From Saccoglossus kowalevskii (Eukaryota; Hemichordata; Enteropneusta; Harrimaniidae): a stretch of DNA of 47,606 nt. How positions within the stretch are numbered: position 1 is the stretch's first letter; each line of letters starts with the position of its first letter. The position numbers and the translations under genes are program-made. The stretch is from NCBI RefSeq assembly GCF_000003605.2, contig NW_003134358.1, forward strand, positions 1 to 47,606, read 5' to 3'. Below are positions 1 to 47,606 of this stretch, in pieces. The notes below the pieces were generated by a model. It saw only the letters and a list, made by a program, of their open reading frames with translations. It ran no database searches and had not been told where the DNA came from.

Positions 1-63
1 GTCATGAATTGTATAATATACCGATGGATGAATACTACAAATTGTGCAATATCTCGTGGTATA

Positions 64-78
64 CCCGCCTTCGGCGGG
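64..78. repeat. Short GC-rich perfect hairpin
   Basis: CCCGCC and GGCGGG pair perfectly around a TTC loop in an otherwise AT-rich stretch. It could be the end of a small repeat element. No function is assigned. Confidence 0.5.
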
Positions 79-414
79 GTTATTGCTCAAATATACCAGT
101 GACAATAACGTGACACATATATTATTCGATCAGATATAACCCACTTATTTGTATACGCCAATAGCTATGTATATCCAGGTTACATTATTGTAATGCCTTG
201 CCCAGCATCATTAGATGTTGTCATATTGGTGTAAACATATTATGTTTCATTTGGTTTTATTGCCTGTTCCCACCACTGAGACGTCAGTGTTCCATGGTGA
301 TCAGTTCTATATTTTGTTAAGAGCGATTTATGTCTCACGGAGCTAGCAACCTTGAGCTGCTTTGTAGGGAATCGAATACTCTTTCTGCCGTGACACGCCT
401 ATTTATCTAGTTCT

Positions 415-908
415 GTATTGGTAATTAGGATAATAGCATGGATAACTCAAATACGAGAGGAATGAATCGCACTAAGTTAATTGCATAGCTTTTCATTATA
501 CTTATATTTATGTTCAACTTCAAAACACAATACAATAGCCCCAGGATCAATATTGATACTTATGATAGCTGCAATTAGATATATGATCATACACGTTACA
601 TACAAATAAGTATTTTACATTTCATAATAACATGCATTAATGATGCAGTGCGTAAGTTCACCGCCCTTTTATTCTTTTGTGAAAATTACAATTTTTTTGC
701 CAATTTCGTGCTATTTCGTATGTTATTCATTAAAATGCATGTGAAATGCCAACCAACATATTTATTCTTTGGCCCCGTGAAATGGCTATTTGTGGGAAAA
801 AAGAAAATTTGAAAAATAAATTATATTCGAGTAAAATTGAAACGGATTCCGGGTTGTAGTTACGCCCCTCTGCTGCAGTCGACTGTTTTTGGCCTTCCAA
901 ATTCTTTT
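415..908 (+). repeat. Dispersed repeat, copy 1 of 2
   Basis: It aligns along most of its length, in the same orientation, with 2788-3238. Shared blocks include TTGGTAATTAGGATAATA at the left end, CAATACAATAGCC, GCAATTAGATATATG against ACAATTAGATATATG, CCAACATATTTAT, and GCTGCAGTCGACTGTTT near the right end. There is no coding frame. The copies differ by many substitutions and small indels, so the duplication or insertion is old. Confidence 0.75.
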
Positions 909-1597
909 TTCGTGACTGAGTAGACTGCATTTGTCATATGAACCTCAAGTAATTGATGACTGTAATATATTATAGTATTTTACCGTGGTATAATAGTACA
1001 TTAGGAAGACACATGCAATATCAGAAACTAAAGCCAGGATTGAACGAATAATCGCGTGTGACTTTGTTCATACTGCTATGTAACATCGATGTTGACCTTC
1101 TTCTATCAGTAAGGTAGAACACCTGCGGATGAATGGTCACAATACATCAACAACCAATTAAAATGTCAATTGAAAGTGTAGGTTTATTAGTATTAATGAA
1201 CCCCATTACTGATGTATGACGTATCATAGAAAATAATGGCGTAATTGACAATGATCGATGCCTAATATGAATAAGTAGAATCATGAGATGCTTTTTTTAT
1301 CGCATATATCGCCAAGAAGTGTTTGATCAATTCGTTGCATTATTAGATTGTATCATATATTTTACCCAGAATGCAAATTTGTTTTTGAACAATTGAGACT
1401 TTAACGTGCGTAATCATGTTTTCAAAACACCGCCACCTGACAGTTATACCATAAATGTAGCAGGTAACCTAGTCAAATATATGCATTGCACAAGTCCAGT
1501 AGGAATAATAGTAGATTTATACATGACGACAAAGACTTCAGGTAACCCTAATAAACTTCGTGTGATACATGATATAGGAGTTAGAACAAAGATATTG

Positions 1598-1637
1598 CCG
1601 AGATCCCGATTAGAGCGAGAAGACCACGGGATCTCGG
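1598..1637. repeat. Perfect 11-bp inverted repeat with 18-base loop
   Basis: CCGAGATCCCG at 1598-1608 is the exact reverse complement of CGGGATCTCGG at 1627-1637. In this AT-rich sequence a perfect GC-rich 11-bp stem is unlikely by chance. It could be the core of a miniature element or a structured RNA. Confidence 0.6.
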
Positions 1638-2787
1638 TTGACTCTCAACTCAAATAGTGTTTAATTTTCTGCCGTAATCGCGTCTTCTGTTGTCCCAATC
1701 TATGATAATTTGAATAGTGGTCGCGATTATAACAAAGTCAGCATTTAGAACCGTCACGGTTGGTCTTATCACTATTTTTAGAATCATAGAGACTCTAAAA
1801 TATCATTCATTTGTACCTGTTTGTTTCAATACTGAGGTTCATTCCCATTTCTCGGGGCTATCGAAATTGAAACAGGGATTCCTATACTTATATGGGTAGT
1901 AGTCATGCCTTTCTTTCTATATAATATTTTGTAAATTTTATCGCAGTTATGTTAAAAACACTTCCTGTTAATAATTTATAATAATTTTTTTGGAAATTTC
2001 AATATAGGCTCAGGACTGACCGCACCCACTAAATATGCGATAATATAAGCTCTCCACGGCGATATTAAATTGCCCTTGCCCAGGGCCACTGCTCATTAAT
2101 TGTGCCAATTATTTAATTATATGATCATTATTTCTAAAAAAACAAAAACATGTTCATGTTCGATTTTCGCGAGAGCACCAGCTTTACATAGAATGGTCCA
2201 AGAAAGAGCTCGTATCATTCTCTGGTGAACGTACACTATCTAATACGCTTGCGATAGAATTTATTTATTATGTTATCTGAACCAAAATACAATTCAATGA
2301 AGACTTTAAAATATATAGCCACAGAGGCGTTGTGTTGTACCATGCACACGTTCGATCAACGTAAATGGTTACCTTACGATCCGATCACAGCAGGGTACAT
2401 CAACTGCAAACTTTCTTTATTTACTTCTTCTTTTCACGAATGCATTATTTGTGATTTGTTCATAGCAACGACTTTTACTTCTATCTTAATAATTTCTTAA
2501 AACTTCACACAACAATAATGAAACTTGAATGACTTGTTTTAGCAAATTATTGATGAATTTTATGTTATTTGGCTTGTTTGCTTTAAATTATTTGAAATAT
2601 ATTTTTGACAAAAATAATTTTTGTTCGTGTTAAAATGTGTCAGTCATTGTTATTATTTTTCATAGTAATCACACCATATTCATTTCATGTTCATTTCATT
2701 AATTGCGATCAAAATACACATGTGATTATGTTTCATGGTACAAAAACTATTTTTACATTTTGTTTCTTTCAACGAGCGGCAATCAGA

Positions 2788-3238
2788 TATTGGTAATTAG
2801 GATAATAACACAAATAAGAGAGGAATTAATCACACTAAATTAATTGCATTATATTTACATTTTATTTTTAACATGTGTGCTCAAGGAACAATACAATAGC
2901 CAGTAGCAATCTAAGGGTCAATATTGACTCACGTAATAGCCACAATTAGATATATGCCCATACACGTTAGATTAAAATAAGTATATTTTATATTTCATAA
3001 TAACGTGAATTATTGATGGAGTGTGCACGTATACCGCCTTTTATTCTTTAGTAAAAAAATTTCTATTTCGCATGTTTCTCATTAAAATGTCTGTGAAATG
3101 CCTACCAACATATTTATGTTTTAGTCCCAGTTGCCGTGAAAAATTGAAAACAAATTATATTCGAGTAAAATTGAAAGATTCCGAGTTGTAGTTACCCCCA
3201 CTCGGCTGCAGTCGACTGTTTCCAGCATTCGAAATTCT
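2788..3238 (+). repeat. Dispersed repeat, copy 2 of 2
   Basis: Second copy of the repeat at 415-908, same orientation. The conserved right portion includes TTCGAGTAAAATTGAAA and GCTGCAGTCGACTGTTT. The left end starts abruptly at TTGGTAATTAGG in both copies, which suggests a defined element boundary. No terminal inverted repeats are obvious. Confidence 0.75.
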
Positions 3239-4794
3239 CCCGATGTGAAACTGTTCCTCCAAACATCAGACAAAGAAAGATCACCATTCTATGCACTTAA
3301 AACTCGTAGTTGTAAAAACGTTTATTTTTACAATTGTGTTTTTGAGTGAGTGATATGTATTTTTTGGAATGAACAATTTAGTTATAGGTTTGTGTTCATT
3401 TTTCCCATTGCAACTTTGCTGTAATTTTTTTCCTACTGTGTGATATATTTGACCCTAAAATTTGTTCGTGCAAATGTTTTTTTTTCTTTTATTTATCTCT
3501 GCAGCCACTTTTTTCCTGTGCATTTTTTTATTTTGTGTTTACATTATGTCATCGCCCTTCTAATAGCCCACCCGTAAGAAGTAAATTTCTGTTATCCTCA
3601 AGTTTTTGGGTTCAAAAGATTTTAAAATGGCCGCCATGTTCAATGAAAGTCTATCAATCTATTCGTGTTTACGGAGAAAAATTAAATAGCCTTAAAGCCA
3701 ATTCAATAATAATAAATATTATTATTGCGACACATCTTCAAAATGGCGGCGTCCCAAACGGAAAGTTGAAATTGTGGTTTCTGTACAATAAACAGATGGG
3801 ACACCTTAATCGACAAATATATAGGTAATCAACACCCAAAATAATCTCAGTAATGAACATTTTCTTATAAATTAAAATCGTGATTATAGCAATTATGTTA
3901 TGTTATCATTATTATCATTTTAAGGTTATTGAAACGCCATGGATCTCCACCCCATAATACACCGACCTTGTTTTATGTACTTTTTGCAGATAACAGGTTA
4001 ACATTATTAAATCCACGAAGCATTGCATCAAAATACAATTCAGAATCAGAATGTGTTATCCTTTACTCAGTTACAGTGTATGCCATATAAGTGGTAATGA
4101 TTTGATGCCTGACTCGTTTCACATACGCATGACATACATCTCTAAGATTGAATGCACGCATAGCACCCGATTCAACGATTCTGTAGTCGGAGAGGTCGTC
4201 ACATCAAGGCGTTTCTACAGTGGGCTTCAATTTAATGTTTTACTGACGATCGTTTGTAACCCACACATATTGACTAATATTTTGTCCTTCCGCGTCACGA
4301 CGTTCCTATTGCCAGATTTTCTAAATTGCTATGGTAATGTTTCGATAATGTATATGTAAAACATCCCTCCAGGCAATTGGAGCATTTAGTCCTACGTGCA
4401 TGTGATGCAATGTATTCATTCAATCAACAACTAATGGTCGATGTTTTAAACCTAGTAAATGCAAATAGCGTTACCTCTGGAGTCCAATATTTTTCTGTAT
4501 TTCTGTAATCTGATAAGCACCATCATATTATATCTGTTATCCGCGGATTGAGTCATTATTGACGAACAAACACAAAAATAGTATGATGGAATTTCCTAAA
4601 AGTATATTTACATCAGAATGTGACTTTGTTTCAAATTTGATTTGAACATATTACAATAAGAGAATGAATTGACACAAAGGACAAAAGATTAACACGATAT
4701 AGGTACCGCTAGTTATAGATGTACAACAAGTCTATGCATGATACTTAGTAATAATATCTGGAATTACTGTACATAGAGCACTAAGAGTAGAACT

Positions 4795-5135
4795 ATATCA
4801 GGAATCAATTAGACTAAATGAAACCTTATTAGGTACATCATTGTATAGGTTGATATCAACAACCGCGATGGTCAATGAAATAAATTGCCATGGCAACTGC
4901 AATCCTGTATATAATTTATTTAAAATTGTATGTCACATGAGGTTCCATATCAAGTGCGCCGTGACGTGACAATTCTCGCCCTTCAACTTTTAGTAGTTGT
5001 CGAACAATCAAATTATCAAATTGAATATGCATGGTACCGTGTCTTTAATATGAAAACAAAATTGGGTGACACGTTTTAGTTCAATAACCATATATAGCCG
5101 TGTGATCATTATACTTAGGATTCATTTATGTGTCC
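4795..5135 (+). repeat. Diverged direct repeat with X-box-like palindrome, copy 1
   Basis: It aligns with 5835-6180. Shared blocks are TAAATGAAAC, AGGTACAT, GTCAAT, TTGCCATGGCAA, TTAATATGAAAA and ACCATATATA followed by GTGTGATC. The near-palindrome ATTGCCATGGCAAC at 4884-4897 resembles an RFX X-box. No coding frame is present. Confidence 0.6.
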
Positions 5136-5834
5136 AACCCATATGCATAATTAATCAGTCAGGTGTCTTCTTGTTTTTTGGATGCTACACAATTCGAATT
5201 TCTTTCATTTATTGTTCGTGTTGAAGAAAAACACACTATTTGTTCATTGTAAATGTAACAGTCTACAGGCCGGCGTTTTCAAAGAGGAACATGATTGGTT
5301 GGATGTCATTGTGACGTGTTATCCGAGACAAATGTTCAGCACTTTGATGGGAGTATTTCACTCAGTCCAACATATGCGTATAATCATTCACTGGTTGTAG
5401 TACGTTGATCGTGACGAGAACGCAGATAGCCGACATTTCTAACTGTAAGTACTGAACTAAATAACATATTCATATTCGATTTGGCAGTGAGGTTTAAATG
5501 TATTGACGACAATTATTTACATTTATATAATATGTGCTAAAATGTGGAATTACTAATTTTAATCTTAGTCATTTGACGTAACCTATAACGTAATACGATA
5601 ATCCAGCAACGGGATTACATTCGGTGGCTATAAAAGCTAAATGCAAACATCAAGAATGGCATGATGGAATGTATTTTTTTCTTCGACTAATAAATGTATT
5701 TAATATTTGAATTTAATATACCGCCAAGGGGTGGACACGATGTGTAATTGAACACAATACGAATGCCGATCTTTTTACGAGAAATCATATTCTTGCCCGA
5801 TGTATACATTCGAGTTTTTATATTCTACCATGAA

Positions 5835-6180
5835 ACTGTAGCAGGCATTTAAAGTAAATGAAACATGGCTAGGTACATTACTGTTACAATTGCATTCAAC
5901 AATTGATGCACAATGACGCAATAGTCAATAGAAGATGTTGCCATGGCAAATGCAAACCCAGATATACTAGTATGCAGTTCACAAATGATTACGTTTTGTA
6001 AAAGTCAATATATTACTACAATCATTATAAAAACATATTTTGGATATTTCACATTTCAGTAAACACTTTATGGTTTAGTTATCAGTATACACTATTATGT
6101 CATTAATATGAAAAACATATATTGATGTACTTTTGTGTCTTGGGTTAATGACCATATATAATTGTGTGATCTTTTATATG
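5835..6180 (+). repeat. Diverged direct repeat with X-box-like palindrome, copy 2
   Basis: Partner of 4795-5135, about 1 kb away and in the same orientation. The X-box-like core is GTTGCCATGGCAAA at 5937-5950. Divergence is considerable, so this is an old local duplication or two insertions of one family. Confidence 0.6.
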
Positions 6181-7080
6181 TTCGCATTACATGCCTATAT
6201 AGTAGTTGTGCTAGTGATGTGCACACTGACAGGTTACCGCTCCGATTTCTATTTGATAAGCGAAATAACAAATCTACCTGATCGCAGTGTGCAATCGCGA
6301 TACTATACACAAACATGTTGCGATTAAATTTTTTAACACGAGTCTGAAAACAATTACAAACAGAATCCGAAATAGTTTAGTGTGTTGTTGTTATGTCAGT
6401 ATATATCAGCTAAATCAAGAATCAAGCTAAATACATATCGATTTTCCAAATAAACTATGCTGTTTAAATAGATCTTAATCGCAAATGGCTGCCTAAATCT
6501 CGTCGAGAATGTTCACGTGCCTTGTTTTTCCAGCAAACACAATCTGACTATTATCTGTTATCTCCCTGCGTTATGGTGCCGCCAGATGTTTTATTATAAA
6601 GCAATATTAAAATTTCGTGTCTGCAATATATTCATTTCACCTTGCATCTGCCCCAGACAATACTACATTAAGCAGGTCTTACTGGTTTGATCTCGTTCAC
6701 GCCCCGCGGTGATCTATTCAATGCGTATGACAATTGGTTATTTGGTCTAAATTTCTAAATCGATGTTTCGAAATTATTGCTTGAAAAGCAACATATACAT
6801 ATTGGCTGACAACCAATGTACTGTGCGCCCATTACTAGAAATACGTAGACCCAAAAGCAAATACAAAAAGCAATCGACCTTTCAATGATTACACATTTAT
6901 GCAGAATTTCGTTTTCGGCTGTTATTCGAGAATATATAATTTAAAACTTTAAGATACAAATTCTATAGCAGGCACAAACTATTGATATGGTTTGGGGATT
7001 ATGCAAATCATGTTTTTCTCGGGGCATATTTGCATGTGTACATTCAACTAAACATAATGGACCATGCCGCGACAGCGTAA

Positions 7081-7250
7081 CTTCCCTCGTTGAGTAGATG
7101 TCGTTGAAACTAACACGGCCTTTTTATGAACTAGGTTTTCTCATCATCATACTCCCTGTCAGCAGTGACCGCGTTGGCATGACATTGACTGAGGATTATA
7201 CGCAGTACTTTTGAAACACGGTGTCGTCACGTCGATGATCCACTTGAGAG
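7081..7250 (+). other. Possible 5' untranslated exon of the receptor gene
   Basis: A strong splice donor, GAGAG|GTGAGTGAC, lies at 7250/7251. The first coding exon of the receptor begins behind a good acceptor (TTATTCACAG at 9049-9058) only nine bases before its ATG, so at least one upstream untranslated exon is expected. This donor is the best-looking candidate within 2 kb. The 5' limit given is arbitrary. It is an inference from splice-site quality only. Confidence 0.25.
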
Positions 7251-9067
7251 GTGAGTGACAATTCTTCTTTGGAACTCACGAAAAAAGAAGCGTTTTCGTA
7301 GTTCATGTAATGTGTTTCGTGGAATATAATAGTAAAAATATTCATTCGCGTTGTTTTGATTTGTAAGCCACCACTTAAGGTAGAATGCTGCTTTCTTAAT
7401 TTTCACATAGTGTGTTTTGTCTGTTTTAGGGCATTTTAATATTTGACCATGGAACAGATATATCTTAATATCTCAAAAATTTCCCAAGTGACATATCATG
7501 GTGATAATAAGATATATAGTTTATTACACGGTATTTTGTTATGTGTAGAAGTAATACAAATTTACAATATTTTTAGTTGGTACAAGTACAATTACATTTT
7601 GGGCCAGTGGTTTGCCGTACTCGAATAAACTAAACTGAACTAAACTAAACTAAAATTAATTGACAGATTTTGACACAAAATATTGCTACTGCCACATGCG
7701 CTAAAATATGCGCACATGTAAAAAAAACAACTCGCGAGTAGCATTCTAACTTAATAAATATATTATTTCAATAACAGCTTGGGAGAACATTTCCATCAAT
7801 TCAGCAAGTTGTGAGCAATGATGAGCATATATGCCATTTACAAATCCAATCCATCACCAACTTTGAGTTCTTTATAATTTACTTAATTTATTTTGTCGCC
7901 GTAACACGTAGATTAGTTTCAGAGTATGATATTAATTGTCAAAACGAAATACTCATCGGGCGTAATTTGTTTTCAAGTGTCTTGATAACTTTCTTGAAAA
8001 TTATAAATATGATTTTCTTGGCATTTGAATATCAGGCAATTATTCATATTTTTTTATATTTATATCCTGCTAGCGTTAATTACTATATCATTTATTTGTG
8101 TATAGTTAATCGTACATGTATTATTATATTCATAATTATCGAATTATTCCCATCCGTACATTGTGTACGTAAGGACAATATAAAAATCAAGCAATAATGT
8201 TCTCGAGCATATTCGTCATACTGTCGCTATAAATGGTTTCCATGGTTAGGGGAACAGTGCAGTGGACGCCATGATGTAGGGTACAACAAGTTGCCTACCT
8301 CTCTCGCCCTCCACAAAATCGCTGCAGCCATTTGCGAATATGATATATCTGTATATTACCTACTGTTTGCTTATAAGGTATCATCGTCTAGAATATGTCT
8401 GGAATATGTTCATTTCGTTTTTTCCTCTGTCATATACTTTACTACATTATGTACGTCTCACTAGTCTGATATTCACGCCCACCAACTTCCGTTTATGAAT
8501 ATTTCTGAGATCAAAAATGTGTTCGTGTGCTTAAAAATTTTAACTTAAAAATGAGAAGCATTTGTTGCAGTGTTATATTTCAAGATCACTGATAAATTCA
8601 CCCTGGGGTTAAAATATATAGTTGATTTCACACAGACGAATCGAGTCGGACGTAACTTTATATTTAGCGATAAAATTCTCATTTTCTTTTTTGGCTTTTC
8701 TTATCTACTCTGTATATAATATGTACTCGGAAATAGCCAACATAGCAGGTCTTCTTTGACCATCCATAAGTTCATATTCTCCATACTATTTTCATAAATG
8801 TGACATGGTGAATTTGTGTTCACGGTAGCTGACACCATTTTTATGCAGTCTTGCAAATACTTGTATTATATCTATTTACAACGTCGTAGTTGTCATGAAG
8901 CCTTTGCATCTCATGTAAATATAAAAAAAATGTAATTTCCGTGCGTTACACACGTTGCATGGGACCCGTATCAAGCACAACCCTTTATTTTGTGTACAAC
9001 ACAGCTTTACACTTTTCCACTGTATAATTAGTTCGAATCTTATCTTATTTATTCACAGGTCGTTAAT

Positions 9068-9299
9068 ATGTCTGCAAATGAAGAGGTGTCTATTGGTGTC
9101 ATTGTTCTGTTGTCAGTCATCGCTTTCTTGGGATTTATCGGCAATATTTTGGTTTGCTACATTATTGCGTTCACACCAAAAATGCGGAATGTGACGTCAC
9201 TTTTTATTGTCAACTTAGCCGTGTGTGACATACTTTACTCAGGACTGAGTATGCCACTCAAATTAATCTCAATGGTTAACAATCAACAGTGGACTCTTG
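9068..9299 (+). CDS. GPCR coding exon 1 (N-terminus, TM1, TM2)
   Basis: The exon itself probably starts at 9059, after TTATTCACAG, leaving nine untranslated bases before the ATG. This ATG is chosen because it is the only in-frame Met before TM1. The exon encodes TM1 (about residues 8-34), the TPKMRN loop and TM2, and stops after WTLG just before the conserved Cys of TM3. It ends in phase 1 at TTG|GTGAGT. It contains a TGACGTCA palindrome at 9192-9199. Confidence 0.88.
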
Positions 9300-12055
9300 G
9301 TGAGTATCAGTTTCTTTGGGTGCCGTTATCGACCTGTGGGGAACATGGTAGTTGTCGGTAATTTTATTAGTCATGTTATTTATCTACTATTATGTTGAGA
9401 TATTGGGATGAATTTGAAATTACGAAAACAAACTGGGGTACACATACTATTTTTTTAATTATGAACAAGCTAACATCAAAGACCATCAAAGTATTCAGAC
9501 ATTTATTCTATGACATTTTGTCGTCATAACCCCAAATCCAAAATTTATTATTTCTTCTCGTTTTCAAATTTAATCCATTGATAACATTGTGAGTGCTCAT
9601 ATCCCGCCTGTGACGTCATGTATTTACATTTTCGTCAACCTGCCTGGGAGAGTGTGATAACAAATCTGATCAACGCAGGCAGCGATCTGCTGCGATGACA
9701 TTGTCCATAAGTTGTTTTGTTAAAAGGAATACATACATGACTATTTAAATATGAAATAACAGAAGCGAAGAACGCCGTTATTTTATTTCGAGTGTGAACG
9801 ACCGGATTTTTGACAGACAGTCAAGTAAACAAAAGCGACGACCTATTATTACATGTTTAATAAATTATTGAGAATGTCTTTAAGCGGTGGGGTTGTAACC
9901 TCCGCGTGAGTTCCTAGCAACAATAACAACGCACGCTGAAAACGCCCCATGATGACGCGCTATGGCCATTTTCCGCATGCGCAGGTGACGACACCCCCGC
10001 TTTAAGCTATATATTTGATATGGCCATATACTGCTGACAAAAACCGCACGTTTATATACGCTTCTAAAAACTGTGAATGTATTTATATCTAGGAAATGCT
10101 GGCTGTAAAATTGTGATGTCATCGCCACTTTGTTGTATTGCCAGTTCCATCTACACCATGATCGTTATTGCTCATGAAAGACGTGTTGTCATTTTGGGAG
10201 GATTGAATAACAACAGCATGACGATGAGACAAGCTAAAATAGCAATTGTAATAATCTGGATTACATCCCTTGCAGTTTCCGCACCTCAGATGTACGAATA
10301 TTCAACGTATGAAAAAATTGTCTTGAACAATCCGTTAGAGCACGTGTCCCAATCTAGTTCTGATGAAACAATGAATAACACCATGTGGGACAATCTAACT
10401 GAGTCTGACGCGGGAGGAGCAGCCAATGAAGAAATACCTGAAAATAAACCACTTATAATTGGTGGTGGGTCGTCAGAAGAAATTATACTACCAGAAAATT
10501 TTACTGATTACCATTTTGAAACATCTTGCGGTTCACATGGCATTCCAGACATGTTTGAAGAAGTTTACTCCATTTGTATATTTGTTATTGGATACCTAAT
10601 TCCACTTATCATTATATCTGTCAACTATATCCTGATTGTGAGGTACATTTGGAAGACGTCACATGCCCTTACCAAAGAAGGTGGAACAAGTGCAGTGTCT
10701 AAGAATAAAGTAAAAATCATTAAGATGATGATGACTGTGGTAGTGGTTTTTGCTGTTTGCTGGGCGCCATTTTTTGCCCTTTTCGTCAGAGAGGTCAGTA
10801 CTGCAAAATAATTTCGGTTCAGCTACCATGTTAGATACCATGTTCCAAAGGGCAGAGACAAAATTTATTTTTAATGTTGTAAATGATGAAGGCAAATCCG
10901 ACGTAATTAGTATCAGTTCAACTCTATATTTGTCTATGTTCCAGAATTATCAAGTAAATTTCGGGATAATTGGATTCGCTTAAAATGTGCTACTGTAATG
11001 GTTTGTTTTCACAAAAATATTNNNNNNNNNNNNNNNNNNNNNNNNNNNNNNNNNNNNNNNNNNNNNNNNNNNNNNNNNNNNNNNNNNNNNNNNNNNNNNN
11101 NNNNNNNNNNNNNNNNNNNNNNNNNNNNNNNNNNNNNNNNNNNNNNNNNNNNNNNNNNNNNNNNNNNNNNNNNNNNNNNNNNNNNNNNNNNNNNNNNNNN
11201 NNNNNNNNNNNNNNNNNNNNNNNNNNNNNNNNNNNNNNNNNNNNNNNNNNNNNNNNNNNNNNNNNNNNNNNNNNNNNNNNNNNNNNNNNNNNNNNNNNNN
11301 NNNNNNNNNNNNNNNNNNNNNNNNNNNNNNNNNNNNNNNNNNNNNNNNNNNNNNNNNNNNNNNNNNNNNNNNNNNNNNNNNNNNNNNNNNNNNNNNNNNN
11401 NNNNNNNNNNNNNNNNNNNNNNNNNNNNNNNNNNNNNNNNNNNNNNNNNNNNNNNNNNNNNNNNNNNNNNNNNNNNNNNNNNNNNNNNNNNNNNNNNNNN
11501 NNNNNNNNNNNNNNNNNNNNNNNNNNNNNNNNNNNNNNNNNNNNNNNNNNNNNNNNNNNNNNNNNNNNNNNNNNNNNNNNATTATCCCGAAATAGTTCCA
11601 ATTGTGTTAGTATTCAAAAATTAACACATTATACTAAATACAGTACGTTGACATTACACCATATTTAAATAATGTGTCTTTATTGAATTATGAATTGGCC
11701 TTGGAGGTTGCATTTAATCTGGTATCTAATTCATTTCATGAGCTCAATATTCTATATAATATTCTATATACGACATGATTTTAAAATCCAATTCTTATTT
11801 TTTCTTATATCTTTTCTCCAGGAGGTTTTGGGCCAGGATAATAGTGGTGATTCCGGATCCGTTTTTCATTCTATAAAGCTAACATTCGCTGCGCTGAGTA
11901 CAATCTCCAACCCCATTATATACGCCATGTTCAATAAAACATTCCGTGAAGGTTATCGGAGAATATTTCATTGTAAACTGGGCAGAGCAAACAGAGTAGA
12001 AACTACCGGAGAGGGAGCATCAATAACATTATCAGCACAAGGGTCTACGTCATAG
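9068..12055 (+). CDS. Rhodopsin-type (class A) G-protein-coupled receptor, peptide-receptor-like, three coding exons
   Basis: Coding exons are 9068-9299, 10093-10793 and 11822-12055, giving 388 residues. Borders are TTG|GTGAGT, ATCTAG|GA, GAG|GTCAGT and CTCCAG|GAG; phases match (1, then 0). Seven membrane segments are visible. Class A landmarks by residue: GN at 25-26 (TM1), NLAVCD ending at Asp54 (TM2), Cys82 before TM3, Glu106-Arg107-Arg108 in place of DRY, Cys300-Trp-Ala-Pro303 (TM6), and Asn341-Pro-Ile-Ile-Tyr345 (TM7). The second extracellular loop is unusually long, acidic and Asn-rich, with several N-glycosylation sequons. The C-tail is short with a possible palmitoylated Cys. By family it should signal through G proteins at the plasma membrane. 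The CWAP and KxKxIKMM motifs favour a neuropeptide-type receptor, but the ligand cannot be read from sequence. The N-terminus before TM1 is only about seven residues. Confidence 0.9.
9611..9618. promoter_or_regulatory. Consensus CRE palindrome in receptor intron 1
   Basis: TGACGTCA, the full cyclic-AMP response element bound by CREB/ATF-type bZIP factors. It lies in intron 1, where an enhancer or alternative promoter would be possible. Function is inferred only from the 8-base match. Confidence 0.3.
9880..10005. mobile_element. TTAA-flanked miniature inverted-repeat element in GPCR intron 1 (family A)
   Basis: About 126 bp bounded by TTAA at both ends. The left end reads TTAAGCGGTGGGGTTGTAACC and the right end CAGGTGACGACACCCCCGC then TTTAA. 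The two ends form imperfect terminal inverted repeats. The interior matches the reverse complement of 13967-14122, for example AACAATAACAACGCACGC and CTATGGCCAT. It has no coding capacity. The TTAA borders suggest mobilisation by a piggyBac-type transposase, which is an inference from the target-site pattern. Its right end lies under 90 bases upstream of the exon 2 acceptor. Confidence 0.75.
10093..10793 (+). CDS. GPCR coding exon 2 (TM3 to TM6)
   Basis: It opens with the phase-1 continuation of Gly78, then Asn-Ala-Gly-Cys82, the Cys expected to bridge to loop 2. TM3 ends in His-Glu-Arg-Arg. TM4 is the AIVIIWITSLAVSAP segment. The second extracellular loop runs some 90 residues with NNT, NLT and NFT sequons and a Cys in ETSCGSHG as the probable bridge partner. 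TM5, a basic third cytoplasmic loop and TM6 with CWAPFF follow. The donor is GAG|GTCAGT in phase 0. Confidence 0.9.
11022..11580. other. Assembly gap (run of N)
   Basis: 559 undetermined bases inside the second coding-region intron of the receptor. The exons on either side join in frame and give a normal-length third extracellular loop, so a missing coding exon is not required. An alternative exon in the gap cannot be excluded. Confidence 0.99.
11822..12055 (+). CDS. GPCR coding exon 3 (TM7 and C-tail)
   Basis: It starts after a pyrimidine-rich acceptor (TTTTCTCCAG, ending at 11821). A second AG three bases on could drop one Glu by alternative acceptor use. The exon encodes the end of loop 3, TM7 with SNPIIY, the amphipathic helix 8 (NKTFREGYRRIF) with a following Cys, and a short Thr/Ser-rich tail ending at TAG. 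Confidence 0.88.
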   Translation, partial: EVLGQDNSGDSGSVFHSIKLTFAALSTISNPIIYAMFNKTFREGYRRIFHCKLGRANRVETTGEGASITLSAQGSTS

Positions 12056-13400
12056 AACATATATTCATTAATGTCATAACCAATAGTAATACTAGCAGCA
12101 GGACTAGATGGGTCATCCCAAGGACTGGCTCATTATAAAGACTAACATCAGTTATACCACCCTCGGCGACACGACTAGCAGTAGATGAATAATTCTAGGA
12201 ACTAACTTCAATATTTTCTACTGTCAACTGTACGTTTGAACGGGCCATTCTAAGGACTGACATTAGTAATACTACTCTCAACCACACAACATCACTAGCA
12301 GATGGGACTGACATCAGTAATGTTTTATCAATCACATCATTGGCAGTAGAGGAATTATAATATCATTGTGCCAATTTAATGCGCTACCCCGACGTCAAGC
12401 AGGCCTAGTCGAACACAAGCACCAATGAAGCTGTGGTTGGCATTTTAGACTGATAACTCTAAGCAGGAAAAATGAAAATAATTCACAAATAATGCACAAA
12501 GGCAGTACGGTGATTATTTCGACCTTTGTTATGCTTTGTTATTCACGGAGATTGAGAATCGCTTAAAAGACCATTATCCATATTATGTAAATTAATCTAT
12601 ATCTATAATTGTCCTTTTTATGATTTGTTGTTATGTGTTGCTATGTAGCGATATATTTCAAATGTTACTGTTATACCAATTATAAAGTGTTTAACAAAAT
12701 ATTTTTAGATCGATGATTGTAATCATCACCAGTATTTCTAGAATTATTACTAGATGTTTCTGGTGTGCATGAGACACTTATTGTATTTCAAATTCACGTA
12801 TATGTTAGGTTACCACGACTTGGAAGACACCTGTATGCGTGGTAAAACCAGTTTTAATGAGCATTTGCAGTAGCACTGGAACACAATACACCATTTAATG
12901 TTGTCTACGTTACCAAACACATACACTTATGTGCTATTCAAAGATATTTTAATATTATTTTAATTATTCACGTTTATTAGACTTTAATATATAGCACAGT
13001 TGCACATATATAGCTAGATGTGCAAGTAAGACATGATTTACAAGTCTATATATTCGAGTGAACTCCTGTGGAGAAAGGTCAAATATTCTATCCAGCATGA
13101 TCCACTGCTTCGTTTAATGCATGAGAACATGCTACTCCTTATTTTCTTAGCACTAGAACAACCTAATAACACTTAACATGCACGTTTTCCCTGTGAGACC
13201 AGGTATTTAATCGCTTGGCTGCATAAATCGAACTAAACATGCCCTTTATAGAAACTGAATAATATGCCATACTAACTAGGTTATGCTCCACTGAAATACA
13301 ATACAACTGTTCCTCCACTAATTAGTCTGTGAATCTATCGCTAGCTTTGATTTCATTGCTTTAGGTGTTATGCCAGGTAATGATGTTTTCAAACCTGTGA
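12056..13400 (+). other. Presumed 3' UTR and downstream flank of the receptor, with degenerate internal repeats
   Basis: Three related stretches follow the stop (about 12108-12190, 12239-12305 and 12307-12355). Each carries a version of AAGGACTGACATYAGTAAT and a CACTAGCAG or GGCAGTAGA block, which suggests a decayed tandem repeat. I found no AATAAA in the first kilobase; TATAAA near 12682 is a weak alternative. The 3' end is therefore unplaced. No gene is seen up to 13400. Confidence 0.4.
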
Positions 13401-13896
13401 TGACGTCGCTGAAAGTAGGTCAGTTCAACATTTTGACTGGGTTTATTTAGGTGCCGTACCATGTATTTAATGAATAAGGTACTACCAATTCCAATGTAAC
13501 TTTGCATTAAGTATTTGATGACCTAATCGCGGAGAAAAAACTTTATAGTCCAGAAAAGTGCGATGCAATGATTCTGTACTTTTAATGCATTCAGTGAGTT
13601 GTGTCATCAACGAATGATGCACTAGGGAAATGCGATCATGTTCCTACTAATGAATAACAATCATGGAATGAACATTCGTTATCTACATATAACCCCATAT
13701 AACACCGAAGTTGAAATAATAAGCATATTTAAATTGGCAATGTATACATTTGTATTCCAACACACTTCAAAATATAACCGTGTTTTCACTTCACGAGCAA
13801 GCAGGTTGTACGACATATCACTTTAGAAAAAGCAATGTGAGATATATAACTAACTCATTCTCTTGCGAATGCCTTCTTTCTAGTGACAAACACATA

Positions 13897-13908
13897 CCCC
13901 CCCCCCCC
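13897..13908 (+). repeat. Homopolymer C tract
   Basis: A run of twelve C, about 60 bases before a family A miniature element. Length may be uncertain in the assembly. Confidence 0.9.
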
Positions 13909-13966
13909 GCTTGCAAAAAGTCCTTACATAAGTTATGTATACAACTTTGAAATATGTAAACAGCGC

Positions 13967-14122
13967 TTAAAGCGGGGGAGTCGTCACCTGGCTGCGTCAG
14001 ATGGCCACAGCGTGTCATTGTTTACAAACAAGCGTCTACCTATGAGCCTTTGCGTTTTAGCGTGTGTTGTTATCGTCGCTTGGGACTCAATTCCCGCGCA
14101 GGTGCAGACCCTCCCGCTTTAA
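13967..14122. mobile_element. TTAA-flanked miniature inverted-repeat element (family A, second copy)
   Basis: About 156 bp. The left end reads TTAAAGCGGGGGAGTCGTC and the right end GACCCTCCCGCTTTAA, which are imperfect inverted repeats with TTAA on both sides. In reverse orientation it matches the copy in receptor intron 1 (9880-10005). This copy has an extra stretch of about 30 bases. It has no coding capacity and is assumed to be non-autonomous. Confidence 0.75.
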
Positions 14123-15209
14123 CATAACCTCATTTTATCGCACAGCCAGTTTGACACATTTTGACAAAATTATTGAAATATATGCTTTGCGTGATCACTT
14201 GAAGATTATATAGTTACACACTTTTGTCGAGTCAGACAATACATAAATTAAGTAAAGCAAAACATTTGTTTAACAATACTGCAATATTAAGAGAGTTGTG
14301 TTCTTATTGTTTAAACCTTCTTAAGATATTTGACATTCTTTTAAATAGTTAACTTCATATTATCCAAGAAGGGCAGAAGAAATATCTTGAAGGAAATATT
14401 TTTATAAATTTCCATAACGATATGACATTCATATACTATAAATAATAAGGTAATGAACATTAAACTGATGGATTTCAAGCAATGTATTGATATGAGGCAC
14501 ACATTTGTATACATATATTGTTTATAAGTGGATTGACTTATCTCTTGTGTACTATTAAATCAAAAACCTTATAAAGCAAGGCATGATGTGTGTGTTGTAT
14601 TATCCTTTATAATATTCTTAAAGCAATGAAATAAAAGTATGTCACATACAAATAAAACAATGAGTAAGTGTTCACAATATATCTAGCATAATGTTATTTA
14701 GATTAGTTTAGTTGAAAAATAAATAAGCGTGTATGCTGTATTGGCTAAAATAAATTAAAAGGCAGTACATACTCTCAGTGCTGTAGTGACATGTTATGAC
14801 ACGGCCGCGCGTTTTTTTTGAAAACGTTCAAATATGAGACGCTTTCAACCTACTCTTCATAAATAGGTGGGGTATGACACGTCTCCATCTGACCAATGTG
14901 TTTTTCATATCGCCCATTTGACCATACTCATTGTAGCATTGGCACGTCACATGTAACCTCGGAGAAAAATGTGTTTGAGCAAGGGACGAAGCTTATTCGA
15001 CAAAACGGCCAGTCATTTTCGAACAAAATAACAATCGTTCTCACATTGTGGTGTTTTCCAGCCATCCGACAACAAATTGTTGACATTTATTTCATTGTAT
15101 TATCTATAAAATTAAAATATCTCAAAATGTTGACCACAGCAACATTAAGAAAGCTACATCATTGCCCATAATTGTAACCTTGGCTCCCATGAACATCACC
15201 AAAGTTACA
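14123..15209. other. Non-coding AT-rich stretch
   Basis: No coding frame, RNA gene or clear repeat is supported here. Confidence 0.5.
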
Positions 15210-15342
15210 TTAAAGCGCGGTGGTCGTCGCGCAGCGCGTGTTCGAATTTCATGTAAATAAACAATGTATTTTACACGCGTTGTATACGTCGTTATGAGTT
15301 CCATATCGAGCAGGACGCGGCGCGACGACTGCCGCCCTTTAA
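15210..15342. mobile_element. TTAA-flanked miniature inverted-repeat element (family B, copy 1)
   Basis: 133 bp with TTAA at each end. The left end is TTAAAGCGCGGTGGTCGTCG and the right end CGACGACTGCCGCCCTTTAA, which are imperfect inverted repeats. The interior (TTTCATGTAAATAAACAATG, ACACGCGTTG) matches 18493-18624 in reverse orientation. Family B shares its terminal type TTAAAGNGNGG followed by GTCGTC with family A, so both may use one transposase. No frame is present. Confidence 0.8.
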
Positions 15343-15615
15343 TACTGTCTACATTCTGGTCCAGCGTACGGTTAAAAGTTGAAATAACAGGTTCGATCAA
15401 GAAATGTTTTCAACATGTCAATGAAATAGTTGATTTATGTCTGTATTTCACGGACATTTTTCAAAAATGTGCGAGTGCTCTTCTACTGCACAATTAAGAC
15501 AACTTTATTTGATGTTCGCCTCGCCACTATGGCTGCCATTAAAACACTTTAGAGGGTACGCGGTTTGAACGAAAATGGAATTCTGTGTGTTCTGTTCTCT
15601 GTTCATAGATTCCAA

Positions 15616-15735
15616 ATTTTAGTGCATTGTGGGATCGTTAGTTCAGGTTGCAGGAGCGGTTGCGCTTTGTGATTGGCGGAGTTGTGTTCGATCACGATTT
15701 GATTCGGGCAAAGCTATCCCACAATGCACTAAAAT
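15616..15735. mobile_element. 120-bp element with perfect 20-bp terminal inverted repeats
   Basis: ATTTTAGTGCATTGTGGGAT at 15616-15635 is the exact reverse complement of 15716-15735. The 80-base interior has no coding frame. Perfect 20-base termini point to a recently moved or recently gene-converted miniature element. No convincing target-site duplication is visible at its borders. It is unlike the TTAA families nearby. Confidence 0.75.
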
Positions 15736-15971
15736 AGTGAGAACGCTCGCCGTTTATATACGTTTCCACGTTGTGCAGGGCGTGTAAATAATTACGACAT
15801 ACGACGTCCTGTAAAAAAGGGTCCGTTGGTGGTGCCATTTACTAGCTTTAACATTATAATTACATTGCAAAGTAATTGAAAACATGTTCGGGCTCTTGGT
15901 ATTTATACTGTCGTGTATAAATTACAATAATTGCAATAAATTTCAATAAAATTAAATTCAATAGTTGTTGC
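15736..15971. other. Non-coding stretch
   Basis: AT-rich with no supported feature. Confidence 0.4.
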
Positions 15972-16241
15972 CTACTGACCTTGTGTGCAGACTATTATGT
16001 CTGTCGGCAGATTCGATAGGCTGCCACTCGTATTGTGGTGAATCTGAGTGAACAAATAGTTAATGAAGTGGAGGTCAATATTATTGTTTAATGACATGAA
16101 GAGGAAATAATCTGGTATAATAGAATGACCTTGGTGTCTGTTGCTATGTTTTAGCATCAATAAATCTATTTGTGGTGCTTTCAGACCTGCCCAGACATTC
16201 TTTATATAACAATCCAAGATGGCAGCTAATGTGGCTTTCAA
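15972..16241 (-). other. Possible minus-strand coding exon, unrecognised
   Basis: An open frame of about 89 codons ends at a TAG immediately after a good phase-1 donor (CACAAG|GTCAGTAG). Phase-1 acceptor AGs occur upstream, the clearest being GGGCAG before GTCTGAAAG. Phase 1 would fit joining to 17993-18184. The peptide is not recognised. It could be a terminal exon, an internal exon or chance. Confidence 0.2.
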
Positions 16242-17992
16242 TTTGTGGCAAGTTTTGATTTACATGATTATCAATTAAGGTAGAGATGCAGTTTACCTGA
16301 CAGGTATTTTAATTAGTTAATTAGGAAACGAAGATGACCTCCCTTGTCCACAAAACTATATATTTTCGGAAAGCTTATTGTATGAATTTTGAAATGTGCA
16401 CAAAAATGTGCTTTTTTGGTCAAAAGTGATTTAAAAAAAATAGCTTCTAAACCATGCTTCTGTTTCTTGTCAAAATTGGTTTATGGGTACATCTGTTTAC
16501 TATGAAAATAAGTACCGTCTTGAAAACTGTCTACCAGTTGTCAATTTTGCAGGGCAGAAACTCAAATTTCACTACCTCAAGTTTATGCATAAATTAACAC
16601 CCAGGCTAGTTGTCTGTACGATTGCTGTAACACTATTCAACTAAAAACAATGCCCGACGGCGTTTTGAAGATAAACACATTGTCAATCAATTGTGAAAAT
16701 TGTTCTGGGATGTGCACTAAAAAAAAGCTGAGATAATTGCTAATTTGCATAACAATTCACTCAGTAAGAAGTTTGCTAATGCTCAAAATTAAAATGGCTG
16801 TAACAGTTCCAAATTTAAATGTATTATCGTTTTGTTAAAAGCTAAATATAGTGCATAATATGGAGATCCCGTCATTTCTTTTTTTCACAATGTTTCTTTT
16901 TTTATTATTTATGTACACCTCGCTAAATCTTGCTAAGCATTCAAAAGAATGTTATCTATATTTTAAAATCGTTTTTTGAGTATGTCCCACTATTCACAAT
17001 TCTACAAAATTTTAACAGTCTATAGCCAAAACTGTTTGGATAATAAAAAGCAAAAAACAAAACAAATTCACTCCCAAGTGCCCATGAACCTGCATCTCTA
17101 CCTTAATAATACAATATATTTGTGTATAAATAATCAACTATTGTATATAATATATAAATAATCAACTATTGTATATGTTGTATTAATCGCATTTCAGACA
17201 AGCATGGTATTTGTTATTTCACTTGAATATCGAGCAAGAAATATTATGGCTGTTATAAATTTTATGAATCACTTCAGCAGAGTATAACACGTATTACTTA
17301 ACAGTTTCACAGCTTGTGTGGTGCATTGGATTGGGCAACCAGTCGTGATATATCCCTATCATATATTATGAGTGTTTCTTTTTGAATAAGTGTATGTGAT
17401 GTTCATTGTTTAGTGGCATTATTATTGTACATATTATAGTTGATCATTTGAACTGCAACAACTGAAAATAGTTCCCGTCCCTTGATGCTTTGTACATATA
17501 CTAACAAGTATACTAATATCCTATGGTAAACAACTTGGACATGAACTCGAGTAGTTCATCTTCGTGTAACACTAATTTTGTAAATTAGTCGTGATAAATC
17601 TATACGCCCTATATAGCAGTTTCAAGTTCGCAATTCAGATTGTGCGAAATTATTTTGAGATGCGAAGTAATGACACGTGTTTGTTTTTATGGTAGCATTC
17701 TATGTAGGTAGGTACCTGTTGTGTTTTAGAATCTAGTAGTTCAGAGATCCCGAATCAGCAAGAAGGCCCGACTAAATCATCTAAATTCTGTAATTCTTAC
17801 TATCTCTTTTATCAAATGTCCATGCAATACACTCCGAAAGACACCAACGACCATCGTTGATGTCGGTACCGGTCTGTTTACACTGGTCTTCATAACGCAA
17901 CTTGAATTGTCAAATGACGCTTAATGCACAGCTATCTCATTATCTTATCTGAAAATGCTTCACTGTGAACATTAACGCTCATTTACACTCAC
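16242..17992. other. Non-coding AT-rich stretch
   Basis: Apart from the weak exon candidate just below it, no coding frame, RNA gene or mobile element is supported. A short tandem of AATAATCAACTATTGTATAT occurs at 17127-17180. Confidence 0.45.
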
Positions 17993-18184
17993 CTTGGCGC
18001 TCTTCTCTTATTCCTTCGAAACAGCAGTGGGAGTTAGTGGATTGTGGTATATTGGTATCTTTGAGCAACTTGAGTTGGTCGAAATCGTTCATCAAACATT
18101 CAGTGCATGCTAGTTTTAATGCTTTAATCCAGCAGATGATTTTATCGTTTGTCACTTTGATGTCATCATCCAATGGGAGGTGTT
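17993..18184 (-). CDS. Probable internal coding exon, unrecognised protein
   Basis: 192 bases, phase 1 at both ends, with a strong acceptor (ATTATATACAG|AACACC) and a strong donor (CGCCAAG|GTGAGTGT). Only one frame is open throughout. It encodes about 64 residues, acidic at the start (HLPLDDDIK), then a Cys-rich helical-looking part (LKLACTECL) and a charged end (IREERQ). Phase 1 matches the donor of the last TPR exon at 25442, so it could be a C-terminal exon of the DED/NB-ARC/TPR gene across a 7.3 kb intron, or part of a separate small gene. I recognise no family. Confidence 0.4.
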
Positions 18185-18492
18185 CTGTATATAATACAAA
18201 ATGAGTAAACAACTTTAAAATATAACGATACTCAGAATTAAAAGTAGCGTAATTTTCTTTATTATTCCATATTTGGCAAGTCATTTAAAAAAGATGAAGA
18301 CAATTAATTGCAGATAAAGATCCATCGTATTAATTATTTAGAGAGAATGAATCCATGTACAAAAAGAAATCAAATCCAGCAACATATTTCGGGCATTGTT
18401 TTTTAATATGGCAAGAATTTGTCAAACATCTTAAAATTGTGCACGCCAACAAAAGATGAAATGATGTATAATAACAAATAACGTTTAAATAA

Positions 18493-18624
18493 TTAAAGGT
18501 CGGTGGTCGTCACGCCGTTTCCTTTTTGTCACGAGTCTCATAGCGACGTACACAACGCGTGTAAAAACATTGTTTATTTACATGAAATTGGAACACGCGC
18601 TGCGCGACGACCACCGCCCTTTAA
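18493..18624. mobile_element. TTAA-flanked miniature inverted-repeat element (family B, copy 2)
   Basis: 132 bp with TTAA at both ends: TTAAAGGTCGGTGGTCGTCA on the left and GCGACGACCACCGCCCTTTAA on the right. It lies in the opposite orientation to copy 1 at 15210-15342 and matches it along its length. It has no coding capacity. Confidence 0.8.
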
Positions 18625-19116
18625 TGCCGCGGCGTGTTTCATTATGGTATACGCATGATATATAATGTTACGTTCAAGTTGAAATTGTATAGATAATAAT
18701 TACCAAATGTTCGCGAACCAAAATGGATAGTATGAGCTAAAAAAATTCCAGACAGATTTTGCGCTAACTAATGCAGTTTTGTTCACAAAAGCGCACCGCG
18801 ATATTGAGATTTTAGTTGCATCATGGTGTTGTACGGTAAAACATACTTAACATGATTTATCAGTAGTACAGTGTACTACGATTAAAAACACTTTTCTAAG
18901 ATAATTTGTTCAACCAATGTGGAGGCAATTTCCTGTCGTGGTCGAAGAGCACAAAGTGATCATAGCAATTTGGATTGTAACGAGTTCTGAAAGCTCGATC
19001 GGAAATACATCAAACTAGTCATTTATACCAATCGCCGTGCCGTGCATGTATGTATGTCGAGACTCGCAACACATAGTAAGCTTCAATGTAATGTCGGGAA
19101 TTAATATATTGCTCAC

Positions 19117-19163
19117 CTCAATTTGAACTTGTTCCTTCTCGGATTCAGTAACTCCCCTGTGCT
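19117..19163 (-). other. Possible 47-base coding exon, unrecognised
   Basis: A pyrimidine-rich acceptor (TTCTTTATTTAACAG) and a consensus donor (TTGAG|GTGAGC) bound 47 bases that are open in phase 1 (EHRGVTESEKEQVQIE) and leave in phase 0. Like the exon at 17993-18184 it would begin with Glu-His when spliced to a G. It cannot precede that exon in frame: the junction would reach a stop after ten codons. It may be an alternative or poison exon, or belong to another transcript. Confidence 0.3.
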
Positions 19164-19199
19164 CTGTTAAATAAAGAACATCATACACTATGCTGGGCA

Positions 19200-22100
19200 T
19201 TAAAGTGTAATAAACTCTGTGTTATATAACGACATGTTAGTATTGTGTGTCATTTACAGTAACATTATCGACACTCAAATAGACAATTACAAAATAATTT
19301 AATTTAATAATTAAGTGTTACACCTAAGTTTGAAGTTATTTCAAATTGCAAATTGCAATATGAAATACAGCATAAACATACCATATCATTTATAATTCAC
19401 TCAGTTTAAAAATGACCACTTGTTGTCTCTTTCTTCGGTACGATTGTATCTGTGTCCTTCCGCTTATTCGACGCACCCTCTGAATAACGCAAAATCGATT
19501 CATAATTATATGGAACACCCAACGAGTCGGTTGAATCGAGGTCATATTACTGGAAATTATCGTCCATTCCATGGAAGAAATAGATGAGTTGATAATTGGT
19601 CATTCGGTTACATTGAAACGCTAATATGACAGCAATTTATGTTGGTAGTAAATATGCGTTCAATAATAACACTACATTATAGAAAAAAATCGATTTAGCT
19701 CAGTCAACAGCTCAACAGAAGCAGCATGTAACATTTTGTGTTGGCTATTTACTGAATAAACAATTGAAAGCTTATCAAGGTGAAGTCGGTACAACATTGT
19801 ATCATAAAATTCTTTTGTAAAATGGGTGGCGCATGTTTATTACACTAGGCGACTAGAAGTGTGAGTAGAGTAATCAACGACAACGGTATAATAAACAGTT
19901 ATATTGTCTCTAACCTTGTCTATATTGTCTCTCTATTTAAATCACTATGTGTTTAGACTAGACACTACTTTATTTCATTCTATTCAAAATACAAACTGTA
20001 TCACTATTCAATTGTCGAACCGCACTGATTTTCGCCGTATGCCAGTGTGTAGTTACATCACGCTATAAATAATAAAAAAAAATCTGGAAATGAAATAAAA
20101 TATTTGAAATAAAAATACCAACGTCTCAAGCAAGAAAACAAAACAAAACATTATAACATATTTCAATGCCAATATTTAATCAATATGTCATCAAGTAACC
20201 TTAATGCATGACTTTATTTATGACTCTACTTAAAGAAAATGGAAAAATATATTTACCCTGAAGCTGGTGACACGTCAACGTAACCACCCTCTAAACTGTT
20301 ATGTTAGCCGACTATAGAATCGGCCATTTTATTTTAACTTAGGGATTGACTATTAGAAACTATGGAGGAAACATCCGCACGTCTATTATTATTTTCATAC
20401 GTGGGTCACGTTGGCCAGTATTATCAAAAGAATATAGATTACATGATACGTGTAGTAATGATACAGAAGTGGTGAAAGCAGAATTGATGAATCATCATTT
20501 TCTGCTGCTGAAGTAAAATATTCATGGTCATAATAATTCCATATTGCTAGAAAACACTGTTTGATACATATATTGTTGACGAAATAAGACATTGCAATAT
20601 AGATAAAAGCGACATTGAATTTATTTAGCTACCTAGAGTAGGTGGAATTGTTATATTATAATGGCTGGCTTGGGATGGGGGCCAGTCTTGAAGTTTTCTG
20701 TCAGAGGTTACCTTAAAATGTCATGTTTCCTTTAGGGAGGGATCAAATTACGAATTGAAAGTAATCTCCTGATAGTAATGATAGTAATTTTATAAGTACA
20801 ATGCCATATTCACCGTGATGTCAGTATATGCTTTACACGTGGACTCTTGCAGATTGTGCTCTCCGACTTTGGGTTTACAACCATATCATGTATTATTCAT
20901 GAAATGTCAGCAGTGGTTTAACACATAAGTTACGTGCGGAATAACATGCGGAGGCGGAGTACAGGTCTGTTCGGTTATTGTTTACGACAACAACCGCCGG
21001 CATGAAAATTGACAAACATAGCAGTCTCTTAAACTAGTTATGTACAAGCAAATGCGAAATGTGATTAGCTCAGTTGAAATTTCGTATAGTATGAGTTTGC
21101 CAGGACAATTGTCAAAGATGGCCCGCACGCGGTACGGCTTAGGTAATTGTATCGATCGACGTATAGCAGTACTTGTAGTAATAATTTAATAAGAACAAAA
21201 ACAATTGTTTTGACGTTTTGTGGTGTATGAGGAGTTTCAATTACTTTTTCTATACGCAATGCTTTCGTTTTTGGGGATAAATGTGTAATAATAACGGAGA
21301 TTTTGTGGCGTGTATGCAGGTAAAGCGCCTGAGTGTAGTGCTATAAATAAAAAGTATCAAACACAAAATATATCAGAAATGACTAAAATACCATCACAAA
21401 GATTAAAACCCGCACAAGAACAGCAATGAGCTCACAACTATACTGAAGAGTGCCCGTCTTTCTCGCGCTCCGTACTCGCTCTGGCGCTTCGCTGCGCGTT
21501 GGCAGGCCTCTGTGGTGAAAAACCATGCATCTTAATCTCTAATAGTACTATTTGTACTCATACAAGTATTGTTGTCTTATTCTCGTGAACTACTTTGTTT
21601 TTTGGAGAACGGCAAAAAGTAGGACCCACGACGATAAACTATGATATTTACCCGTTACGTAAAGTTGTGATTGACACGCACAGATGACGTGGAATAAAAG
21701 CGTAAGATATTTTCATTTGAATTCTTTAAGCTTAAATTGAACCTTAAGAATCAATGAACCAAAATTCAATGACCTCCAAAAATTTTAACCAGAGTATCGT
21801 TCGATTAAAGCAGCAATATCTGTAACTATCAATGTTTTTTTTTCGAATTTTTGTTATTTTTAATAAAACATTTTTCGTGTCAGTAGTCGTGATTTGTAAC
21901 GGCAATCGCCGAGGTGTGAACACTAAAAGCTTAGCATATACGCTATATACAGAATGATAACATGTGGCCGGGAGATATGTCTAGGTCTGCAGAGGGCGCC
22001 ATCTATAGAAATACAGTTTTGTCAAGCAAAACGTAGGGTTCACAGTACAAGATGACAACTTACTTGAGAGGGTACACCCGTTCTCACGGATGCGTCATAT

Positions 22101-22200
22101 TATTGTACGGTTCATCACGGGACCGATTTCTACGAAATGACGACTACTCGACCCGTAGTTTTCCCGTCGTATTGTATGCGACATTAGCCTTGTGTTAGGC
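19200..22200. other. Non-coding tract
   Basis: AT-rich with scattered short frames that lack coding character. A short CG-rich segment at 21455-21500 (GCGCTCCGTACTCGCTCTGG) looks like a repeat fragment. No gene or RNA is supported. Confidence 0.45.
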
Positions 22201-22224
22201 AGAGGCAGCACACGAAATTTTCCA

Positions 22225-22248
22225 TGTGTGTGTGTGGGGGGGGGGGGG
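22225..22248 (+). repeat. TG microsatellite running into poly-G
   Basis: Alternating TG followed by thirteen G. It starts a GC-richer block to about 22440 that includes a GGGGGT...CCCC inverted stretch near 22288-22314 and looks like a fragment of a dispersed repeat. Confidence 0.8.
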
Positions 22249-22751
22249 CTGCTCATCGTCCCTCGCGGCGAAGTTGCGACAATTATAGGGGGTCTGGGAA
22301 TGCCCCCTTACAAATTTTGAAATCTAGACCCTTTGAAACGATATTTCCTGCATTTTGAGAGGCAAATTATACTGACACAAAGGAGGGACGCATTTTTTTC
22401 GACCCTCGGCGCCACCGCCGCCACTGTTAGGTCACTTTACGAGTAGGGGGGTGATTGTCTCTAAAACGATATTACGATAAGACTTAGTCGTCTTTATATG
22501 TTCAAAATCAAAAGACTTAGTTGTCTTTAAATGTTCAAAATCAAAATTACAGGTATTGCGACTTTACAGGTTAGTGAAGGTCGTGTTCTACATCGGTTCC
22601 ATGCAAAGTCCACCAGGCCTGCATAATATATTGTTTGTTTACGGGAAATTCAAACACGCACTGCACGATGTGACATGTAACTACATATTGTGGACATGTT
22701 TTAGCCTTTGACCTTTGTGATTTATATGTTTTGATATTCATGTATACATAC

Positions 22752-22803
22752 CGTCCCAATTGTGCCAGACAGCATTCTGTTCAATAGCGTGACAACAGCT
22801 CAT
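22752..22803 (-). other. Possible start exon, unrecognised
   Basis: An ATG at 22803 opens 17 codons (MSCCHAIEQNAVWHNWD) ending at a donor GGACG|GTATGT in phase 1. Phase 1 would splice to either 19163 or 18184 on the same strand and could make a small separate gene. Support is only the phase match and a fair donor. Confidence 0.15.
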
Positions 22804-23689
22804 CTCAAAGCTACCACAAGAAAACTTGTTGACCGGTGCATACTGCCACACTAGCACAGGTATTCGATTGTGGAAAAGAGGACTGGTCGTCTAACCAATT
22901 ACATAGCCCAATCAGGCTTTTATGAATACTGTCGCATTGAAGCCTGCATGGTTCACACTTGCATGGGAAGTACAATTGAAACTGCCTCAGACTTGTTAAT
23001 GTAAATGCAACCAAAATATTTGTGATTATGAATAATTAAATTGTCAACTTTATTAATCTTCCAGGATCAACATTCACCCAATATTGATATTCACGGGTTA
23101 TCTCGGAGTGCTGATATAAGTATGCAGTGGTAGAAAGAAAAACAAAACATGTGTGCATTGAAGATTTAATTATAATTAACTCAACAAAATGCAATATAGT
23201 AACTACATCACAGTAAATACAGTTACACTATAAAATATAGCTGTAAGCAGTAACGATTGTCGTAGGTCAATAGGCTATTCAACACACGATGCTACGACTA
23301 TGTCAGTCGTTGCCAGGGAAGTAGCCAATAACAAACCCCTAAATTTAACATATACTTATGAAGTTTATTGTCAAGAACTTGAACTGGTTGCTATGGGTTG
23401 TAAGATGTCAAAATGGCCTCTTTACTAGTAGAGTGGCAATTACTATTTATGTTCAACAGAATGCTGTTTTAGTTGTTGGTTGCTATGGGAGTTGGTTTGC
23501 ATACTAGAAACACGTTCATCCCACTGCTAAACACTTATTCTTGAAAGAAATTTGATGAACAAGATTTTGCCGCCCCAAATCAGGACATAAGAATTCTTAG
23601 ACACAGTATGACCTACACACATCAATATACACACCTATGCTAAAAATGGGCTGGGGTAAAAATGAAAACCGCACTAAACCAGTTTGATT

Positions 23690-23896
23690 AAAATCAGATC
23701 TTACTGGGCTTTTTTATTCTTTAATTTTTTTTTATTTCAGTCATATTTTTTCCTTATTTCTATCTTTCAATTTTCTGACCCAAAGACCTCCGAACGAAGA
23801 TCTTAGTTCATCAGATCTCTTAAATAACTAGATTAGGCCACACTGACTTAATTTTATAGATGACATCCACGCGCGCATTAGTTTTCGCCTGTTCTC

Positions 23897-23928
<32 letters not shown>

Positions 23929-24720
23929 CGACGATGAGTCTCCACAGATCGGTTTTCTGTCCGGAACTTGCCGACTCATATTGTAGCAAAGCGCTGGCTG
24001 GTCGTAAAACTCTTTTTGGACTATCTAAAAACGTGCCAATTTTGTCGTACACGCGTATTGCGATTGTTCTAGACTGGTACGCAATTGACGTCGGCCAGTG
24101 AGATGTGACGTTTACACAGCTATACGAGAGATTGGTTAAAGCTAACCCCTACTGTGTAGAGAGGAGCAAGCAAGGACATTTCTGTATCATTGCAATGTTT
24201 TGTTAGTTATTGTCATAAAGTAGTGTATGTACATTCCGCCTTGACTTGTACTGAAAATGATGTTCATGTTGTACCTTGAATGCAGTGTTTTTGACTGAAG
24301 GTACTTCATCATGACTACATGTACTAGAGCTTGTCTGAAATGGTTATACCTGTGACAGTAATACAGTACGAGATGTGTACATCAACATGTGTCTCCTACA
24401 AATAAAGACTTGTTGTTGTTGTTTTTTGATACATTGTGTTCTGTGGTTCAATTCGTAATAGCAGCTCTCGCATTAGTTTTGGGGTCTCCAGAGGATGTCA
24501 TCCATAAAATTAAATCAGTGTGGCCTTAGTCAACTAATCAGAGAATATACAGTTAATGCAATTTATGTGCAAGCATCATGGCTGTATGTAAAGACTTCTC
24601 TGATTGGTTATTGAAGTTTGCAAGAACGAGATTTTCTATGGAGGTTGTTCAGATCTTTGGGTTTTTACAATCAGGAAATTACAAAAATTTAAAAATTGGA
24701 AAATAAGTGAAAAAAATGAA
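23690..24720. mobile_element. Inverted-repeat element invaded by a second insertion
   Basis: A left arm (about 23770-23868) and a right arm (about 24495-24690) are inverted copies. AGGCCACACTGACTTAATTT on the left matches the reverse complement of a right-arm block, with outer matches around CCCAAAGA. Between them is a segment with 29 A at 23897-23925 on one side and a GTTGTTGTTGTTTTTT tail near 24412-24427 on the other. That segment is bracketed by the direct repeat CGCATTAGTTTT (23875-23886 and about 24470-24481), a possible target-site duplication. This reads as a foldback element later hit by a retroposed sequence. No transposase or reverse transcriptase frame is present. Confidence 0.55.
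23897..23925 (+). repeat. Poly-A tract of 29 bases
   Basis: An uninterrupted run of A inside the nested insertion, probably the tail of a retroposed sequence inserted so that its tail faces left, or a slippage-expanded tract. Confidence 0.9.
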
Positions 24721-25364
24721 ATCACACACCGAATATGGTGTAATTAAAATAAATCAAAAAAAAAATCATATCTGTCTTACTGATATACTTAAATTATATA
24801 TAGGAGTATTTTTTGGTTTGAGAAAAAGTACTGCTCTCTGGTTAAGACCAGTAGCTCTACTTCAAAATAACGACGTATGGCATATGCTACTCCAATGCTG
24901 GATTATAGCATTTATTTGGAATGCACGATATACTTCCTATACCAAGACATGCCCGGTTTACTTAATTCAGCTAATATGAACTAAATGAAATAATATAGAT
25001 AGGTAGTTTCTCCTTGTATCTACAACCATAACATAGGGTCCAATGGGTATGCTGTAAATGAATGAAATAGAACTATAGAAAGTTATACAATGATTCAGGT
25101 AGCAAAGCCTACCAGATTAGAACTGTTTTTGTGACATATACGAAAATGTCACAATTCAGACAATTGTAACACTATTTATGATTGATGTATATGTTATGAT
25201 AATGAATTGCAGAATAAAGATTGTTCCAATATCAGAACAAATAAATATTATGACCAGTGTATACATATAAACTGTTGTAGTGTAATGTTAATCATAAATA
25301 TGATATTTTTCGAAAGACGAAACTATGAAATGTTAGGAAAATGTCACATGTCACATGAAATGTT
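24721..25364. other. Non-coding stretch downstream of the DED/NB-ARC/TPR gene
   Basis: AT-rich with no supported gene. Part of it would be the large intron if the exon at 17993-18184 belongs to that gene. Confidence 0.4.
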
Positions 25365-25379
25365 CTATTGGGGATATCC

Positions 25380-25385
25380 TTTATT
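25380..25385 (-). terminator. AATAAA polyadenylation signal just past the last TPR exon
   Basis: On the minus strand AATAAA lies 57 bases past the donor of exon 10. If that donor is not used, the frame continues for 25 more codons to a TAG at 25365-25367, about a dozen bases past this signal. A composite terminal exon with early polyadenylation is possible. Confidence 0.3.
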
Positions 25386-25441
25386 GTGGTTAACTTTGAA
25401 GTATTTTACTGTCTCAGTTTTCACAAAGTGAAAGGTCTTAC

Positions 25442-25576
25442 CTGTAATCGGGTCAGTTTCCTCAAGAAGCCTTCTCAAATTTGCAGCCTCTGAAGATGTA
25501 TCCAGCATATCCATATATTTTTGCTTTTCTTGCTCCTTGCCAAGTTCTCTATACAACCGAATAAGGAGATACACCC
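25442..25576 (-). CDS. DED/NB-ARC/TPR gene exon 10 (TPR)
   Basis: 135 bases, phase 1/1, residues 927-971. Acceptor TTCCTGTAG|GG; donor ACAG|GTAAGA. It encodes a helical pair (VYLLIRLYRELGKEQEKQKY) with the small/large residue pattern of a TPR, then an acidic end (LLEETDPIT). The donor implies a further exon; the best candidate I see is 17993-18184. Read-through would instead add 25 residues and stop at 25365. Confidence 0.75.
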
Positions 25577-26412
25577 CTACAGGAAGGAAGAATCATATAT
25601 ACAATTAAACATCTAACTGTGACATAGATTCATCGCCACGTGAATGGTATAACTATCTAAATAACATAATTAGTGTTTTACCCGCAGCCCAACTTTTATG
25701 CTTTTTGTATTCTGGTAAAATACGTGTCTTCATTGCTAGACCATCTTTTAGCAACACTTCAGCTTCACCGTACTTAGACGGATCGTGTTGTATCAGATAA
25801 AATCTTCCTAAGTCAGTCATACCTTAAATATAATATAAACATGCATGACGTATAAATCATACTTATTGTAAAGAAGGAATTAAAAAACAAACAAACAAAT
25901 AAATAAATGAATAATAATCACTTACCAACTGAAATGCTAATATGGTCACCTCCTTCAGGCCAATTCCAACATTCTTTTTTCCATTCCAATGACTTCTTCA
26001 ATAATTTTTCAACCTCATCATGGTCCTTCAATTTCATTTGAAGATAAAGAACACCCAATTCATGCATAGCTGGAATAGAATTATGTATTACTCTTTGACC
26101 AAAAAGATCCTGTTCTTTGACAATTAACATACCCATCAATCAATCAGATAGATGTTAAAAATTTGAATATCATCAATATTTCTGGTTAGGTGCATGCCAT
26201 AGTATTCTACTCCCATTATGGGCATGTCCAAGTTCATGAGTCTTATGCACTTAAAAAAGTTACCTACGTACTGTGAAATACTTTATTTTAGCTGGAATTA
26301 ATTTTCGATTAGTTGAATGTGAAATATAGGGAAAAAAGATTTTATTTTTGTTGAATCATCCTTTTAGCAAAAATATCGAAAGTCAATTTCAAGCAGAAAT
26401 AAAGTATTTTAC

Positions 26413-26488
<76 letters not shown>

Positions 26489-29400
26489 GTAATAATAGTA
26501 ATAATAATAATAGGTTTCGCATTATTTTATTAAGACAAATATTAAAAATATGTTAATCAAAAAGTTATATGCCTCGTAACCAATATACGTTGTAACCCAC
26601 CTATTGCTGTCTGTGATCCATATGGTTTTCCTGTTGTTTTCTGGAAATGGTTTACTGAAATATCAATACACCTGTTGAGGTTTTCTTCAATATACCGTGT
26701 ACTAATCTCTTCTATAGGTTTAGGCTCTTGGCGGTGAAAGTAGAAATTCATATCTGCATTAGCTAAGGCATATTTGACTGTGAAGAAAAGAACTTCTGTT
26801 GTTGCTAGTTTCGGGAAGCATTACTAATGATTAATTTAACCAATTGCTGATTTATACAATCTAGCAGTCACTAGAAAACTGATAGGTATTTTTCTGGATA
26901 TCAATAAAATCTAACACAGTAAACAAAATGTATTACCCCTGGCAATTTCAATATCACTGTCCTGCTCTTCCAATGGGCATGAGTTGAGATAACACTGTTC
27001 AGCTCTTCTCAAACTCTTAACAGTTTCTTCTCTTCGGCCATCTTCTAATAATGCTCCAGCCAGATAAAAATGTGCTGAAAGAGAAATTCGGAAATCATTT
27101 ATACAAATTAACAAATATAGAATATTTAAAAATTCGTTTCTTTAAAATGTATAAGATTTAAATTATATGATCGATTTCACAAATACCTAAAATTGATGAC
27201 TTACCAAGACCTAGCCGTCTTTCACATTGCAGATCATCGTCACTTGTTTTGATTTTCTCTGAGGCTGTTACTGCAATTTCATGTAGAAGAACAGCTTCTA
27301 TAGGTCTTCGCTTGAATCGTCTGAAATACAAACCAACAGCATGGAGCAAAGGAACTGGATCTTTCAAATGAATTTCACCAGAATCACACAAGAACTGTTT
27401 CAAAAATCGAGTTAACAGCACTACGTGTAATGTCACTTCTTCTTCTAAGTCTGACAATGGAACATGTTTACCGGTGGATCGTCTGAATATTCTTTCTTCA
27501 GTTGGAAAAAGTTTAGTGAAAAGAATGATTGCATTATTTATCACGCCCTGTATCTTTTTGTCACCTGTTCTTTTCATCTCCAGTTTAACCATGTCTTGGA
27601 CGATATGATGAATGGTAATTCGGTGTGTGGTATTGCCTTGGTGTTGGCTTGAGTCAACTAATGAATATCGTCTAAGGCACTTTAAGATGTTGGTGATGTT
27701 TCTTTCAATTCTTGATGTTTTGTTTTCACTTCCAGAAAGTTTGTGGAGTAAGCCTTCTTTTAGCGGCCCGTCTTCCAAGTAACAAGCACCACGTAGGAAC
27801 ACATCTTTTGATATTGCTGGGGCCAGGAGTGCACATAACTGAAGAAATTCCATTGCTGCTGCACCCAGAGCACTTTCTTTAATTTGGCGGAAAGTGAGAG
27901 CCCAAGTTGTGACGACGCTTCTTCTTTCCAGCATCCATTTTTCAATATCAATATCACTTCTTCTAGCTTCTTTAAATTTAAGCACATCATCTGGTGTCAT
28001 CTTCACATCTTTTGACAGATCTTCGCTGTTTAATTCTAGAAAGGCAGCTAGAGAACCCAGAACCCTACGATGTAGTGCGTCATAATATCTTTCCAAGCCA
28101 TGAGATTTCAACCACGGCTTGAGAGGATCGTCGCATTTTTTGGGATAGAATAGATCATCATCAAAAAAAGTCTGGTAGAATCCTTTGTATTGAGAAAAGT
28201 TCACGGCATTTACCCTCATAAACTGTATAGCTGCGATCAAGGCTAAGGGCAGACCGTCAATACCATCAGGGCCAGCTAGCCACATCAATGCATAATAATT
28301 ATCTGGTTCTGCTTTCTCTAAATAGTGCAATTTATTCTTAGCTTCTTCAATACTAATCGGTCGTCCCCACTGATCCCTGAAGCATCCTCTTACTAGTAGG
28401 AGTGTTGCCAGGTCTTGTGCTAGAGGCTTGATAAAATAATGTGCTATTTATGACTCGTACCGTGATTGAAGTTTGGTGTCTCGCGAAGTGATGATCACAT
28501 GTCCACCTGATGGAAAGTTTGGGAAGTAACTATGTATGACCTCTGCATCGTCGGCATTATCTAGTACCAGCAGCCAATCAGATTTTTCTTCAAGCCATTC
28601 GGTAATTTTTGTACAGACGTGAATTGCACTAAAATCCGTGTCATTGTCTCCCAATTTAAGTTTCTGAAACTATACAAGAATAAAAATGTATATCACAAAT
28701 TATTTAAAATTACTGTAACATGCATTGACCATTTGTTACACTGACGATCGTCAATCGCTGTGTTTTTAAATAATTGATTTTAACTGGTATTACCATTCTA
28801 TTGAATCCATAATCTATGACACTGGAAGAACCCGTGGGAATCCACATCACACCTCCAGTGTAAGAATCATAATATTGTTGCACATACTGTATGACTGTCT
28901 CTGTTTTTCCACATCCAGGTAATCCATTCAAAATCTGAGGAACGTATAAAACAGGAATGAGTATAGTACCAAGAAAGATATAAATTCTGGTATTGTATTA
29001 ATAAACTGATATTTCACACTTATTTGTCCAGGTGTTGTGAAGTAAAGTTTGTTACTATTCACGGTCAGCGACATATTTGTAATTTGCCTAATCGAAAGAA
29101 ATTACAATAGCCTATCTCTGTGTAATTTATCGTTATCACTAAATACCCGGACATACCAACTTATGTGCTATGTGCATCTTTTCAGCTCCGCTGTTGACTT
29201 TGTCGAGTGGAGCTTATCATATGAGTGATTAACCGCCATCATCCGTCGTCCGTGTCAATATTTTACTTTTTCGACTTCTTCTTGAAAACTACAAGCCTGA
29301 ATGCCTGGTAGACCTCTCTCGGATATGTTCATTTTGTGATGATATCTTTAATTCTATAATTTTGGTGAATAATTTTGTCATTTTTGCTAAAAAGTAATAT

Positions 29401-32400
29401 TTTCGACTTCTTGTTGAAAACCGCAAGTCCAATTGCTTAGATAGTATACATATAGGTACTACATGTGGACCTCTTTCAGATTTGTTAATTTTGTGGTGAT
29501 ATCTTTAATTATCTAATTTTGATGAATATTTTTGTCATTTTTGGTGAAAAGTGATATTTTTGAATTCTTGTTGAAAACAGCAAGTCTGATTGCTTTGATA
29601 CTATACATATTTTTCATTTTCTGGTGATATCTTCTGTTCTTTAATTGAAATGCGCATTGCTTACAGCGGGGCTATCTCAGCCGACAGGCTGCTTGTCTAA
29701 GTATAAATCCCGCATATTTTATTTTAAATAATAAATAATAAAACAATTGATGCTGTTACAGTCGACAATGTTAAAGACCTTGAACATGTTCGTGTTTTTA
29801 AATTCACGTCTTACACATGGGTAGTCATGTATCAAAGACTGATTACTTGTGTCTGTTCCTAAACATTTTTACGACAATTTCACACAATTAAAGGATTTGT
29901 TTATATTTATTTTATAATATATCAACGATTTCAATATCACATTTAGATAATATTGGGTTTATACACGTACCTGTACAAAACTCTTCCTCTGCAGTGGATT
30001 ATTCGTATTCGGATCAGGTCGGTTCTCCATGTACTCATCATGGATCTTCTTGAGTGTGTTGTTTTGTTCAACAAACATTGAATTTGGGTTTCGCATGTTC
30101 TCTAGCATAACTGTGAACAACGCATTGTGAAAAAAATCAGGCAATTAGTTTTGCAGTCAAAGAATTATGATTGCAGTTGACAAAATAGAAAAAAATAACA
30201 CACGTGAAAAATTGATATTATTACTGCATTCACCTTTTGACATTTTGAAAGGCACGTTGTAGCTCGTTGGGAAAGTTGGTTCGGAGATACGGCGAGTTCT
30301 CCTAGAGACCGAGTGCTGGCCTTCTCTAACATTGTGAGTCGGTGATTCACTTTGATCAATCGCTTGCTGCGGTTTTGGTATATTACGGCCTACATTGTAC
30401 CACAATTCGTACTCGCTAATTGTCTTTGCCAAATCATCTCGTTTAAGGTCGTTGACCAAATACTTCAAGAAATTTACATTATCTTCTTTTATTAGACCAG
30501 CAGAACGCAATGTTTCGAAAAACCTTTGTCTATGGTTAGTTCTTTGAACCAGAGATGAACATTTGCCAGTAATAACCCAGAACTCGGTGTCAGTTAAATT
30601 GTCTGATATGTGGTCGATGAGCCCTGAATAACGTTGTGCAATGGGACTTGACGATCCTGCAGTTCAAAGCAAACGAATACAGTGAAACATTAGTTGTATA
30701 TTGAGCGACTCATTTATTACCGAAATAATTACACACTGTGGTATGGTTAACACGTTTGTAATGAGCCTAAATGATGGAGTGGAAACAGTCACTTGAGATC
30801 ATATGTACACATGGAATAAACACAAATACAAACTTTGCACTACACAACTTATGTATGAGTCCATTTCGTTAGCTTAGTATATAGTTATTTTTATGGGTTA
30901 CTGGACCAATCACATGCCGCTCTTAAAAAAGTGAGGAAATCAGACAATTGAAATATACATCTCCAACACGAACACGAGTATGTACATAATTCCGATATCC
31001 AGTAATTGCTGTCAGATTGGATGGGAAGCAATCAGTAAAATGACAGCGGGGATGAAAATAATCATATTGTTGCTATGTATATCAGTGACAATTTGGCGTT
31101 AATGCTTTCTAAACTATAGACAGTCACATTGAAGCAAAACAAATTACCGTGCTCACGTTTCTGTGTCCACATATACTGAATATTGTTAGTATCACGGGGA
31201 AATCTTCTCCTCTGGGTTCTCCACACGTGTCAGGGGGGAATATCGTCTCGTCTCTCTATCGCGTCCCTTTGAGGTACGGGATCGGGAACGTCACTTAAAC
31301 TTTACAGTCAAATAGACGCACACAACAAAATACGTTTCAACTCTCGTCTTTAGTCGGTCAGTCGAGCACTCTATAAGACACAGCGCCCTGGGGAAAAGTC
31401 CCCAAGACTATCGCAAGGCTGACCCACGACTACCCCCAAGACTAGACCCAAGACTGCGTCAAGACTGCGTCTGTCGTGGTGTACTCTCCAAGACCAACTA
31501 AAACAACTTTATTCATTTTCAAAACCTTAACCAATTACAAAGTAGTATAAAGACTCTAAGGCGTGGCCTTCACACATTCAACCAATCACACTAAGTACTG
31601 AACACGTCATATCTTTTGATTAATCGTTCACTATATTAGTAACTGCAAATACCAACTGTCAGAAAGAGTAGTCCGAATAGCGACGGTTATATTGTAATTA
31701 GTTCCAAATCACTGAGTCGAATTCCGTCCAGGACCTCGCATGAGCCTAAACGATGACAGACATAACACAGCCATTCGCTAGTAATCAGCTAAATAAGTCA
31801 ATCAACAGATACGTGCAAACAAATTCATCACATTAGCATTGTCCGATAAAAGGTCGAGCTGATACATTGGTTCAGCGCATTACTGTACAAGGTACATAGA
31901 TCACTGTGTGCTGCGAGTTGTCACAACAAACTACTTTAACTTTGGGCTGTTTTTGTTTGTCTAGACATTATTGAGATAAGGTGGCAATGAACAAACACAG
32001 TTCGTACACTGCAGTATATGTCTTATGTCTGAACTATAGTATGTTATTAAACCTCAATTAGTACACAATTCTCAAAGGAAAGTTAAAATGAGCGTAATAT
32101 ATTTCAGCAATGTACTATTGTTAACTGCCACAGAGTGTGACTAAAAAGTTATTCAACACCGGCACTCCTGCTACTGACTAGAACGACATCTCAAAATCAT
32201 GCCTTTTGACTTGTAAAAAAGCGAGATTACAAGTAATAGTACAATATTACGTAACACCCCTGCAGTGGGGAGTATACACACAATCAATCACTGTAATGAC
32301 GTCATGTTTACTGCGTGTAATCAAACATTAAAGGGCGTGGTCGTCACACAGAGAATTTCATATAAAAAATGTATTGTACACGTGTTGTGCACGTCGCTAT

Positions 32401-32793
32401 TAGTCCCAATTGAAACAGAACCTTTTAAGCTGCGCTCTGACTTGGTCAGCTGTTAAACCACTGAGAAAATTTGATCACATGCCCCGTCATAATCATCCTT
32501 AGTAATCTCGCCGTTTAATCGCAGACATCTTCCTTAACTCCCATCAGTAATACCGATATCCTGTTATTTTAACACAAGCATTCCAATCTGTCCAAATAAC
32601 TACCTTCTGAACTTGTATTCAGTTCAGCATTTTAAACCTTCGAACATATGACATCCACTAGGACGTCGCGATTGTTACATTGTATTTATATACAAACTGA
32701 AATAACTATTTTACAATATTCTAAAGTTATGGACTGGGATATTTGTTCACAACTATAACGTATGTAGTATTACCCACCTGTCTGCTCAGCCAT
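25442..32793 (-). CDS. DED/NB-ARC/TPR protein (STAND-type cell-death or immune switch), ten exons, interrupted by one in-frame stop
   Basis: Exons from the 5' end: 32793-32778, 30656-30234, 30110-29971, 28934-28794, 28663-27205, 27074-26937, 26777-26601, 26069-25926, 25822-25682, 25576-25442. All phases agree, giving about 971 codons before an unplaced C-terminus. Domains: death effector domain (residues 12-88, RDDL at 78-81), linker, NB-ARC with P-loop GLPGCGKT (197-204), Walker B LLVLDNADD (271-279), ITSRD (298-302) and GLPLAL (377-382), winged-helix motif IHHIVQDMVK (about 591-600), then TPRs. By family these cytosolic ATPases oligomerise on a trigger and recruit partners through the DED. 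A TAA at 28448-28450 (codon 312) would cut the product to 311 residues. This may be a nonsense allele, a young pseudogene or a sequence error. Confidence 0.85.
25682..25822 (-). CDS. DED/NB-ARC/TPR gene exon 9 (TPR)
   Basis: 141 bases, phase 1/1, residues 880-926. Acceptor TATTTAAG|GT; donor GCGG|GTAAAA. It encodes MTDLGRFYLIQHD, then YGEAEVLLKDGLAMKTRILP, a clear TPR-like helix pair with the family's Leu-Gly and Ala-Glu positions. Confidence 0.8.
25926..26069 (-). CDS. DED/NB-ARC/TPR gene exon 8 (TPR)
   Basis: 144 bases, phase 1/1, residues 832-879. Acceptor CTATTCCAG|CT; donor GTTG|GTAAGT. It encodes MHELGVLYLQMKLKDHDEVE followed by KLLKKSLEWKKECW, a well-formed TPR. Confidence 0.82.
26413..26512 (+). 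repeat. (TAA)n microsatellite in the intron between TPR exons 7 and 8
   Basis: About 100 bases of nearly pure TAA/ATA triplets, with a few TAG-containing interruptions toward the right. It lies 344 bases upstream (in gene orientation) of exon 8. Length is likely polymorphic. It makes a spurious poly-Ile frame on the plus strand. Confidence 0.95.
26601..26777 (-). CDS. DED/NB-ARC/TPR gene exon 7 (TPR region)
   Basis: 177 bases, phase 1/1, residues 773-831. Acceptor TTCTTCACAG|TC; donor ATAG|GTGGGT. It encodes KYALANADMNFYFHR, then IEENLNRCIDISVNHFQKTT. It is longer than its neighbours by an insert between the two helices. Confidence 0.78.
26937..27074 (-). CDS. DED/NB-ARC/TPR gene exon 6 (TPR)
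   Basis: 138 bases, phase 1/1, residues 727-772. Acceptor TCTCTTTCAG|CA; donor AGGG|GTAATA. It encodes HFYLAGALLEDGRREETVKS followed by LRRAEQCYLNSCPLEEQDS. The A-GALLEDGRREET core is typical of the TPR turn. Confidence 0.82.
27205..28663 (-). CDS. DED/NB-ARC/TPR gene exon 5 (NB-ARC to first helical repeat), carries the in-frame TAA
   Basis: The large central exon of 1459 bases, residues 241-726. The acceptor is probably TATAGTTTCAG|AAA; the AG six bases earlier would add Phe-Gln in the same frame. Order: Walker B WLLVLDNADD, ITSRD, the TAA at 28448-28450, a conserved continuation in the same frame (HYFIKPLAQDLATLLL), GLPLAL, a long helical region, winged-helix IHHIVQDMVK, and a C-terminal helical part ending RLGLG. 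The donor is CTTG|GTAAGT, phase 1. No GT-AG pair around the stop preserves the frame, so it is not an overlooked intron. Confidence 0.85.
28448..28450 (-). other. In-frame TAA inside the NB-ARC domain
   Basis: The codons read CGG TAC GAG TCA TAA ATA GCA CAT. The same frame is open for 71 codons before and about 415 codons after, and conserved NB-ARC motifs lie on both sides. One substitution would restore an amino acid. The truncated product would keep the DED, P-loop and Walker B but lose the regulatory half and all TPRs. Confidence 0.9.
28794..28934 (-). CDS. DED/NB-ARC/TPR gene exon 4 (P-loop)
   Basis: 141 bases, phase 0/0, residues 194-240. Acceptor CGTTCCTCAG|ATT; donor AATG|GTAATA. It encodes ILNGLPGCGKTETVIQYVQQ, a Walker A motif with its following helix, then the GGVMWIPTG strand typical of NB-ARC. 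Confidence 0.88.
29265..29645. repeat. Three diverged tandem units in intron 3 of the DED/NB-ARC/TPR gene
   Basis: Units at about 29265-29394, 29395-29549 and 29550-29645 share TCGACTTCTTNTTGAAAAC, GCAAGTC or ACAAGCC, GTGATATCTTTAATT and TTTTGTCATTTTTG. Flanking sequence (TCGAGTGGAGCTTATCATAT on the left and CAGCGGGGCTATCTCAGCC on the right) looks like the ends of a larger dispersed element spanning roughly 29180-29700. No coding frame. Confidence 0.65.
29971..30110 (-). CDS. DED/NB-ARC/TPR gene exon 3 (linker)
   Basis: 140 bases, phase 1 in and 0 out, residues 147-193. Acceptor TTGTTCACAG|TT; donor TACAG|GTACGT. It encodes the polar linker between DED and NB-ARC, with a short amphipathic helix (NNTLKKIHDEYME) and an Asn/Pro-rich part before the first NB-ARC strand. 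Confidence 0.78.
30234..30656 (-). CDS. DED/NB-ARC/TPR gene exon 2 (death effector domain)
   Basis: 423 bases, phase 1/1. Acceptor TGAACTGCAG|GATC; donor AAAAG|GTGAAT. Residues 12-88 form a DED: a first helix (YSGLIDHISDNL), RQRFFETLRSAGLI with the family's L-x-x-x-G-L pattern, DNVNFLKYLVNDL, and the diagnostic RxDL motif as RDDL. The rest is a Ser/Arg/Pro-rich tail (SVSRRTRRISEP) of disordered type. DEDs bind other DEDs, for example in caspase-8/FADD-type complexes; the partner here is unknown. Confidence 0.85.
31180..31500. other. Intron 1 of the DED/NB-ARC/TPR gene: CAAGACT-rich segment
   Basis: A GC-richer stretch with repeated CAAGACT and ACTGCGTC words (31405-31490) that looks like a degenerate short tandem repeat or repeat fragment. 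No coding frame. Confidence 0.35.
32328..32429. mobile_element. Degenerate family B miniature element in intron 1 of the DED/NB-ARC/TPR gene
   Basis: It begins TTAAAGGGCGTGGTCGTCAC and carries the family B interior (AATTTCAT, ATGTATTGTACACGTGTTGT, CACGTCGCTAT). The right end is decayed to CCTTTTAA. It is a truncated or mutated relative of 15210-15342 and 18493-18624. Confidence 0.6.
32778..32793 (-). CDS. DED/NB-ARC/TPR gene exon 1 (start codon)
   Basis: The ATG with context CCGTCATGG, then Ala-Glu-Gln-Thr, ends in phase 1 at ACAG|GTGGGT. It fits exon 2 exactly (G|GA makes Gly6) and puts the DED at the extreme N-terminus as expected. Upstream AGs and in-frame sequence offer no better start. 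Confidence 0.65.
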
Positions 32794-32942
32794 GACGGTA
32801 TAGGCTCTCCTAGGTTGTCTGGTGAAATAAAATAACGTGCGTGGGTGCTGTATGTCACACTGGTCTCAGCCTTGCATACTAATGGGGTCCTATGTTTTGC
32901 ATAACATGGACCAAATACCGTTCATTGAACCTACTTTTTAAA

Positions 32943-32950
32943 TGACGTCA
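32943..32950. promoter_or_regulatory. Consensus CRE palindrome 150 bases upstream of the DED/NB-ARC/TPR start codon
   Basis: TGACGTCA at a promoter-like distance from the ATG at 32793. CREB/ATF-type factors bind this site. No TATA box is evident at a fixed distance. The regulatory role is an inference. Confidence 0.35.
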
Positions 32951-33364
32951 CTGCGCCATGTACATCAAGATTGTAGTTTTGACACACATAAGCGTACAAT
33001 CAAACGCATTAATATTAGTAGAGAGTCAGTTGTGAAATTTAGGGCATGGCATGCTATAGATTTTGTTATTTTCAATTGAAAGTAAGCAGAAATACTCAAG
33101 TGTGGCGTATGAAAAATAAATATTTGTGTCAGGGGATCGATTGGCCCTGGAGCCTGTCGTTGTTAGAGTGGGCGTTATTTACATTCGGTCGCTGGATGTC
33201 CACTCAAACACTAGCATGGACTCTGATATAACAAAACGGAATAGACGCGTAAGACAGAATACATAATATGCGCATGCGTACATCAGCACTTCGATTGCCC
33301 GTATGTATTCGACAATTTAAGCAATTTCGAGGAGCAATGAGCTAAAAAATATACTTTAGTTCAT

Positions 33365-33640
33365 TTATTTGATTTCACAAATATCTAAAAATAATATCAT
33401 ACCAGAGCCTAGTTGCATTTCATATATTGTCATTATATTGTCGCATATGCTGTAATCTATTTATGAAACTTGTGAAATGATCAAATGTAAAGAATTTATC
33501 TTTAAAATTTAGATGGTTATGAATCTAATTCCATAGAAAATATTAATATTATAAACACATAGGGAATTATTTTGACATTTTGGAAAGGCGCACTGCTACA
33601 ATTGCTGGAAAGGTGGGTTCGGAGGATTATATCACAGGGA
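33365..33640 (-). pseudogene. Decayed fragments of exon 5 end and exon 2 end of a DED/NB-ARC/TPR paralogue
   Basis: 33361-33425 aligns with 27165-27235, the 3' end of exon 5 plus its intron: GATTTCACAAATAYCTAAAA, then ACCARRGCCTAG. 33568-33630 aligns with 30233-30300, the 3' end of exon 2: TTTTGACATTTTG, AAAGGC, then GGTTCGGAG. Both are on the minus strand, with indels that destroy the frame. The loss of everything between exon 2 and the end of exon 5 points to a large internal deletion in a former tandem copy. Confidence 0.65.
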
Positions 33641-33999
33641 GCCCAGGAACTATAATCAACTGTAGTACGCAGTCTCTATGAGCGAATGGGGGGTGGGGGT
33701 ATCGGCTGGTATCTAGTGTAACAAATAGACAAGGGATGAAGGCTCCAGCAAGCTCACATTTTTTAAACTCGAAAAAACATACGAAAAGAATGAAAAATAA
33801 AATCTAAAAAAAATACCAGGTTGAAGAATATTAGTTGCTCCTTCAAAATTCGTCAAAGCCTTACCTACATTTTACCGATATCTGCAGAATAAATCAAGAA
33901 AACTACACAAAATTACTCCATTTAGGAATTCCTAACGGTTTGTACAAACTGAGACGTTTCCAATCTTTAATTAGGTAATTTTCATGTTATTCGAAGGTT

Positions 34000-34153
34000 T
34001 TAAGGAGTCACCAGCGGTAATCAGTGCAAGTCGCGCCCAGGTCAAGCTTCATACTTGTGATTTCCATTTGAAAAGCGCATTGGATTGTGGGAAAATCAAT
34101 TTTTATCAACACAAATGTCGAACATGCGCAGCGCGACGACTACCGCGCTTTAA
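34000..34153. mobile_element. TTAA-bounded miniature element (family C, copy 1)
   Basis: The right end CGCAGCGCGACGACTACCGCG then CTTTAA is of the family B type. The interior (GCGCCCAGGTCAAG, TTGTGATTTCCATT, AGCGCATTGGATTRTGGG) is shared with 36030-36135. The left end near 34000 is disturbed by a small insertion. No coding capacity. Confidence 0.6.
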
Positions 34154-34280
34154 GTACTTCATTGTAACCGTCAATATCGTGGTTGCAGGTAATTTGCAAA
34201 GTAAACCACTGTGTCTTATCTCTGTTAGTAAAACATACTTAGCATACCAGTATAATCAGTGCAGGTTGATAACACCTGTG

Positions 34281-34293
34281 AGGTCAAAGGTCA
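34281..34293 (+). promoter_or_regulatory. Perfect DR1 nuclear-receptor half-site pair
   Basis: AGGTCAAAGGTCA is two AGGTCA half-sites separated by one base, the pattern bound by RXR heterodimers and HNF4-type receptors. Nearby genes are not known targets. A 13-base match alone is weak evidence. Confidence 0.25.
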
Positions 34294-35479
34294 AGCTGAG
34301 GTTATCAGATCGACCATTGTGCTGTTTTACATACGCACATGTGCACTGCGAAGAATAAATCACACGTCGCCTCACTCGACTGCATTTTGTTCAAACGAAA
34401 AAGTATCTGCGCAAAAACATGTACAGCTATAGTTGCTTCAATGTAATCTTGATGTCCTTAATAATTGTGAGTTGCGCCGCAATGGTGCACAGAGTGGATA
34501 TGCCTGACTGTACTCCAAACGGTAGCTGTTGAATGACGCAATTTCAGTAGAGTAGTCCAAGCGACTGACTTCTTCAAAATAGGTCAATTTGCTTGCTGGT
34601 CATTTGTCTACGCATTGACATGTCTAGACATTTGTAAGTCATTGAACAGGAAATGAACACTGTGTAATAAACAACTTACTATATATGTATCATGCCTACA
34701 GGTAGTTTTAAGAACGCAGACTCCGTTCTATAGTTTTGAAACTTTGACAAGTTAATATTCAAACATTGCCTTTCGGAAAGTAGCGCAATTATTCATCACC
34801 ATGTCTAGTTCTATTTTGTTGACACTGGAGCAAATTATATGCACAAACGACAACAGACGTTTTTCGAAAAAGTTGTGCTGTGTGTTTTGTGCCGTACAAT
34901 GAATTGTTAAAAAATATTCTCGCGCAAGTCACTCATCGCTAAAGACATCGTGAAATGTCTGGAAATAATCTTACGAAATACTATATAGTGACTTCCTACT
35001 ATTTCAATGTCATTGCAATTTTTACATAATTTTTGTATTGACAATTACACCCACGTTTGGCGTTCAATAATTATTAAATGTATGTGTCTGTATTTATACC
35101 GATAAAGCCATAAGATATTAGCGCCTGGATTGTGTAATGAAAGGTCAAGTCCTGCTTATGAACTGTTCATTGAGCTGTTTACACACATACACAAATCCGA
35201 GTCAGTGCATACTACGTAGGATAAATCACACGTCGCCTAACTCGATCGCATTTTGCTTACAAGAACACGTATCTCCAATGATATCGTTGGATTTGCTCGA
35301 ATTGTGAGTGGGACACCTGTTTGGTCTCTTGAACCTATAGGAGGACTGGTGCCATAACTGAGTGACTCTTACAGTAATTGACATTTGATGTCCTGCTTTT
35401 TTATGGCCACATGCCTACCAGACGGAAGAACAATCTGAGACGTAAACATGGGTAACGCATCATTAGCATTATCTAGCAC

Positions 35480-35775
35480 CACTCAGATTTTCACCCAGGC
35501 TATTTGGCTATTTGCACTGAAATCTGCTGTTTCTTATCTTTCATGTGAAGTTTCTGAAACGAGAGAAAGGTTTCCATAAAATGTTACAAATCATTATAAG
35601 TCGCCTGTCGATGCACAATGTTTTAGCAATGCTGCATTTCAATAGTCAATGTTTATTCTAATATTTGATTGAATCCATATTCTCACTTACACAAGAAAAA
35701 CGTGTTCGTATCCAAATCACACCCCAGTATAGAGGACATAGTATGCATCTACTTACTGTATAAATGCTGAAGGAA
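35480..35775 (-). pseudogene. Decayed fragments of exon 4 and exon 5 start of a DED/NB-ARC/TPR paralogue
   Basis: 35464-35570 aligns with 28553-28680: GCATTATCTAG then ACCA, CAGATTTT, CACTRAAATC, and AAGTTTCTGAAAC at the exon 5 acceptor. 35655-35770 aligns with 28790-28895: TGATTGAATCCATA, ATCCAMATCACACC, then TACTGTATRA. Order and strand match the intact gene. Gaps and substitutions remove the P-loop and Walker B coding frame, so this is a relic. Confidence 0.7.
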
Positions 35776-35989
35776 ATAGCTGCAAAAATAATGCCGATTA
35801 GAAGGATTCACCATTTCGATCGATTATTGGAACAGGACTGACTGAAGTGGGAAGTGGGAGAATTAAGCTTCTTCAGTAGCGCGTGTGTTAGTTGACGAGC
35901 TATTGTTTCCACGTCGTGCATTTGTAGAAGTTTGGTGGCCACTCGAAATTGACAAATACTCAGAAAATTACCTTTATACCTTTATAGTA

Positions 35990-36345
35990 TGTTTACATAG
36001 AGTTCAAACGCGCGCTACATGACTACTCTTTAAAGGGCGGTAGTCGTTGCGCCCAGGTCAAAACTCGTACTTGTGATTTCCATTAGAAGAGCGCATTGGA
36101 TTATGGGAAAATCAATGTTTATCGCCACCCTTTAACGTAGTGACCGTCGGTCATTATATTGCCAGGAACATGCATCCAAAAAGATAATTGGAAATAAATA
36201 TATGTCAGCTTGGGATAAAAACAAAACATGCAGTGTGATATGGGTCCAACGCGACGCATACAGCGCGTGTAAAAAAACATTGAATGCTTGTACAGACGAA
36301 GTTTGAATGCGCGCACGCGCTACACGGCGACTATGGCGCTTCAAG
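35990..36345. mobile_element. Cluster of TTAA-type miniature elements (families B and C)
   Basis: Three pieces lie end to end: a right-end remnant (35990-36033, AAACGCGCGCTACATGACTAC to TTAA); a short family C copy at 36030-36135 (TTAAAGGGCGGTAGTCGTTG to CACCCTTTAA); and a degenerate family B-like piece at about 36245-36345 (AACGCGACGCATACAGCGCG to GGCGACTATGGCGC). The first two share or abut one TTAA, which suggests insertion at an existing element end. Confidence 0.6.
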
Positions 36346-37416
36346 AGTGTGTGGTTTGAGAGAGAATGACCAAAAGAGTCGTTGAGACAGGCACGTAGCG
36401 ATAGATCCAAATAATTAATTTCTACTCCGGAGGTTCAAGAAGTTACAAATAATTTATTGCAATAAAATTATTGCATAATAATATAATAATTGCGTATATA
36501 GTTCAACAGTGATGTTGAAACGTTGTTATTGTTAACAGTTAATAGACAGGGAGAAATCGTCTTTTTTTCCTGTAAAAAGATTACACATTCAGTGGTGAGA
36601 GAAATACGCAATTCATGTGTGTCGCGCCCTCTAGCGACACAGTGCTTCAGGAATTGTAGTACATGTACATGCAACATGGGGCTCTTAGTACAATGTAGCT
36701 CAAAACAACCACTGCGTTTGTTTGTTTATTTATATGGTGCTCGTCATTTACAACATAGCTGTTCTCCTAAAAACTTTTTTGTTGTTGACAGACGACTACA
36801 TACTCTTCCTGTCACTCATTTCGCTAGAGAGCGCGACTTATATGAAAGGAGATCCAGGCGTCCATATTCACCCGTGTCGTTATAATTTAAAGCGAGATTA
36901 AGCGTTGAGGGCGCTAATACCTGCATTAGACATTGCCAGGTTCAAACTGTGAATGATAGCATAATATATGACTACAATAAAGCAATATTTTATAATTGAT
37001 TTGTGTTATGGATATATGAGTAAAAAACAAATTATAAATTAAGAAAATAAGAATAGCTGTCAATCTCATAAGTATGTTGCACAATACAATATCGTCCTGC
37101 GATGCTAGTATGTTTCCAATGACGTCACTATGCGTTCAATTTGATCGAGTGTTGTACATTCCACGCTGTAGTGAATATGTGAATATTACTTGGTCTTCAT
37201 TCCGCCCTCACAGTGACGGGAACTCCTATTAATAATCGTACCAGTCCGTGACAACGTGCATATTGTAGAGTCTTGTGGTTAAACGGTGAAATCCAATACA
37301 GACATTTTTTTCACTATATATTTTGTATTATGAAATGTTTAAGAATTACATTTTGATTGTCTCAAAATAAGTGTGTGATGAATTATTATAACAGCGCCAC
37401 CAGCGTCGGGATCTGA
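36346..37416. other. Non-coding stretch
   Basis: No convincing gene. A plus-strand frame of 120 codons at 36523-36885 has no homology I recognise and no good splice sites. A TGACGTCA palindrome lies at 37120-37127. Confidence 0.4.
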
Positions 37417-38190
37417 TCATGCCACGCTGATAGTTTGTTTCTCTTCTTTGATATTGCTAGGTGACATCTCCTCCACTTCCCCGTCTTCCGCTTCTGGTTG
37501 TGATTGTCCAAGAATCTCCCATAAAGGGCGCTCTTTCCTTACTAGACTTTTTTCCAGTTCAATAAATCTTTGATCATCCACGCATTTTTTTCCTGCTTCG
37601 AATTCGTTCAATTGGTTCATGATTTCCCGTTCTCTTTCCGCCTCATTCTCGCTTCCTGGAATCCATTGGATGCCGTGCATATGTGTGAATCGTTCTCGGT
37701 GCGTGCCCTCCAACATAGTGCCTCCGTTCATACTCATTGTTCCGTTTATTGAGGGCAAAATTGAGATCTTCTCTAGTTCTTGAGCCAGAAAACTCGCACT
37801 TTTCTTTGGTTTTGCTAGAGGGCGCCTGACCTTAACATCTGGTTCTGTTTGTTTCATAACGATTTCTGGGAGAAACGGTACATGGGGTATGCCCATATCT
37901 CGGAGTTCTTGTTCTTTGCACGCTTGCTTTATGATAAAAGTTTGTTTTTGCATTTGTAAAAGTCGCTGGCTTCTTCGTTGATCTTTGTTAATTCTCATCA
38001 GCGACTTTTCCAGTATAAGGTTCTCCAGTTGATTGTCGTGTAACAATATTTTTGAAATATTGCTGACTGGTAAAGGTCCTTTGTTTTTCTTTTTCTTAGG
38101 TTGAGTCGGCATTCTGGATACAGTATATCCACCCCTTGTCGGTAGGTGGCGCACTTTGCTTGACAGGCGACGTCGCAGTTCAGTTACAAC
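37417..38190 (-). CDS. Terminal coding exon of an unrecognised basic, coiled-coil-rich protein
   Basis: The exon opens after a good acceptor (TTTTCCTCCATAG at 38191-38203) in phase 0 with VVTELRRRLSSK and runs 257 residues to a stop at 37417. The first Met is residue 27 of the exon, so translation starts either there (231 residues) or in an upstream exon not found. Visible features: a Lys-rich PKKKKNKG that may be a nuclear signal, helical charged stretches (NLILEKSLMRINKDQRRSQR; EAEREREIMNQLNEFEAGKK), a Ser/Gly/Met-rich middle, a conserved-looking RPLWEILGQ, and an acidic tail. Such composition is common in cytoskeletal, centrosomal or axonemal proteins, but no family is recognised. The sustained frame and composition contrast sharply with the flanks. 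Confidence 0.72.
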   Translation of the reverse strand, partial: VVTELRRRLSSKVRHLPTRGGYTVSRMPTQPKKKKNKGPLPVSNISKILLHDNQLENLILEKSLMRINKDQRRSQRLLQMQKQTFIIKQACKEQELRDMGIPHVPFLPEIVMKQTEPDVKVRRPLAKPKKSASFLAQELEKISILPSINGTMSMNGGTMLEGTHRERFTHMHGIQWIPGSENEAEREREIMNQLNEFEAGKKCVDDQRFIELEKSLVRKERPLWEILGQSQPEAEDGEVEEMSPSNIKEEKQTISVA

Positions 38191-39977
38191 CTATGGAGGA
38201 AAAGGTCACGTGTTATTAATTATGTATAATCTTGTTTCAACAAATAACAGAATTATGACATTGTGGAAAAGCTTGGAAGAGAGGATTCCAGAGATTAGAT
38301 GAAAAATAAACGAGTATGTGTTATATATAGCATCGAAAATGTGTAAGCCCCATTCTTCCCACTCATGTTATCTATGATGCAGCGTTTGGGATATGACAAT
38401 GATCATATTCAAGTATGTACACATATTTATTTAAAGTGAGTGTATTTATTACTGGCAACGAATTCTACAGTCACAAAGAGCGTAAAAACCACGAAGAATT
38501 ACATGAATAAAGTAAAAAGTTTGTATGTCATCTGAGTACACCCATACAATGTGCGTTTTATTTGTCATGCCGTATACCAGTGGTATTGCACCGTATCGTA
38601 TCATATTGCATTGTACTGCAACAATATAGATCTGAGCACGCAGCCTTGACGTGCACATTTGAAGTAATTGACACATTTACCGCAATATTCATAAGAGAAC
38701 TTTTAATCGTAATTGATGTTTTAATTTAGACTATTTCCCTTATTTGGTGATCGATATTTATTAAGTGTGTCATAATTGTCACCCATTTATTAACTATATT
38801 ATATATTGTATTATATTATATATTTATATATTGTATTAATTGTATAACCGAGCAACGGCGGTGAGTTGGATCATCGGCGTTTCCTGTACCCTACTCAAAA
38901 AAGTGAATCATTGACTTGAATAGTGCGGTTGAGGTGCATTATGGGTAACTGAGACGAGAATAAATCATGAATATTATTGACTTATACAAACTACCACCAC
39001 TAAATACACGTTTTAAATTTCAATAATTCGCCGATTTTGTTGTTATTCGATGACAGCGCCACCGTGTCATCAACAATAGTATTGACGAATGAATAATACA
39101 TAAACGTAATAACTTGAAAAGCCTGAGAACTTGAATCAAGTACCTTCAGGTTTTAAAATAACAATTTGTTTCGTCGAGTTATTATATTCAAATAGTTAAC
39201 GGTGTCATCGCAGTCCCAACAAATTAAACCGACTCAACATATCGAAAATGTACTCAAAATGTGACTGGCCGCCATTTTCAAAACATGTCGATTTTCACTC
39301 ACAAAGCTAAAACGTACTTATTTTGGTATCATATTTAGAACATATGCATGCCATCCATTGTAACAAGTTGTTTTTCTTTAAAATATATAGGATTACTGCG
39401 CCTTGATATCTACAATTTGTGATGTGAAACCTTTATGCGATTGAAGCATATTTTGAGCATGACGCCATAGCCTATTTATGCGGATAACAATGACATACTA
39501 TTTTAGAAAACTGTTTAATCCATTTTGTTTACGGCTAGCGCAAAGCAGCTATCGGTTTTCATAGCCTAAATTGTTATTTTATTTATTCATTTTATTTTGT
39601 CGATTGGATTGTACCGAATAAAGATGTGAAACTGACATAAAAAACACAACGTGTGCTCCTGCAGTTACTCTAGGGTGGCCGGTATGAATTGCGCGAGTTT
39701 GGAAATAGACAACAGAGAAGCTTCTGCACGTCGGGTGAACCTGCCTCGTTTTGAGACAGGTGACTCAGATATCGTTGTTCGAGCGAAATCCATCCACATC
39801 TTTGAACCGCGAATACACATACGTGAGCTCGATTGGGTCGTATATAGTCTGTTGAACTGTCACTGTACCAAAACCGAGAACAATTAAACGAATTCGGTGT
39901 ATATAAAGCGTACTGACGGGTAGCGACCCAGTAAACACAACATCGACTTTCAATGCCATGATACAAAACATATTTAT

Positions 39978-39988
39978 CCCCCCCCCCC
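39978..39988 (+). repeat. Homopolymer C tract
   Basis: Eleven C flanked by AT-rich sequence. Its exact length may be an assembly estimate. Confidence 0.85.
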
Positions 39989-40973
39989 AAAATAAGAAAG
40001 AGATGGGTGTATAATCACACTACAAAAGCGTACAATTGAAGTGATGGGCGTGGCGTTCTTAACCGCTTCATTAGCGAACAATGGCGTGAATGTGTAAGAC
40101 GGGTTTATTCCCTTATATGCAACTATAGGAAGGCGCTAATAACAGAAATAACAGTCTTTAGGGTAGGAGGAAATAAATACGAAATGGACAAAATTCATGC
40201 AATATAGGACAGAGAACACTGAATGCAGTGTAATATATCCACCTTCGAAAATAATCTGACATATATGCGTTAACAACTCCCAGTAAGACAGTGACATCGT
40301 AGATTGAAGTCGAATTGACAAAATGTCGATGTAAAGTACACGAAAACAACATTTAGTGGCACTGGAAATAACAGCCAACATACTCGCAGTTTAGAAAAAC
40401 TAGACACACGGATTATGCAAATTTGTATTTATCGGATGGGGGAATAGGTCGTAAATTTGAGATGAACCTCAATGATAAGGCTTTTGAATGATACAAAAAA
40501 AACGTCATTAGTCCTACTGACACAAAGCTGTGATGTGTATAACCATGGTTACCCGACGCACATGACCTAGCAATGATATCACTTACAAATATAGACAAAA
40601 AAATAGTAATTCAATTTACTGCAAGTTCTTCACGCAAGACCTCTTCTGAATGTCGTCACGGTGGGATTGCAAATAAATCTACCAACTCCCCATATCCCTT
40701 TATTTAATTCAGGCGCCTACTTTATTATATGTGCGTTGCGACCGGAATGTACAAAACTAAAAAAAATAGATGAAATAATGTAACGAATACGACAGTTTGT
40801 GTCATCACTACCGTTGCTAAGAAATCGTGCCTGAAGACTTAAATATATACGGTCGAGAACTTACAGTTCACTTGAGTATATTTCAAGTACATGTCCAGTC
40901 GCACTGTTTCTAGTTTTAAGTATTCTCACACATATACTATGTAGCCGAACAATTTGCGTTTAGGAGCTCTCGT

Positions 40974-40987
40974 GTTGCTATGACAAC
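40974..40987. promoter_or_regulatory. X-box-like palindrome
   Basis: GTTGCTATGACAAC fits the RFX-factor X-box consensus (GTNRCC or GTTGCY, AT, RRNAAC). RFX factors drive ciliary genes in animals. It lies about 2.8 kb upstream of the exon at 37417-38190. Function is inferred. Confidence 0.3.
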
Positions 40988-43900
40988 GCAGCGAGAGTCG
41001 CTACCTCCATGGCTTCAAGAGAGAGGTTTTTTAATGAAAAATGTATGTTTACAAATTATGTGCTAGTGGAGTATTAATTTATCAACAGAAACGTAATCGG
41101 TTTCACATTTATGCGTCTGATCGATACTAGACTCCGCCACTAAAGCAATCTGGATATTCGTATTTGTTATGAAAATCACGTTTGTTAGTGAAACTGCAGG
41201 TATTTACACACTACGCACGTGACGGTAGTCAGAATGCATACCCAGTATGTTTTGCGCTACAAGTTGCGACAATATAATCAACTGCAATTTGTAGTGAAAA
41301 GTGTTTCACGATAACGATCGGTTCACGTGATCAACTCTAGGAAGGTTATTGTTGAGTGAACGATGTTAAAATAATGAAGGCAACACATACTTATATTATA
41401 GTCTGGAGTGCCGCAGGTGACGTGGACGGTTATAACACGACCCATCTATAAGACGTGAAATAAACATCATGGCTTGTTTGCTACTATGATTTCACATCAC
41501 GTGTAAGCGTCTACAAATTAAGGCTCAACAAGCATCTGAATATATTTTTGTTATTAATGATAGATCTGAAAAACGGATTTCAATAGAAAAACGCTATAAT
41601 CTTTATAATATTACTGTGATGAGGCAGCGTCGTGACGTGGGATTCAATGTTCAGAACATATCGGCATTTTCTGAAAGAATCAACTTCATAAGTTGCGAAC
41701 CGCGATCCCAGCTGTGTTTGTAGATTGCTGACTTAACTCGTACTGCAAACGTGTGTGCTAATTTGGACTTGCATGCACAATGTGCTTATTAAAAAAAAAA
41801 ATAGTTGTTTAATTCTGCTTAATACATTTTCAGGTTAGGGTGCGTAACACGCAAACTACTAGTATGTATGAAAATATCTAACATCTGGGCATTTATGTAT
41901 AACCGTAGGTAACCATGGCGACTACGTATTATATTATACGGGAGCATAACAATGAGACCAGACCTATAGTCAATTTAATACTATCAATCGTGAAATTATA
42001 CATTATCCCCCATTCATTACTCGTATGATAAATGAAGACCGATAATGGATGTAGTCTTTGTTTATATCAATATTTCACCATCTATACTAAAATAAACACT
42101 AAATACGATGTTAAAGATGTATATTGTATGTCATATATTATTAGTCGGGGTACATTGTGTTTTCCCCGAGGAATGTGTACGTGAATAGATTCCGTGTAAC
42201 TATCATTGCGATATGGCGTGTGTTGAAATATAACCATGGCGCGAGCAACTGTTCTGCCGATCAGAGTGATATGTACTTCAACCAGCTTGAAGACAATTAT
42301 CAATTAATCAATACCCCCAATCCATCATCATAACCACAAACTCGCTATTCGCCAAATAAATGAATAAATAAACGGATACGAGATGTTGATCACAAATACC
42401 GTAGACGCGAATGGGTTTGTTTCACGTCATCGACACAAAGACAAGCGATGTTGCTGATGTACCTGTACATACACACGCTTCCGCAAGGAAATAAGACAGT
42501 TCCATGTTACTAGTTTCATGGTTGTCAAAAGTCCATGGCACCGAGTGTGGTCTACGTGTTGGAAAACCCAAGGCCAGTACAAATATATGTACATACCTGT
42601 AACTATGTCTATATACACTGTGTGTGCAGTTATTCCAGTAATAAACAACCCGTCATTCGTCACCCGTGACTGTGTTTCTCTCTATCTCTCGCTCCCCACT
42701 TCAAGTTCCTAGCAACGGCACATCTCCCGACAGCCAACGCGACTTAATGTGAATAATATTGGCCACCTCATACGTGAAATATCTCCCCAAGTTGGCTGTC
42801 ACGCGATGTTTTCAGATAATATAATTTTATTGTCTCTTTTTGTTTATCTAAAACCGACCAATCATAACTGACTCTCGTTTCGTGTAATAGTTGTCAATGA
42901 CCGACGGGATATCGCGACTTGGCGAAACTATTAAAAATACAGGGAGTGCAGCTATCCAAGTAGGAGACAAGCATCGCCATAATAAATATTATACTACTAA
43001 AACGACGATAATGGATTAGCCGCTTGGTCATAAAATGGTTACAGTGCCCTCTACATTGTACCACGCACGGAAAACAACTCTGTTAAAAACGCAAACTGAC
43101 CATCTTCACGAATCCAATTAGGAGACACTTGTTGCTGTCCATTAAAAAAATGAACCACTCCATTCATAAGTGAGATTTATGATTATGATTACTAGTATGC
43201 TAGTACGTATAAAAAAGTCTGCCATAATAACATCAACAAAGTATTTCCTGGAGCGTACGGTCTCAGGTATTCATTTCCTATTAAGTTGAAATTGGATTAT
43301 ATTGTCCGGTACTGGGCTTCATTGGGTAATGACTGCATTGCCGTTAATGGCAACCATTAGAGACTGGCAACGGTCGGGTATTACATATGAAAATATCAAG
43401 AAGCGATGCCACTTGAATTATTATTATCACTATTATATATATGTAAAAGTTATTGCTAACTGACACAAACATTTCATAAAAGATATGTACATGTTGTTAT
43501 GCTGCTTAAAATATAGAATTCATAGGATAATTGTGAACATATGGTTGATATTCACGTCCGTTCAATTATATACACTGACTGCTAGCGAGTAATGATTGAT
43601 AGGTGATTTTATCCTATAATATAATAAGCATATTCGATAGTTATTAAATTGGCGATATCGCCGTGACGCCGTGACCCGCAAAGTGATGACAGATCATATG
43701 TAATTTATCTATATGCTTTATCTATTATTAGCTACACTGCGTACGTGCTCACCGTGATCGGCATTATTCGAAAACTGTTATTATACTAGGGATTTAACAA
43801 GATAGCAGGTGTGAACAAAACAGTCGGTCTGTACTTGCTTTCTCATGCTCGGCCAGTACTTGAATTTACGATGATTAACCGCCCAGTTCATGCTGTAATT

Positions 43901-44268
43901 ACACATTTGGTTGCAATACATTTTTTTATGTTCTACGTCAGTTTTATTTTGTATTGTAGTGTATTGTACTTGTATTATATTTTATTCTTAATTTAAAATA
44001 GGCCAGAGTATCACCTGAACAACGTCGATGCATACAATGTATGGCAAATAACAACGTAACCGCGGCTACTCTGGTCTAAAGAAACGAAATGTTGATCACA
44101 CATCGCAAATTCCGCAAAGTCTGCACATTGAAAAGAAAGTATACACAGCGGCCAATAAGTATTAGGTAAACGCAACCAAACAGAAAACCTCAAACAAACA
44201 ACGCGACATTTAAATGGTAAAACGGCAAACATAGGTTGTTCCCAAACTCTAAGTCCAAAACAGATCGT

Positions 44269-44282
44269 GTTGCTATGGTAAC
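44269..44282. promoter_or_regulatory. X-box-like palindrome
   Basis: GTTGCTATGGTAAC, a near-perfect X-box, about 6 kb upstream of the exon at 37417-38190. No adjacent gene is seen. Confidence 0.3.
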
Positions 44283-44809
44283 ATGAACTGGCTAAATTCC
44301 AGAAAACGGGATTAGGAATATTATTAATTATATAATGCACCATTTGAAGCATGAATGCGATATTGTTCAGATGATTATATTAGCTGACTGATTCTCGTCA
44401 TGCCAAGTTGTTGTTGCAATTATTATGGTCACAGATCATCGAAAGACTCTGGTTAAGAGGCCTTGTACTTAAACATTGACAAGTATACAATTATATAAGA
44501 TATTTCAACCAATAGTGCAGTGTCAAATTTATTACCCTAGACTATTCCTCCCGGTGTTATCTCTGTCGCCCCGACGAATGGTCTGGGTACAAATTTAGGG
44601 TTGTGTTTTCTTTAATTTCAACAGTACGACTTTGGCAGGAACAGGAAAAAATGATGCGCGAACTCATTCGAAACGACGCGCATGTTGCTAGAGACGAACC
44701 ATTTATTCCTCTGTTTCGGCCTTCTTGGAAAACTGGTTTTATTTGTTATCAAATTAAATTATAATACATGTAATACGAGATGGAATGTCTCCTTTTGTGT
44801 AGAAAACAA

Positions 44810-44817
44810 TGACGTCA
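44810..44817. promoter_or_regulatory. Consensus CRE palindrome
   Basis: TGACGTCA in a stretch with no supported gene. One of six full palindromes in the window. Confidence 0.25.
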
Positions 44818-46411
44818 TTCTGTGCGATGCTACTAATATATTGACACCATTGTTCTCTTGCAGAGTCAGCCTATCTTGTAATATGCGAAATATGTGGAAC
44901 CAGAATGTTTGCATTTTGTATTTAAGAATTCACAAAACACACCGATATGACGTAACTTGAATTTGACCCGAGTTTCAGTGTGAGGGATATGATGACAATA
45001 GTGTACCTGAATAAAAACTGACTATAACGAGTTTTTAGAGTGGCCAATCTGAACAGACGATAACACTTCATTAAACCCAATATACAACTCAAATCAATCG
45101 TGAAATGCTATGTGCTTTTGAAAAGATGTACGCATGGAATGGAAATATGCATACTGCGCCGTTATCTACAAACAGATTGCGATATTGGTGGTTGGGTATA
45201 ACACCTTCCGTGGCTGTACCGTTTCGTACCAACAGTATGGTCGTCTATTGTAATACTAGTAACATTATGTAAATGTATCCACATTGATTGATCTATATGG
45301 CAGACACAAAGTGAAACTATTACAGAAAAACACAACATAAGCAAATATACTTTTTATAATTATGTTTAACTTAGATATTGTAATGTTTCTCTTGTTCTGC
45401 ATTTGTCACGTCTCGAGCACGGCTTCGTATCGCTGTGTCCCGGTGTACCTTTTACTTTGTCCCGGGTTTTTGTCGGTGGTCACCCTGTCATCAGACCGGT
45501 AAAGGATGTTGATCCTTTGCGTGTTTCCGGTGTATATTACGAGGGGTGTTGGTGTGGGTCATTTTGCCTCTTAGATACCGGTCGGTACATGTTTTTCGTA
45601 TACGTCCACGGTGTGATATCGACGTGCGTCGCACAGTGTAGTCTCGTTCGTATAGTGGTCGTTCTAAACTGTACATAGCATGCTGTGTTTCTGTTCGTGA
45701 ATAATTTGTATTGAGTGAGACAGAATAACATTCCACTAAACACAGAAGGCTTATTGAATCATGGGGGTAATTTTTCAAAGACTGTAACAAAATCCGTAAT
45801 TAAACTCTTCTGCTGAAATTCATTCGGTGTAAGGAAAAAGAACAATCAGCTGATGGAATCGAGAAATGTCAGTTCGTAACCTGACAAATACACACGATTC
45901 ATTCGCTGTCGAATCCCGTTTCTGTGTAGTATAGTAGTTGCGCCTAAGGCGTTAAACTAAGCCAACTGTCTATGTTTGTATTACCACTTCGACCCATTTA
46001 AATTGGCATGGCCTGTATGTTATTTGTTCCCAACATACTGGTGTAGGACTGATCGTAAATAAATAAATACAACATACACATATACTGATAATGTACGTGG
46101 TGACAGTGAGCGCACACGGCAAGCCGGGGACGAAATATCATTATAACTCAAGACGTCTATTCTCTATTGGTCTTAACCTTTCGGTCTGAGTGATATACGC
46201 CGTAATGCGATTGCCCAATATATTAAATTTAATTTGAGTAGCATCTTGTTCAGATCGTGCTCTGACCCGTGAGGGACACCCCATTACAATAGCAGCTACA
46301 CAATGTACCGTAAGGACATATCAATTGTCATGTCTTCTATTTGAAACCACGCACAGCGGACCGTCTTCTCTAAATTTATATGGTATACTAGTTTAAATTC
46401 TCGCTATAGCG

Positions 46412-46429
46412 ATATATATATATATATAT
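46412..46429 (+). repeat. (TA)n microsatellite
   Basis: About nine TA units in an AT-rich stretch. Confidence 0.85.
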
Positions 46430-47606
46430 GTAAATTACAAGTTTTGCTACTGTGAGCAATTCTAAGTACGACCGAATGTTTCGGTAACTTTCGTACGAGT
46501 TCGTCTCCGTCACGTTAGAACTTATTTTATCGTGGCAGGCGTATGCGTAATCATTAGATGAGAAAGAATAATTAAATAACAAGACATACCTTAAAGTTAG
46601 TGGTGAACTTATCAGCGGACAAATCAAACACAACTCAATCCACTAAAATGCATCTCACCTCTTTACTCCAGTGGAATAGCGCGGAGTGATTTCTGCACAA
46701 CTGTGCACCGCTTCGTGTGTTTAGTGTCTTATAGTTCGTCTGCTTATTTCCATGACAATAAGCGGCCATTGTTATCACAATAACAGTTTATTTAGAATCT
46801 TTTCACGTAGTATAGTCGGTGGACAATGAGAAAAGCTATTGTGGCAAACAGTGAATGCAACATAGCCGATTAAATGACTTTAAGGGCGCTCTGTCGGCGG
46901 AACTGGCCACACCGTGTTATGACGCACCTGTTTGAGACGCTGATTACCGGATACAGTAAACACCGACGTCACGACTGTGCAATGCAATGTACTTTTTTTC
47001 TTCTCGCCACGGTGTCGAACGGACAGTTATTTTTATATAATAATACACGTGGATTAAATGTGACTAAAACCACCTGTTTGATTGCACTGTTAGTTATATC
47101 CGAACTGGAACTGCCCCTTTAGCGAACTGGGCGAACAGAGGAGCAGGCAGTCGTCGGCAATCTCACATACACAACAAATGACTGGATACGAGAAGTTGAA
47201 TATATGATCACGCTTCGTTTTAATCAGAGTCCATTTTTTAATATTTAAATCAACGAGAATTGATATTTTTTCCACCTAATAAGTACAAATTCGAAACTGT
47301 TTATCGATTTAATATAGTGGAGTTTTGAAACTTATATATTGTCTTGAAACAGTAACTAATGATGTTTGTAGATATCCCCCCCACACATGCACAAAACAGT
47401 TACACCACAGGCGCCAAAGACTCCGTGCAATACTGGTTAATGCATTCCTAAATCAACCGCTATCCTAGTACATAACTGTATTGAAATCGGACAATATACT
47501 CGGATAAGTGCAATGCCCCTTCAGTGAAAGCATAGCTTTTGTAGGCGTAACAACGTGAATTCGGGATTGATGGTTGACATCTTTTCAATGTAAACAGCGT
47601 GCACTG

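Follow-up and report, generated by a model that had tools for sequence, protein, structure and literature searches.

Previous studies on metazoan NB-ARC proteins have described several arrangements related to the one analysed here. Zmasek et al. 2007 describe Nematostella homologs with death effector domains (DED), and TPRs that occasionally replace WD40 (PMC2246300). DED-NACHT combinations have been reported from amphioxus, sea urchin, and Nematostella (PMC2575513), 39 NB-ARC genes without LRRs have been predicted in Trichoplax sp. H2 (PMC6321704), and copy-number variation has been reported for zebrafish NLRs (PMC11192531).

The gene described in this work resembles the metazoan CED-4/Apaf-1-like NB-ARC proteins in its N-terminal DED, its middle NB-ARC, and a weak, putative C-terminal TPR, while it is unlike them in having a premature stop and a weak SAM-like segment after the GLPLAL motif. 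With the nonsense nulls and young pseudogenes of the NLR family it shares a single stop, an otherwise intact frame, and dead copies nearby; on the other hand, at least three exon-5 loci have been found here with one protein query. FLIP-like DED-only inhibitors are encoded by short, complete genes that have ends of their own. The truncated product of our gene would likewise keep the DED, but most of the large receptor frame remains downstream of the stop. Overall, the sequence argues for a nonsense null allele of recent origin, which may still be segregating or may just have become fixed; we consider this the probable explanation. A single premature stop in an intact gene is an ordinary event, and no new mechanism is indicated.

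Gene structure and position of the stop

The window, i.e., the whole stretch of DNA analysed (47,606 bases), corresponds to bases 1-47606 of a contig of 278,768 bases (C2609) in an assembly of 572 Mb and 4,830 contigs. The gene was rebuilt by eye and with a script from the genomic sequence. It has ten exons on the minus strand (32793..25442), with GT/AG boundaries and phases that join throughout. Exon 1 (32778..32793) holds the ATG start and ends at a phase 0 donor, gtgggt. Exon 2 (30234..30656) encodes the DED and exon 3 (29971..30110) a linker, and exon 4 (28794..28934) carries the motif GLPGCGKT, which we take to be the P-loop. Exon 5 (27205..28663) comprises the remaining NB-ARC and a following helical region, and it contains the premature stop. 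The TPR-like region lies in exon 8 (25926..26069), preceded by exons 6 (26937..27074) and 7 (26601..26777) and followed by exons 9 (25682..25822) and 10 (25442..25576, up to the donor). The C-terminus has two candidate ends, since exon 10 may be spliced at its donor (25441) or may continue as far as a TAG (25365-25367). The intron before the P-loop exon contains a 157-base direct repeat in nearly two copies with 86% identity (29311-29610).

The original prediction had described an in-frame TAA in exon 5, with 71 codons before it and about 415 after it, a truncated product of 311 residues, and intact splice sites and phases in all ten exons. Our reconstruction agrees with it in all these points. 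The TAA, read directly in the sequence, lies at 28448-28450 on the minus strand and is codon 312 in the frame of exon 5. It is preceded in this exon by 71 sense codons (28663-28451) and followed by 414 up to the splice donor, and the stop-to-stop frame downstream of it amounts to 429 aa. In the rebuilt model it is the sole stop in 971 codons, counted to the last donor, so that the product is predicted to be 311 residues long. Downstream of it there are 1,978 coding bases, with no second stop and no frame break, and five splice junctions. The frame of the gene is intact apart from this one disabling lesion.

Domain composition of the predicted protein

The full predicted frame, with an X placed at the stop, was scanned with Pfam. 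NB-ARC matches residues 194-349 (profile positions 22-184) at 30.7 bits (E 2.5e-7; gathering cut-off 23.5). This places codon 312 inside the domain, as had been claimed. The exon-5 piece upstream of the stop alone scores 19.7 bits, under the cut-off. The profile alignment is continuous through position 312, so no large insertion or deletion is needed at the stop, and we reject an indel or missing segment there. In exon 5, LLVLDNADD, IITSRD, and GLPLAL presumably represent NB-ARC motifs, and by this assignment the TAA occupies the place of a predicted loop residue after the IITSRD segment of the nucleotide-binding domain.

The DED is borderline. It scores 30.9 bits at residues 18-89 in the full-frame search (E 3e-7), 34.2 bits in another Pfam scan (E 3e-8), both under the cut-off of 35.9, and 35.7 bits in the genome search, or 36.1 with its frame neighbours. 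TPR_12 matches weakly at residues 823-863 (19.8 bits, E 9e-4, cut-off 30.1), and DUF7779 also gives a weak match in the full frame. Taken together, the predicted domains are best explained by a metazoan NLR/Apaf-1-like protein with a DED, an NB-ARC, and a TPR-like C-terminus.

In addition, a weak SAM_1 match (20.2 bits, cut-off 23) is seen at residues 424-463 (window ~27995-28114), downstream of the GLPLAL motif and ahead of the helical region that follows it. This stretch can be aligned in both of the relatives described below, yet only one of the three members gives a Pfam SAM match; possibly, a SAM module has been inserted into this NB-ARC subfamily. Structure prediction for the part after the stop reached a mean pLDDT of 37.5 alone and 40.5 with two relatives, both too poor for a fold search. 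Searches against the sequences of solved structures yielded no match up to E 10 for the part of exon 5 behind the stop, two weak matches for the DED exon, including FADD at E 0.9, and three weak ones for a three-sequence profile, two of them SARM1 SAM chains at E 1.5.

Relatives in the assembly

The 411 bases around the TAA have a single 100% match in the assembly (1 candidate), hence there is no alternative haplotig for comparison. With the protein after the stop as the one query, three places have been found (4 candidates), namely the gene itself and two relatives on contig C9, and this number of exon-5 loci is a lower bound. The two relatives, at 132482-133654 and 110817-111977, are 30% identical to it in that search, and 29 and 27% in another comparison. 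Exons 4-5 and some TPR exons of the relatives were examined. In both, the exon-5 counterpart is open, with no stop and with sense codons in the loop, although the relatives are distant and the loop column is approximate, its alignment being uncertain by a residue or two. Both also have the P-loop in a separate exon ahead of the exon-5 counterpart, like the window gene.

Upstream of the relative at C9:110817 there is a death-domain-like exon (L006:5043-5384, minus strand; 19.4 bits, cut-off 22.6), which suggests that the N-terminal death-fold domain may have been exchanged among relatives. Profile searches of the genome gave 67 DED and 7 NB-ARC matches; the NB-ARC search, made in six frames, missed the window gene and both C9 relatives, so that the latter count understates the family size.

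Timing of the presumed loss

To what extent the part behind the stop has decayed can be judged from its identity to the relatives, although with two distant relatives such a test is coarse. Over exons 4-5, the window gene and the two relatives share 45/117 and 33/117 residues before the stop, and 109/380 and 113/381 after it, while the relatives share 58/118 and 157/395 with each other. Thus the identity changes by -9.8 and +1.5 points across the stop, compared with -9.5 points in the control pair; one comparison falls marginally more than the control (9.8 vs 9.5 points). Residues unique to the window gene number 30 before the stop, against 6 and 17 unique to the relatives, and 79 after it, against 40 and 36. 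That is, relative to the relatives' own unique residues, they are not commoner after the stop than before. From zero further stops, the neutral divergence since the loss is bounded at ~0.026 substitutions per site (stops alone, kappa of 4 assumed).

By these comparisons there is, on average, no excess decay downstream of the stop. As the downstream identity is not reduced on average, translation probably extended through the downstream half until a short time ago, and the data point one way, to a full-frame constraint that lasted until recently or still lasts. A single young lesion is therefore favoured over a programmed truncation of long standing. Of the possibilities listed in the original prediction, a fresh lesion, a segregating null allele, and a sequence error all fit the sequence, whereas the programmed truncation finds no support.

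If the animal itself carries this base, a full-length product with DED, NB-ARC, and TPR-like parts would have been made until recently, and one nonsense change in the loop of the nucleotide-binding domain would have made the sequenced haplotype null. In the population, this null allele could still be segregating or could recently have gone to fixation. With five splice junctions past a stop, nonsense-mediated decay is the default expectation, and thus the mRNA of the null allele is likely to be lost in this way. Any residual protein of 311 residues would comprise the DED together with a nucleotide-binding fold that is incomplete, and would probably be unable to close or oligomerise normally. 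An allele that is both true and segregating would provide a naturally occurring knockout with which the function of DED-NB-ARC-TPR-like proteins could be tested. For annotation, caution is advisable, because this one base may make automated models skip exon 5 or split the gene in two.

Decayed copies at the locus

Decayed pieces of the gene lie on its own strand (minus), ~5-7 kb upstream of the stop. A relic of exon 4 is found at 35663..35766 (blastn 8e-7; score 81 vs a maximum of 34 in 30 shuffles) and one of the initial part of exon 5 at 35363..35553 (blastn 4e-6; score 104 vs 37 in 30 shuffles), the latter with 133/185 aligned bases identical and several gaps. The end of exon 2 has a likely relic at 33570..33624 (blastn E 0.016; score 49 vs 40 in 30 shuffles). 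A further relic at 33343..33440 covers the last part of exon 5 and runs into intron 5 (score 65 vs a maximum of 44 in 200 shuffles), and 0/200 other places in the window score as well. Exons 3, 6, and 7 and three post-stop pieces of exon 5 were sought in 32900-37400, with scores within those of shuffles. There is one copy of 35300-35800 in the assembly.

With exon 4 and the start of exon 5 followed by the ends of exons 2 and 5, the order of the relics points to two partial copies. The relics mean that copies of the gene have died here before, which indicates turnover at the locus. The homology of the exon-5 relic ends at the base matching 28451, immediately before the TAA; this is taken as chance, and we offer no explanation for it.

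Base error and the background of in-frame stops

The main rival to the null allele is a sequencing or consensus error, with the animal carrying a sense codon and the gene being intact, which we regard as possible but rather unlikely. A lone isolated lesion in an intact gene is what such an error would leave. By arithmetic, assumed per-base error rates of 1e-6, 1e-5, and 1e-4 would put a false stop into 0.01%, 0.1%, and 1.2% of comparable genes, respectively, and over a whole gene set some to many genes would have one. On the other hand, the TAA lies in a run of three A and outside any long homopolymer, and the 2.9 kb coding sequence has no further stop or frame break.

As a control, kinase domains were searched, with at least 143 matches (133/493 candidates scored), from which the 20 single-frame matches of at least 504 bases were kept (4,894 codons). 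One of these 20 longest matches also has an in-frame stop, located near the domain end and possibly at an exon end. The 123 short exon matches were dropped since they can run into introns; 42/123 list a stop by hand count. Among the genome matches, 3/67 DED and 1/7 NB-ARC matches have in-frame stops, and the NB-ARC match concerned is a short exon match that has two of them. One of the three DED matches (L012, G000:C129:196055-196324) is a good one of 57.9 bits with a single in-frame TAG inside it; its contig holds several DED matches. Hence the window gene is not the only one in this assembly with an in-frame stop in an otherwise conserved frame, and such background counts would be expected from null alleles, young pseudogenes, and base errors taken together. 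Our literature search on stop-gain and heterozygosity in invertebrate assemblies found no paper.

Bypass and programmed truncation

It is very unlikely that the stop is bypassed by an exon-internal intron, by readthrough, or by editing. The original prediction had held that the stop could not be removed in frame by any GT-AG pair around it. Actually, 297 in-frame pairs of at least 40 nt within exon 5 do so, though the best is no better than chance, as an equal or better pair occurs in 130/300 codon-shuffled exons. Its donor at 28460 scores 1.9 (model donors 0.5-7.4) and its acceptor at 27320 scores 3.0 (model acceptors 0.3-8.2), by splice weights that are approximate rather than fitted, and its use would cost the NB-ARC core 1,140 nt. 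A tiny intron at the stop, running from donor 28460 to an AG 17 bases further on, is rejected because of its insufficient length and because it would shift the frame. With an A as the next base, TAA is a tight, non-leaky stop context, and removal of TAA by A-to-I editing needs two edits.

Even less credible is a programmed truncation, in which a 311-residue DED plus P-loop protein serves as a dominant regulator, akin to the DED-only inhibitors. This product would be precisely bounded, with the DED and what we take to be Walker A, Walker B, and sensor 1-like segments upstream of the stop, and a truncated regulator would be compatible with a young allele. However, a gene that had long ended at codon 312 would let its downstream part decay, while here that part is open over its whole length, keeps five junctions, and on average resembles the relatives, in relative terms, at least as closely as the upstream part does; this disfavours a long-standing truncation. 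Nor is the stop conserved, as both genomic relatives read through the loop. That a stop allele is maintained beside an intact one, with a stable 311-residue product damping the full receptor or a DED-caspase assembly, is similarly far-fetched on the present sequence, and if true it would be a naturally occurring dominant-negative polymorphism of an invertebrate NLR. Re-initiation at an internal site downstream of the stop is rejected as the source of a functional product, which would lack the P-loop.

Other features of the window

Scans of the window with Rfam (at gathering scores) and for tRNAs gave no match. A short interspersed repeat family occurs in both orientations at 15208-15343, 18492-18626, 22617-22668, 32325-32408, and 34092-34153, with its members 74-85% alike, and 34030-34107 and 36046-36123 form a repeat pair of 88%. 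The plus strand at 9032-12055 carries a rhodopsin-like receptor gene with several exons, as judged by eye, which contains a 559-base N gap (11022-11580).
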